This document shows positions 1 to 45,986 of a stretch of DNA of 45,986 nucleotides, one piece after another (the stretch's first letter is position 1; the number at the start of each line of letters is the position of its first letter). This stretch comes from Prochlorothrix hollandica PCC 9006 = CALU 1027. GTDB lineage: Bacteria; Cyanobacteriota; Cyanobacteriia; Prochlorotrichales; Prochlorotrichaceae. The notes under the pieces were generated by a model. It saw only the letters and a list, made by a program, of their open reading frames with translations. It made no database searches and had not been told where the DNA came from. The stretch spans positions 40,290-86,275 of the forward strand of contig NZ_KB235942.1 in the NCBI RefSeq assembly GCF_000332315.1. The letters are read 5' to 3'. The position numbers were made by a program, and so were the translations under genes.

Positions 1-402
1 CAGGACCGTCTCAAAGGGGTTCAGTTTACTGGGGAATCATCGACCTCGGGTAGGGTTCTCGCCCCCGTGCCGACCCTCTTGGCGACCCCCAACCGGGGCA
101 ACCACGGGGGGATTGCCCCTACCAACATCGGTCCTCTTGGCAACCCACAGCCGGGGCAACCACGGGGGGATTGCCCCTACCAAAATCGGTCCTCTTGGCG
201 ACCCACAGCCGGGGCAACCACGGGGGGATTGCCCCTACCAAAATCGGTCCTCTTGGCGACCCACAGCCGGGGCAACCACGGGGGGATTGCCCCTACCAAA
301 ATCGGTGAACCCACCCCAGGGAAATGGACCCTCTCAAATCGCCTAAGGTCTGTTGTCTAGAGCCTGAAACTCTCATTCTCCTGTGGCCCCCTGAATAATT
401 AC
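1..402. repeat. Repeat family A, copy 1 (long form, left end outside window)
   Basis: This is the right part of a MITE-like element that occurs five times in the window (also 7746-8024, 20380-20514, 30019-30302 and 45428-45561). It ends in the terminal inverted repeat CCCCTGAATAATTAC, whose partner GTAACTATTCAGGGG would lie left of position 1. An inner inverted segment (CCTGAAAC near 363) pairs with GTTTCAG at the other end in complete copies. There is no coding capacity. The central part is expanded by a 58 bp tandem array, so this copy is longer than the others. Confidence 0.8.
75..306. repeat. Tandem array, 4 units of 58 bp
   Basis: Four head-to-tail units start at 75, 133, 191 and 249. 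Each holds the inverted motif GGGGCAACCACGG/GGATTGCCCC and ends in AATCGGT. The same 58 bp segment is present once in repeat A copies 2 and 4, so the array is a local amplification inside copy 1. The units touch without spacers, which excludes CRISPR. Confidence 0.85.
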
Positions 403-462
403 TATCGCCCCCACCTCCGGCGGGACAATTGTTGTGCGCCGTTGTTGCGAAAACTGCCGTAG

Positions 463-1617
463 CTACCCCACAATAGCCGCATAGGCAATAACAATGGCAT
501 TAAAGACGCAAAAGGAGATGACAAATAGGGGTAAGGAAATTTGGCGATCGATGCGTATCGCTAAGGCATGGTTTCCATTATCCGTGAGGTGGCGGGAGTA
601 GAGGGAAATACAAGCTGCTGCAAAAATATAGACAATGGCGGTGACATGAATCAGATCCGTCAAGGTGAAGGTACTGGTCTGTCCTAGGGATGAATCAGCC
701 ACCTGGAGATTGACCACAGCGGCAAACAAAGTACCCACTAAAATCCCCAGGCGATCGGCATAATCTTGGTCTAAAAATAAGGACATGGCCGAGAGGGCCA
801 CCGCTGCATAGACCCCTGCTGTGAGTTTAAGGAAGCTGATTACATCCGATCGCACCAAATCTAAAGACACCACAAGCCGGGAATATTGTCCTTCCCCTTG
901 GCTAATTCGGGGGTTGCCAAAGGTACTGGCATAGACTGTGGTTTGTTCTCGAATACCAAACTGCTTAATGTTCCAGCCGGGGGTATCTAGGGCTTTTTGA
1001 TAGCCCGATTGGCTAAAGTCGGGGGTATAGATGAAGCGACTGGCCCGTTCTGCCGACTCTTGGAGATTAATGGTTAAATATTGGCGATCGAAGGGATAGT
1101 TTTTGAAATCCCAGCGGTAATACAAGGTGGCTTTAATTTCGCCTTGGGTCCAGTATAGAGTGTCCCGAGGCGATAAATTGTTGGAGTTATTCTCAACTTC
1201 AAACTGGGTTACATTGTCCAGGGACCAATCAATACTATCGACAATGCTTAAGGTCTCCAGGGGCTTTAAATCTGCTGACGGGCAGACACTCCACACCTTA
1301 AAGTCCACCGTAAAGGATTGATTGAGAAAATCAAAACCCCGCAACCCGGTCACATAAACCCCCACCCGACAGGTGGCGGGAGATGCTGAGACTACCTCTG
1401 GCATGGTGGCAGCGGGAACATCTGCATCCCCTTGGCCCCAGGCAGGGGACAGCCCCCCAGTGCCCAGATCCCAGATCCCCAGCAGGCAGATGCTTGCCAG
1501 GATGCCCAAGATGCCCCCCAAGATACCGAGGAAGAGTCGCCGCATCTGTCGCAGCCGGGGCGATCGCCTCCGGTTCACCGACTGTTTGCCTCCATCACCC
1601 TCATATGCTCGCTGCAT
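463..1617 (-). CDS. Pentameric ligand-gated ion channel-like membrane protein
   Basis: The 384-residue protein has the layout of prokaryotic Cys-loop (GLIC-type) channels. A signal or anchor segment spans residues 27-48, a beta-rich extracellular domain about 80-250, and four hydrophobic helices about 256-283, 286-305, 318-340 and 360-383. The Cys-loop signature appears as YPFDRQ (174-179). A GWNIKQF segment (214-220) corresponds to GWDIESF in GLIC as I recall it. The second helix (GTLFAAVVNLQV) resembles the GLIC pore helix. The M1 proline typical of the family is not obvious, so gating or even channel activity is unproven. The start is preceded by AAAAGG, 5 nt upstream. The gene stands alone and converges on repeat A. 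The ligand is unknown. Confidence 0.7.
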   Translation of the reverse strand: MQRAYEGDGGKQSVNRRRSPRLRQMRRLFLGILGGILGILASICLLGIWDLGTGGLSPAWGQGDADVPAATMPEVVSASPATCRVGVYVTGLRGFDFLNQSFTVDFKVWSVCPSADLKPLETLSIVDSIDWSLDNVTQFEVENNSNNLSPRDTLYWTQGEIKATLYYRWDFKNYPFDRQYLTINLQESAERASRFIYTPDFSQSGYQKALDTPGWNIKQFGIREQTTVYASTFGNPRISQGEGQYSRLVVSLDLVRSDVISFLKLTAGVYAAVALSAMSLFLDQDYADRLGILVGTLFAAVVNLQVADSSLGQTSTFTLTDLIHVTAIVYIFAAACISLYSRHLTDNGNHALAIRIDRQISLPLFVISFCVFNAIVIAYAAIVG

Positions 1618-1650
1618 TTAGACCTTTTTTACCCTTAACATTTTTACCCT

Positions 1651-1766
1651 TACAGCAACCCTAAATCTGTTCTAAGGATCTCGATCGCTGAAACCCATTG
1701 AATGGTGTGCTTGAATGGTGTGCGCCCGGAGGGGGCACACCACACGACCCATTGAGGACTGCTGTA
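1651..1766. repeat. Repeat family B, copy 1
   Basis: Palindromic element with ends TACAGCA and TGCTGTA. The left arm contains CCTAAAT and GCTGAAACCC, the centre a GTGTGC/GCACAC stem, and the right arm CGACCCATT. This copy is slightly longer than the usual 103 bp because an ATGGTGTGCTTGA stretch is duplicated. It lies between the promoter side of the channel-like gene and the 3' end of shc. Confidence 0.8.
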
Positions 1767-1904
1767 ACATCAGGACTGCTGAATGAGGACGACCCGACTG
1801 GGGGCAGGGGTGCCCCAACCGTTCGGATCAAACGGGGGCGGTCTCCAGGGTCGTTCCGTCTTACCTGTAGAAACACCCCCCCCAGGGGAGATAGATCCAG
1901 ACTC

Positions 1905-3851
1905 TTAGGCCCAGCGGCAGTTCTGGTAGCGTCCCAGGGCCAACAGGGGGAAATAGTGCTGGTAATAGTGATATTTCAGGTAGAAATGGCAGGGGAATCC
2001 CGTTCCTGTGAAGAAATCCTCATGCCAACGGCCATCGGCTAATTGGGTTTGGGTCAGGTAGCTGACCCCGCGATCGATCGCGTCCCAAGCCCATTTCCCC
2101 GTCCCTTGGCCCGCCGCCAACAGACCAATCAGTGCCCAAGCGGTTTGGGAAGCCGTGCTATCTCCCTGGCCCTTATGGATGGGATCGTTATAGCTCAGGC
2201 AGGTTTCCCCCCAGCCCCCATCGGCATTTTGGCACCCTGCCAACCAGTTCGCCCCCCGTTCCAGGGCAGGCCGAAACTCCGGCGGAGCCACCAAGGCCAG
2301 CGCCGACAGCACCCCACTGGTGCCATAGATATAATTCACACCCCACCGGCCAAACCAACTGCCATCCTCACATTGGGTCCCCTGGAGATAGGCCAGGGCG
2401 CGATCGACCCGACGGCGATCCATGGTTAACCCCGTTTCCCCCAACATCTCCAGCACCCGGGCCGTCACATCTTCCGTATTGGGGTCGATCATCGCCTTGA
2501 GATCCCCATAGGGGAGCCAGTTGAGCCACTCCTGATCATTGTTGATGTCGAAGGCACCCCAGCCCCCCGGCTCACACTGCATCGAGGCACACCAATCCAC
2601 CGCCCGTTTCATGGCTTGGCGGCGCAGGTTATCCTTGGGAATTTCGACCCGATTGAGGGCCATCACCACCACCGCCGTATCATCCAAGTCGGGGTAAAAG
2701 CGATTATCAAACTCAAAGGCCCAACCCCCTGGTTGCCCCTGGGGATTTTTCACCAACCAGTCCCCATAGTCCAAAATCTGTTTTTGCAGCAGCCATTCCC
2801 CCGCCTGCACCAGTCGGGGATCCGTTGGCTCCATGCCCGACTCCACACAAGCCCGCATCACCCAGGCCGTATCCCACACCGGGGAAATGCAGGGCTGCAT
2901 CCGATAGGTGGTGTCGGTTTCGATAGCGAAGTTATCCAAGGCTTGGAAGCCCCGCTCAATCACGGGATCATCGACGCTGTAGTTTAAACAGCGCAGACAG
3001 AGCATGGAATTGAGCATGGCGGGAATAATGCCCCCCCAGTCCCCGGTCACCTCCTGACGCTCCAGCACCCATTGCTCCGCTGCCGTCAGTCCCTCGTCCC
3101 GGAAGGGCACCAGGTTTAAATCTTCCGCCACCTTAAAGGCGCTATCTAAGTAGAGAAAAATATCGGTCCAATCGTTGGCGCTGGGTAGTTCCGGGTTGTG
3201 GCGGGTACCGGGGGTGTAGAGTTCATCCAGGCTGATCAGGGGATCCACGGCAAACACGGGCTTTTTGTCGAACACCACCAACAGGGGCACCGTGCTGCCC
3301 CGTGCCCAACTGGACATTTCATAGATGGGGTAAGAGTCCGGCAGCAGCATGATCCAGGCTGGAATAGAGGGGATGCCGCGCCAACTGTAGCAGCCGATCA
3401 GGGCCAGATGCAGTTTGGTGAAGACCCGACTTTTGGCGATGCCGCCGCGATCGAGGATAAAGCTACGGGCCTTGGTCAGGGCCGGATCCGTCGCCGGGAC
3501 TCCCAACAGTCGCAGGGCCATATAGGCTTCGATCGAGGCGCTCAGTTCTCCCCCATCGCCATAGAACAGTTCCCACCCCCCATGATCCCGCTGCTGTTGC
3601 CGGAGATAGGTTCCCACCTTGTCCAGGTTGCGACCCTTGTCAGTCCCCCAGATTTTATGGAGCAGCAGGGCTTCGGCGGTGATGCTGACGTTGGACTCTA
3701 GTTCCGCCCACCAGTAGCCTTCGGGGTATTGCTGGGACAAGAGAAAGGTTTGGCTAGCCGCGATCGTCTTTTTGACAGCCGTCCCCATCTCCGGGGTTGA
3801 TCCAGACGGGGGTTCAGATAGCGGTTCAGTCATCCGTTCGTGGGTCTGCAT
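1905..3851 (-). CDS. shc: Squalene-hopene cyclase
   Basis: The enzyme cyclizes squalene to hopene or hopanol for hopanoid membrane lipids. It is a monotopic membrane protein. The 648-residue length fits the family. The catalytic acid motif DXDD is seen as DLDDTA near residue 387. Several QW motifs are present, such as QREHGGWE-like QQRDHGGWELF near 88 and QNADGGWGE and QLADGRW near the C terminus. The substrate-channel aromatic segment WARGSTVPLL is also intact. The first ATG (3851) has AGGAGT about 12 nt upstream; a second in-frame ATG at residue 7 is possible. The upstream region holds a 14 bp tandem repeat. No other hopanoid gene is adjacent. Confidence 0.95.
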   Translation of the reverse strand: MQTHERMTEPLSEPPSGSTPEMGTAVKKTIAASQTFLLSQQYPEGYWWAELESNVSITAEALLLHKIWGTDKGRNLDKVGTYLRQQQRDHGGWELFYGDGGELSASIEAYMALRLLGVPATDPALTKARSFILDRGGIAKSRVFTKLHLALIGCYSWRGIPSIPAWIMLLPDSYPIYEMSSWARGSTVPLLVVFDKKPVFAVDPLISLDELYTPGTRHNPELPSANDWTDIFLYLDSAFKVAEDLNLVPFRDEGLTAAEQWVLERQEVTGDWGGIIPAMLNSMLCLRCLNYSVDDPVIERGFQALDNFAIETDTTYRMQPCISPVWDTAWVMRACVESGMEPTDPRLVQAGEWLLQKQILDYGDWLVKNPQGQPGGWAFEFDNRFYPDLDDTAVVVMALNRVEIPKDNLRRQAMKRAVDWCASMQCEPGGWGAFDINNDQEWLNWLPYGDLKAMIDPNTEDVTARVLEMLGETGLTMDRRRVDRALAYLQGTQCEDGSWFGRWGVNYIYGTSGVLSALALVAPPEFRPALERGANWLAGCQNADGGWGETCLSYNDPIHKGQGDSTASQTAWALIGLLAAGQGTGKWAWDAIDRGVSYLTQTQLADGRWHEDFFTGTGFPCHFYLKYHYYQHYFPLLALGRYQNCRWA

Positions 3852-3861
3852 AAGTCCAGTT

Positions 3862-3917
3862 CACTCCTAAGGTCTCACTCCTAATGTCTCATTCCTAACA
3901 TCTCACGCCTAACATCG
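3862..3917. repeat. Short tandem repeat, 4 units of 14 bp
   Basis: Degenerate units of the type CACTCCTAAGGTCT are arranged head to tail immediately upstream of shc, where its promoter and leader would be expected. Confidence 0.7.
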
Positions 3918-3965
3918 CACCAGAAAACCCTGGTTGACTGCCACAAGATGGTCGCTGTAGTCGCT

Positions 3966-4736
3966 GTAGGTTGGGTTGAGCTTGTCAACAGTTTAGGCAC
4001 ACCGTCCCAACCCCACGGGCGAAACCCAACGAGCAATTTGGCGATCGCCCACACCTCTGCGTCTTGCCAGGTCGCTCGTTGGGTTTCGTTCCTCTACCCA
4101 ACCTACACAATGAAAAACCTCGCAACCGTAGGTTGGGTTGAGCTTGTCAACAGTTTAGGCACACCATCCCAACCCCACGGGCGAAACCCAACGAGCAATT
4201 TGGCGATCGCCCACACCTCTGCGTATTGCAAGGTCCCGTGTTGGGTTTCGTTCCTCAACCCAACCTACAAGGCCCATGTTCCCGTAGGTTGGGTTGAGCT
4301 TGTCAACAGTTTAGGCACACCACCCCAACCTCACGGGCGAAACCCAACGAGCAATTTGGCGATCGCCCACACCTCTGCGTATTTCAAGGTTCCTTGTTGG
4401 GTTTCGTTCCTCTACCCAACCTACAAGGCCCATGTTCCCGTAGGTTGGGTTGAGCTTGTCAACAGTTTAGGCACACCATCCCAACCTAACGGGCGAAACC
4501 CAACGAGCAATTTGGCGATCGCCCCAATCTCTGCGTCTTGCAAGGTCCCTTGTTGGGTTTCGTTCCTCAACCCAACCTACAAGGCCCATGTTCCCGTAGG
4601 TTGGGTTGAGCTTGTCAACAGTTTAGGCACACCATCCCAACCTAACGGGCGAAACCCAACGAGCAATTTGGCGATCGCCCCAATCTCTGCGTCTTGCCAG
4701 GTCCCTCGTTGGGTTTCGTTCCTCTACCCAACCTAC
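3966..4736. repeat. Repeat family C: five tandem palindromic units of 156-162 bp
   Basis: Units start at 3966, 4128, 4284, 4440 and 4596 (spacing 162, 156, 156, 156). Each begins GTAGGTTGGGTTGAG and ends CCCAACCTAC, so each unit is itself a large inverted repeat. Internal arms are AAACCCAACGAG and CGTTGGGTTTCG around a HIP1-like GGCGATCGCC. GTAGGTTGGGTT palindromes are common intergenic repeats in cyanobacteria. All spacings are multiples of three, leaving one frame open from 3948 to 4781, but there is no plausible start signal and the palindromic content argues against a protein. Confidence 0.9.
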
Positions 4737-4840
4737 GTTGTTGTCATATTTACCTCAGATGTCATGTTTACCTCGGCTTAATTATCCTGACCTACTTAGG
4801 ACACCAGAACACCAGGGTTTAAGTTTGCCAATCCTTCAAA

Positions 4841-5938
4841 CTAGGGGTTCGGTGTAGACCGGCCCACCACGTCCCGGATCCGGTAAATGGGTCGGCCCTG
4901 GGACTCGTGGTAGGTGCGCATCAGCAGTTCAGCCAAGAGGCCAAAGCAGAGTAACTGCACCCCCGCCAGGGTTAACAGCACCGCCAGGATCAGGAGGGGG
5001 CGATCGCCAATCTGCTGCCCCATCACCACCTTCAGCACCGTCAAATAGGCTCCCGTCACAACCCCCACACTGATGGAAACCATGCCCACAAACCCGAAGC
5101 CATGCATGGGCCGTGTTAGGAATTTCTTCATGAAAAAGATGGTCAGCAAATCCATCAAAACCCGGAACGTGCGTCCCAAGCCATATTTACTTTGGCCATA
5201 ACGGCGGGCATGGTGGCGCACGGGCAACTCACAAATCCGCGCCCCCTCAATAAACGCCAACGCCGGCAAAAAGCGGTGCAATTCCCCATATAGGTTCATA
5301 TCCGCCACCACTTCCCGGCGGTAGGCCTTCAGGGAACAGCCATAGTCATGGATTTGCACCCCCGTCACCTGACCAATGATCCAGTTGGCGACCTTGGAGG
5401 GCAACAGACGGGTTAGGGCGTGATCTTGGCGGTCTGCCCGCCAGCCGCTGACCAAATCATAGCCCTCCTCCAGCTTGGCCAAGAGCAGGGGAATATCGGC
5501 GGGATCATTTTGCAAATCCCCATCCAGGGTCACAATCCGGTCCGCTTGGGCCTGGTCAAACCCCGCCGCCATCGCCGCCGTTTGGCCATAGTTGCGCCGT
5601 AACAACACCGCCCGTAAGTCCGTCCGCTCCAAAGCCACCCGCTTCAGCCACTCCCCCGATCCATCCTGGGAGCCGTCATCCACACAAATCAGTTCATAAC
5701 TTAAGCCACACTGCCCCAAGGTGGTGGCGATCGTGTCCACAAGCTGGGGCAAACTTTCCACCTCGTTATAGACGGGAACCACAATGGAAACGTGGGGTCT
5801 AGATCCTGGAGAGCTAGACCCTGGGGCACTAGGGCTAGAGAAACTTTGCGGTAGCTGGATTTCCCGTTGGGCAGCGGGGTCTAGGGCTGAGGGCAACGGC
5901 TGAGGATTGACAGAGTACTGGGGGGAACGTTCAGACAT
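4841..5938 (-). CDS. Family 2 glycosyltransferase, DPM1/GtrB-like, with C-terminal membrane helices
   Basis: The protein probably transfers a sugar to a polyprenyl phosphate carrier at the cytoplasmic membrane. A proline/serine-rich N terminus (residues 1-48) is followed by the GT-A fold: SIVVPVYNE at about 50-58, CVDDGSQDGS near 85-94, the DGDLQNDP metal and donor site near 140, and the RYGQSKYG segment typical of dolichyl-phosphate-mannose synthase-like enzymes. Two hydrophobic helices fill the last 90 residues. The 365-residue length fits GtrB or ArnC relatives. The start codon directly abuts a family B palindrome, whose right arm supplies AGGA about 8 nt upstream; no other ATG precedes the catalytic domain. 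The donor sugar is not predictable. Confidence 0.85.
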   Translation of the reverse strand: MSERSPQYSVNPQPLPSALDPAAQREIQLPQSFSSPSAPGSSSPGSRPHVSIVVPVYNEVESLPQLVDTIATTLGQCGLSYELICVDDGSQDGSGEWLKRVALERTDLRAVLLRRNYGQTAAMAAGFDQAQADRIVTLDGDLQNDPADIPLLLAKLEEGYDLVSGWRADRQDHALTRLLPSKVANWIIGQVTGVQIHDYGCSLKAYRREVVADMNLYGELHRFLPALAFIEGARICELPVRHHARRYGQSKYGLGRTFRVLMDLLTIFFMKKFLTRPMHGFGFVGMVSISVGVVTGAYLTVLKVVMGQQIGDRPLLILAVLLTLAGVQLLCFGLLAELLMRTYHESQGRPIYRIRDVVGRSTPNP

Positions 5939-6040
5939 ACAGCAGTCCTAAATGGGTCGTGTGGTGTGCCCCCGGAGTGGGCACACCACACCAAGGGTTT
6001 CAGCCATCGAGATGCCTACAACTGATTTAGGGTTGCTGTA
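5938..6040. repeat. Repeat family B, copy 2
   Basis: 103 bp palindrome TACAGCAG...GTTGCTGTA with the central stem GTGTGGTGTGCCC/GGGCACACCACAC. It forms the 5' leader of the glycosyltransferase gene; the terminal TA of the repeat is part of the start context TGTATG on the minus strand. Confidence 0.85.
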
Positions 6041-6206
6041 GGGAAACGGGAGGGGAAGGGAATAAAAGGTTTGTCCGATTGGCTACACCGGAACTCTCCC
6101 CCCAGTTCAGCGTAAACCGTCCAGAGTCAACCTTGGGGGTATGGACTGGTTCAACGGGATAATTTTGCCCCCCTTCCCATACTCGATTTACCTAAAATCT
6201 GGGTCT

Positions 6207-6466
6207 AAAGCCCCGTCCTTCTAGGACGGCTTTTCTTCCTGCAACTGATCTATCCAGCCTTCTCCATCTATGCTATTTTAATTGGCATAAAAGCACGATA
6301 AAAGTCTGGGTTGGAGCTAATCCAAGACTCTAAATGGACAAAGAACGGGCGTAAGACCAGTATTCTGGCAATCCGACTGCTTTGTCTAGCCAGCCGTACA
6401 GCGAACAGCTTGGACTATTCGCCTAGTCGGAGAATCCCCGCACCTTTAGGTCGGGGAGCATGTCAA
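6207..6466. mobile_element. Degenerate IS200/IS605-type element without transposase
   Basis: The left side has a hairpin AAAGCC-CC-GTCCT-TCT-AGGAC-GGCTTT (6207-6232), resembling the AAAGCCCC start of IS608-type left ends. The right side has GTCGGAGAATCCCCG with hairpin ACCT-TT-AGGT (6436-6456) and ends in GTCAA, as right ends of tnpB-carrying elements do. About 200 bp of non-coding sequence between them could be the decayed 3' part of a tnpB/omega-RNA region. No reading frame longer than about 70 codons is credible. The interpretation is by recalled similarity of the ends, not alignment. Confidence 0.5.
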
Positions 6467-6550
6467 ATAAATTCAGGGCCGTTCCTTCACGATTGTTATA
6501 AAATTCATGAAGATACTTAAACAATGCTGAGTTGCTGGTACGGCTACATT

Positions 6551-7696
6551 ATGGTTCTGGTTCGCGTTCCTGCTCTGTCCGGCGTTTGTACAATAACGTT
6601 GGCTTCCCTCCTGGCCTGGGCTGGTCAGCCTGCTCCCCTGCTGGCCCAGACGGGGGTACTGCCCCTGTCTCAGACCCTGGCCCAATCCCCTGACTCAAGC
6701 TCTACCCTTCCCGACGGCGGCAATCAAACCCCTGAGGGTGATGAGATTACCGATTTTCGACCCCTGAGCCAAGACACCAGTCTCCTCAGCCTAGAGGGAG
6801 GTCAGCGGTTGTTAGAGTCGGCGGCCCTGGCCATGGATCGCCAAGATTACACAACCGCCCAGAAGGATTTGCAAAACGCCCGCCTTGCCTTCAATCAAAT
6901 TAGCAACTTCCACCAACAGCTTTTTGATCTGTTTTTGGGCATTGATCCCAGGGTGGCCGATCGCCAGCGTTTAAGTGCCGTAGAGTCCGCCCAGTTACGG
7001 GACGAAGCCGCCTACCGCTTGGCCCTCGCCCACCTGGCCCAAAATCAGCCCGATGTGACCGTACCTCTGTTAATCCAAGTCATCCGTAGCCAGAACCCCA
7101 CCTCCAGCTTGGGACAACAGGCCCACCAAAACCTCTTTAACTTGGGGTTCATGGATAGCCCGCCCCCCGCCTTGGCCCAGGGCAATGCCGCCGATCTCGT
7201 TACCCCCTCCCCAGGGCCAACGGAGGGAACTGCTGGGGAGACGGCTGCGGCTGACGATCGACCCCTGGCCCGATCGGACAGCGCCCTCAGTGTGGCGGCG
7301 GGGCGACGGATGATGCAAGAGGCGGAAATGGCCTTGGCCGATCGCAACTATAGTCTCACCGTCGAAAAGTTCAAAGATGCGCGGCAGGTGTTCAACCAAC
7401 TCAGTAATTTTTATGAGGGTCTCAGTGCTGCGTTTCGGGGTATCTACACCGATATTGCGGAAACGGAGCGGATGCGGGCTGTGGAGACGGCTCAATTGCG
7501 GGATGAGGTGACCTACCAGCTTGCCCTGGTGCATCGGGTGCAAAACCAGTCCGAATTAGCCGTGCCCCTGTTGATTCAGGTGCTACAAAGCCAGAATCCC
7601 TCCTCGGAGTTGGGACAGCAAGCCTATCAACAGTTACTGGAGTTGGGTTTTGTGGATACCCCCTACCGCTGGCAAGGGGTAACCGGCGTTCGCTAA
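6551..7696 (+). CDS. Exported protein with two homologous ~125-residue halves, unknown function
   Basis: A signal peptide (hydrophobic stretch ending PLLAQ) is followed by a linker and two related modules. In each, an alpha-helical segment (RLLESAALAMDRQDY in the first, RMMQEAEMALADRNY in the second) leads to AFNQISNF / VFNQLSNF, then AVESAQLRDE / AVETAQLRDE, then VPLLIQV, QNP(T/S)S and GQQA(H/Y)Q, ending LGFMDSP / LGFVDTP. The repeats look like TPR-type helical hairpins and probably act as a periplasmic protein-binding scaffold. I do not recognise a named family. ATG 6551 is preferred because it starts directly before a standard signal peptide; ATG 6524 would add nine residues. Repeats A and D follow directly downstream. 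Confidence 0.75.
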   Translation: MVLVRVPALSGVCTITLASLLAWAGQPAPLLAQTGVLPLSQTLAQSPDSSSTLPDGGNQTPEGDEITDFRPLSQDTSLLSLEGGQRLLESAALAMDRQDYTTAQKDLQNARLAFNQISNFHQQLFDLFLGIDPRVADRQRLSAVESAQLRDEAAYRLALAHLAQNQPDVTVPLLIQVIRSQNPTSSLGQQAHQNLFNLGFMDSPPPALAQGNAADLVTPSPGPTEGTAGETAAADDRPLARSDSALSVAAGRRMMQEAEMALADRNYSLTVEKFKDARQVFNQLSNFYEGLSAAFRGIYTDIAETERMRAVETAQLRDEVTYQLALVHRVQNQSELAVPLLIQVLQSQNPSSELGQQAYQQLLELGFVDTPYRWQGVTGVR

Positions 7697-7708
7697 GACC
7701 CTACCGGG

Positions 7709-8077
7709 TTCCCCCTTAAAGTGGGACAAGATTAACAGGACGGTGGTAACTATTCAGGGGGAAAGTGAGTAGGGTTTCAGCCCCACGATCGCCGGTCAGA
7801 GCCGAATCAACGGGGTGCATTTCACCTGGGAACCATTGACCTCGGGTAGGGTTCTCGCCCCCGTGCCGACCCTCTTGGGGATCCACAACCGGGGCAACCA
7901 CGGGGGGATTGCCCCTACCAAAATCGGTGAACCCACCCCAGGGAAATGAACCCTCCCCAATCGCCTAAGGTCTGTTGTCTAGAGCCTGAAACCCTCATTC
8001 TCCTGTGGACCCCTGAATAATTACGGGACGGTGGGGCACGGAGCGCCCCACTATCCTGGCTTAAGTTGATACCCACC
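7709..8077. repeat. Repeat family D, copy 1, split by repeat A
   Basis: The left half (7709-7745, CTTAAAGTGGGACAAGATTA...) and right half (8025-8077, GGGGCACGGAGCGCCCCAC...GGCTTAAGTTGATACCC) together make one family D palindrome like those at 19424, 29947 and 43033. A complete family A element is inserted between them. Confidence 0.8.
7746..8024. mobile_element. Repeat family A, copy 2: complete MITE-like insertion with target duplication
   Basis: The element is 279 bp with terminal inverted repeats GTAACTATTCAGGGG and CCCCTGAATAATTAC and inner arms GGGTTTCAG / CTGAAACCC. It is flanked by AGGACGGTG (7737-7745) and GGGACGGTG (8025-8033), a 9 bp direct repeat with one mismatch, while an uninterrupted family D copy has the target once. 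It has no coding capacity, so any movement would need a transposase in trans. Confidence 0.8.
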
Positions 8078-8144
8078 CTACCCTGGCATCCACACTACGT
8101 TAACCGCTATATAGTGTTGTGTAGAGAACGATCAAGGAGATCCT

Positions 8145-8396
8145 ATGGTGACCCCGGAACAAGTGACGGCTATGATTCAAACCCAGCTTCCCGATGCCCA
8201 AGTGCAAGTGGAAGATTTGACGGGTGGGGGAGACCATTACCAAGTCACGGTGGTGTCATCCGCCTTTGCAGGACAACCCCTCGTTAAGCAACACCAAATG
8301 GTTTATGGGGCAGTGAAGGGAGCCATGGCCACGGAAGCCATCCACGCCTTGGCCCTGAAAACCTACACCCCAGAGGCGTGGCAAACCTCTAACTAG
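8145..8396 (+). CDS. bolA: BolA family protein
   Basis: The 83-residue protein has the BolA/IbaG fold. It begins with a helix ([16 protein letters not shown]), continues with strand segments containing [12 protein letters not shown], then the helix-turn-helix-like [12 protein letters not shown] ending [12 protein letters not shown]. BolA proteins bind monothiol glutaredoxins and share a [2Fe-2S] cluster through a conserved histidine; His in KQHQMVYGA is the usual invariant residue. A strong ribosome site AAGGAGATCCT precedes the ATG. The CGFS glutaredoxin gene follows after 182 bp containing a family B palindrome, so the pair is likely functionally linked and possibly co-transcribed. Confidence 0.93.
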
Positions 8397-8405
8397 CCCA
8401 TCTGC

Positions 8406-8519
8406 TACAGCAATCCTAAATCAGTTGTAAGGATCTCGAAGGATCTCGATCGCTAGAAACCCTTGACGTGGTGTGCGCCCGGAAGGCACAGACTACACAA
8501 CCCATCTCGGACTGCTGTA
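8406..8519. repeat. Repeat family B, copy 3
   Basis: Degenerate copy (TACAGCAATCCTAAATCAG...GGACTGCTGTA) with a small internal duplication of GGATCTCGA. It lies between bolA and grxD and could act as an intercistronic hairpin. Confidence 0.75.
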
Positions 8520-8578
8520 CAACCCTCATTGCCCTCTAATTCCCAGATTTTGACCTGTTACTCGACCCCCTTAATCCT

Positions 8579-8902
8579 ATGAATCCTGAACTGAAAGCCC
8601 GCCTTGATAGCCTGATTCAGAACAATAAAATCATGGTGTTTATGAAGGGCAGCAAACTCATGCCCCAATGCGGTTTCTCTAACAATGTGGTCCAAATTAT
8701 CAGTACCCTCGGTGTTCCCTTCGAGACCTTTGATGTGCTGTCGGATTCTGAGATTCGCCAGGGCATTAAGGAATATTCTGACTGGCCCACAATTCCCCAG
8801 GTCTATGTCAATGGCCAATTTGTGGGCGGTTCCGATATTTTGATTCAGATGTATCAAAATGGTGAGTTGCAGCAGATGGTTGAAGTGGCCCTAGCGTCTT
8901 AG
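8579..8902 (+). CDS. grxD: Monothiol glutaredoxin (Grx4/GrxD type)
   Basis: The 107-residue protein has the CGFS active site (MPQCGFSNN near residue 31), the FMKG motif before it, the cis-proline segment TIPQVYVNG and the GGSDI motif that binds glutathione. CGFS glutaredoxins coordinate a bridging [2Fe-2S] cluster with glutathione and pass it to apoproteins or to BolA. The upstream bolA gene supports an iron-sulfur handling or iron-sensing role. Length matches the single-domain bacterial and cyanobacterial form. Confidence 0.95.
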
Positions 8903-9110
8903 GTCTGGATGGGTTGATCCAGATGGCTAGTCGGGATCCCCATCAGGGGCGATCGCTGCTGGTTCTGCCTGAACCGAGAAAACCCCGCCTCTACCTCCCG
9001 GCATCGGGCGATCGTAGGGCTGGGTTTTCGGTAGGGTGAGGGATTTAGGGTGAACGCAGCCCCAGCGGGATGCACCCTTAAAAGCAAACCTTGACATTAC
9101 ACAGGTACGT
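8903..9110. other. Intergenic stretch with one hairpin
   Basis: A 7 bp stem TCTGGAT/ATCCAGA (8904-8923) lies directly after the grxD stop but lacks a T tract, so it is only a weak terminator candidate. Nothing else recognisable was found before the family B repeat. Confidence 0.4.
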
Positions 9111-9213
9111 GACAGCAGTCCTAAATGGGTTGTGTGGTGTGCGCCCTCCGGGCGCACACCACACCAAGGGTTTCAGCGATCGAGATGCCTACAACTGATT
9201 TAGGATGGCTGTA
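9111..9213. repeat. Repeat family B, copy 4
   Basis: ACAGCAGTCCTAAATGGG...GATTTAGGATGGCTGTA with the central GTGTGGTGTGCGCC/GGCGCACACCACAC stem. It lies just upstream of the TPR gene. The ATG at 9205 inside this repeat is in frame with that gene but was not chosen as start. Confidence 0.85.
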
Positions 9214-9282
9214 TATAAATCTTACATATCAGACCTTTTTCGCTCTTGGTCTTTCTCTGACTCCTTCTCACCCCTTATATCT

Positions 9283-10470
9283 ATGGCTCTCTCTTATTTT
9301 TACCTTAGGAACATCCAGGGTTTGCGTGTCATTCTAGGGGCGATCGCCGCCCTCAGTGTCATGCCTGCCGCCAGCGGAGCGATCCCCAGGGCCGAGATGG
9401 ATCCGCGATCGCCGTCCGAATCCCCCAGCTTGATAGCGGCCCAAACGCTAGTGGCCCAAACATTAGCAGCCCCGCAAATCCTGGCCCAACAGCCCGATGT
9501 TAACCAACTGTTGGAAGATGCCCGCCAGTCCATCGACGATCGCCAATATGGGCAAGCCCTGGCTCTGTATCAACAGGCCGCCCAGATGGAGACGGACAAT
9601 GCCTTGATTTATTCCGCCATTGCTTACGCCCAACTGCAATTGGGTAACTTACCCGCCGCCGCCAGTGCTTTTCAACAAGCCATCGCCCTCGATCGCAATA
9701 ATGCGGACTTTGCCTATGGCCTGGGGCGCACCCTAGGGGAAATGGGAGATTTGCCCGGTTCTGAAGCTGCATTGCGTCAATCCTTGACCCTCAACAGCAA
9801 AAATCAAGATGTGATGATTGCCTTGGGGAAAGTCTTGGAGCTGCGGGGGGACTTGAACGGTTCCTTGGCTATTTATGAACAGTTAATTACCCTCGATCGC
9901 CGCAATTGGCAATCCTATCTGGCCAAAGCGGATCTCTTGATGCGCCAAGGTCGCCATGGGGAAGCCATCGATCTCTTAGAACAGGCCAAGGTGATCGCCC
10001 CCTATGAGCCTGAGGTCTATGTCAAACTCAGCACCGCCGAATTTGGCTTGGGCAATCCCAGGGCTGGGTTTGCCGCCTTTGAAGAAGCGATGCGCCTGGA
10101 TCCCCATGACAGTGATTTGTACCTGAAACAAGGGGCTATTTACAGCGCCCTCGGCAGTTCTGAACTGGCCCTAGGGGCTTATCAGCAAGCCTTGAGACTC
10201 AATGGCAATCTGGCGGAAGCTCGCGAAGCCGTCATTAGGCTCTACCTAGACCAAGAGAGCTATTTGTTTGCCGTGGTCAACAGTCAGTTTTGGGTGGAAC
10301 GGGATCCCCAAAATCCCCTGCCCTACCAATATCTGGGCATGGCCCTCCAAGGGCGAGGGCGAACGGTGGAAGCCATGAATGCCTACCAGCAGGCGCGAAT
10401 GCTGTACCAACAGAATCGAGATCTGCCAGGGGTGCAGCGGGTGGAACAACTGATGCGCCAGCGGTCCTAG
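9283..10470 (+). CDS. Exported tetratricopeptide-repeat protein
   Basis: About 395 residues. A hydrophobic signal segment (RVILGAIAALSVMPAASGA) is followed by an alanine/glutamine-rich linker and then consecutive 34-residue TPR units covering roughly residues 75-390. Typical positions are clear in QYGQALALYQQAAQME, NLPAAASAFQQAIALD, DLNGSLAIYEQLITLD, RHGEAIDLLEQAKVIA and SSELALGAYQQALRLN. TPR arrays mediate protein-protein contacts, and the partner is unknown. I chose ATG 9283 because the signal peptide starts there and the upstream in-frame ATG (9205) lies inside a family B repeat. The GNAT gene follows after 22 bp on the same strand. Confidence 0.85.
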   Translation: MALSYFYLRNIQGLRVILGAIAALSVMPAASGAIPRAEMDPRSPSESPSLIAAQTLVAQTLAAPQILAQQPDVNQLLEDARQSIDDRQYGQALALYQQAAQMETDNALIYSAIAYAQLQLGNLPAAASAFQQAIALDRNNADFAYGLGRTLGEMGDLPGSEAALRQSLTLNSKNQDVMIALGKVLELRGDLNGSLAIYEQLITLDRRNWQSYLAKADLLMRQGRHGEAIDLLEQAKVIAPYEPEVYVKLSTAEFGLGNPRAGFAAFEEAMRLDPHDSDLYLKQGAIYSALGSSELALGAYQQALRLNGNLAEAREAVIRLYLDQESYLFAVVNSQFWVERDPQNPLPYQYLGMALQGRGRTVEAMNAYQQARMLYQQNRDLPGVQRVEQLMRQRS

Positions 10471-10492
10471 GGAGAGGGGAGGGTTGCTAGGG

Positions 10493-11056
10493 ATGGGTCT
10501 GGACCCTGGGGGCGATCGACTTCAGTTGCCCTGCTTGACGACCGATCGCCTGCGCCTGCGTCCTTGGCGACCTCTGGCCGATGCCGCCGCTGCCCTCCAG
10601 ATTTACGGTGATCCCCAGGTGGTGGCCCACCTTGGCCCTGGGTCCAAACCGGACACGATCGCGACTGTGCAACGGCGCTTGCAGCGTTACTACCAGGTGT
10701 ATCACCCCCCCGCGCCTTGGGGCTGTTGGGCCGTGGAGGAGCCAACCCAGGCTCAGGTCATTGGCCATATTCTCCTGATTCCCCTGGCCGATCGCCACCA
10801 CCAACCCAGCCACCGCCCGGAAATCGGCTGGCATTTTCGCCCCAGCCACTGGGGCCAAGGCTATGCCACAGAAGCCGCCGCCGCAGTCCTCCACCACGGT
10901 CTCCACCACTGGCAGATGCCAGCTATCTATGGGGTGATCGCCCCCCATCACGATCGCTCCCGCCGCCTTGCCCTGCGCCTGGGTATGGTGGATCTGGGCC
11001 TAACCCGCCACTATTACGGCGGTCGAGAATTATCTCTATTTAGATATTCTGTTTAA
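10493..11056 (+). CDS. GNAT family N-acetyltransferase (RimJ/RimL-like)
   Basis: Roughly 187 residues of the GNAT_3 type, which usually acetylate N-terminal or small-molecule amines with acetyl-CoA. It opens with LTTDRLRLRPWR, the usual first strand, has the central PEIGWHFRPSHWGQGYATEA segment carrying the pyrophosphate-binding loop (WGQGYATEA), and ends with the LALRLGMVDLG strand-helix. ATG 10493 is preceded by GGAGAGGGGAGGG at a 9 nt distance; the earlier TTG at 10484 would leave no spacing. It probably shares a transcript with the TPR gene. The stop codon lies inside a 14 bp tandem repeat. The substrate is not predictable. Confidence 0.88.
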   Translation: MGLDPGGDRLQLPCLTTDRLRLRPWRPLADAAAALQIYGDPQVVAHLGPGSKPDTIATVQRRLQRYYQVYHPPAPWGCWAVEEPTQAQVIGHILLIPLADRHHQPSHRPEIGWHFRPSHWGQGYATEAAAAVLHHGLHHWQMPAIYGVIAPHHDRSRRLALRLGMVDLGLTRHYYGGRELSLFRYSV

Positions 11057-11102
11057 GATGTTCTGTTTAAGATCTTCTGTTTAAACTCTTCCATTTAAAC
11101 AT
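11047..11102. repeat. Short tandem repeat, 4 units of 14 bp, over a stop codon
   Basis: Units TTCTGTTTAAGATG, TTCTGTTTAAGATC, TTCTGTTTAAACTC and TTCCATTTAAACAT. The first unit contains the TAA stop of the acetyltransferase gene. Confidence 0.8.
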
Positions 11103-11157
11103 TCCATAACAACTCAGTCCACCCTCCCCCTCAATCCCTCTCCCCTGCTGCGATCCT

Positions 11158-11415
11158 CCTGGGAGAGCCGACTTGTAGTCGGCTTCGGGTCGAGTACAAC
11201 TCGACTATCCCAGGAGATGGAGGGCGGATCTGTTGCTGCGATTTATATCCCCCTGGGAGAGCCGGCTTGTAGTCGGCTTCGGGTCGAGTACAACTCGACC
11301 ATCCCAGGCGATGGAGGGCGGATCTGTTGCTGCAATTTATATCCCCCTGGGAGAGACGACTTGTAGTCGGCTTCGGGTCGAGGGCAACTCGACAATCCCA
11401 GGGGATGGAGGGTCG
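11158..11415. repeat. Repeat family E: three tandem 94 bp units with double hairpins
   Basis: Units begin at 11158, 11252 and 11346. Each carries two adjacent hairpins, GCCGACTTGTAGTCGGC and TCGAGTACAACTCGA, enclosed by CCTGGGA/TCCCAGG. Small sequence differences between units (for example GCCGGC, GAGACGAC) mostly keep one stem paired. It lies between convergent genes, where it could end transcription from both sides. Confidence 0.85.
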
Positions 11416-11440
11416 GCAGGTGGGGCGATCGTCATCTGCC

Positions 11441-13189
11441 CTAAGGGTGAATCAGTGCCTGGGCCTGATCCCAAGTCAGGTTGCCCGTCATTAACTGGGT
11501 GAGACCCCCCCCACCCCCTGGCACATACTCAAACGTCTGCACCGTTGTATTAAACACATTGACCAACGGCTCCCCGTCCCCATCTAATAGCTCAAGCTGA
11601 ACCCAGTTGGTGCCCTCCTGGAACCCGGTCAGGTAAATCGGTTCCCAGGTGCTGAGGAGAAAAGACTCCCCATTCAGGGTGCAGCGAATCCGCCAATCCT
11701 CTAGGGTTGGATCGTCCTCCGCTAAAAAATGGAGGGGGGCATTGGTCAGGTAAAAGTCCAACAAAATCGGCTCTGCCCCATAGGTGCCCTGGGGCATATG
11801 GGCCGTCAGCAACGGGCGATCGCCCTGGGGTTCCCGTTGGGGAGTGGCCGCATAAACCTGAAACGTCACCTGAGCAAAGGCTCCTGCATTCTTGAAGCTT
11901 TCTAACCAGGGCCGCACCGCAAACACCCGCAGGGTATGGCTCCCTGGTTGCAAATCCTGCAACACCAAGGGATCCGTCAGGTCATACACCGCCCGCGCTG
12001 GCTGATCATCTAACACCACCGCGAGATGGGGACCCAGACCCAACTCAGGATCCTGGAACAGATCGTAGTCTTGAACCTCCAGTTCCACGGTCACTTGGGG
12101 TGAGGTGAGGCGAGCATTGGGGGTGGGGCTGAGGATTTGAACTTGGGGCAAAGGGCGATCGAAGGCCGGACTGAGGCGTTGGATCAGGTCCGGGGGGGGC
12201 ACTTCCTGGAGCCGGGGAACCGGGGTGATGGCCTCCCCTGGAATGGTGGTAAGGCTGGGAATCGGTTGGAGGGCTGGGGAGCCATGACCGAGGGGCGACA
12301 GTTGCCTCAGCCGGGTTAGGAGGTCGCTGAACGGGCTGAAGGAATTGCTCTGGGGCAGATCGATCGGGGACAGATCGGTTGGTAGGGATTCTGCATTAAC
12401 GATCGAGGAATCGATCGAGGAATCGATCGAGGAATCCAAGGGGTCGGGGTTCGGGACATCGACAGGGGTGGAGTCTGGGGAGTCGGCGATCGCGGCCTCT
12501 GCATCTCGGTTGATCTCCCCAAGGTCTTGTCGATCCAGGTTTTCGGACCCAGTTCCTAGCTCGTTACGTTCTGGCGCGTCACGTTCTGGCGCGTCACGTT
12601 CTGGCTCGTTCTCTGCCAGCCTCTCACCCTCTATGCTGTCACCGTCTAGTCCATCACTGGTTTCGGGTTCCAGGGTTTCAGGTTCCAGGGTTTCAGGTTC
12701 CAGGGTTTCGGGTTCCAGGGTTTCGGTTCCCGTTTCTCCTGTGGCTTCCCCTGGGCGATCGACTCCCGCCACCTCCGGGTTTTCAGGGGGGAGTGGTGCG
12801 GGGGCGGTTAAGGATTCTGCGGTAGGTTGGGATTTAACCCCAGTCCCAGATGCCCCCAAGCTGGTGTGCCATCCAGCCCAAAACTCCTGGAGGCGTTGGC
12901 CTAGGGCAATGGTGCCCAAGGGATAGTGAGATTCCCGAATGGGGGATTGTTCCGTGAGGGGGGGCGCGATCGCCCCCATGGCAGCAACGGTTAAGCCTGG
13001 GTTCTGGGACAACAGCAAACCCGGAACCGCCGAGGCCAACTCCCATAATCGGGAGTCATCCGGGTTGACCCTGTTCACCAGGGGCAGGCGATCGCCGCCG
13101 CCCCAACCACCCCAACCCAGCAGACCCACCAACAGCCAACTCCAGCTCCTCAGTCCCAGGTTTAGACCTAATGCCATCAGCCACTCCAT
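11441..13189 (-). CDS. Large acidic repeat-rich envelope protein, unknown function
   Basis: About 582 residues. An N-terminal hydrophobic segment (residues 8-30, LGLRSWSWLLVGLLGWGGWG) suggests a signal anchor. The middle (about 110-290) is low-complexity and strongly acidic with tandem peptides such as ETLEPETLEPE, ERDAPERDAPE and SIDSSIDSSIDS, each encoded by 12-15 bp DNA repeats. The C-terminal 230 residues look globular and beta-rich (VQILSPTPNARLTSPQVTVE, LQPGSHTLRVFAVRP), like Ig-like or Big-type surface modules. I do not recognise a named family. ATG 13189 follows AAGGAGAGG by 6 nt; a TTG two codons earlier was rejected. The gene is transcribed away from psaA. Confidence 0.75.
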   Translation of the reverse strand: MEWLMALGLNLGLRSWSWLLVGLLGWGGWGGGDRLPLVNRVNPDDSRLWELASAVPGLLLSQNPGLTVAAMGAIAPPLTEQSPIRESHYPLGTIALGQRLQEFWAGWHTSLGASGTGVKSQPTAESLTAPAPLPPENPEVAGVDRPGEATGETGTETLEPETLEPETLEPETLEPETSDGLDGDSIEGERLAENEPERDAPERDAPERNELGTGSENLDRQDLGEINRDAEAAIADSPDSTPVDVPNPDPLDSSIDSSIDSSIVNAESLPTDLSPIDLPQSNSFSPFSDLLTRLRQLSPLGHGSPALQPIPSLTTIPGEAITPVPRLQEVPPPDLIQRLSPAFDRPLPQVQILSPTPNARLTSPQVTVELEVQDYDLFQDPELGLGPHLAVVLDDQPARAVYDLTDPLVLQDLQPGSHTLRVFAVRPWLESFKNAGAFAQVTFQVYAATPQREPQGDRPLLTAHMPQGTYGAEPILLDFYLTNAPLHFLAEDDPTLEDWRIRCTLNGESFLLSTWEPIYLTGFQEGTNWVQLELLDGDGEPLVNVFNTTVQTFEYVPGGGGGLTQLMTGNLTWDQAQALIHP

Positions 13190-13221
13190 CGGCAACCTCT
13201 CCTTTTAATTCATCACGTTGG

Positions 13222-13324
13222 TACAGCAACCCTAAATCAGTTGTAGGCTTCTTGATGGCTGAAACCCTTGGTGTGGTGTGCCCCCTCCGGGGGCAAACCA
13301 CACGACCCATTTAGGACTGCTGTA
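13222..13324. repeat. Repeat family B, copy 5
   Basis: TACAGCAACCCTAAATCAG...GGACTGCTGTA with the central stem GTGTGCCCCCTCCGGGGGCA. It is followed at 13335-13375 by a degenerate family D fragment (GGGTATCAACTTAATCCAGG). Confidence 0.85.
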
Positions 13325-14159
13325 TAGGGCGGTAGTTCGGGTATCAACTTAATCCAGGATAGGGGGAGCGCTACGCCGGTGGTTCGACTGCTCAGACTAG
13401 CCCATGACTACCCTGCCCGTTCAAGGCGGGTGTCAGGTTCCCCGGCCCATCTCCCCGTTCCGCCCCATGATCCCCTGGGGAGAGATCCAGCAAGGCTAGC
13501 TAGCCGTTCCCCTGGCTGCTCAGATCGGTCTGCTGGCGGGGCAGCATTGTTGAACCGGTTCCCAGATTAAACCCCCAACTAGCTCTATGCATAAATGCTC
13601 CACCGATGATCATGTCTTCATTGAATTCATTAATTGGAAATATAAGTAAACATTTGTCCCAGGCTGTTTCTGCCCCCAGGGTCCCTTCCCAGCTCAGATC
13701 ACAGAACGCTGGAAGGGGGCTACTTTCCAGCCTTTAGCGCCAGCCCCTCCAGGAACCAAACCCAGACAGGGCAAACCTTGTGGAAGATTGAGTTTTGTAA
13801 ATAAAACTGTAAAAAACTAGAATTTCAGGCCGTCAGAATGCCACGGGTTGCCCTGAAGTGGCACAATTGCTGGAGTTTGAATTATTGTTAACTTCCGCCA
13901 AAGCGTTTTTAGCCAGACCTCTATAATGCTCAAAAAGAACTCCACCCAAGCTTAAACTCATTTCGATGCGCTACAAACTGTAGGGTCTCGTAGTGAAAAC
14001 GCTGAACTGAAAACGCCGTATAGACTGAAAAGTTAACATCTCAAACTTCGTTGCAGGGGTTTAGCTGGCTTCTGCGGCAAGGCCTTGAGGGGGTGTGTTC
14101 CCTAGGAATACACCTAGGTGGAGGAGGCCTCGTTTCCGTCTAAAGAGAGGAGAGTCTCG
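13325..14159 (+). promoter_or_regulatory. psaA upstream region and leader
   Basis: Over 800 bp lacks a credible gene. The best candidate -10 box is TATAAT at 13922-13927, about 230 nt before psaA; its spacing-correct -35 (CAAAGC) is poor, so an activator would be needed. An AT-rich stretch at 13795-13822 has two TTTACA motifs on the minus strand 12 nt apart, which resembles but does not match the HLR1/RpaB direct repeat. A hairpin CCTAGG-AATACA-CCTAGG (14101-14118) lies in the probable leader. The psaA ribosome site is AGAGAGGAGAG just before ATG 14160. A degenerate family D piece lies at 13335-13375. Confidence 0.4.
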
Positions 14160-16424
14160 ATGACAACTAGCTCACCAGAGCAGAAAGCGAAGGTGAAAGT
14201 TGTAGTAGATAAGGATCCGGTCGCTACTTCTTTTGAGAAGTGGGCACAGCCCGGGCACTTCGATCGCGTCCTAAAGCGTGGTCCCAAAACTACAACTTGG
14301 ATCTGGAACCTTCATTCCCGTGTTCATGACTTTGATAGCCACACCAGTGATCTAGAAGATGTTTCCCGGAAGATCTTCAGTGCTCACTTTGGCCACCTAG
14401 CCGTCATCTTTATTTGGTTAAGTGGCGCTTATTTCCATGGCGCTCGTTTTTCCAACTACACCGCTTGGCTATCGGATCCCATCTCGATCAAGCCCAGCGC
14501 CCAAGTAGTTTGGCCCATTTTCGGTCAAGAAATCCTCAACGGCGACGTTGGCGGTGGTTTCCATGGTATTCAAATCACCTCTGGACTATTCCACCTCTGG
14601 CGAGCCTGCGGGATTACCCATTCCTCTGAACTGTATGCCACTGCCATTGGCGCTCTCGTCATGGCCGGACTGATGCTGTTCGCGGGTTGGTTCCACTATC
14701 ACAAAGCTGCTCCCAAATTGGAGTGGTTCCAGAACGTGGAATCCATGCTGAACCACCACCTGTCCGTACTCCTCGGCTGCGGTTCCTTAGGTTGGGCTGG
14801 TCACCTCATCCACATTTCCTTGCCCGTCAATGCTCTGCTTGATGCAGGAGTCAGTCCGGCGGACATCCCCTTAGCCAAGGACTACGTGCTGGATGCGGGC
14901 TACATGGCCAAGTTTTTCCCCAGCTTTGCAGAGGGCTTAACCCCCTTCTTCACCCTGAACTGGGGCGTATATTCCGACTTCCTGACCTTTAAAGGCGGTC
15001 TGAATCCCCAAACCGGTAGCCTCTGGCTCACCGACATCGCTCACCATCACCTAGCTATTGCCGTCCTCTTTATCATTGCAGGCCACATGTACCGTACCAA
15101 TTGGGGTATCGGTCATGACATGAAGGCTCTGTTGGACGGTCATAAAGGTCCCGTCGGGGAAGTGGGTACCGGTCACGCAGGTCTCTACGAGATCCTCACC
15201 ACCTCCTGGCATGCTCAACTGGCCATCAACTTGGCGCTGTTGGGTTCCTTAAGCATCATCGTGGCTCACCACATGTATGCCATGCCTCCCTATCCTTACC
15301 TGGCCATCGACTACCCCACCCAGTTATCCCTCTTCACCCACCATGTGTGGATCGGTGGATTCCTGATTGTGGGTGCTGGTGCCCATGCCGCCATCTTCAT
15401 GATTCGGGATTATGATCCCGCCAAGAATGTGGACAACCTCCTCGATCGCGTCATTCGCCATCGGGATGCCATTATCTCCCACCTCAACTGGGTTTGTATT
15501 TGGCTTGGTTTCCATAGCTTTGGTCTCTATATCCACAACGATACGATGCGTGCCTTGGGTCGTCCCCAAGACATGTTCTCCGACTCAGCGATTCAGCTCC
15601 AACCCATTTTTGCCCAAGGCATTCAGTCTATTCAGGCTGCGGTTGCCGGTTCTGCCCAAGCCCCCTGGGTCGGCGCAGCAACCAGTCCCGTGTGGGGTGG
15701 CGACACCATCGCCGTTGGTGGCAAAGTGGCCATGTCCGCAATTCCCTTGGGAACTGCTGATTTCATGGTTCACCACATCCACGCCTTCACCATCCACGTC
15801 ACCGTGCTGATTCTGTTGAAGGGTGTTCTTTATGCTCGTAACTCCCGCCTCGTGCCCGACAAGGCTGAGCTGGGCTTTGCATTCCCCTGTGATGGACCCG
15901 GTCGTGGCGGCACCTGTCAGGTGTCTGCTTGGGACCATGTCTTCCTCGGACTGTTCTGGATGTACAACTCCCTATCCATTGTGATTTTCCACTTTAGCTG
16001 GAAGATGCAATCGGATGTGTGGGGAACGGTCTACCCCGATGGCAGTGTCCTCAATATCACCGTGGGCAACTTTGCTGAAAGTGCTCTGACCATTAACGGT
16101 TGGTTACGGGACTTCCTCTGGGCACAGGCCGCCAGTGTCATCAACTCCTACGGCAGCGCCCTGTCTGCTTACGGTTTGATGTTCCTTGCCGCTCACTTCG
16201 TCTGGGCCTTCAGTCTGATGTTCCTGTTCAGTGGCCGTGGCTACTGGCAAGAGCTGATTGAGTCCATTGTTTGGGCGCACAACAAGCTCAAGGTCGCTCC
16301 TGCGATCCAGCCTCGCGCACTGAGCATTACCCAAGGCCGTGCAGTGGGTGTAGCTCACTACCTCCTCGGAGGCATTGCTACGACCTGGGCATTCTTCCTC
16401 GCGCGCATCATTTCTGTTGGATAA
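14160..16424 (+). CDS. psaA: Photosystem I core protein PsaA
   Basis: One half of the photosystem I reaction-centre heterodimer, binding P700, the A0/A1 cofactors and many antenna chlorophylls in the thylakoid membrane. The 754-residue protein has the expected eleven transmembrane helices rich in histidine ligands (for example [20 protein letters not shown]). The FX iron-sulfur segment [12 protein letters not shown] has cysteines at about 577 and 586. The C-terminal [20 protein letters not shown] segment holds the P700/phylloquinone region. The start MTTSSPEQK is preceded by AGAGAGGAGAG; a GTG 14 codons upstream is open but lacks a ribosome site. psaB follows after 17 bp. Confidence 0.99.
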
Positions 16425-16441
16425 GGGCGAAAGTAGGACTT

Positions 16442-18664
16442 ATGGCAACAAAATTCCCAAAATTTAGCCAGGATCTGGCTCAAGATCCGACAACTCGTCG
16501 GATTTGGTATGGGATTGCCACGGCCCACGACTTTGAAATGCATGATGGCATGACGGAGGAGAATCTTTACCAAAAGATCTTCGCCTCCCACTTCGGCCAT
16601 CTAGCCATCATCTTTCTGTGGACTTCCGGCAATCTCTTCCATGTCGCATGGCAAGGCAACTTTGCTCAGTGGGTCGCTGACCCCCTGAATACCCGTCCCA
16701 TCGCCCACGCGATTTGGGATCCCCATTTCGGTGAAGCTGCGATCGAAGCCTTCACCCAATCCGATGCATCCTATGCGGTGAACATCGCTTACTCCGGTGT
16801 CTACCACTGGTGGTACACCATCGGGATGCGCACCGCCGCTGACCTATACCAAGGTTCCATCTTCTTGATGGTGCTGGCCGCGTTGATGCTCTTCGCCGGT
16901 TGGTTACACCTACAGCCCAAGTTCCGCCCCAGCCTCGCCTGGTTCAAAAATGCGGAATCTCGCCTCAACCACCACCTCGCTGGTTTGTTTGGGGTTAGCT
17001 CTTTAGCTTGGGCCGGTCACCTGATCCACGTTGCCATTCCCGCGTCCCGTGGGGAAACGGTGAACTGGGGCAACTTCATGAGTACCCCGCCTCACCCCGC
17101 TGGTTTAGCGCCGTTCTTCAGTGGCAACTGGTCGGTTTATGCCGCAAACCCCGACACCACCGGCCATGTGTTCAACACATCCGAAGGTGCTGGGACTGCC
17201 ATTCTGACTTTCTTGGGCGGTTTCCACCCCCAAACTCAGGCCATGTGGCTGACGGATATTGCCCACCACCATTTGGCGATCGCCGTTATCTTCATCATTG
17301 CTGGTCACATGTACAAGACCAACTTTGGTATTGGCCACAGCATGAAGGAGATCCTGAAAACCCACCGATCCCCCGAAGGCACTCCCTTTGGCGGCATGTT
17401 GGGTGCAGGTCATGACGGTTTATACGACACCATCAACAACTCCCTTCACTTCCAATTGGGTCTGGCCCTGGCAGCCTTAGGCGTGGTCACCTCTTTGGTG
17501 GCACAGCATATGTATTCCATGCCCTCCTACGCCTTCATTGCGCAGGATTTCACCACCCAAGCGGCCCTCTATGTGCACCACCAATACATCGCCATCTTCC
17601 TGATGTGCGGTGCCTTTGCCCACGGTGCCATCTTCTTTGTGCGGGATTATGACCACGAGGCCAACAAGAACAATGTTCTCGGTCGCGTTCTAGAGCACAA
17701 GGAAGCCATTATCTCCCACCTAAGCTGGGTCTCCCTGTTCTTGGGTTTCCACACCTTAGGCATCTATGTCCACAACGATGTGGTAGTAGCCTTTGCAACG
17801 CCTGAGAAGCAGATCTTGGTGGAGCCGGTGTTTGCCCAGTTTGTGCAAGCTGCTTCCGGTAAAGCCCTGTATGGCTTCAATGTGCTGTTGGCTAATCCCG
17901 ACAGTGCTGCCTCGATCGCCAGCGCTAATATCGCTGGTCCCCACTTCTGGTTAGATGCCATTAACTCTGGCGCTAACTCCTTATTCCTGACCATTGGACC
18001 GGGTGACTTCTTGGTTCACCATGCCATTGCCTTGGGTCTCCACACCACCACTTTGATCTTGGTCAAGGGTGCGTTGGATGCCCGTGGTTCTAAGCTGATG
18101 CCCGACAAGAAAGACTTCGGCTACAGCTTCCCTTGCGACGGCCCTGGTCGTGGCGGTACCTGCGATATTTCTGCATGGGACTCCTTCTACCTGGCTGTGT
18201 TCTGGGCGCTGAATACTGCCGGTTGGTTAACCTTCTACTGGCATTGGAAGCACCTGTCTATCTGGCAGGACAACGTGGCTCAGTTCAATGAGTCTTCCAC
18301 CTACCTGATGGGTTGGTTCCGCGATTACCTGTGGCTGAACTCGGCCCAGTTGATCAACGGTTACAATCCTTTCGGTACCAGCAACCTGGCGGTGTGGGCG
18401 TGGATGTTCCTGTTCGGCCACTTGGTCTGGGCAACGGGCTTCATGTTCCTCATCTCTTGGCGCGGTTACTGGCAAGAACTGATCGAGACCATCGTCTGGG
18501 CGCACCAGCGCACTCCTCTGGCTAACTTGGTTGGCTGGAAGGACAAGCCGGTTGCTCTGTCGATCGTTCAAGCCCGTGTTGTGGGTCTGGCTCACTTCTC
18601 TGTGGGTTACATCCTCACCTACGCAGCCTTCTTGATTGCCTCCACGGCCAGCAAGTTCGGCTAA
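16442..18664 (+). CDS. psaB: Photosystem I core protein PsaB
   Basis: The partner of PsaA in the P700 heterodimer. It is 740 residues long with eleven membrane helices, the FX segment [12 protein letters not shown] (cysteines about 565 and 574) and the conserved end [19 protein letters not shown] followed by [14 protein letters not shown]. Against the Synechocystis protein as I remember it (about 731 residues), it carries extra residues in the stromal or lumenal loop near 307-330 ([17 protein letters not shown]) and a changed loop near 495. The ATG follows GTAGGA by a short gap. It is co-transcribed with psaA and ends at a strong hairpin terminator. Confidence 0.99.
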
Positions 18665-18712
18665 ACCCCAGCTATCCCTAGGGCTGCTGAGGCACCCCTA
18701 GCTAGCTAACCC

Positions 18713-18744
18713 AAAGCCCCTACCTTTTCGGTGGGGGCTTTTTA
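18713..18744 (+). terminator. Rho-independent terminator of psaAB
   Basis: Stem AAGCCCCTACC / GGTGGGGGCTT with loop TTTTC, followed by TTTTTAT, 49 bp after the psaB stop. Confidence 0.88.
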
Positions 18745-18754
18745 TGTTGAGTCC

Positions 18755-18760
18755 TATAAT
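18755..18760 (+). promoter_or_regulatory. Candidate -10 box for the PD-(D/E)XK-like gene
   Basis: A perfect TATAAT lies 33 bp upstream of ATG 18794, but the -35 position falls within the psaB terminator (GGGGGC) and does not match the consensus. Confidence 0.3.
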
Positions 18761-18793
18761 AAAGTCTCAAGGTCTCTAAAGCAGAAGGTAGCT

Positions 18794-19417
18794 ATGGCAT
18801 ACAGCGACTTTAATTTGAGTGAGATTGAGGAACGGTTTCAGCTTGTTTTAGAAGACGCAACGAGGCTGTTTCCAGAGGTGGAAGCGGTGCCGATTAGTCA
18901 TTTCTTAAGGGAGGTTTTGGAAGAAAATATCCCACTAGCCTTGGCGATTCATACCGAAAAGGCTAGATCAGAAATGATCGTCACCCCAATTTTGATTGAG
19001 GTGAGGAAATTGCTCGATCGCCGGATTAGTCTATTTTCAGGGGTCGAGTTTAATGTAGATAAAGAACAAGGTCTCAATGGTATCTGTGATTACCTCATTT
19101 CCCTGTCTAAGGAGCAACTTTATATCAATTCTCCCGTGGTTGCGATCGTCGAAGCCAAGAATGACAACCTTAAGTCTGGACTGGCGCAATGTGCAGCGGA
19201 AATGATCGCGGCTCGGATTTTTAATGAGCAGAAGCACAACCCGATCGAGATCATTTATGGAGTGGTCACCACAGGAAGTAATTGGCGATTTCTGAAGTTA
19301 GTTGAAAACAGGTTATATATTGACGTACAGGAGTACTATCTTGAGCAACTTGGGCTTATTGTAGGCATACTTTTAAAAATGCTAAGCGCGAGTGTAGAAA
19401 CAGAATCCCCATCGTAA
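18794..19417 (+). CDS. Predicted PD-(D/E)XK nuclease-superfamily protein, unknown role
   Basis: The 207-residue protein is not a known enzyme by name, but the middle matches the fold's pattern. An acidic residue in SLFSGVEFNVD is followed by GICDYLISL, then VVAIVEAKND (the ExK motif), then a helix SGLAQCAAEMIAARIF with the conserved glutamine. The final part, EIIYGVVTTGSNWRFLKL, resembles helper strands in restriction-endonuclease-like proteins from cyanobacteria. ATG 18794 has AGAAGG upstream. There is no methylase neighbour. The nearby hicBA, helicase-nuclease and mrr remnant suggest a defence-related islet, but this protein alone could equally be a housekeeping hypothetical. Confidence 0.7.
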   Translation: MAYSDFNLSEIEERFQLVLEDATRLFPEVEAVPISHFLREVLEENIPLALAIHTEKARSEMIVTPILIEVRKLLDRRISLFSGVEFNVDKEQGLNGICDYLISLSKEQLYINSPVVAIVEAKNDNLKSGLAQCAAEMIAARIFNEQKHNPIEIIYGVVTTGSNWRFLKLVENRLYIDVQEYYLEQLGLIVGILLKMLSASVETESPS

Positions 19418-19423
19418 CTAGAG

Positions 19424-19498
19424 TATTAACTTAAGCCGGGATAGTGGGGCGCTCCGCGCCCCACTATCCCGTTAATCGTGTCCCACTTAAAGCGAAAA
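19424..19498. repeat. Repeat family D, copy
   Basis: TTAACTTAAGCCGGGATAG, then the perfect stem GTGGGGCGC/GCGCCCCAC, then CCCGTTAATCGTGTCCCACTT. It directly follows the nuclease-like gene. Confidence 0.8.
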
Positions 19499-19610
19499 CT
19501 CCAAACACTAAAAGACTCGACGAAATGTGTCTGCGCTGGAAACCCCCTCGGATAGGTCTAGATACTTAGATAACCACGGGCGTATTGCATAGTTTAGGGG
19601 GCACTCTGTA

Positions 19611-19761
19611 GTCCACTTTAGTGGACTTAATCTACTAGCCCGTGCTTGATCTACGGGCGGGGAGACGGTCATTCTGAAAGCCTTTGAGAACAATGGTTTT
19701 GCATCCGCACCCGCCCGCGAATAAATTGCGGGCTAATGTCAAAAACCCATTGAAATGGGTT
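19611..19761. repeat. Cluster of three short palindromes
   Basis: Three stem-loops occur in a gene-free stretch: GTCCAC-TTTA-GTGGAC (19611-19626), GCCCGC...GCGGGC (19713-19733) and AACCCATT-GA-AATGGGTT (19744-19761). Together they look like one composite intergenic repeat seen elsewhere in cyanobacteria (recalled, not checked). No gene was found between 19418 and 19871. Confidence 0.6.
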
Positions 19762-19871
19762 GAAAATTACAGCCCCCCCAACCTTGAGATGCGCCCAACC
19801 CTTACTAGTCCGCAAACAGAAAAGCAGTCCTATAACTGATTAGCTACACCATAAATCAAGAGGTCTACATT

Positions 19872-20081
19872 ATGAAAATCTATACGGCTGTCATTGAAAA
19901 ATGCACAGAGACAGGATTCTATGTTGGCTATGTTCCTGGCTTCCCCGGTGCCCATACCCAAGCAGAAACCCTGGATGAACTGAACCAGAATCTACAAGAA
20001 GTGGTTGAAATGCTGCTGGAGGATGGTCAGCCTGAGCTTGAGACCTACTTCGTCGGTACTCAAACTGTAGTAGTGGCATAA
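19872..20081 (+). CDS. hicB: HicB-family antitoxin
   Basis: The 69-residue protein has the partial RNase H-like HicB fold: KIYTAVIEKCTETGFYVGYVPGFPGAHTQ-type strands with GFYVGYVPGFPG, then the helix ETLDELNQNLQEVVEMLLEDG. HicB binds and inhibits HicA. It lacks an extra DNA-binding domain, so it is the short form. A ribosome site CAAGAGG precedes the ATG. The stop is 2 bp before the hicA start, giving tight co-translation with the antitoxin first. Confidence 0.9.
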   Translation: MKIYTAVIEKCTETGFYVGYVPGFPGAHTQAETLDELNQNLQEVVEMLLEDGQPELETYFVGTQTVVVA

Positions 20082-20083
20082 CA

Positions 20084-20311
20084 ATGGGTAAGAAATATCC
20101 AATTCTGAAGCCCTTGGAAGTTGTTGCAATTCTAGAGAAGCTGGGCTTCCAAGAAGTCCGGCAACGGGGTTCTCATAAACAAATGCGCCATAGTGACGGG
20201 CGTTGTACGACTGTACCTTGTCATAAGGGGCGAGATCTATCCCCCCTTCTCTTGCGACAAATTGCTAAAGATATTGGCATGACGGTGGATGAATTTTTGC
20301 AAAGCCGGTAA
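20084..20311 (+). CDS. hicA: HicA-family mRNA interferase toxin
   Basis: The 75-residue HicA carries the double-stranded RNA-binding-like fold. KPLEVVAILEKLGFQEVRQRGSHKQM contains GSH with the catalytic histidine, followed by the TTVPCH segment and the helix LRQIAKDIGMTVDEFL. These proteins cleave mRNA and stop translation when HicB is lost. Sequence and length suggest it is intact. It ends shortly before a family A repeat. Confidence 0.92.
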   Translation: MGKKYPILKPLEVVAILEKLGFQEVRQRGSHKQMRHSDGRCTTVPCHKGRDLSPLLLRQIAKDIGMTVDEFLQSR

Positions 20312-20379
20312 TTTTATTGCTTACAGCAGTTTTCGCAAGTATCCCATACAGTATGAGCTACTGGAACCCTTGCAGGGGT

Positions 20380-20514
20380 GTAACCGTTCAGGGGGGGGGA
20401 CGAAGTTAGTGCGTTTCAGCCCTCCGATCGAGGGTTAAAATAGCCCGAAGTGCAACAATTCTAGATTTTCAGAGCCTGAAACCCACCTTCCCCCGTTGAC
20501 CCCTGAATAGTTAC
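20380..20514. repeat. Repeat family A, copy 3 (short form)
   Basis: 135 bp with ends GTAACCGTTCAGGGG and CCCCTGAATAGTTAC and inner arms GTTTCAG/CTGAAAC. The long middle of copies 1, 2 and 4 is absent. No target duplication is visible (TGCAGGGGT versus TGGTCAAGC). Confidence 0.8.
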
Positions 20515-20561
20515 TGGTCAAGCAGTAGTTTACTGTCACACAAACCTTTTGCCAGTAATCA

Positions 20562-20595
20562 GGTGGTGCGTTAGCATAGCGTAACGCGCCCTACA
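20562..20595. repeat. Repeat family F, copy 1
   Basis: Palindrome GGTGCGTTAGCATAGCG-TAACGCGCC ending CCCTAC; related to 35394-35465. Confidence 0.65.
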
Positions 20596-20625
20596 AGATC
20601 GGCGATCGCACTGCTGTGGTATTGG

Positions 20626-23600
20626 TTACAGAGATTTCAAAAAGCGTACTAACTTCTGGGTTTCGCCATCGGGGTTGGAGAACCAATCAGTAGACCAAAT
20701 TCGATAAAGCTTCCAACCCAAGCGTTCTAAGACTTGCTGTCGCAGGCGATCACGATCACGGGCTGCTTTAGAAGAGTGATAGGTTGCTCCATCGCACTCA
20801 ACTCCCAGGAGATAGGTACCAGGATGATGGGGACTGACGATCGCTAGATCGATAAAATACCCAGAGACTCCCACTTGGGGCACAACTTCATAACCTGCCA
20901 ATTTCAAGCGATTTGCCACGAAAATTTCAAAGTCACTATCAGGCTCACGTCCAGTAGCTACTCCAGTTTGAAGCTGCTGGGTTTGAGCATAGCTCAGATA
21001 ATCCCGCAGAATACTGACCCCACGATGGCGACCTGGGCGAATATCACTGGGCTTCATCGACGAAAAGATAACAATTCGCTCTTTAGCCCGGGTAAACAGG
21101 ACATTCAAGCGCCGATGGCCGTTTTTCGAGTTAATCGGCCCAAAGCGCTGCATCACGGGTACTCCTGGCTCCGTGGAACCATAAACCGTCGAAATGAAAA
21201 TGACATCCCGCTCATCCCCCTGTACGTTCTCCAAATTTTTGACAAAGAACGGTTCTAAGGTCGCTTCTTGCTGAACTCGGTACTGCTCTAGGGCTGGATT
21301 CAGGGCAAAGAGATGATCTAGTTCATCGATCATTAGCTCTTGCTGTTTCTGGTTTAAGGTTACAATCCCTAGGGACAGATGGGGAGTCTTTTCCACAAAA
21401 TCGATAACAGCAGCGGCAACAGCTTGGACTTCGTAGATATTTGCTTGGTTTTTGTAGATCCCCTCCGCGACGTATCGGTATTCCACAGCAAAGTCTTGCC
21501 GAGGCGCTGGGAAAACTGTGAGGCTGTTGTCGTAAAACTCCCGATTAGAAAATGCAATCAAGCTCTCATGACGAGAGCGATAGTGCCACTTGAGGCGACG
21601 GGCTGGGTGGAACACCTTGGTAGCCATATCTAGAATAGACTCATCATCCAAGTCTGAGTCTTCAGTATCACTCTCTGATACATCAATCTGAGATTTAAAG
21701 AAAGTGGTCGGTGGTAACTGTTTCGGATCTCCGACAACGACCAGTTGCTGAGCACGAGCCAAGGCACCTAAAGCTTCCTCAGGTCGCATTTGAGAAGCTT
21801 CATCGATGATTACCAAATCAAAGGTAACTGCATCCGGGGGAATAAACTGGGCTACGCTAGCGGGAGACATCATCCAACAGGGTTTAAGCTGCTGGAGAGC
21901 GCGACTAGCCCGCTGGAATAGACTACGCTGGGAAATATGGCGTCTTTGTTTGTTGACTTCGTTCTTAATCAGCGCTAGCTCCGTATACTCTGATTTACGA
22001 CCTCGACAATGACCCTCCGTGACCTCAACTCGACTCAATTGTGCAACCAAGTGCTTCTGATACAGGTCGAGGAGTTCCCGATCGATTCGTTGAAACTGCT
22101 CCCGTGCCTGAGCCTGGGAGATGCCTGCTAATTCTGCGAGATCTGAGTGCTCTTGATAGGCAAGACGGAGTAGTGATTGGTAGAAAACAAAAGGATAGGC
22201 AAGATCGAGATACTTCAAGCTCAAATGCTTATCCATAAAAGCATTCAAGAAAGCCCCAAGGCCATCCTCTAGAACCTGCTGATGGGCACGACGGTAGTTA
22301 ATCCACACAGGGAGTTCTAGTTTAGCCTCGATCGCCCGTGCCAACCGTTTCGTGATTGCAGGTAGTGCCATCGTTGAGAGATCGGTATCACCAAACATCT
22401 CTCCCAAGTTAGGTTGCCCCAGAAGCAGAAAGGTCTCGCGCTGAATCTTCTCCTGCTCAAGTCGCTGATCTAAAGCACCAGAGACTTGCTTAAGCCCTTG
22501 GAAGACCTTGGCTGTGTTGGGTGAAAAAAGAGCTGTTTTCAGGGGTTGGGGTAGCGGAGATTGGAGGATCTCTTGGCTCAAGTTGAGGGTTGCTTCTAGC
22601 GGTGCGTAGGGAGTCTGGGATCCTTGGTAAAAGTCGCCCAGGGTTTCGCGAATGGGGGAGATCTCTATTTGTTGCTGAAGCTGTGTTAACTGATTTAGAC
22701 GCTGCTCCATGTCCTGAACCAGGGCATTAAAAGCCAGCAATGTCCCAAACTCAGTGTGTAGACCCTTGAAAAAGCGCCCACAAATTCGCTTCATCACGGG
22801 ATTTTCTTGGAAATCCTCTAACTTATCTTTGAAACTGGCAATAGCACGTAGCTCAGATGCAATTTCAGCATCAGACAGAGATACTTTGCGTCTCTGGATC
22901 TTTTCCCAATGTTTCGTAGCACGCTTGTATTCAACACTAAACAGGCTACTCAGAAAATTGGCCTCACTGAGTTTTGTTGCATAGGAGGAGAGTAGGGTCG
23001 CATCGCCAGATATCTCTAGATGGTATTTTTGATGTAGGCGCTGCTGTGTCAGGCGCAAGGCTTCCTGCTGATCCCTGGCTTGGACTAAACTGTGACGAGT
23101 GGCATGGCAGAGATCTGGGAAACGCTGTTTTAAGCCTTGAATGGTTTCAGCAATCTCAAGCACCGTGATACTGGCAAGACTGCCAGAGAGAGAGGCTGGA
23201 AAAAGATTGAGAGAGGTGATCTCTGGTGAGATGATGTCTCGCTGAAAGGCGCTTTGGATCGCTTGAGCGTTTTTCTGATAATCCTGGAGATGTTGTAGAA
23301 ACTGGACAGCTCCCTCTCGAACCGAGGCAGTGGTCAGAACCGGAAGCAAAGTGGTGTCAACCGCAGGACTCAGGTGCGGACATTGGTGGAGTTGGGCCTT
23401 TAAACGATGGATCTGCTCTAAGGTCTGAGGTGCTTCAATCTTCCAGGACTGAGCAACCTTTTGCAGCTCTGTGTGCAGTTTTTCTAGCAGCGTAGACCAT
23501 TCGACTGTGTGGTTATACAGATCTTGCTGATCGATCGGGGAAAGGTTTTGTACCGTCAAGCCAAACCAAGGATGGCGTTCTAGGGGAGTGTAGCACTGCA

Positions 23601-25188
23601 AAATCGATTGGTGCTGTTGTCTGAGTTCCCGAAGATGCGTGATTTTACGATCGAAGCTAGCTTTACCCATCCCGATCGCCTCTGGATCCTGGATTTGGCT
23701 CAGTTGTACTGACACCTCTAAGCCTTGGCACCCTTCTTCTGCTCTTTTACTGGCCCAGAGTAATTCCTGAATTGTGTAGCCGACATTACCAAATGGCTGA
23801 TTTAGTAGCGAAGCATAGCGAGAAAGTTGGTTTCTCAGGTGCTTATACTCTTGAATGTGCTTTTGGAGGGCTTGGGTAACTTCCTCAGGTGCTTCTTGAT
23901 CCAAGCGTCGCCTGAGGTTGTTATAAAATTCCTGACGGGAGCCATTAGTTGCATGGCTCTCTAGGCAGTAATTGGCTAGATCTGCGAATGTGAGGCGATT
24001 GTAGACAACATCAAGGGCAGCTTTCTTGGCCGCTACAAACAGTACTGTCTTACCTTGGGCAAGTGCTGCGGCAATTAGGTTAGTGATCGTTTGACTTTTA
24101 CCGGTTCCTGGCGGTCCTTCAATGACTAAGTTTTTACCAGACATGACATCCGCAATCGCCGAGAATTGGGACGCATCAGCATCTGTGATTAAAAGCGGCA
24201 CCTTAGACTCAACATGAGGATCATCAACCTGATGGTCCCTGGCTATTAGTCCTTCGCCGATGCTACCCTGACCCATGAGTAGTGAAGTCATTAGAGGATG
24301 CTGGAGGAGAGCATTCCCATCATTAGGCCAGCGTTCTGGTTGAAGATCCTTAAAGAGAGCAACTCCCCCAAAGGAGAACAGACTTAAGGTCATGAAGCGC
24401 CGGACCCGCCATCGCCGCTGATCTTGAATGAGTATTTCAACTTGCTGTAAATATTGTTCTGCTGTTGCTGGGCTAGCTTCAGTTTCCTCATCCTCTGATG
24501 TGTCTGGTGCAGGCAAGACTAGCCCCAAGTCTCGCTTCAGGCGCTCCCGCAAACTGAAGTTCTCTTCTGGATCCTCTCCATAGGAGCGCAAGGTATAGGA
24601 GTATTGTTGGTTACGCAGTTCCCGGTCAAGGCTAACTGGATAGAGCCACAAGGGCGATAGCAACGGTTTTTCGGATGCTTCAGACTCATACCATTCCAGC
24701 ATCCCAAAGGAAAGGTAGAGTGTATTGAGTCCCGTCTCTTGTAGCGATTTCCGGGCATTATCCCGGATCCCTGATAGTTTGCGCTCTAGCTCTAGAGGAT
24801 AGAGCAAAGCTTGCAGGGTCTTCTTCTGTTGCTTTTTTTGAGTTTGAGGTGAGACGGAATCGGAAGCTAAATCGTAGGCGGGATTAATCCCTAAGTCCTG
24901 GGCATACTCCAGTCTAGAAGCTGTTTCTTGACCTTGATCCGTAGCTATGCTGGTTTCGTAGCCTTCTGTCTCTGCTTCTGATTCTGGGGGGGGCGGTAAC
25001 GGGTCAAAGGTAAAAGACTTCCCTTCTTCTAGCGATCGCAAAATCAGATCTGGCGATCGATCCACAATCCGAAGCTGTGTCCGAGATCGATCAGAGAACT
25101 GAAAATTGAGAAGACGATTACGGCCACTGAGATCTAAAAGTCGTAGGCGAAGGTCTGCAAGCTGCTGCTTAACCAGAAGATCGGACAT
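20626..25188 (-). CDS. DUF4011/SF1 helicase with C-terminal Vsr-like (MTES_1575-type) nuclease
   Basis: The 1520-residue protein has a DUF4011-type N terminus (LADLRLRLLDLSGRNRLLNF). A superfamily 1 helicase core follows: Walker A EGPPGTGKSQT near residue 360, Walker B VIIDEASQMRPEEAL near 1125, motif III VVGDPKQLPPT, and motif VI region RRLNVLFTRAKERI near 1350. A long helical insert lies between motifs I and II. The last 105 residues form a Vsr/PD-(D/E)XK-like nuclease (SGYFIDLAIV, GVECDGATYHSS, LERLGWKLYRIWSTDWF). Such single-gene helicase-nucleases are candidate anti-phage proteins. ATG 25188 was chosen (AAGG upstream, start MSDLLVKQQ); the frame extends 52 codons further but there overlaps an mrr remnant on the other strand. 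Confidence 0.9.
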   Translation of the reverse strand: MSDLLVKQQLADLRLRLLDLSGRNRLLNFQFSDRSRTQLRIVDRSPDLILRSLEEGKSFTFDPLPPPPESEAETEGYETSIATDQGQETASRLEYAQDLGINPAYDLASDSVSPQTQKKQQKKTLQALLYPLELERKLSGIRDNARKSLQETGLNTLYLSFGMLEWYESEASEKPLLSPLWLYPVSLDRELRNQQYSYTLRSYGEDPEENFSLRERLKRDLGLVLPAPDTSEDEETEASPATAEQYLQQVEILIQDQRRWRVRRFMTLSLFSFGGVALFKDLQPERWPNDGNALLQHPLMTSLLMGQGSIGEGLIARDHQVDDPHVESKVPLLITDADASQFSAIADVMSGKNLVIEGPPGTGKSQTITNLIAAALAQGKTVLFVAAKKAALDVVYNRLTFADLANYCLESHATNGSRQEFYNNLRRRLDQEAPEEVTQALQKHIQEYKHLRNQLSRYASLLNQPFGNVGYTIQELLWASKRAEEGCQGLEVSVQLSQIQDPEAIGMGKASFDRKITHLRELRQQHQSILQCYTPLERHPWFGLTVQNLSPIDQQDLYNHTVEWSTLLEKLHTELQKVAQSWKIEAPQTLEQIHRLKAQLHQCPHLSPAVDTTLLPVLTTASVREGAVQFLQHLQDYQKNAQAIQSAFQRDIISPEITSLNLFPASLSGSLASITVLEIAETIQGLKQRFPDLCHATRHSLVQARDQQEALRLTQQRLHQKYHLEISGDATLLSSYATKLSEANFLSSLFSVEYKRATKHWEKIQRRKVSLSDAEIASELRAIASFKDKLEDFQENPVMKRICGRFFKGLHTEFGTLLAFNALVQDMEQRLNQLTQLQQQIEISPIRETLGDFYQGSQTPYAPLEATLNLSQEILQSPLPQPLKTALFSPNTAKVFQGLKQVSGALDQRLEQEKIQRETFLLLGQPNLGEMFGDTDLSTMALPAITKRLARAIEAKLELPVWINYRRAHQQVLEDGLGAFLNAFMDKHLSLKYLDLAYPFVFYQSLLRLAYQEHSDLAELAGISQAQAREQFQRIDRELLDLYQKHLVAQLSRVEVTEGHCRGRKSEYTELALIKNEVNKQRRHISQRSLFQRASRALQQLKPCWMMSPASVAQFIPPDAVTFDLVIIDEASQMRPEEALGALARAQQLVVVGDPKQLPPTTFFKSQIDVSESDTEDSDLDDESILDMATKVFHPARRLKWHYRSRHESLIAFSNREFYDNSLTVFPAPRQDFAVEYRYVAEGIYKNQANIYEVQAVAAAVIDFVEKTPHLSLGIVTLNQKQQELMIDELDHLFALNPALEQYRVQQEATLEPFFVKNLENVQGDERDVIFISTVYGSTEPGVPVMQRFGPINSKNGHRRLNVLFTRAKERIVIFSSMKPSDIRPGRHRGVSILRDYLSYAQTQQLQTGVATGREPDSDFEIFVANRLKLAGYEVVPQVGVSGYFIDLAIVSPHHPGTYLLGVECDGATYHSSKAARDRDRLRQQVLERLGWKLYRIWSTDWFSNPDGETQKLVRFLKSL

Positions 25189-25260
25189 GGGAAAAACCTT
25201 GGGCTGGCTTGGGATAGAAATATCTAATATTCTAGTGGGCACTCCGCATAATTCAAGTTT

Positions 25261-25476
25261 TTGGGGTTCTCCGGAATTTACGGTCAGGGAATCTTGATTA
25301 CAACGGGAACCTTTACCCGTGATGCGGTCAAAGAAGCAACCCACGATGGAGCAACACCGATCGATCTGATTGATAGCGAAGAACTCATGGACAAGCTCAA
25401 GGATTTATCCCTGGGAGTGATGACAGTGTTAGTGGAGTCCGTGACCATCAACACACCCTGGTTTCAGTCTCTATAA
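25261..25476 (+). pseudogene. Remnant of an Mrr-type restriction endonuclease (C-terminal end)
   Basis: About 65 codons match the end of Mrr-like restriction enzymes: GQGILITTGTFTRDAVKEA, then PIDLIDSEELMDKLKDLSLGV. The upstream catalytic domain is missing; the sequence before 25261 is the start region of the divergent helicase gene. It is therefore most likely the leftover of an mrr gene cut by the rearrangement that placed the helicase here. It is followed by a family B palindrome. Confidence 0.7.
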
Positions 25477-25489
25477 CGTTAAGACGAGA

Positions 25490-25592
25490 TACAGCACTCC
25501 TAAATCAGTTGTAAGGATCTCGATGGCTGAAACCCTTGGTGTGGTGTGCCCCCTTCGGGGGCACACCACACGACCCATTTAGGACTGCTGTA
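25490..25592. repeat. Repeat family B, copy 6
   Basis: TACAGCACTCCTAAATCAG...AGGACTGCTGTA with central stem GTGTGCCCCCTTCGGGGGCACAC. Confidence 0.85.
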
Positions 25593-25715
25593 GAGCAAGA
25601 CGAAATAGAGTCAAGACGAGGGACTCAGGCTTTTCTGGGTTATGTTTTGTTAGATAACTCGCTCTATCCCAGACCCTATAGTTTTTGCTCATCCTGTCCC
25701 TCGTTTTTGTTCCCC

Positions 25716-27089
25716 ATGTCTAGCGCCGTCCTACCCTTGCCCCGCCCCTTTGCCCCGGCTCTGCCCCCCTGGGAAAGCACCTTCCAAGCCATCATCGCCT
25801 TAGTTCAGGGGGAAATGGGGGAAGGAGAAGCCTTTCAACTGTCCCTCTGGGCCGAAGATAGTCAGTTTATTCGGTTTAACCAGGGGAAAGTGCGCCAAGG
25901 GGGGCAAGTGCTGGATGGTGCCCTGACCCTGACCTGGTTTCAGGGCGATCGCAGCGCCCACCATACCTTCCCCTTCACCGGTCAGCCGGATCTGGACCTG
26001 CCCCACTGCCGTGCTGCCCTAGCCATCCTGCGCCAGACCCTACCCCAACTGTTGCCGGATCCCTACCTGATGTGGCCCCAGGGCAAGGCCCACAGCCACA
26101 CGGTCTACAGCGGTGACCTGCTGGATCCCCAGGACGCGGCCAACGCCCTGTTAGAACCCGTGGCCGGTCTGGACTTTGTTGGCTTATACGCTGCCGGCTG
26201 TTGCATCCGTGCCCAGGCCGACTCCGCTGGGCAATACCACTGGTTCAGCAGCGACACCTTTAGCCTGGACTATTCCTGTTGGGATGGGGCAGGACAGGCC
26301 GTCAAGGGGAGCTATGCGGGACGGCAGTGGCGGGCGGCAGACTACTGGGCCAAAATCGCCGCCGATCGCCAGCAACTGCAACAACTTAACCAACCTCGCC
26401 GCACCTTACCCCGGGGCCGCTATCGCACCTACTTTGCGCCGGTGGCCGTGGCCGAACTCCTAGGAGCCGTGGCGGGATCCCTGGCGGAAGCATCCTTGCA
26501 ACGGGGAGACAGCCCCCTCCTGCCCCTCCGCCAAGGTCAGCAAACCCTATCCCCGCTCCTCAGTCTGCGGGAAAACTTTGGCTTAGGATGGGTCCCGGTT
26601 TTTAACGATCGCGGCGAAGTCGCTCCCCAAATGCTGCCCCTCCTCGATCGGGGCCACTTGGTCAATACCCTGGTCAGCAGCCGCAGCGCCAAGGAATATG
26701 GCCTGACCAGTAATGGAGCCAGCAGCGGTGAATGGCCCCGATCGCCGGAAATTCTGCCCGGAACCCTGGCCGATGCCGAAATTTTGGCCACCTTGGATCA
26801 GGGACTCTATGTGTCCAACCTCCATTATTTGAATTGGAGCGATCGCCCCGCCGGTCGCCTCACGGGCATGACCCGCTATGCCTGTTTTTGGGTGGAGCAG
26901 GGGGAGATCGTAGCCCCCATTGATAACCTGCGCTTTGATGACAGCCTCGATCGCTTTTGGGGTCACAACCTGATGGCCTTGACCCAAACCCAAGAGTTGA
27001 TCCCGGAAGTGGGAACCTATGGCCGTCGCGCCCTAGGGGGATACCGGGTTCCCGGCATGGTGGTCGAGGACTTTATTTATACGTTGTAA
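25716..27089 (+). CDS. TldE/PmbA-like protein of the TldD/PmbA family
   Basis: The 457-residue protein resembles the non-catalytic subunit of the TldD/TldE metalloprotease, which cleaves unfolded peptides and matures some ribosomal peptides. It has no HExxxH motif. It keeps the family's C-terminal domain features (RENFGLGWVPVFNDRGEVAP, GLTSNGASSGEWPRSPEI, YGRRALGGYRVPGMVVEDF). ATG 25716 is taken as start; the frame is open further upstream but that part encodes only the family B repeat and spacer. The catalytic partner tldD lies at 33891, in the same orientation but 6.8 kb away. Confidence is high for the superfamily, lower for the exact subgroup. Confidence 0.85.
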   Translation: MSSAVLPLPRPFAPALPPWESTFQAIIALVQGEMGEGEAFQLSLWAEDSQFIRFNQGKVRQGGQVLDGALTLTWFQGDRSAHHTFPFTGQPDLDLPHCRAALAILRQTLPQLLPDPYLMWPQGKAHSHTVYSGDLLDPQDAANALLEPVAGLDFVGLYAAGCCIRAQADSAGQYHWFSSDTFSLDYSCWDGAGQAVKGSYAGRQWRAADYWAKIAADRQQLQQLNQPRRTLPRGRYRTYFAPVAVAELLGAVAGSLAEASLQRGDSPLLPLRQGQQTLSPLLSLRENFGLGWVPVFNDRGEVAPQMLPLLDRGHLVNTLVSSRSAKEYGLTSNGASSGEWPRSPEILPGTLADAEILATLDQGLYVSNLHYLNWSDRPAGRLTGMTRYACFWVEQGEIVAPIDNLRFDDSLDRFWGHNLMALTQTQELIPEVGTYGRRALGGYRVPGMVVEDFIYTL

Positions 27090-27118
27090 CTTGATCCGTT
27101 TTAACGTGATGGGCTAGC

Positions 27119-27190
27119 AACTTAAGGCGGAAGAATGGGACACGGAGCGCCCCACTTCGCCATTAATCTTGTCCCGCTTTCAGCGGAAAC
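27119..27190. repeat. Repeat family D, copy
   Basis: Degenerate copy: CTTAAGGCGG, then CACGGAGCGCCCCAC, then ATTAATCTTGTCCCGCTTT. Confidence 0.7.
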
Positions 27191-27192
27191 CC

Positions 27193-27384
27193 ACGGGATG
27201 CGTTGGGGCGCATCTCGTCATTGGGGGGGCGGGATTGGATTGAAATCAGGGGAGGTCAATGCCCCCATTTTGGGTACGGGCGAAGCATGGGCGCAGGTAT
27301 TCTCTGGGTGATCACCCCAAGTTTTGCCGCCCATGCTTCGCCCCTACGATGCACCCCCCCAACCCTGACATGCGCCCGATGCGT
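27193..27384. repeat. Nested long inverted repeat
   Basis: Inner 20 bp arms GTACGGGCGAAGCATGGGCG (27274-27293) and their near-perfect complement (27328-27347). Outer arms around 27199-27227 and 27355-27383 pair GGGGCGCAT with ATGCGCCC and a G run with a C run. It could fold into a long hairpin upstream of argG. Confidence 0.7.
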
Positions 27385-27440
27385 TGTAGTCCAGGGGTTG
27401 GGGTTAACCGCCCGCTACCTGCGTCCGGGGGAAGGGCCAA

Positions 27441-27492
27441 CCCCAGATCCCTGGTTCCCCAGATCCCTGGTTCCCCAGATCCCTGGTTCCCC
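27441..27492. repeat. Short tandem repeat, 3 units of 16 bp
   Basis: CCAGATCCCTGGTTCC units in the spacer upstream of argG; each unit is internally palindromic around ATCCCTGG. Confidence 0.75.
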
Positions 27493-27631
27493 ACCCCGGC
27501 AATTCGTATCAGATTTAACAAAACCTTGACATCCCCCCTTGCGGATAGCCAAAGCCTATTGCTCTAATGGGGAGTTGGACATCTGCCCTAAACCAGAGTC
27601 CTCCACTATTCACCATTCAGGAACAAACGCC

Positions 27632-28840
27632 ATGGGTCGCGCAAAAAAGGTTGTCTTGGCATATTCAGGGGGCGTTGATACGTCCGTTTGTATTCCCTAC
27701 CTCAAGGAGGAGTGGGGGGTGGAAGAAGTAATTACCCTGGCGGTGGACCTGGGGCAGGGGGCAGAACTGGAACCCGTTAAGCAAAAGGCGCTGGACTCTG
27801 GTGCCTCCATTTCCTTGGTGGAAAACGCCCAAGCTAGCTTTGTGGCCGACTACGCTTTCCCCGCTCTCCAGGCTAACGCCCTCTACGAAAACCGCTATCC
27901 CCTGTCCACAGCCATTGCCCGTCCCCTCATCGCCAAGCTGCTGGTGGATGCTGCCGAAAAATATGGTGCCGATGCGGTGGCCCATGGTTGCACCGGCAAA
28001 GGCAATGACCAGGTGCGGTTTGATGTGTCCATCGCGGCCCTGAACCCCACCCTTAAAGTCCTAACCCCGGCGCGGGAGTGGGGCATGAGCCGGGAGGAAA
28101 CCATTGCCTATGGGGAGCGCTTCGGCATTCCGACCCCCGTTAAAAAGTCTTCCCCCTATAGTATCGACTCTAACCTGCTGGGTCGCGCCGTGGAAGCGGG
28201 TCCCCTGGAAGATCCTTGGACTGAACCCACCGAGGATATTTACACCATGACCCGATCGATCGCCGATGCCCCCAATGAACCGGAATATCTGGAACTGGGC
28301 TTTGAGAAGGGGATCCCCGTCACGGTCAACGGCGAAGCCCTCGATCCCGTTACCCTGATGGAGCGGATTAATGAAGCCGCTGGCCGCAATGGCATCGGTC
28401 GCATCGACATGATTGAAAACCGCCTCGTGGGCATCAAGTCACGGGAAATCTACGAGACCCCTGGTCTCTTAGTGTTGATCGATGCTCACCGGGATTTGGA
28501 AAGTCTGACCTTAACGGGGGATTTGACCCAATACAAGCAAGGCATCGAGCAAACCTATTCCCAACTGATCTACAACGGTCTCTGGTATAGCCCCCTCAAG
28601 GAAGCCTTGGATGGATTCATCCAAAAAACCCAGGAGCATGTCACCGGCACCGTTCGTCTCAAGCTCTTTAAGGGCAATTGCGCTGTGGCCGGTCGCAAAT
28701 CCGCTAATTCCCTCTATTCCATGGATCTGGCCACCTATGGAGCCGAAGACACCTTCGACCATAAAGCCGCTGAGGGCTTCATTTATGTCTGGGGGATGCC
28801 CACCCGGGTCTGGTCCCAGAAACGCCGTGATGGGGTGTAG
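27632..28840 (+). CDS. argG: Argininosuccinate synthase
   Basis: Joins citrulline and aspartate using ATP in arginine synthesis. The 402-residue protein begins [18 protein letters not shown] with the PP-loop SGGVDTS at residues 12-18. It has [17 protein letters not shown], the nucleotide and citrulline-binding [14 protein letters not shown], and the [19 protein letters not shown] segment. The C-terminal [13 protein letters not shown] is as in cyanobacterial homologues. ATG 27632 gives the usual length; the frame is open for 31 codons upstream without a good start. It stands alone, as is common for argG in cyanobacteria. Confidence 0.98.
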
Positions 28841-28935
28841 ATCCCAGGCTTAAATCGTTCCTCAAACAGGGGTAGGGTCGGGGGGGATGAGCCACGCTAA
28901 ACGGCCAGACCCCTCTGCCTTGCCCCTGCTGCGAT

Positions 28936-28963
28936 TTGCACAGGATGCTGAACACGATATACA
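28936..28963 (+). promoter_or_regulatory. Candidate promoter of cutA
   Basis: TTGCAC and TATACA separated by 16 bp, ending 25 bp before the cutA ATG, which has a GGGAGAGA ribosome site. Confidence 0.35.
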
Positions 28964-28988
28964 TACCCGTTGAGGGAGAGATTGAGCC

Positions 28989-29321
28989 ATGACTCCTGAT
29001 CCTGCCGACTATGGTTTAATTCTGACCACCACCGCCTCCCAAGAGTCTGCGAAGGCGATCGCCCAAACCTTGGTCACCGCTAAACTGGCCGCCTGCGTCA
29101 GTCTCTTTCCCATCCACTCCCTCTATACCTGGCAAGATTCCCTGGAAGCCACCGACGAGTGGCAACTGTTGATTAAAGCTGATCTGCGCCAGTTTCAGGC
29201 TATCTCGGCCCTAGTTCAGGATATTCACCCCTACACTGTCCCCGAACTGATCGCCCTCCCCCTAACGGCGGCTGCCCCTGCCTATCTCCAATGGTTGGCC
29301 ACTCAAACCACAATTCCCTAA
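28989..29321 (+). CDS. cutA: CutA1 divalent-cation tolerance protein
   Basis: The 110-residue trimeric CutA-family protein shows LAACVSLFPIHSLYTW (metal-site cysteine and aromatic core) and LLIKADLRQFQ. It ends with the signature IHPYTVPELIALPL and YLQWL. CutA proteins are very stable trimers linked to copper and other metal tolerance, although the physiological role is unclear. The stop codon lies within a 21 bp direct duplication. No metal-transport gene is adjacent. Confidence 0.95.
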   Translation: MTPDPADYGLILTTTASQESAKAIAQTLVTAKLAACVSLFPIHSLYTWQDSLEATDEWQLLIKADLRQFQAISALVQDIHPYTVPELIALPLTAAAPAYLQWLATQTTIP

Positions 29322-29344
29322 TTTCAAACCACAATTCCCTAATT
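29303..29344. repeat. Direct duplication, 2 units of 21 bp, over the cutA stop
   Basis: TCAAACCACAATTCCCTAATT occurs twice head to tail. The first unit encodes the last residues (QTTIP) and the stop of cutA. Confidence 0.85.
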
Positions 29345-29547
29345 CCACAACTTCTTTCGTTCCACGGTCTCTTAAGCCTGAGGGACTGGCACAACTGGCC
29401 AGAACCCCACACCCTTTGTTGCTGTCCCCGATCCCTGCTCCCTGGTTTTTAAATTTTTATGAAGCAATATAGGAATTTACCCGCCCCAAAACCCGTCAAG
29501 GGGAGTTTCTAGGCAAAATCAAGCCTAAGTCCTGAAAAAGGGAAAGG
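29345..29547. other. Intergenic stretch
   Basis: No gene seen. A short phrase near 29378-29411 (CCTGAGGGACTGGCACAACT and following GGCCAGAAC) recurs at 31367-31395, so it is a further dispersed repeat fragment. Confidence 0.4.
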
Positions 29548-29576
29548 TTGACAATCAAATAAAAAACAGTAACAAT
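29548..29576 (+). promoter_or_regulatory. Candidate promoter of the DUF4278 gene
   Basis: TTGACA and AACAAT spaced by 17 bp in a locally AT-rich stretch. This would leave a leader of about 140 nt before the gene. Confidence 0.4.
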
Positions 29577-29720
29577 AGATACAGAAACAAAGTAACGTTC
29601 ATCCTCTTTAATCCAGCTATCAAGCAGCATTAAGGGGACGGAAGTAGGGAGTTATCCCGAAGGAACGCGCTTCAGAGGTTAAACCTGATCTGAATCGTGT
29701 GTTCAAGGAGATTAGACATT

Positions 29721-29891
29721 ATGCATATGACATATCGCGGTGTGAGCTATGAGCCGAATGCTCCCCACATTGAACTGAAGGAAGAACAAGTCGTAGGTCA
29801 TTATCGGGGACGGGAATTACATTTTCGGACATTACTGAACAATCCTGTCCTTCAGCCCGCATTTCATCTGGTATATCGAGGTATTGGTTAA
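29721..29891 (+). CDS. DUF4278 small protein
   Basis: The 56-residue protein starts MHMTYRGVSYEPNAP, the opening that defines the cyanobacterial DUF4278 family, and continues with HYRGRELHFRT and a C-terminal HLVYRGIG that echoes the start. Function is unknown. Family members are small, probably soluble, and frequent in cyanobacteria, where several respond to stress (general recollection). The ATG has CAAGGAG upstream; the second ATG two codons later is the usual family start and could be used instead. Confidence 0.85.
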   Translation: MHMTYRGVSYEPNAPHIELKEEQVVGHYRGRELHFRTLLNNPVLQPAFHLVYRGIG

Positions 29892-29946
29892 AGGGTTTAT
29901 TCCCTCCCCAATCCAGGATTAGCCCAAATGCGTTGTTCCCCTCAAC

Positions 29947-30018
29947 GGGTTTCTCCTTAAAGCGGGACAAGATTAACGGGACAGTGGCACACCCCGCGCT
30001 CCACTGTCCCGGCTTAAG
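29947..30018. repeat. Repeat family D, copy
   Basis: GGGTTTCTCCTTAAAGCGGG...GATTAACGGGACAGTGG...CCACTGTCCCGGCTTAAG. It abuts repeat A copy 4, so its GTTGATACCC end is missing. Confidence 0.8.
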
Positions 30019-30302
30019 GTAACTATTCAGAGGGGGACGAAGTTAATAGGGTTTCAGCCTGACGATCGCCGGTCAGGATCGTCTCAAAGGGGTTCAGTTT
30101 ACTGGGGAACCATCGACATCGGGTAGGGTTCTCGCCCCCGTGCCGACCCTCTTGGTGGCCCACAACCGGGGCAACCACGGGGGGATTGCCCCTACCAAAA
30201 TTTGGGGGATCTGCCAACGCGAAATGGACCCTCTTCCATCGCCTCAGGTCTGTTTTTTGGAGCCTGAAACCCTCATTCTCCCGTGACCCCCTGAATCATT
30301 AC
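30019..30302. repeat. Repeat family A, copy 4 (long form)
   Basis: 284 bp with ends GTAACTATTCAGAGGG and CCCCCTGAATCATTAC and one 58 bp-type internal module (GGGGCAACCACGG/GGATTGCCCC). It again touches a family D element. The flanks show no target duplication. Confidence 0.8.
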
Positions 30303-30347
30303 AACCCTCGCAATCCCGTTACGAGTTTGCGTTGTTTCAGGGACTTG

Positions 30348-30450
30348 TACAGCAACCCTAAATCAGTTGTAAGCATCTCGATGGCTGAAACCCTTGGTGT
30401 GGTGTGCCCCCGGAGGGGGCACACCACACGACCCATTTAGGACTGCTGTA
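30348..30450. repeat. Repeat family B, copy 7
   Basis: TACAGCAACCCTAAATCAG...AGGACTGCTGTA with central stem GTGTGCCCCCGGAGGGGGCACAC; nearly identical to copy 6. Confidence 0.88.
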
Positions 30451-30553
30451 TCCGTCAGTCAGCCTCAAACCCTTAGGATCGAGGCAGGAAGGGTTAGTCC
30501 AATTGAATGGGCTAATCAGCACCAGAACCGGGTAGATCGTCCCCCGGCTGGGG

Positions 30554-30805
30554 TTAGCGGGTACTGCCGCCAAAGCGTCGCATCGGTAAGTATTTCATCG
30601 AATCGATCATCAGCAGATCATCCTGCACCCCTGGGGAATCTGAGGTTAAAAAGCTGGATTCGAGAAAAGAAGAGGAGGAAAACCCAGGGAACGAGCTGAG
30701 GGTCAGCGGAGTGGAGACAGCAGCATGATACAGCAATAGCAAAGCTAAACAAGAGACCGTAAAGCACCAGATAATCGAGGACAGTCTAGGCAAAGAGCTA
30801 TCCAT
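30554..30805 (-). CDS. Possible small membrane or exported protein
   Basis: An 83-residue frame begins MDSSLPRLSSIIWCFTVSCL with one hydrophobic helix (residues 9-25), then a serine-rich linker and a polar tail PGVQDDLLMIDSMKYL. A TAAGGA ribosome site lies 5-6 nt before the ATG at 30805, which is why I keep it. I do not recognise the family, and composition alone does not prove it is coding. It lies in a repeat-rich gene-poor stretch (29892-31758). Confidence 0.35.
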   Translation of the reverse strand: MDSSLPRLSSIIWCFTVSCLALLLLYHAAVSTPLTLSSFPGFSSSSFLESSFLTSDSPGVQDDLLMIDSMKYLPMRRFGGSTR

Positions 30806-30981
30806 AAGATCCTTAGGTAAATTGGAGAGCAGGGAAAACACTAGTGAACTGACTCGTTCGCCACGATGCTGGGTGACACCAGCAGGCTACCTGAAGCTCA
30901 TTTAGCTATGCAGGGCAACGTTGATAGGGCAAGGGACTGATCAAAGATCTAGGTGAAATCTTGACTCAGGGGGAGCCTAGA

Positions 30982-31083
30982 GACAGCCATCCTCAATCAG
31001 TTGTCAGGATCTCGATCGCTGAAACCCTTGGCGTAGTGTGCGCCCGGAGGGGACACAGCCCACAACTATCTCGGACTGCTGTA
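30982..31083. repeat. Repeat family B, copy 8 (degenerate)
   Basis: ACAGCCATCCTCAATCAG...CGGACTGCTGTA; the central stem is damaged (GTGTGCGCCCGGAGGGGACACAG). Confidence 0.7.
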
Positions 31084-31403
31084 GATGTTTAGAAAAGTCC
31101 CTGGCAGACCATTGGCTGCATCAGTTAATTAGGTTTTTTTCTGAATCCTTAGATACAAGAATGTTACAACTCATTCAAAGTCATAACCCATTACCTTTTA
31201 TCCTAATGGATCCCTCCGCCATGAAGGATGGGGGGTCTTACCCCTCCCTCTGATTAGTGCAGGAAAGTCTGGGATGGCTATAACCTAGACAGGATAGGAA
31301 CCTCAGCTCCTGGGGTTCAACATCGGTACCGTGGGAATTTGTACTATGGAACTCCGTATATTTGACTCCTGAGGGACTGACAAAACTAGCCAGAACTCAA
31401 TCT
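31084..31403. other. Gene-free stretch
   Basis: No convincing gene or RNA. A CCTCCGCCATGAAGGATGGGGGGT stem-like stretch near 31211-31235 is the only structure noticed, plus a repeat fragment shared with 29378. Confidence 0.3.
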
Positions 31404-31488
31404 CAACAGTAGGGTCAGCATAGGGTCAGCATAGGGTCAGCAACAGTAGGGTCAGCAACAGTAGGGTCAGCAACAGTAGGGTCAGCAA
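31404..31488. repeat. Short tandem repeat of AACAGTAGGGTCAGC
   Basis: Units of 15 bp mixed with shortened ATAGGGTCAGC units, five to six copies. Confidence 0.8.
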
Positions 31489-31542
31489 ACCTGACCCTGC
31501 TCTGCCACGGGGGAGAGGAAGCCGGACTGTTGTATCCCTTTT

Positions 31543-31602
31543 AAGGCAGACTTTTCTAGGGCAGACTTTTCTAAGGCAGATTTTTCTAAGGCAGATTTTT
31601 GC
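31543..31602. repeat. Short tandem repeat, 4 units of 15 bp
   Basis: AAGGCAGACTTTTCT units with small changes, located about 150 bp upstream of the DUF3084 gene. Confidence 0.8.
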
Positions 31603-31758
31603 TGGCGGATCGACCCGATCTGCCGCAGCGGGGATTCCCCATCCCACTATCCGACTATTCTTTTAGGGAGGAGTTGATTTAGGGGAGCGTCGATCGAGGG
31701 CGATCGCCACCCCAGGGATCACGACTGTTCACCTTGGCTCTCAAGATTTTGGCTATCC

Positions 31759-33123
31759 ATGGCAGGCTATATTCTCGTTCTTTCAGTCCTCATCCTCGGT
31801 GGAGTGATTGCCACTGTGGGCGATCGCCTGGGGACCAAGGTGGGCAAAGCAAGGCTCAGCCTGTTCAACTTACGTCCCCGCGACACCGCCGTCGTGATCA
31901 CGATCCTGACGGGGGGAGTGGTGTCTGCCACCACCCTGGGGATCCTGTTTGCTGTTAATAAAGAACTGCGGGGGATCTTCCAGTTGGAGGAACTGGAGTC
32001 CCAGCGGGAGACGGCCCAGGCCGAGTTGGAACAGGTGCGCCAGGAAAAAACCGCCATTGAAGCAGCCTTGACCCAAGCCCAGGATCAGCAACGGGAAGCC
32101 CAGGCCCAACTGACCACCATTAACCAGTCCCTAGACCAAGCCAAGGAACGCCAAGCGACGACGGAAGCCCAACTGAAAACCGTGGCGGGGCAGGCAACGG
32201 GTTTACGCCAAGAAGCCGCCATGCTCCAGGCGGAAGCGGATGAACTGATGCAACAGCGCGATCGAGTCCAAGCCCAAATTGAACAGCGCGATCGGGAAAT
32301 CCAAAAGCAGGAAGCTCTCCTGGCGGCAGGTCAAGCCCAAATCGCAAAGGGCCAAGCCCAAATCGCGGCAGGTCAAACCCAAATTGATCAGTTGGAAACC
32401 GCCCAGCAGTTTCTGGCCCAGGAGGTGCAGCAACTGGAGCAAAATTATCGCTTGTTGCAAACGGGCAGTGTGGTGTTGGCCCGAGGTCAGGTGCTGTCCA
32501 CCGCTGTAATCCAAAGCCCTAGCCGTCAACAAAGCCGGGATCTGCTGGATCAGGTGCTGCAACAGGCTAATCAGGTGGCCCAGCAACAAATTCGCCCCGG
32601 CACCGACAGCGCCGATGAACCGGTGATTCAGGTGCCCTTGGCGGAGGTGGATCGCCTCATTGATGAACTCAGCAACGGTCAACCCTCTGTGGTGCGGGTG
32701 TTGGCGGCTCGCAACTCTGTCCTGGGGGACAGTCGGGTGCAAGTGGTGTTGGAGGTCAGCCCCAATCGTCTGATTTTCCAGGCGGGGGAAGTGGTGGCCA
32801 ATGCTTCGACGGATCCCACCCAAATGGACATTAATCAATTGCGGCAGCGCTTGGATTTGCTGTTGGCGGCCTCCCAGTTCCGGGCGGAACGGGCGGGGAT
32901 TGTCTCGGAAGGGGTGCCCCTGCGGGTGCAAACCTATGTCCAGTTTTTAGAACAGTTAGCTACCCAGGAGCAACCCCTCACGATCCAAGCGGTGACCCCG
33001 ATGCCGATCTACACCGTCGGTCCGTTACGTTTGCAGTTTATTGCCCTCGATCGTGATAACCATGAAGTTTTCCGCAGCCTCGAACCCGCCTCCTCCCTGG
33101 ATCCCAACGGTGCTGGGTTTTGA
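31759..33123 (+). CDS. DUF3084 membrane-anchored coiled-coil protein
   Basis: The 454-residue protein has two N-terminal hydrophobic segments (residues 3-21 and about 44-67). Between them lies the signature GDRLGTKVGKARLSLFNLRPRDTA, seen in cyanobacterial DUF3084 proteins. A long coiled coil (about 75-235) is rich in Q, E and A with repeats such as GQAQIAKGQAQIAAGQ. A C-terminal globular domain ends in AVTPMPIYTVGPLRLQF. Function is unknown; the layout suggests a membrane-tethered scaffold. Its 3' end overlaps the start of the RNase H-fold gene by about 60 bp, an arrangement I believe is conserved in cyanobacteria. Confidence 0.9.
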   Translation: MAGYILVLSVLILGGVIATVGDRLGTKVGKARLSLFNLRPRDTAVVITILTGGVVSATTLGILFAVNKELRGIFQLEELESQRETAQAELEQVRQEKTAIEAALTQAQDQQREAQAQLTTINQSLDQAKERQATTEAQLKTVAGQATGLRQEAAMLQAEADELMQQRDRVQAQIEQRDREIQKQEALLAAGQAQIAKGQAQIAAGQTQIDQLETAQQFLAQEVQQLEQNYRLLQTGSVVLARGQVLSTAVIQSPSRQQSRDLLDQVLQQANQVAQQQIRPGTDSADEPVIQVPLAEVDRLIDELSNGQPSVVRVLAARNSVLGDSRVQVVLEVSPNRLIFQAGEVVANASTDPTQMDINQLRQRLDLLLAASQFRAERAGIVSEGVPLRVQTYVQFLEQLATQEQPLTIQAVTPMPIYTVGPLRLQFIALDRDNHEVFRSLEPASSLDPNGAGF

Positions 33124-33529
33124 TCCCGGACGGGATAAGTGTGGGGTGGCGGTGATGACGGGAGAGACGCTGCACTATCATCAGGTGGTGCCCGCTTTGG
33201 CGGCGATCGCCACCCTGGATCACCTCATTGCCCACTGGAGGGTGGATCGGCTGGTGTTGGGGGATCAAACCACGGCGAAACAATGGCGATCGCGGTTGAC
33301 CCAAGATCTCCAGTCTTGCCCGCCGTTAACGTTGGTGGATGAGCGCTACACCACCCTGGAGGCCCGCGATCGCTATTGGCAGATGTACCCGCCCCAGGGG
33401 CTAACTCGCCTCTTGCCCCAGGGCTTACGGCACCCCCCCCGCCCCATCGATGACATTGTGGCCATTCTCTTAATCGAACGCTATCGATCGCGTCTGGCAT
33501 CCAGTCAGGAATCCGGTTTGATACCCTAA
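33062..33529 (+). CDS. RNase H-fold (YqgF/RuvC-like) protein
   Basis: The 155-residue protein has VLGFDPGRDKCGVAVM with the first catalytic aspartate, LVLGDQT, the glutamate strand LVDERYTTLEARDRYW and the final PIDDIVAILLIERY carrying the last acidic residues. This is the pattern of YqgF/RuvX-type Holliday-junction or pre-rRNA nucleases. It is a divergent cyanobacterial member, so the substrate is uncertain. ATG 33062 lies inside the end of the DUF3084 gene, implying translational coupling; a TTG at 33041 is also possible. The stop codon is part of an 11 bp tandem repeat. Confidence 0.83.
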   Translation: MKFSAASNPPPPWIPTVLGFDPGRDKCGVAVMTGETLHYHQVVPALAAIATLDHLIAHWRVDRLVLGDQTTAKQWRSRLTQDLQSCPPLTLVDERYTTLEARDRYWQMYPPQGLTRLLPQGLRHPPRPIDDIVAILLIERYRSRLASSQESGLIP

Positions 33530-33567
33530 CGCCACCCTAACGCCACCCTAACGCCACCCTAACGCCA
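33524..33567. repeat. Short tandem repeat, 4 units of 11 bp, over a stop codon
   Basis: CCCTAACGCCA units; the first contains the last proline codon and TAA stop of the RNase H-fold gene. Confidence 0.85.
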
Positions 33568-33680
33568 CCCTCAAGACAAGGGCTGAGTAATAGGCCGGGG
33601 CGCACCTTTCCCAGAACCCAGGACGGGGCGTAAACGTCCAGGGGTTTCGAGCTAGTTTCAATCCACCGCAGAACGCCACA

Positions 33681-33860
33681 GAGCACATTGACAGAGCACA
33701 CTGACAGAGCACACTGACAGGGCACACTAACAGGGCACACTAACAGGGCACACTAACAGGGCACACTAACAGGGCACACTAACAGGGCACACTGACGGGG
33801 CACACTGACGGGGCACACTAACAGGGCACACTAACAGGGCACACTAACAGGGCACAATGG
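33681..33860. repeat. Short tandem repeat, 13 units of 13 bp plus a partial
   Basis: GAGCACACTGACA changes gradually to GGGCACACTAACA from left to right, exactly 13 bp each with no spacers. It ends 31 bp before the tldD start, so it replaces much of the expected promoter region. Confidence 0.9.
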
Positions 33861-33890
33861 GAGAGAGTCATACGAGGCTAAACCGCGCCC

Positions 33891-35297
33891 ATGCCCACCC
33901 TAACCCTATCGACAGATGTTAGAAACCTGCTGGCGGATCTGATTCGCCGTTACCAGTCCCAGGTGGACTACCTTGCCATTCGTCTCGAAGAATCGGAAGG
34001 CACCGATGTCTTGCTGCGGGGACATCGCATCGAAACCCTCAGCGAAGGGTTATCTATCGGGGGGCATGTGCGGGCCTTTTACAAAGGGGGTTGGGGCTTT
34101 GCCAGCTTTAACCACATCACCACCCTCAGCGATCGCATTGAAGAAGCCATCGCCGCCGCCCGCATTGTTGGCCAGGAAGACAGCCACCTGGCTCCCATCG
34201 AAGCCATCCAGACCATCTATAACCTGCCCCTCCAGGGCACCGACCCCCGCCAGGTGGCCTTGGCCGATAAAAAAGCCCTCTGTGATCATTACGGTGAAAT
34301 TCTGCGATCGGTGGACGATCGCATCGCCACTGTCTCCGTGCGCTACGGGGACTGTACCCAGCGGATCCTGCTGGCCACCTCCGAGGGCACCTTCATCGAG
34401 CAGTCCTGGGCCGACATGGAAATGCGTTTCGCCGCCACCGCACGGGATGGGGACACGGTGCAAACGGGCCGGGAAACCACCGGTTCCCGCAATGGCTATG
34501 AAGACTTGAAAAACCTCGATCGCCAGGTGGAAAGCGCCGCCCGTCGGGCCGTGGATGCCCTAGCCCTGCCCCCCATCCAAGGGGGAAGCTACACCGTCGT
34601 CATTGATCCCATCCTCACGGGTCTCTTTGTCCATGAAGCCTTTGGTCACCTGTCCGAAGCCGACATGGCCTATGAAAACCCCGATATCCTGGAAGTGATG
34701 ACCCTGGGGCGGCGCTTTGGTCCCCCGGAACTCCAGATTTTTGATGGGGCGGCTCCCCCCGGACACCGGGGCAGCTATGCCTATGACGATGAAGGCACCC
34801 CCGCCACCACCACCCAGCTCATTAAAGATGGGGTGCTGGTGGGACGGCTCCACTCCCGGGAAACCGCTGGCAAACTAGGGGAAGCTCCCACGGGCAACGC
34901 CCGCTGCCTCAGCTACCACTATCCCCCCATCGTGCGCATGACCAATACCTGGATCGATCGGGGCCAAACCCCCGTGGCCGATCTGCTGACGGATGTGAAG
35001 GAGGGAGTCTATGCCCGCAACTGGTTGGGGGGCATGACCAATGGGGAAATGTTCACCTTCACCGCCGGGGAAGCCTGGATGATTCGCAACGGCCAACGGG
35101 CAGAACCGGTGCGGGATGTGACCCTATCGGGCAATGTTTTCAGCACCCTGGCGGATATTGAGGCGATCGGTGATGACTTTCACTGGGATGAGTCGGGGGG
35201 ATGCGGCAAAGGGGGCCAAAGTGGTCTGCCGGTGGGCTGCGGTGGACCCAGCCTCCGCATCGGCAATGTGGTGGTGGGGGGCCATATCGACTCCTAG
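33891..35297 (+). CDS. tldD: TldD metalloprotease subunit
   Basis: The 468-residue catalytic subunit of the TldD/TldE protease. The zinc motif HEAFGH is at about residues 248-253 (FVHEAFGHLSEADM). The C-terminal metal-site cysteine lies in the cysteine/glycine-rich segment GGCGKGGQSGLPVGCGGPSL. The middle contains DEGTPATTTQLIKDGVLVG, typical of TldD. It degrades unfolded peptides inside the TldD-TldE chamber. The ATG is preceded by a weak AGGCTAAAC. The partner-like gene is at 25716-27089, not adjacent. Upstream DNA is a 13-unit tandem repeat. Confidence 0.95.
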   Translation: MPTLTLSTDVRNLLADLIRRYQSQVDYLAIRLEESEGTDVLLRGHRIETLSEGLSIGGHVRAFYKGGWGFASFNHITTLSDRIEEAIAAARIVGQEDSHLAPIEAIQTIYNLPLQGTDPRQVALADKKALCDHYGEILRSVDDRIATVSVRYGDCTQRILLATSEGTFIEQSWADMEMRFAATARDGDTVQTGRETTGSRNGYEDLKNLDRQVESAARRAVDALALPPIQGGSYTVVIDPILTGLFVHEAFGHLSEADMAYENPDILEVMTLGRRFGPPELQIFDGAAPPGHRGSYAYDDEGTPATTTQLIKDGVLVGRLHSRETAGKLGEAPTGNARCLSYHYPPIVRMTNTWIDRGQTPVADLLTDVKEGVYARNWLGGMTNGEMFTFTAGEAWMIRNGQRAEPVRDVTLSGNVFSTLADIEAIGDDFHWDESGGCGKGGQSGLPVGCGGPSLRIGNVVVGGHIDS

Positions 35298-35335
35298 AGC
35301 CTCTGCCCTGGGCAGGGTCCCTTGGCAACCCCCCC

Positions 35336-35363
35336 CACACACGACCCATTGAGAACTGCTGTA
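35336..35363. repeat. Repeat family B, right-arm fragment
   Basis: CACACACGACCCATTGAGAACTGCTGTA; only the right arm remains. Confidence 0.7.
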
Positions 35364-35393
35364 AGTAGAACAGGAAAAATAAACGCAGCTTGT

Positions 35394-35465
35394 AGGGTGT
35401 GTTGTAGCCGTAACGCACCGCAGAGTCAGGTTTTGATGCGTTACGCTATCGCTAACGCATCCTAC
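35394..35465. repeat. Repeat family F, copy 2
   Basis: Imperfect palindrome GTAGGGTGTGTT...GTAACGCACCGC and GATGCGTTACGCTATCGCTAACGCATCCTAC, a type widespread in cyanobacterial spacers. Confidence 0.75.
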
Positions 35466-35561
35466 GGGAATTTCCTTCGATCTACCAGAATCCGTCGCAG
35501 TGCTCCGCCCATAGCCGAAGGCTTGGGGGGTGGTGAAGCGGCGGGCGACCGTAGGGAGCAG

Positions 35562-35972
35562 TCAGTCAATCTCGGATTGTTGCTGGATGTACTGCTTGAG
35601 GACTGAAATGGGTGCTCCACCGCAGGAAATAATGCAGTACGAACGACTCCAGAAAACGGGTTTACGGTAGACCTTGCCTAGGTGCTCCGCAAATTCTTTG
35701 CGAATCAGACGACTAGAAACAGTCTTCAAGTTGTTCACCAGCTTTGAGGGCTGAACCTTTGGGTTAACGGATATGAGTAGGTGAACATGGTCGGCTTCAC
35801 CGTTGAACTCCATCAGCTTCCCCTCCCACTTCTCCAGAGTCTCGCCAAAAATTATCCCTAACCGTTCAAGCATGGGCTGGGTAATGCATTTGCGGCGGTA
35901 TTTGGTGCAGGCGACTAAATGGAATTGAATACTGTAAGAGCAGTGATAGAGCGTATTTAGCTGTTGTGGCAT
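35562..35972 (-). CDS. tnpA: IS200/IS605 TnpA (Y1 HUH transposase)
   Basis: The 136-residue transposase acts as a dimer on single-stranded DNA hairpins. The HUH pair is in DHVHLLISV (about residues 61-69). The catalytic tyrosine is in VLKQYIQQQ near 128. The start CSYSIQFHLVACTKYRRK is standard for the family. It appears complete. Transcription is divergent from tnpB with both starts inside 30 bp, so their promoters lie within each other's coding region or the small gap. Confidence 0.95.
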   Translation of the reverse strand: MPQQLNTLYHCSYSIQFHLVACTKYRRKCITQPMLERLGIIFGETLEKWEGKLMEFNGEADHVHLLISVNPKVQPSKLVNNLKTVSSRLIRKEFAEHLGKVYRKPVFWSRSYCIISCGGAPISVLKQYIQQQSEID

Positions 35973-36001
35973 AGCGAGCGACTAAAAGGTATAATAGCCC
36001 C

Positions 36002-37255
36002 ATGATAACCCTGACGTATGAATACAAGCTAAAACCGACCAAGCAGCAGGTCGAACAGATCGACCACGATCTAGAGGTGTGCCGCCGGGTTTGGAATTAT
36101 GCGCTGAAAGAGCGCAAGGACTGGATTGCTTCTCGCAAGTGCCCGGTCAATGCTTGTTCTTTGCGTAGCGAGTACATCATTCCGGCAGATGAACCCTATC
36201 CCAGTTTCAGTGTGCAGTGCCAACGGCTGACTGAGGCTAAACGGCTAAATACCGACCTGGCTTCCGTGAACGCTCAGGTTTTGCAGCAGATCTTGAGGCG
36301 TTTAGACCAAGCATTTGACCGTCGCAAAAAACTAGGGTTCGGGTTTCCACGGTTCAAAAAACCGGGGCAAATGCGGTCATTCTCGTTTCCTCAACTAGGC
36401 AAAATGCCATTGAAGAATGGGTCCGTTCAATTGCCTGGGCTGGGCTGGATGGCCATTCGGCAATCTCGGCATTACCCAGAGGGCTTTGCCGTCAAGCAGG
36501 CTAGGGTTGTCAAGCGAGCATCAGGCTATTACGTCATGCTCACCTTTCAGGCTGATATCGTCATCCCAGACCCACCGCTGGTGGGTCATGTCGTGGGTGT
36601 TGATGTGGGCTTGGAATATTTTCTCTCCACTTCGGACAGGCTTCAACTAGAGCGGCCCAAGTTTTTTGTGGATCTGCAACGCAAGCTTAAATCGCTGCAA
36701 CGCAGACTGAAGCGAAAGCAGATTGGGTCAGCCAACTGGAAGAAGGCTCAGCTCAAAGTGTCACGGTTGTATGAACACATTGCCAATGCCCGCAAAGACT
36801 TTCACTTCAAGGTGGCTCACCAGCTTTGTGATGTCGCTGATGTGATTGTGGTTGAAGCCTTGAACCTGATTGGCCTCAGTCGCGGGATGTTAGGCAAGCA
36901 CATGCTAGATGCAGGTCACGGACAATTCCTTAACTCGGTGCTGCCCTGGGTTGGCTTTAAGCGTGGCAAAGCCGTGGTCAAGGAAAAAGCTGCGGGTACC
37001 TCTCAAGAGTGCCCTGCCTGTGGCGAAGCAGTTCGCAAAACGCTTTCAACTCGATGGCATGAATGCCCTTGTGGGTGCTCCATGCCTAGGGATATTGCCA
37101 GTAGCTTGGTACTGCGCAATAGATTTCAGCAACGCTGCGGGATGAGCAGTGTTAAAAATGCCCCTGGAGAGGTTCTGGTGGGGAGTGTTCTGCACTCTAG
37201 TCAAGACTCTGTGAACGGGGAATCTCCTGCTATACGCGAAGCGTTAGCGGGATGA
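36002..37255 (+). CDS. tnpB: IS200/IS605 TnpB RNA-guided nuclease
   Basis: The 417-residue TnpB has an N-terminal helix-turn-helix region (YEYKLKPTKQQVEQIDHDL, VWNYALKER). The RuvC parts follow: GVDVGLEYFLS (first aspartate, about residue 200), VIVVEALNL (glutamate near 283) and PRDIASSLVL (last aspartate near 364). A zinc ribbon CPACG...CPCGC lies just before the last motif. The usual DRD is PRD here, but the catalytic D remains. Its 3' end overlaps the element's right end, where TnpB elements encode the guide RNA. It looks full length and potentially active. Confidence 0.95.
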   Translation: MITLTYEYKLKPTKQQVEQIDHDLEVCRRVWNYALKERKDWIASRKCPVNACSLRSEYIIPADEPYPSFSVQCQRLTEAKRLNTDLASVNAQVLQQILRRLDQAFDRRKKLGFGFPRFKKPGQMRSFSFPQLGKMPLKNGSVQLPGLGWMAIRQSRHYPEGFAVKQARVVKRASGYYVMLTFQADIVIPDPPLVGHVVGVDVGLEYFLSTSDRLQLERPKFFVDLQRKLKSLQRRLKRKQIGSANWKKAQLKVSRLYEHIANARKDFHFKVAHQLCDVADVIVVEALNLIGLSRGMLGKHMLDAGHGQFLNSVLPWVGFKRGKAVVKEKAAGTSQECPACGEAVRKTLSTRWHECPCGCSMPRDIASSLVLRNRFQQRCGMSSVKNAPGEVLVGSVLHSSQDSVNGESPAIREALAG

Positions 37256-37272
37256 GCGTCAATTAGAACTAA

Positions 37273-37320
37273 CCCACTGACCAGCCCACTGACCAGCCCA
37301 CTGACCAGCCCACTTATCAG
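37273..37320. repeat. Short tandem repeat, 4 units of 12 bp
   Basis: CCCACTGACCAG units start 11 bp after the right end of the insertion sequence. The rest of 37321-37536 holds nothing recognisable. Confidence 0.8.
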
Positions 37321-37536
37321 CCCAAACGAACAAAAGCCGAGCCTAGGGCTTATGGTAGAGGGAAGCAGTGTCTGCTACGGGAGAAGTCTCCAGAGTTCGC
37401 TGTTATGGTGAACCTTGGGGGCTAAGTTTCCCAGATTTAAGGGGCACCCTCCCTGGGAAATCGTCTCGCAATGTGCGCCCCTGGTACGTGCCCCTGGTGG
37501 GAGACCAGCACCCCTGTCCCTAACCCCTTCGGTGGT

Positions 37537-38973
37537 ATGTCGGTAAACCCCTCTTCCCCAAAAGACTCCTTTAATTCCCTTAATTCTCAACCCTTGTCGC
37601 CCTTGGATTCCAACGCCTTTAATCCCCCCACCGCCGTGCCTAGCCTCCTGTTGCCTGACCACTATCAACGGGGGTTTGGCCATCGTCGATCGAAGGCGGC
37701 TACCCTCTTAACCTTGGCCTGGGGGGGGACGATCGCCCTCTATTACACCACCTGGGGGTCTTGGCTAACCCTAACCCTGGCAGCGTTGACCGGTCTCCAT
37801 CTCCTGCGGGTGGTTTTAACCCGGCCCCTGGTACTCCCCGATCCCCTAGCCGAGGATCAGCGGGATCAGTGGCCTCGGGTGTCTCTGCTGGTGGCTGCTA
37901 AAAACGAAGAGCAGGTGATTGGCAAACTGGTGCAAGCCCTGTGCAATTTAGACTATCCCCGCGATCGCTACGAAGTCTGGATCATCGATGACCACAGCAC
38001 CGACAGCACCCCCGACATCCTCAAAGCCTTGCAACAGGACTACGACCAGCTCCAGGTTTTCCGCCGCGATGCGGGAGCCAAGGGGGGCAAGTCCGGAGCC
38101 TTAAACCAGGTGGTGCCCCTGACCCAGGGGGAGGTGTTGGCGGTGTTTGATGCCGATGCCCAGGTCCCTCCGGACATTCTCCAGCAGGTGTTGCCCCTGT
38201 TTGTGCCCCCCCAGGTGGGAGCCGTCCAACTGCGCAAATCCATCTCCAACGCCGATCGCAACTTCTGGACCCAGGGACAGGCCGCAGAAATGATGCTCGA
38301 TGCCTACTTCCAGCAGCAGCGCATTGCCTGCGGGGGAGTGGGGGAATTGCGGGGCAATGGGCAATTTTTGCGGCGCAGTGCCTTGGAGTCCTGCGGTGGA
38401 TTTAACGAAGAAACCATCACCGATGATCTGGATCTGACCATCCGGCTGCACCTGGAACAGTGGGACATTGCCTCCTGTCTCTATCCCACCGTGGGAGAGG
38501 AAGGGGTGACCGGTCCCATGGCCCTCTGGCACCAACGCAACCGCTGGGCCGAGGGGGGCTATCAACGCTATTTAGACTACTGGCGTTTAATCGCTCGGAA
38601 TCGACTGGGCACGGCTAAAACGATTGATTTGCTCACCTTTTGGATTAGTCAGTATCTCTATCCCACCATTGCGGTGCCCGACCTCCTGATGGCGGTGTTG
38701 CGCAACCGAATGCCCCTGTTTACCCCCGTGGCTGGGATGACCATCACCCTGTCGTTGGTGGGGATGTTTATGGGGGTGCGACAGGTGCAACAACATCCCC
38801 AGTCAGTGCGGGCCGATCGCTCGCCCCTGTTGCTGTGGCTGGGCACTGTCTTTCGGACCCTGCAAGGGGTGATTTATATGTTCCACTGGTTTGCGGTGAT
38901 GGCGGGCACCACGGCACGGGTCTCGTTCCGTCCCAAACGCCTCAAGTGGGTCAAAACCGTACACCATGGCTAG
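37537..38973 (+). CDS. mgdA: Monoglucosyldiacylglycerol synthase-like family 2 glycosyltransferase
   Basis: The enzyme probably transfers glucose to diacylglycerol, the first step of cyanobacterial galactolipid synthesis for thylakoids. About 478 residues. Two helices lie near residues 50-90; the GT-A domain has IIDDHSTDSTPD near 150, GGKSGALNQV, FDADAQVPPD near 205, ITDDLDLT near 295 and the processive-like HQRNRWAEGGYQRYLDYW near 331. Three or four C-terminal helices follow. I recall nearly the same motif string in MgdA (Sll1377-type) proteins. ATG 37537 gives the usual length; ATG 37471 would add 22 residues without family similarity. A weak GGTGG lies upstream. Confidence 0.85.
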   Translation: MSVNPSSPKDSFNSLNSQPLSPLDSNAFNPPTAVPSLLLPDHYQRGFGHRRSKAATLLTLAWGGTIALYYTTWGSWLTLTLAALTGLHLLRVVLTRPLVLPDPLAEDQRDQWPRVSLLVAAKNEEQVIGKLVQALCNLDYPRDRYEVWIIDDHSTDSTPDILKALQQDYDQLQVFRRDAGAKGGKSGALNQVVPLTQGEVLAVFDADAQVPPDILQQVLPLFVPPQVGAVQLRKSISNADRNFWTQGQAAEMMLDAYFQQQRIACGGVGELRGNGQFLRRSALESCGGFNEETITDDLDLTIRLHLEQWDIASCLYPTVGEEGVTGPMALWHQRNRWAEGGYQRYLDYWRLIARNRLGTAKTIDLLTFWISQYLYPTIAVPDLLMAVLRNRMPLFTPVAGMTITLSLVGMFMGVRQVQQHPQSVRADRSPLLLWLGTVFRTLQGVIYMFHWFAVMAGTTARVSFRPKRLKWVKTVHHG

Positions 38974-39005
38974 GGCAAGGGCGATCGTGGGTACGCAGTA
39001 GGGGG

Positions 39006-39581
39006 TTACGGGTTCAGGGTTGCCCGCAGTTGTTTGATCAGGGTGACCACCTCTGGGTGGTTTTCCGAGGCGGCCCAAATTAAGGCGGTCCAGGAATTGC
39101 GATCGCGGAGGTTGAGGTCAGCCCCCTGATCCACTAAAAACTGCACCACCTCCCCGTGACCTTTGGCCGCTGCACTCATCAGGGCCGTGAGACCAAAACT
39201 GGTTTGGCTGTTGACCTCGGCCCCCCCCTGCACCAGGCTTTGCACCATGGCCAGGGATCCCACCGCACTGGCACTCATCAGGGCCGTCCAGCCATCGGGA
39301 TCGGTGGCGTTGACGGGGACGTTATGGGCCAGAAGACAGTCCACAATGGCGGCATGGTTCCCTTCGGCGGCGAGGATCAGGGGGGTTTGGCCCTCCGCGT
39401 TCACCGGGTTCCCATGGGCACCCTGGCTCAGCAGTGCAGTCACCTGGGGCAGATCACCCCGTTCCACAGCGTCGATCAGGGATCGATCGCCGGTCACAGC
39501 ATCATTGACGGACTCATTCAGCGTCTCGTTCGGGGATTCGTTCGGGGATTCGTTCATCGTCTTGTTCGGCGATTGATTCAT
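39006..39581 (-). CDS. Ankyrin-repeat protein
   Basis: The 191-residue protein begins with a low-complexity segment of MNESPNESPNETLNESVN type, coded by 12 bp DNA repeats, then about five ankyrin units from residue 33. Consensus elements GQTPLILAAEGNHAAIVDCL, GWTALMSASAVGSLAMV, GLTALMSAAAKGHGEVVQFL and SWTALIWAASENHPEVV are clear. There is no signal peptide, so it is likely a cytoplasmic protein-binding module with unknown partner. It converges on the mgdA-like gene with a 32 bp gap. Confidence 0.92.
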   Translation of the reverse strand: MNQSPNKTMNESPNESPNETLNESVNDAVTGDRSLIDAVERGDLPQVTALLSQGAHGNPVNAEGQTPLILAAEGNHAAIVDCLLAHNVPVNATDPDGWTALMSASAVGSLAMVQSLVQGGAEVNSQTSFGLTALMSAAAKGHGEVVQFLVDQGADLNLRDRNSWTALIWAASENHPEVVTLIKQLRATLNP

Positions 39582-39760
39582 CTAAGAGTTGATGGGGGAG
39601 TCATGGGGCGATGCGGTGGGAGATGACGGGGCGATCGGTCGTTGGAACCATCGGGATCAGCCCTGAGTCTCTGGCTTTGCCCCCAGCACCCAAGGTCCAT
39701 GGCTGGGCCAAGTCTACGGGAGAAAGGGACTCCACAGCAACCGTCGGACCCGGCGGTAAC

Positions 39761-39790
39761 CCCTGGCAACCCCTGGCAACCCCTGGCAAC
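39761..39790. repeat. Short tandem repeat, 3 units of 10 bp
   Basis: CCCTGGCAAC three times, upstream of nudC; it lies in an open frame continuous with nudC but outside the conserved protein. Confidence 0.75.
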
Positions 39791-39856
39791 CGGAGGGGTT
39801 TAGGCCCACCGGTTTACGCACCGCTTCAAACCCACCTGTTCCAATCCAGCCGCCCC

Positions 39857-40756
39857 ATGCCCATGAACTCTTCCCAGTTTATGCCGACACCGGGGGACGA
39901 TCGCCCCCTCCCTGCCAACCTCCCCGCCGGTCACTCCCCCAGCCTTCAAGCCAGCGATCGGCCTCCAGGGGACGATCAAGCAGCCTGGTGGTTTGCCTTT
40001 GTCGATCGCCAGCTTTTAGTGCAAACCCAAGACCCAAACCAACCCCTGCTCCCCCAGATCCCCCAGTTAGCAGACCTGGGGCTGATACCCCGGCGGACTC
40101 AGTGCCTGGGGCAGTGGCAGGGGCACCCCTGTTATGGGGCGGAGTTGGCAGCGGACACCGTGGCTCCCCCCGGCTGGGAACTGGGGAACCTGCGGGAACT
40201 GTACCCCCGATTGGGGGATGGGGGTTTTGCCATGGCGGGGCGGGCCTTTCAGATTATGGACTGGGATCGCAATCACCAGTTTTGTGGCCGTTGCGGTCAG
40301 CCCACCCTAGCCCTGCCCCCGGAATGGGCCAAACATTGCCCTAGCTGCAATCTACGGGTTTATCCCCGCATCTGCCCCGCCATTATTGTCCTGATTCACC
40401 GGGGTTCGGAGGTGCTGTTGGCCCGATCGCCCCGGTTCCCGGAAGCCATGTATAGCGTACTGGCGGGGTTTGTGGAAGCGGGGGAGAGCCTGGAGGAAAG
40501 CCTGGTGCGGGAAGTGCAGGAAGAGGTGGGGCTGGAGGTGCAAAACCTGCGCTATTTTGGCTCCCAACCCTGGCCCTTTCCCAATGCCTTGATGGTGGGG
40601 TTTGGGGCGGAGTATCGATCGGGCACAATCCACATTGATCCTGAGGAATTGGTGGCAGCGGCCTGGTTTCACCGGGATAATTTACCGAGGATCCCCCCCA
40701 AGCCCAGCATTGCGCGACAGTTAATCGAAGCATTTGTGGCCGGTGAGCTGCATTAG
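39857..40756 (+). CDS. nudC: NAD(+)/NADH pyrophosphatase (Nudix)
   Basis: Hydrolyses NADH to NMNH and AMP and can remove NAD caps from RNA. The 299-residue protein has a variable N-terminal domain, a zinc ribbon with FCGRCGQPT and HCPSCN (about 141-163), RVYPRICPAIIVL, and the Nudix box GFVEAGESLEESLVREVQEE (about 204-223). The diagnostic SQPWPFPNALM follows the box and identifies NudC rather than other Nudix enzymes. ATG 39857 gives the family length; ATG 39863 is equally possible, and 82 upstream in-frame codons contain only repeat-like sequence. Confidence 0.95.
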   Translation: MPMNSSQFMPTPGDDRPLPANLPAGHSPSLQASDRPPGDDQAAWWFAFVDRQLLVQTQDPNQPLLPQIPQLADLGLIPRRTQCLGQWQGHPCYGAELAADTVAPPGWELGNLRELYPRLGDGGFAMAGRAFQIMDWDRNHQFCGRCGQPTLALPPEWAKHCPSCNLRVYPRICPAIIVLIHRGSEVLLARSPRFPEAMYSVLAGFVEAGESLEESLVREVQEEVGLEVQNLRYFGSQPWPFPNALMVGFGAEYRSGTIHIDPEELVAAAWFHRDNLPRIPPKPSIARQLIEAFVAGELH

Positions 40757-40827
40757 CATTGCATGTAAGTTATCCAAGGCTATTAAGACAAGGGGTGCAT
40801 CCCGCTTTGGCTGCCCTCACCCTAAAT

Positions 40828-40895
40828 CCCTCTCCCAGAACGGGAGAGGGACTTTGAACGTTCTGGCTCCCCTTCTCCCGCCCTGGGAGAAGGGG
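40828..40895. repeat. Two adjacent palindromes
   Basis: CCCTCTCCC-AGAAC-GGGAGAGGG (40828-40850) and CCCCTTCTCCC...GGGAGAAGGGG (40869-40895), a spacer motif found in many bacteria. It may terminate nudC transcription, though without a T tract. Confidence 0.7.
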
Positions 40896-40946
40896 CGGGG
40901 GGAGGAGGGATGAAGAGCAAGTTACCAAACTGGGATGCTCCCAAGA

Positions 40947-40988
40947 CAAGACTATTAACCCAAGACTATTAACCCAAGACTATTAACA
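40947..40988. repeat. Short tandem repeat, 3 units of 14 bp
   Basis: CAAGACTATTAACC units; the last runs into the AGAGGAG ribosome site of hflX. Confidence 0.8.
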
Positions 40989-40998
40989 GAGGAGAAGC

Positions 40999-42684
40999 AT
41001 TATCGAAACCATTTACGGCAAACTGAACGGCCTTAAATCCAGTCACCTCAAGCAACTACAGCGGCTGTATCAGCAGCGGATTCCGGGCGATCGCCTCACC
41101 ACCCCCGAATTTGCCCAACGCCTTGCCGCCCTCAGCAGCGAGATGGGTCAGCCCCTGTCGGTGTACCTCAATCGCCGGGGCCAAGTGATCCGGGTGGGGG
41201 TGGGAACCCCGCGCCAGACCCAGATCCCTCCCCTGGAACTGCCCCGCTATGGGGCGGAGCGCCTCTGTGGGATTCGCTGCATCACCACAGATCTCAAGGG
41301 GGAAGCCCCCAGCAGTGCCACCCTCACCGCCATGGTGCTCCAGCGCTTGGATGTCCTGGTGTCCCTGAACATTACGGGCCAGGGCTTCACCCGGCGCGGC
41401 GGCACCGCCACGGGCTATGTGGAAACCACCTATGTGGCCCATCTCCTGTCCCAGCCCGATACCCCTTGGCAGGTGTTGCCGCCCCAGAGCCTGGAGGTGG
41501 TGGCAGAGCAGGATTTTCTGGATTTGGTGGAGGGACTGGAGGAAGAGTTCCGCCAAGACGTGGTGGGCAATGTGGTGGATCTGGACCACGATCGCGTGAT
41601 CGTGGTGGGGCTAAAAACCCAGGGTCGCCGGGATCTGCAATTTGAGCAGGGTCTGACGGAGGTGCGGCGACTGGTGGAATCGGCGGGGGGGGAAGTGCTG
41701 GACACCCTGCGCCAAAACCGCGATCGCCCCCATCCCCAAACCGTCGTCGGGGAAGGCAAGGTGGAGGAGATCGCCCTCGCCGCCCAAACCCTGGGGGCTA
41801 ATTTAATTGTCTTCGATCGCGATCTCTCCCCCGCCCAGGGCCGCAACCTGGAACGGCAAATCGGGCTGCGGGTGGTGGATCGCACCCAGGTGATTTTGGA
41901 TATTTTTGCCCAACGTGCCCAGTCGGGGGCGGGCAAGCTCCAGGTGGAACTGGCCCAACTGCAATACTGTATGCCCCGGCTGACGGGCCAGGGTCAGGCC
42001 ATGTCTCGGTTGGGGGGCGGCATTGGCACCCGTGGACCGGGGGAAACCCAGTTGGAAACGGAGCGCCGCACCATCCAGCAGCGCATTAGCCGGTTACAGC
42101 GGGAAGTCAGCCAACTCCAGGCCCACCGCGCCCGCCTGCGCCACCAACGGCAACACCAGGACGTGCCCTCCGTGGCCCTAGTGGGCTATACCAATGCCGG
42201 TAAGTCTACCCTTCTCAATGTGTTGACCTCGGCGGAGGTCTATGTGGCGGATCAACTGTTTGCCACCCTGGATCCCACCACCCGCCGCTTGGTGTTGCCC
42301 CAAACGGAAGCCACCCCCCCCAAAGCCCTGTTAGTCACCGATACCGTGGGCTTTATCCACGAACTGCCCCCCTCCCTGGTGGATGCCTTCCGGGCCACCC
42401 TGGAGGAAGTGACGGAATCCGATGCCCTGCTCCATGTGGTGGATTTGTCCCATGATGCCTGGAAGACCCAAATTGAGGCGGTCAACAAAATTCTAGGGGA
42501 AATGTCCATGCCCCCCGGACCCAGCTTGCTGGTGTTCAATAAGGTGGATCAGGTGCCCAGTGAGGTGTTGGCCACGGCCCAGGAACATTACCCCCAAGCG
42601 GTGTTTGTGTCCGCCACCGATCGCCTGGGCCTGACCACCCTGCGCCAACGCATTGAGCAGTTGGTGACCTATGCCCAGTTGTGA
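40999..42684 (+). CDS. hflX: Ribosome-associated GTPase HflX, probable non-ATG start
   Basis: HflX splits stalled or heat-damaged 70S ribosomes. The 561-residue reading has a long cyanobacterial N-terminal part, the HflX domain (TVVGEGKVEEI, LIVFDRDLSPAQGRNLE, RTQVILDIFAQRA), a glycine-rich MSRLGGGIGTRGPGETQLE, and the G domain (G1 GYTNAGKST near 396, G3 DTVGF, G4 NKVD). The first ATG is at 41143, but the frame is open to 40987 and encodes ETIYGKLNGLKSSHLKQLQ and TTPEFAQRL, which I recall in cyanobacterial HflX proteins. AGAGGAG sits 4 nt before ATT 40999 and 7 nt before ATC 41002, so one of these may initiate. If not, the protein starts at 41143. Confidence 0.9.
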   Translation: MIETIYGKLNGLKSSHLKQLQRLYQQRIPGDRLTTPEFAQRLAALSSEMGQPLSVYLNRRGQVIRVGVGTPRQTQIPPLELPRYGAERLCGIRCITTDLKGEAPSSATLTAMVLQRLDVLVSLNITGQGFTRRGGTATGYVETTYVAHLLSQPDTPWQVLPPQSLEVVAEQDFLDLVEGLEEEFRQDVVGNVVDLDHDRVIVVGLKTQGRRDLQFEQGLTEVRRLVESAGGEVLDTLRQNRDRPHPQTVVGEGKVEEIALAAQTLGANLIVFDRDLSPAQGRNLERQIGLRVVDRTQVILDIFAQRAQSGAGKLQVELAQLQYCMPRLTGQGQAMSRLGGGIGTRGPGETQLETERRTIQQRISRLQREVSQLQAHRARLRHQRQHQDVPSVALVGYTNAGKSTLLNVLTSAEVYVADQLFATLDPTTRRLVLPQTEATPPKALLVTDTVGFIHELPPSLVDAFRATLEEVTESDALLHVVDLSHDAWKTQIEAVNKILGEMSMPPGPSLLVFNKVDQVPSEVLATAQEHYPQAVFVSATDRLGLTTLRQRIEQLVTYAQL

Positions 42685-42865
42685 GGCTCCCAGGGGTGAA
42701 TCCAACCCACCCCCCCTCCAGGCTACCGTGTACCCACAACTCGAAGTCTTTTAGGCTTCTGCTGCACTCGCAAGGTTAAACCCACCCCTAGCCCCGACCC
42801 GGTGGGGAACAAGAAACTACCCCTAAGCCTGACCAGGAGGGGAACAGGATCGCCTTCTCCCCCTC
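42685..42865. other. Intergenic stretch after hflX
   Basis: No gene. Weak GC-rich inverted segments (GACCCGGTGGGGAACA and GACCAGGAGGGGAACA) are related to each other, 40 bp apart. Confidence 0.3.
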
Positions 42866-42949
42866 TTGGGTACACAGTTGGGTACACAGTTGGGTACACA
42901 GTTGGAGACACAGTTGGAGACACAGTTGGAGACACAGTTGGGGACACAG
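42866..42949. repeat. Short tandem repeat, 7 units of 12 bp
   Basis: TTGGGTACACAG (3 units) passes into TTGGAGACACAG (3) and TTGGGGACACAG (1), a neat gradient of variants. Confidence 0.88.
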
Positions 42950-43032
42950 TAGCCCCTAGAAACGGCCAAGCCCATAGAACGATTCCCTAACCCTCCTGGG
43001 CCGCTGACCCAGCAATCTGAAGCATCTTAAAC

Positions 43033-43112
43033 GGGTATCAACTTAAGCCGGGACAGCGGGGCGTTCCGCGCCCCACTGTCCGTTAATCTTGTCCCGCTTT
43101 AAGGGGAAACCC
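43033..43112. repeat. Repeat family D, copy (full)
   Basis: GGGTATCAACTTAAGCCGGG, central stem GTTCCGCG region, then CCGTTAATCTTGTCCCGCTT and AAGGGGAAACCC. This is the most complete copy and shows the element's ends. Confidence 0.82.
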
Positions 43113-43274
43113 TTAATAACCTGTAGAAAAATAAAGTTTTGTTAAAAAGATGAGAGTATCCGATCGGTTATCTGAAGAAATTAGGGAAGATTTCTAAGGT
43201 AGGCCCAGCTTGGTGATGTTTCCCCTCCCTCGCCAGTCCACCCCACCGCCCCAGCCCCGGACAGGACAGAGACG

Positions 43275-45344
43275 ATGCATACGGTTCAGGAACTTAACAC
43301 TCTGGCTTTGGTGTGCCAACCCTTTACCGATCGCAACCGGGCGCTGATGGGGGTGGTGACCCGTATCCGGGAATCCCTGGATTTGGACACCATTTTTAGC
43401 ACCACAGTGGCGGAAGTGCGGGAAATCCTAGGGGCCGATCGAGTGGCCATTTTTCAGTTTGGGGGCAGTGGGGCGCGATCGGGCTGTTTTGTCGCGGAAA
43501 CAGTGGCTCAGGACTGGCAGTCCCTGCGTCAGGCCACGGATGAAACCCTAGCCGCCACTGTGGCCCTGTGGAAACAACAGTTGGAACGGGCCAGAACCCG
43601 CGAAACCATTGAAGTGGTGGAAACCCTAGACCAACCCTCGGTGTCACCGGGCGATCGCGCCCTCTACCATCAGTTGCAGGTTCAATCCAGCATTCGGGTT
43701 CCCCTGCTCAAAAGTAAGGGCAGTTGGGGTTGGCTCTGCATTCACCAATGCAGCCATAGCCGCCCTTGGAGTGCCATGGATGTGGAGTTTGCTGATCAAA
43801 TTGCCCAGAACCTAAGCATTGCCATTCAGCAATCTTCCTATTTAGAACACCTGAAAAAACAGCGCACCCAACTGGCCCAAATTCTGCAACAAAAACGCTT
43901 GGCCGAACGCCAAAAAACCCTAGCCAATACCATCCATAAAATTCGCAAGTCCTTAGATATTGGGGTCATTTTCCAAACCAGTACCCAGGAAACTCGGCAA
44001 CTACTCCAGGTCGATCGGGTGGCGGTGTATCAGTTTCAGGAGGACTGGAGCGGGGAGTTTGTGGCGGAATCTGTGGCCCAGGGCTGGGAACCAGTGGTGG
44101 GACGGATCCCCAAGGTGGGAGAACGGGCGCTGTACGATCGCCAAGGCAGTATTTTTAGCCATCACGAAACCTGGGCGATCGACGATGTGCTGCAATGGGC
44201 TGAAGCCCGAAACTATCAAGAGTGTTTAGGGGATCTCCAGGCACGAGCCTGTGCCGCCGCCCCCATTTTTCAGATGGATCGCCTCTGGGGATTGCTGTTG
44301 GCCTGCAAAAACGGACAGCCCCACCAGTGGCAACGGTTGGACTTGGACTTTCTAACCCAAATTAGTGCCCAGTTGGGTATTGCCCTGCAACAGGCAGATC
44401 TCCTGGAACAAACCCGTCGCCAAACCGCCGAAATCACCCAAGCCTTCCAACAATTACAACAGACCCAAATGCATTTAATCCAAAGTGAAAAAATGGCTAG
44501 TTTGGGGCAACTGGTGGCGGGCATTGCCCATGAAATTAATAATCCCGTCAACTTTATCTATGGCAATTTAACCTATGTTAAAGACTACACCGTAGAATTG
44601 CTGGAGTTATTAGCGCTCTATCGCCACCATCACCATCACCCCACGGCCACCAGCCTAGGCCAGATTGAAGCCAAGGAAGAGGCCATGGAATTGGACTTTA
44701 TGGTGGAGGATTTACCAAAGGTTCTCGTATCCATGAAGTCGGGGGCCGATCGCATCCACCAATTGGTCGGTTCTTTACAAACCTTTTCCCGCCTCGATCG
44801 TTCTGAAAAACACAACATTGATATCCATGAAGGTCTTGATAGCGCCTTGGTGGTGCTGCAACATCGCCTCAAGTCGAGCTGCGATCGGCCCCCCATCCAC
44901 ATTGTCCGGGACTATGGGGAATTACCGGTGCTGGACTGTTATGCGGCCCAGTTAAATCAGGCGTTTTTTAATGTCATTAATAATAGCATTGATGCCCTAG
45001 AAGAAGCCATGGCTACAGGGCATTTTGATGATCAGCTTCAGGATCCAAATTTCAGACCCACCCTGATGATTTCAACCCGGCGATCCTGTAGGGCTGAGTC
45101 GCTGAACTCTGGAACCATGCCCACTATTACGGTGCGCATTAAGGACAATGCCAAGGGGATTCCCCTGGAGATTCAGTCCCATATTTTCAATCCCTTTTAT
45201 ACCACCAAACCCCCCGGCCAAGGCACAGGGCTAGGGCTATCCATTAGTTATCAAATTGTGGTCGATCGCCACCAAGGTAACCTCACCTTCCACTCCCAAC
45301 CAGGCCAAGGCACCGAGTTTGTGATCACCCTCCCCCTACCCTAA
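43275..45344 (+). CDS. Double-GAF sensor histidine kinase
   Basis: The 689-residue soluble kinase has GAF domains at about 25-190 (VREILGADRVAIFQF) and 222-380 (TRQLLQVDRVAVYQF, ARACAAAPIFQMDRLWGLLLA). A coiled-coil linker precedes the phosphoacceptor GIAHEINNPVNF (His near 418). The ATPase domain has LNQAFFNVINNSIDALEE (N box), IKDNAKGIP (G1) and FYTTKPPGQGTGLGLSIS. The GAFs resemble cyanobacteriochrome-type domains, but the usual chromophore cysteine position in GAF2 appears to be Asn; a Cys four residues later (NYQECLGDLQ) is not canonical. No membrane helix, receiver domain or response-regulator gene is visible. ATG 43275 lies after GACAGAGAC. Confidence 0.92.
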   Translation: MHTVQELNTLALVCQPFTDRNRALMGVVTRIRESLDLDTIFSTTVAEVREILGADRVAIFQFGGSGARSGCFVAETVAQDWQSLRQATDETLAATVALWKQQLERARTRETIEVVETLDQPSVSPGDRALYHQLQVQSSIRVPLLKSKGSWGWLCIHQCSHSRPWSAMDVEFADQIAQNLSIAIQQSSYLEHLKKQRTQLAQILQQKRLAERQKTLANTIHKIRKSLDIGVIFQTSTQETRQLLQVDRVAVYQFQEDWSGEFVAESVAQGWEPVVGRIPKVGERALYDRQGSIFSHHETWAIDDVLQWAEARNYQECLGDLQARACAAAPIFQMDRLWGLLLACKNGQPHQWQRLDLDFLTQISAQLGIALQQADLLEQTRRQTAEITQAFQQLQQTQMHLIQSEKMASLGQLVAGIAHEINNPVNFIYGNLTYVKDYTVELLELLALYRHHHHHPTATSLGQIEAKEEAMELDFMVEDLPKVLVSMKSGADRIHQLVGSLQTFSRLDRSEKHNIDIHEGLDSALVVLQHRLKSSCDRPPIHIVRDYGELPVLDCYAAQLNQAFFNVINNSIDALEEAMATGHFDDQLQDPNFRPTLMISTRRSCRAESLNSGTMPTITVRIKDNAKGIPLEIQSHIFNPFYTTKPPGQGTGLGLSISYQIVVDRHQGNLTFHSQPGQGTEFVITLPLP

Positions 45345-45427
45345 CCTCTCCCATCTCAGTCATCAGTTGGCGCGTTCCGCTACTGGTTTGACTGGGTTAA
45401 TGCTGGAGCCTCGATCGCGATGGCGGC

Positions 45428-45561
45428 GTAACCGTTCAGGGGGGGGACGAAGTTAGTGCGTTTCAACCCTCCGATCTAGGGTTGAAATGGCCCGAAGTGC
45501 AACGATTCTAGATTTCCAGAGCCTGAAACTCTCATTCCCCCGTTGACCCCTGAATAGTTAC
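45428..45561. repeat. Repeat family A, copy 5 (short form)
   Basis: 134 bp, GTAACCGTTCAGGGGG to CCCCTGAATAGTTAC, nearly identical to copy 3. Flanks GATGGCGGC and GTCTTCGGC share only five of nine positions. Confidence 0.8.
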
Positions 45562-45594
45562 GTCTTCGGCGTGATCCCCAGAGAGTCCAACATC

Positions 45595-45810
45595 TTATGT
45601 TCTCTCTAAAAAAGCTTTAAGCGCAGCTTTGTACTTGTTTTTCAACTTCTTAGAAACTAGACCACCCTGCTGAATCTGGGTAAGAATAGACATTGAACAA
45701 GACCCTTCCGGGATAGGGCTACCAACAGTAATCAACCCAGCTAACTTAGTAGCATCCATCTCACGGGCAAATTGGTAAGCTATAACAGACTCACGTACAA
45801 TAAAGCTAGG
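45595..45810 (-). pseudogene. Unidentified 3' gene fragment next to an IS
   Basis: An open frame without a start encodes FIVRESVIAYQFAREMDATK, then LAGLITVGSPIPEG, and ends in KLKNKYKAALKAFLERT before a TAA stop. The frame continues to 45897 but that part overlaps the end of the ISL3-type transposase. Protein-like composition suggests the C-terminal end of a gene broken by the insertion. Function was not recognised. Confidence 0.45.
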
Positions 45811-45857
45811 TACACCTGAACCCGGCGGCTCTCTGGGAATGAGGCTGATAAGTAAAA

Positions 45858-45986
45858 CTAATGAGAACAGGCTATGAGGAGTCTCATTCTCAGATGATCA
45901 AAGTTTGTGAATCCATAAGCTTGACGCTTGATAACCTTTATTTTGTTATTAATTCCCTCCATTTACCGCTAGTTGTACGGTTATAA
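45858..45986 (-). pseudogene. ISL3-family transposase, C-terminal end, frameshifted
   Basis: The last 42 or so codons match the end of ISL3 transposases: NRTTSG, then MEGINNKIKVIKRQAYGF, TNFDHLRMRLL and a stop after SH (TAG at 45858-45860). Between SG and MEG (about 45962-45965) one base is missing, so the frame is broken (a TAA directly precedes ATG in the downstream frame). The gene continues beyond the window. Confidence 0.75.

What the first reader, a model, noticed from the sequence alone, without database searches (positions are those of the whole stretch)
7709..8077. MITE-like element inserted into another repeat with a 9 bp target duplication
Family A copy 2 splits a family D palindrome. 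AGGACGGTG lies before it and GGGACGGTG after it, while uninterrupted D copies contain this target once. This is direct evidence that family A moves by transposition. The element has 15 bp terminal inverted repeats (GTAACTATTCAGGGG) and inner inverted arms but no gene, so it is a non-autonomous element needing a partner transposase I could not identify in the window.
Basis: seen in the sequence. Interest (0 to 1): 0.75.

Follow-up and report, generated by a model that had tools for sequence, protein, structure and literature searches.

The report
IS66-driven MITE nested in palindromic repeat
A short, gene-less jumping element, present in about 250 related copies in this cyanobacterium, has landed inside another repeat, and the enzyme gene that very probably moves it, an ordinary IS66-type transposase, was found elsewhere in the same genome.

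Summary
Confirmed. The element is window 7746-8024 (279 bp, 15-bp inverted ends, no gene). It splits an 81-bp palindromic repeat D (7706-7745 plus 8034-8074) and is flanked by AGGACGGTG/GGGACGGTG. Joining the flanks and dropping one duplicate rebuilds a D copy that aligns without gaps to uninterrupted D copies elsewhere (73 matches). Genome-wide the TIR has 508 ends against 6 in the control. In an unbiased 2.05-Mb sample, 23 of 53 MITEs keep a duplication (18 of 9 bp, 4 of 8, 1 of 7; chance about 0.3). The other 30 have none, and several sit in a D repeat whose second half is missing, so flanks were probably lost after insertion. Two wrinkles: related IS66 elements mostly make 8-bp duplications (24 of 27), this one mostly 9; and the MITE carries a GTAG-tagged palindrome pair (REP/BIME-like) that it has apparently spread. 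A 134-bp sister class has no duplications (0 of 14) except one pair bracketing cargo genes. A well-supported new member of a known kind.

The parts
7746..8024 (+). MITE (m280 class), 279 bp, no gene
7746..7760 (+). left terminal inverted repeat GTAACTATTCAGGGG, identical to both ends of the IS66-family element
8010..8024 (-). right terminal inverted repeat (GTAATTATTCAGGGG read inwards)
7737..7745 (+). left copy of the 9-bp target, AGGACGGTG
8025..8033 (+). right copy of the 9-bp target, GGGACGGTG (8/9 identical)
7706..7745 (+). left half of the interrupted palindromic repeat D
8034..8074 (+). right half of repeat D
7846..7873 (+). inner GTAG-tagged palindrome R2 (GTAGGGTTCTCGCCCCCGTGCCGACCCT)
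7891..7918 (-). inner GTAG-tagged palindrome R1 (GTAGGGGCAATCCCCCCGTGGTTGCCCC), in opposite orientation to R2 as in a BIME; also found in other cyanobacteria outside this MITE
30019..30302 (+). second full m280 copy in the window; left border abuts repeat D; no target duplication
359..402 (+). right end of another, incomplete copy (only one TIR found, 388-402)
20380..20514 (+). 134-bp sister class (m134), no target duplication
45428..45561 (+). 134-bp sister class (m134), no target duplication

Best explanation
The interval is a non-autonomous miniature element (MITE) moved in trans by the DDE transposase of a resident IS66-family, ISBst12-type insertion sequence. Shown: identical 15-bp ends, ends alike over about 45 bp, the same mostly 9-bp target duplication in MITE and IS, nested insertion in repeat D with the empty site present in dozens of paralogous D copies, and about 250 copies in the genome. 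Inferred: the transposase binds the roughly 40-bp ends of both IS and MITE, joins them to a target cut with a 9-bp stagger, and host repair fills the gaps. After insertion many copies lost one flank (adjacent deletion or rearrangement), which removes the duplication. The MITE's interior carries a pair of GTAG-tagged palindromes, which it has multiplied along with itself.
For: TIR statistics. TSDs: bimodal 9-mer mismatch distribution in m280 (13 with 0, 5 with 1, none with 2-3, the rest 4 or more) against a shuffle mean of 0.3. IS copies: 7 of 9 with a perfect 9-bp TSD, 1 with 8 bp, 1 none. Empty site in D: 73 matches, the best without gaps; the nested copy L036 matches 81 places, and L007, with an 8-bp TSD, has a 100% identical empty site. 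Partner: 1631-bp element with a 504-aa ORF; PF03050 E=1e-42, NF033517 317 bits against a cut-off of 180, zf-IS66, DUF6444; D247, D305 and E435 invariant in 12 relatives. End similarity: 36/43 aligned positions for the right end, 33/40 for the left.
Against: 30 of 53 m280 copies and all 14 m134 copies lack a TSD, and TSD-less m280 copies are not clearly more diverged than TSD-bearing ones, so simple ageing does not explain the loss. Swapped flank pairs expected from reciprocal recombination were not found in 36% of the genome. No orthologous empty site could be examined. Mobilisation in trans is inferred from shared ends; nothing here shows movement.
Confidence: 0.92

Rival explanations
1. The MITE was moved by a different, now dead, relative of the present IS (a second IS66 lineage), and the present 1631-bp IS is only a cousin. 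This is a variant of the main explanation: same family, different individual source.
For: Remnants of other IS66-like elements with the same TIR exist at C4:186182-186418 and C7:23071-23249. The subterminal parts of the MITE are not closer to the present IS (36/43 aligned positions) than to the ends of m134 (39/45). MITE copies differ by about 7% from their consensus, while the IS copies compared are 99-100% alike.
Against: The 15-bp TIR is identical and the 9-bp preference is shared with the present IS. PF03050 finds only one intact transposase in the genome.
Confidence: 0.3
2. The flanking 9-mers are a chance or pre-existing repeat and the element spreads by recombination, not transposition.
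For: More than half the copies have no TSD.
Against: 20 observed against 0.30 by shuffling; the duplication is specific to 9 bp (and 8) and to the exact TIR border; paralogous empty sites.
Confidence: 0.02
3. Spread is driven mainly by the inner GTAG palindromes (a REP/RAYT system), the IS66 ends being passengers.
For: GTAG-tagged palindromes lie inside most copies; Y1_Tnp genes, one in a 315-aa open frame, are in the genome; some copies have extra or tandem R1 units.
Against: Duplications and sharp borders lie at the IS66-type ends. Of 119 R1 matches in 2.05 Mb, 103 lie in MITE context, so R1 appears to follow the MITE. RAYT-type enzymes are not known to leave 9-bp duplications (general knowledge).
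Confidence: 0.04

Closest known systems
IS66 family, ISBst12 group (e.g. ISDge4, ISBst12)
   Same: Single transposase ORF, zf-IS66 plus DDE_Tnp_IS66 domains, ends starting GTAAC. ISDge4 has ends GTGACTACTCAGCA / GTAACTGCTCAGCA and an 8-bp repeat (PMC12898284).
   Different: The duplication here is mostly 9 bp. In related loci 24 of 27 measurable duplications are 8 bp and 3 are 9; Frankia IS66 also gives 8 bp (PMC11946415).
Bacterial MITEs with an identified IS parent (e.g. MITEPsy1/ISPsy2)
   Same: Short, gene-less, ends nearly identical to a resident IS, duplicates its target (PMC3189936).
   Different: Different IS family, higher copy number (about 250), carries REP-like palindromes. Few papers in the held library mention IS66 together with MITEs, and none of those read describes an IS66-derived MITE.
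Nezha, a cyanobacterial MITE
   Same: Cyanobacterial MITE (cited in PMC10969869).
   Different: Its ends and parent were not compared here; from memory it belongs to another IS group.
GTAG-tagged REPs / BIMEs
   Same: R1 and R2 begin with GTAG, are imperfect palindromes and lie in opposite orientation, like the class described in PMC3733652.
   Different: Here they are mostly inside a MITE. A dedicated RAYT flanked by R1/R2 was not shown.

Membership tests
MITE (non-autonomous DNA element) | Short, no transposase gene, terminal inverted repeats | tested here: met
   279 bp, 15-bp TIRs 14/15 identical, no ORF of 80 aa or more inside
MITE (non-autonomous DNA element) | Multiple copies with target duplications | tested here: met
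   About 250 copies; 23 of 53 unbiased m280 copies keep a TSD
MITE (non-autonomous DNA element) | Ends shared with a full-length autonomous element | tested here: met
   15-bp TIR identical to the 1631-bp IS
MITE (non-autonomous DNA element) | Mobilisation in trans demonstrated | not testable with these tools
   Needs a transposition assay
IS66 family, ISBst12 group (the partner IS) | DDE_Tnp_IS66 transposase with zf-IS66, over curated cut-offs | tested here: met
   PF03050 147 bits, zf-IS66 29.9, NF033517 317 bits
IS66 family, ISBst12 group (the partner IS) | Single ORF without accessory tnpA/tnpB | tested here: met
   On the coding strand one ORF of 504 aa fills the 1631-bp element; the only other ORF of 100 aa or more is on the opposite strand
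IS66 family, ISBst12 group (the partner IS) | TIR beginning GTAA, like relatives | tested here: met
   GTAACTATTCAGGGG; most relatives have GTAAnC.TTCAG-type ends
IS66 family, ISBst12 group (the partner IS) | 8-bp target duplication typical of the family | tested here: inconclusive
   IS copies: 7 of 8 duplications are 9 bp, 1 is 8 bp; relatives 24 of 27 are 8 bp, 3 are 9 bp; Fisher p = 1.3e-4. A shift in preference, not an absent feature.
GTAG-REP / BIME (inner core) | 5' GTAG tag followed by an imperfect palindrome, many copies | tested here: met
   119 R1 and 87 R2 matches in 2.05 Mb, reversed control 0
GTAG-REP / BIME (inner core) | Matching RAYT transposase flanked by the same palindrome | tested here: inconclusive
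   Y1_Tnp genes exist; R1/R2 were not noticed in the flank sequence printed for C9:412354 but no scan for them was made; other genes not checked

The most novel reading that the evidence does not exclude
A high-copy IS66-derived MITE family that (a) uses a transposase whose usual target stagger has shifted from 8 to 9 bp, (b) acts as the vehicle that multiplies GTAG-tagged palindromes, and (c) can pair up around cargo genes: one 2035-bp MITE-cargo-MITE unit with a perfect outer 9-bp duplication (C9:174354-176388).
Probability: 0.45. Interest if true: 0.5.

Novelty: new member of a known kind. Interest (0 to 1): 0.36.

Why it matters
It turns a sequence-only guess into a defined IS-MITE pair with a testable transposase. 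MITEs of the IS66 family were not described in the papers read here, and IS66 transposition is poorly characterised (PMC12898284). Natural variation between 8- and 9-bp duplications within one transposase family gives a handle on what sets the stagger. The MITE also shows how one mobile element can multiply another repeat class (GTAG palindromes), which matters for interpreting REP abundance in cyanobacteria.

Tried and rejected
Apparent short IS variants (430-981 bp) were not counted as internal-deletion derivatives because each holds exactly 100 N, an assembly gap. Point-mutation decay of TSDs was rejected for most TSD-less copies: the mismatch distribution is bimodal and divergence is similar. 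Reciprocal recombination between copies was tested by matching orphan 9-mers: only the C9:174354/176255 pair matched, and that reads as a composite. No other duplication length, and no shifted border, rescued the 134-bp class. Single-protein search of named genomes found nothing; an alignment query worked. No Rfam family matches 7400-8400. The transposase has no sequence match among solved structures.

Full report
What is there. Window 7746-8024 is a 279-bp element with 15-bp inverted ends GTAACTATTCAGGGG / GTAATTATTCAGGGG and no gene. It interrupts an 81-bp repeat, D, whose sequence folds into a very stable hairpin (z = -9.4). The left and right target copies are AGGACGGTG and GGGACGGTG. With one copy removed, the joined flanks match 73 places, the best listed without gaps at 87-90% over 81-84 bp. 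A second MITE copy (L036) entered the same arm of another D with a perfect duplication, GGGACAGTG.

How common. The window lies in a 5.65-Mb cyanobacterial genome of 13 contigs (psaA/psaB are in the window). The TIR occurs 508 times at up to 2 mismatches against 6 for the reversed pattern, about 250 elements. I read 2.05 Mb without selecting for the element (C9:1-1,200,000, C1:1-800,000 and the window). It holds 74 TIR-paired elements: 53 of the 280-bp class, 14 of a 134-bp sister class, 4 IS copies and 3 others.

Target duplications. Of the 53, 18 have a 9-bp duplication (13 perfect, 5 with one mismatch), 4 an 8-bp and 1 a 7-bp one; 30 have none. The chance expectation for 9 bp over all 74 elements is 0.3, observed 20. 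The distribution is bimodal, so duplications are either intact or wholly gone. Four TSD-less copies (C9:229747, C9:844138, C1:314674, C1:770502) abut half a D repeat whose continuation is missing on the other side; W:30019 also abuts D. This is what loss of one flank after insertion would leave. Swapped flanks, expected from reciprocal exchange, were not seen.

The partner. A 748-bp relative with perfect duplication GGCATTAAC (L024) led to an intact 1631-bp copy, C1:1205342-1206972, with both ends identical to the MITE's left TIR and duplication GCTTCCATG. Its single 504-aa ORF is an IS66-family transposase: PF03050 147 bits, zf-IS66, DUF6444, NF033517 317 bits against a cut-off of 180. Other copies are split by 100-N assembly gaps. 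Of nine tabulated, seven have perfect 9-bp duplications, one 8 bp, one none (L088, 430 bp, may be a different short element with similar ends). The MITE right end matches the IS 3' end at 36 of 43 aligned positions and the left end at 33 of 40. This shared-end evidence is why I infer mobilisation in trans; movement itself was not shown. Older IS66-like relics with the same TIR (C4:186182-186418, C7:23071-23249) leave open that a cousin was the original source.

Eight versus nine. Relatives of the transposase (about 40-55% identical) were collected from the class and from named genomes. Where duplications could be measured, 24 of 27 are 8 bp and 3 are 9 bp; published IS66 insertions also give 8 bp (PMC12898284, PMC11946415). 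The preference for 9 bp here differs from relatives (Fisher p = 1e-4 for IS copies, 1e-6 for MITEs; copies within one genome are not fully independent). It is a shift in preference, since both lengths occur on both sides.

The interior. Between the IS66-type ends lie two GTAG-tagged imperfect palindromes in opposite orientation, R2 (7846-7873) and R1 (7891-7918), like a BIME (class described in PMC3733652). R1 has 119 matches in 2.05 Mb, 103 in MITE context. The same palindromes occur in other cyanobacteria without these TIRs (L131-L142), so they were probably captured and then multiplied by the MITE. Some copies have extra or tandem units (L004, L018, L030).

The 134-bp class. It has similar ends and about 3-13% divergence from its consensus, but no duplication of any length in 14 copies. 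One pair, C9:174354 and C9:176255, shares a perfect outer duplication AGTTCTTCG, bracketing RusA-like and AHJR-like nuclease genes; among 30,978 distant end pairs none matched perfectly. This reads as a composite MITE-cargo-MITE unit. The segment contains an assembly gap, so its length is uncertain. Why single 134-bp copies lack duplications is unexplained.

Verdict. The kind of thing is known; the IS66 parentage, the 9-bp preference and the REP cargo are the new details.

Noticed in passing
C9:174354-176388 (L186): Two 134-bp elements bracket RusA-like and REase_AHJR-like genes with a perfect outer 9-bp duplication; the AHJR-like gene also lies beside a 134-bp element at C4:184090 (L090).
   Followed up: partly
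window 20380-20514, 45428-45561; C9 and C1 sample: 134-bp sister class: 14 copies with intact ends and no target duplication of any length; some share one flank but not the other.
   Followed up: partly
window 20626-25344 (-): 1572-aa DUF4011/AAA helicase/REase_MTES_1575 protein, matching PADLOC candidates PDC-S37 and Hhe; possible anti-phage defence gene next to a 134-bp element.
   Followed up: partly
window 35562-35972 (-): IS200-like Y1 transposase, 136 aa (PF01797, 141 bits).
   Followed up: no
window 7706-8074 and about 84 sites in 2.05 Mb: Repeat D: 81 bp with a very stable central hairpin and a smaller one at one end; its own mode of spread is unknown.
   Followed up: partly
L131-L142: R1-type GTAG palindromes in two other cyanobacterial genomes (G003, G022) without the MITE ends.
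   Followed up: partly
C9:859388-859800 (L220): Tandem array of R1 palindromes with a period of about 50 bp.
   Followed up: no

Follow-up and report, generated by a model that had tools for sequence, protein, structure and literature searches.

The hflX start region of Prochlorothrix hollandica

The window analysed here is a stretch of 45,986 nucleotides from Prochlorothrix hollandica PCC 9006 (contig NZ_KB235942.1), and all coordinates are those of this stretch. It carries a coding sequence of 560 codons plus stop on the plus strand (41002-42684) that matches the HflX family TIGR03156 with a score of 476 bits against a cut-off of 216.75 (E 6e-143), and whose product, by family membership, is assigned as the ribosome-splitting GTPase HflX. 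The hflX frame is closed on its 5' side by an in-frame TAA (40984-40986, plus strand). Downstream of this, on the same strand, lie a Shine-Dalgarno (SD)-like AGAGGAG (40988-40994), the triplet ATT (40999-41001), the triplet ATC (41002-41004), which is the proposed initiation codon, and GAA (41005-41007). As the initial annotation claimed, the frame contains no ATG, GTG or TTG from the TAA to the ATG at 41143-41145 (plus strand), which is codon 48 counting from the ATC, and the AGAGGAG is spaced 4 nt from the ATT at 40999 and 7 nt from the ATC at 41002. The codons that precede the ATG at 41143 are also, as it held, conserved HflX sequence, the first 133 residues being 57-80% identical to those of the 37 other rows of the N-terminal alignment. 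It had left the start as either ATT or ATC. Relatives align at ATC 41002, and this half of the proposal is retained; the ATT at 40999 is rejected as a start, the aligned relatives having CCT, CTT, TCT or TTT there. It is numbered codon -1 in what follows and gives the di-pyrimidine TT at positions -2,-1 before the ATC. The leader in the window is of the SD type and is without a hairpin.

The DNA just 5' of hflX is repetitive. A perfect tandem repeat with a 14-nt unit, CAAGACTATTAACC, present in 2.9 copies (40947-40987, plus strand), adjoins the hflX SD, and its last copy supplies the in-frame TAA. Next to it is a MITE-like dispersed repeat (40786-40946, no strand assigned) of about 150-160 bp, rich in inverted repeats, with 53 matches in the window's own genome. 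This is flanked by copies of similar CTATTAA repeats, CCAAGGCTATTAA at 40774 and ACAAGACTATTAA at 40946. The MITE-like element may have come between hflX and the leader it originally had, or replaced the upstream region that relatives have. An open reading frame at 36002-37255 resembles what we take, from its C-terminal zinc-finger-like motif, to be a TnpB-type protein of IS200/IS605.

The N-terminal region of the protein

HflX chains in the PDB match the protein with an E of 4e-93 from residue 170 on, and about 170 extra N-terminal residues (residues 1-170, encoded by 41002-41511) precede the part covered by the solved HflX structures. A Pfam search with the first 196 residues gave no family even at an E of 1. 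In an AlphaFold2 model (27 loci) most of this extra region is predicted with high confidence, residues 11-70 reaching 89-91 pLDDT per ten-residue block, with predicted helices at residues 13-24 and 35-48 followed by strands at 52-56 and 61-67. The remainder of the model matches known HflX. The ATG at 41143 was rejected as a start; initiation there would cost the protein its first predicted helix (13-24) and almost the whole of the second (35-48).

The aligned codon in class Cyanobacteriia

The window's order and family having no other genome in the set searched, the comparison was made at the level of the class. With the full-length protein as query some match was found in 59 of 59 relatives, the matches in a few being confined to other GTPases. 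With the first 134 residues as query, 269 of 388 class genomes gave a match at an E of 1e-25, the 119 others being uninformative at this threshold. Start regions were read for a subset of these matches, made up of loci from both protein searches, 76 fetched stretches (mostly one per genus) and 20 more, a non-random sample in which the first loci were the best-scoring and the remainder mostly one per genus. Because the loci are related the counts are not independent, and a thinned set of 81 loci below 70% identity was used beside the full one. Identical starts were left out, as were four second copies (L134-L137), L002, which is another GTPase, and L133, whose N-terminal region could not be aligned. 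A further 80 named loci, which overlap partly with the other genomes, were kept out of the counts.

The codon aligned to ATC 41002 (codon 0) is ATC in 87, ATA in 33 and another codon in 7 of 127 distinct non-paralogous loci, that is, ATC or ATA in 120. After the addition of 15 more class loci the figures are 95 ATC, 36 ATA and 1 ATT, or 132 of 142, and a tally by eye places AUC or AUA hflX in more than 30 families. A comparison of hflX start codons among relatives had been proposed in the initial annotation, and at the class level it bears out the unusual start. A canonical start often appears in loci that have lost the ATC, ATA or ATT codon (L003 TTG, L019 GTG, L124 ATG, L130 TTG and L340 ATG). 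The rest of these ten loci comprise L025 and L065, with ATT one codon upstream and no ATG nearby, L128 and L346, with only an ATG 13-19 codons upstream, and L343, with neither such a codon nor a nearby canonical start. Both the sole ATT locus of the 132 (L342) and one ATC locus (L341) have an ATG two codons upstream.

Evidence for initiation at the AUC/AUA codon

A codon-like pattern of conservation sets in exactly at the codon aligned with ATC 41002. In the 132 aligned loci the mean pairwise mismatch at codon positions 1/2/3 is 0.71/0.69/0.69 over codons -12 to -5, 0.10/0.04/0.58 over codons 0 to 3 and 0.22/0.07/0.59 over codons 4-11, codon 0 having been used to select the rows and codons 1 onward being the clean evidence of conservation. 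The choice of codon 0 is unlike that of an ordinary isoleucine codon: ATT is nearly absent there (1 of 132) yet is the commonest isoleucine codon internally (197 of 427). ATC, ATA and ATT number 95, 36 and 1 at codon 0 versus 183, 47 and 197 at codons 1-49 (chi-square p 4e-21, from rows that are not independent), and 71, 9 and 1 versus 104, 20 and 127 internally in the thinned 81 loci.

A di-pyrimidine occupies positions -2,-1 in 120 of the 132 loci, compared with 14 of 132 one codon upstream, and is found at the same positions before 25 of 30 canonical starts of der. According to PMC5622118, a di-pyrimidine at -1,-2 has been suggested to play a part when cyanobacteria initiate translation. 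The frequency of SD-like 4-mers is highest 6-12 nt before the aligned codon, and 46 of 132 loci have neither a hairpin (see below) nor an SD 4-mer at 5-12 nt. The same reading applied to der gave ATG, GTG or TTG in all 30 loci; era was unusable as a control, having a variable N-terminus.

In 89 of the 132 loci there is no in-frame canonical start upstream of the aligned codon, and the first canonical start downstream in these loci has a median position of codon 34, and comes no earlier than codon 20 in 65 of them. The other 43 have an in-frame ATG, GTG or TTG upstream, at codon -2 in 20 of them, and some of these 43 may start there. The window itself combines, as infC-type starts do, a start of the AUC class, as read from the sequence, with no usable in-frame canonical start. 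Since codon-type conservation begins at ATC 41002 and the di-pyrimidine that precedes it matches the starts of der, the start is placed there and not at ATT 40999, and we consider it very probable that hflX is translated from ATC 41002 in P. hollandica and from the matching AUC or AUA across most of the sampled class.

It is improbable that translation begins instead at an NNG triplet at codon -2 (ACG, GCG, GTG or ATG), which would make the ATC or ATA an ordinary third codon. Among 120 loci codon -2 is indeed ATG, GTG or TTG in 17 and mostly has G as its last base in the others, it is the nearest upstream canonical start in 20 of 132, and ATG stands there in several of the 80 named loci. It is, however, also GCG, AAG, TCG, GGG and others, and in L081, L082, L088 and L335 a stop codon lies directly before codon -1; codon -1 itself (CCT, CTT, TCT or TTT) cannot start, and an ordinary isoleucine codon at codon 0 would show ATT. 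As a general rule a start at codon -2 is rejected because of these stops and non-start codons.

More doubtful still, to the point of being very improbable, is translation from a more distant upstream start, canonical but out of frame, with programmed frameshifting into the hflX frame. An open reading frame with a canonical start in another frame reaches the codon in 85 of 132 loci, which would often happen by chance, but for 32 of the 132, among them that of the window, none of the three frames offers a canonical start with a reading frame that reaches it. The 45 nt upstream hold no ATG, GTG or TTG at all in 32 of 120 loci, and nothing upstream is conserved in codon fashion. A programmed frameshift gene is rejected, as the other-frame reading frame is absent in those 32 loci and so is not a property of all members.

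A sequencing error, or a true start at ATG 41143 with the first 47 codons untranslated, was a caveat of the initial annotation itself and a single assembly of this species was used, but the error fails as an explanation because ATC or ATA stands at the same codon in most of the class relatives read (132 of 142 loci with ATT counted, from independent genomes of the more than 30 families), and the whole reading is barely credible given the codon periodicity over codons 1-47, the prediction of the region as two N-terminal-domain helices at about 90 pLDDT, and the 65 of 89 loci without an upstream canonical start that are also without one for their first 20 codons. Initiation at the AUC of hflX looks instead like a deliberate feature, a brake or a sensor, because AUC or AUA is common to hflX across most of the cyanobacterial families sampled.

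A hairpin upstream of the start codon

A hairpin with a stem end 7-11 nt before the codon and a score of at least 11 is present in 42 of the 132 loci, and of the 49 hairpins detected in all, 26 lie at a distance of exactly 10 nt from it. Most typical is GRCCAG-N4-CTGGYC; its variants include GACCC/GGGTC, GACTC/GAGTC and GGATCGG/CCGATCC. At a score of 12 there are 41 hairpins against 7.7 in composition shuffles. The arms match within a locus and not between loci: in arm chimeras made between loci, 12.7 +/- 3.1 hairpins are found against the 42 observed when all 132 loci are used, and 3.6 +/- 1.6 against 18 observed for the thinned 81. The chimera test was run on all 132 loci to avoid the preselection bias of a count of double changes in the stem, which gave 19 against 2.8 +/- 2.1 in 40 loci preselected for a hairpin. 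The 40 were taken from the 49, two having been dropped by hand as doubtful and the rest by spacing or stem length, a selection that inflates the count. In one family of 16 genomes (f32) the hairpin together with a CGCCTAT pattern occurs once in 15 of the genomes and not in the remaining one, each occurrence being at hflX by its coordinates.

An SD-like 4-mer lies close 5' of the hairpin in 29 of the 42 hairpin loci, at a distance from the codon that looping out of the hairpin would reduce to 7-12 nt; in 28 of the 42 this effective distance is 8-12 nt. An SD 4-mer at 5-12 nt is found directly before the codon in 5 of the 42 hairpin loci versus 44 of the 90 that are hairpin-less, so that the hairpin and a direct SD tend toward mutual exclusion. 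The covarying stem between SD and start that defines a split ribosome-binding site is seen in 42 of 132 loci and is absent from the window. Among 35 loci with both a hairpin and a -10-like box, preselected for a gap of 7-11 nt, the distance from hairpin to codon has a standard deviation of 0.8 nt versus 2.8 nt for that from hairpin to box, and this greater steadiness relative to the codon points to a translational role for the hairpin.

Single-sequence folding of four leaders was not convincingly better than that of shuffles (z 1.33, -0.19, -1.57 and 0.57), and an Rfam scan of 7 loci found no hflX-leader family, its one sub-threshold match being off-strand and nothing being matched at the leader. 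The codon before the start is CCT in 35 of 42 hairpin loci and in 19 of 44 SD loci. In two of three folded hairpin leaders AGG is paired with CCT, and because of this pairing the modelled leader may close a second helix over the SD and the start.

A possible link to initiation stringency

According to a portion of PMC4611024, IF3 discriminates against AUU, AUC and AUA starts, unlike AUG, GUG and UUG, and in part of PMC9067457 HflX is described as splitting 70S ribosomes, with IF3 stopping the re-association of 30S subunits. At the AUC or AUA of hflX the initiator tRNA would be expected to initiate with fMet, and because of the third-base mismatch with the initiator anticodon the output would be low and dependent on context. 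That context would be the di-pyrimidine before the codon together with either an SD at 5-12 nt or the hairpin about 10 nt upstream, the hairpin presumably acting as RNA and, with its purine-rich 5' flank, possibly placing an SD-like stretch at an effective distance of 9-11 nt. Cyanobacterial hflX would then probably be a low-output gene, held down by a conserved weak start that the context features keep working.

Since AUC, AUA and AUU are rejected by IF3, hflX, besides being probably low in output, may read the stringency of initiation. If IF3 were limiting, or initiation relaxed, hflX synthesis would, less surely, rise, and the supply of a 70S-splitting factor would thereby be tied to the state of initiation. 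The free 30S subunits made by HflX would have to be kept apart by IF3, and this would close a loop that other bacteria build on infC itself. Control by IF3 or by initiation fidelity can reasonably be inferred from the established biochemistry of IF3. That hflX synthesis does respond to IF3 or to initiation stringency is nevertheless proposed only tentatively, and we are just as cautious in suggesting that cyanobacterial hflX could be a class-wide sensor of initiation stringency, whose AUC/AUA start makes the synthesis of the 70S-splitting factor respond to free IF3.

It may well be that the AUC/AUA start merely caps HflX at a low and constant level without sensing IF3, the hairpin being a DNA operator or an mRNA-stability element. 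Such a reading competes with the IF3 step alone and leaves the AUC/AUA start as it is. A low-output start alone suffices to explain the codon, and the hairpin is palindromic and follows a -10-like box, TANAAT being found 60-24 nt upstream in 102 of 132 loci; against the operator or stability element stands the steadier position of the hairpin relative to the codon than to this box. As regards the proposed response to IF3, a second, weaker IF3-like match was seen in 10 of 39 genomes (for example G000:C1:1425946-1426395), mostly ending at about model position 154-160, and two forms of IF3 would be relevant to any start that senses it.

Relation to known systems

In E. coli infC, the gene for IF3, the start is AUU and the gene is autorepressed by IF3 (cited in PMC9845219). 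Like it, cyanobacterial hflX belongs to the translation machinery and has a start of the AUU/AUC/AUA class; it differs in the gene itself, in the use of AUC or AUA and hardly ever AUU, and in the hairpin with matching arms that is often present. The parallel with infC drawn in the initial annotation is therefore kept as a principle only: for most of the infC genes tested in cyanobacteria an ATG or GTG is found near the start, with a possible exception at L245, where the nearest in-frame candidate is ATC, so that in these genomes the weak codon belongs to hflX rather than to infC. The rarity of ATT at codon 0 among the relatives, which prefer AUC and AUA, is unlike the AUU of E. coli infC.

The AUU start of E. 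coli pcnB limits expression of that gene. The likeness is a weak start that would hold a protein at a low level; the gene is a different one, and the cyanobacterial feature spans a class. At the split ribosome-binding sites of T4-type phages a hairpin brings SD and start together. Hairpin loci of hflX have a comparable order of SD-like purines, hairpin and start at a normal effective spacing, the cyanobacterial arrangement being a proposal from sequence. Leaders of hflX genes outside the cyanobacteria include the uORFC-6-1 motif upstream of hflX in Bacillales (PMC8632094, in excerpt) and the rli80 leader of hflXr in Listeria (PMC9067457, likewise in excerpt). In these, as may be the case here, the leader links hflX expression to the condition of the ribosome; they are uORF or attenuator leaders, whereas in the cyanobacteria a short hairpin and the start codon itself would make up the element.

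Starts of the AUU/AUC/AUA class are very rare. Among 61,358 ancestral AUG starts in 36 genome triplets a single switch from AUG to AUU is given in the excerpts of PMC5622118. A start of this rare class is kept by hflX across a class of bacteria, which makes strong selection on it probable. Whether genes other than infC respond to initiation fidelity becomes a question open to direct test in ordinary laboratory strains of cyanobacteria, where the hflX start would offer a natural reporter for IF3 activity. A further prediction is that automatic annotation may clip the first codons of HflX in many of these genomes. The cyanobacterial hflX start is not named in those parts of the literature that were searched. 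Outside these lie a Synechocystis study of 64 refined ORFs, the subject of a comment (PMC13339759), and Gvozdjak and Samanta 2020, which is cited in PMC9845219; either of the two may deal with hflX.

The hflX start outside the class and in second copies

In the sister class of the phylum the N-terminal region is found in 5 of 18 genomes. Two of these loci have no in-frame canonical start upstream and carry ATC behind GGAGG (L328) or ATT behind GAGGAGG (L331). A third also has ATT behind GGAGG, but with an upstream frame that is open and contains GTG and TTG codons (L329), and in L330 and L332 an ATG is at or next to the aligned codon. A search of plasmids gave one distant homologue only, in a 2.1-Mb Fusobacterium record, which begins ATG ATA AAT GGA AAT, its ATG being two codons further on than the aligned codon. 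From the starts in the sister class and in Fusobacterium the N-terminus of HflX is therefore at about the same place. As judged from these loci, a non-AUG codon of hflX reaches beyond the class and is not universal. Among the second copies of hflX, L134 (G053) and L137 (G024) keep a hairpin-like ACCAG...CTGGT together with CCT ATC GAA, and L135 and L136 have ATG instead.
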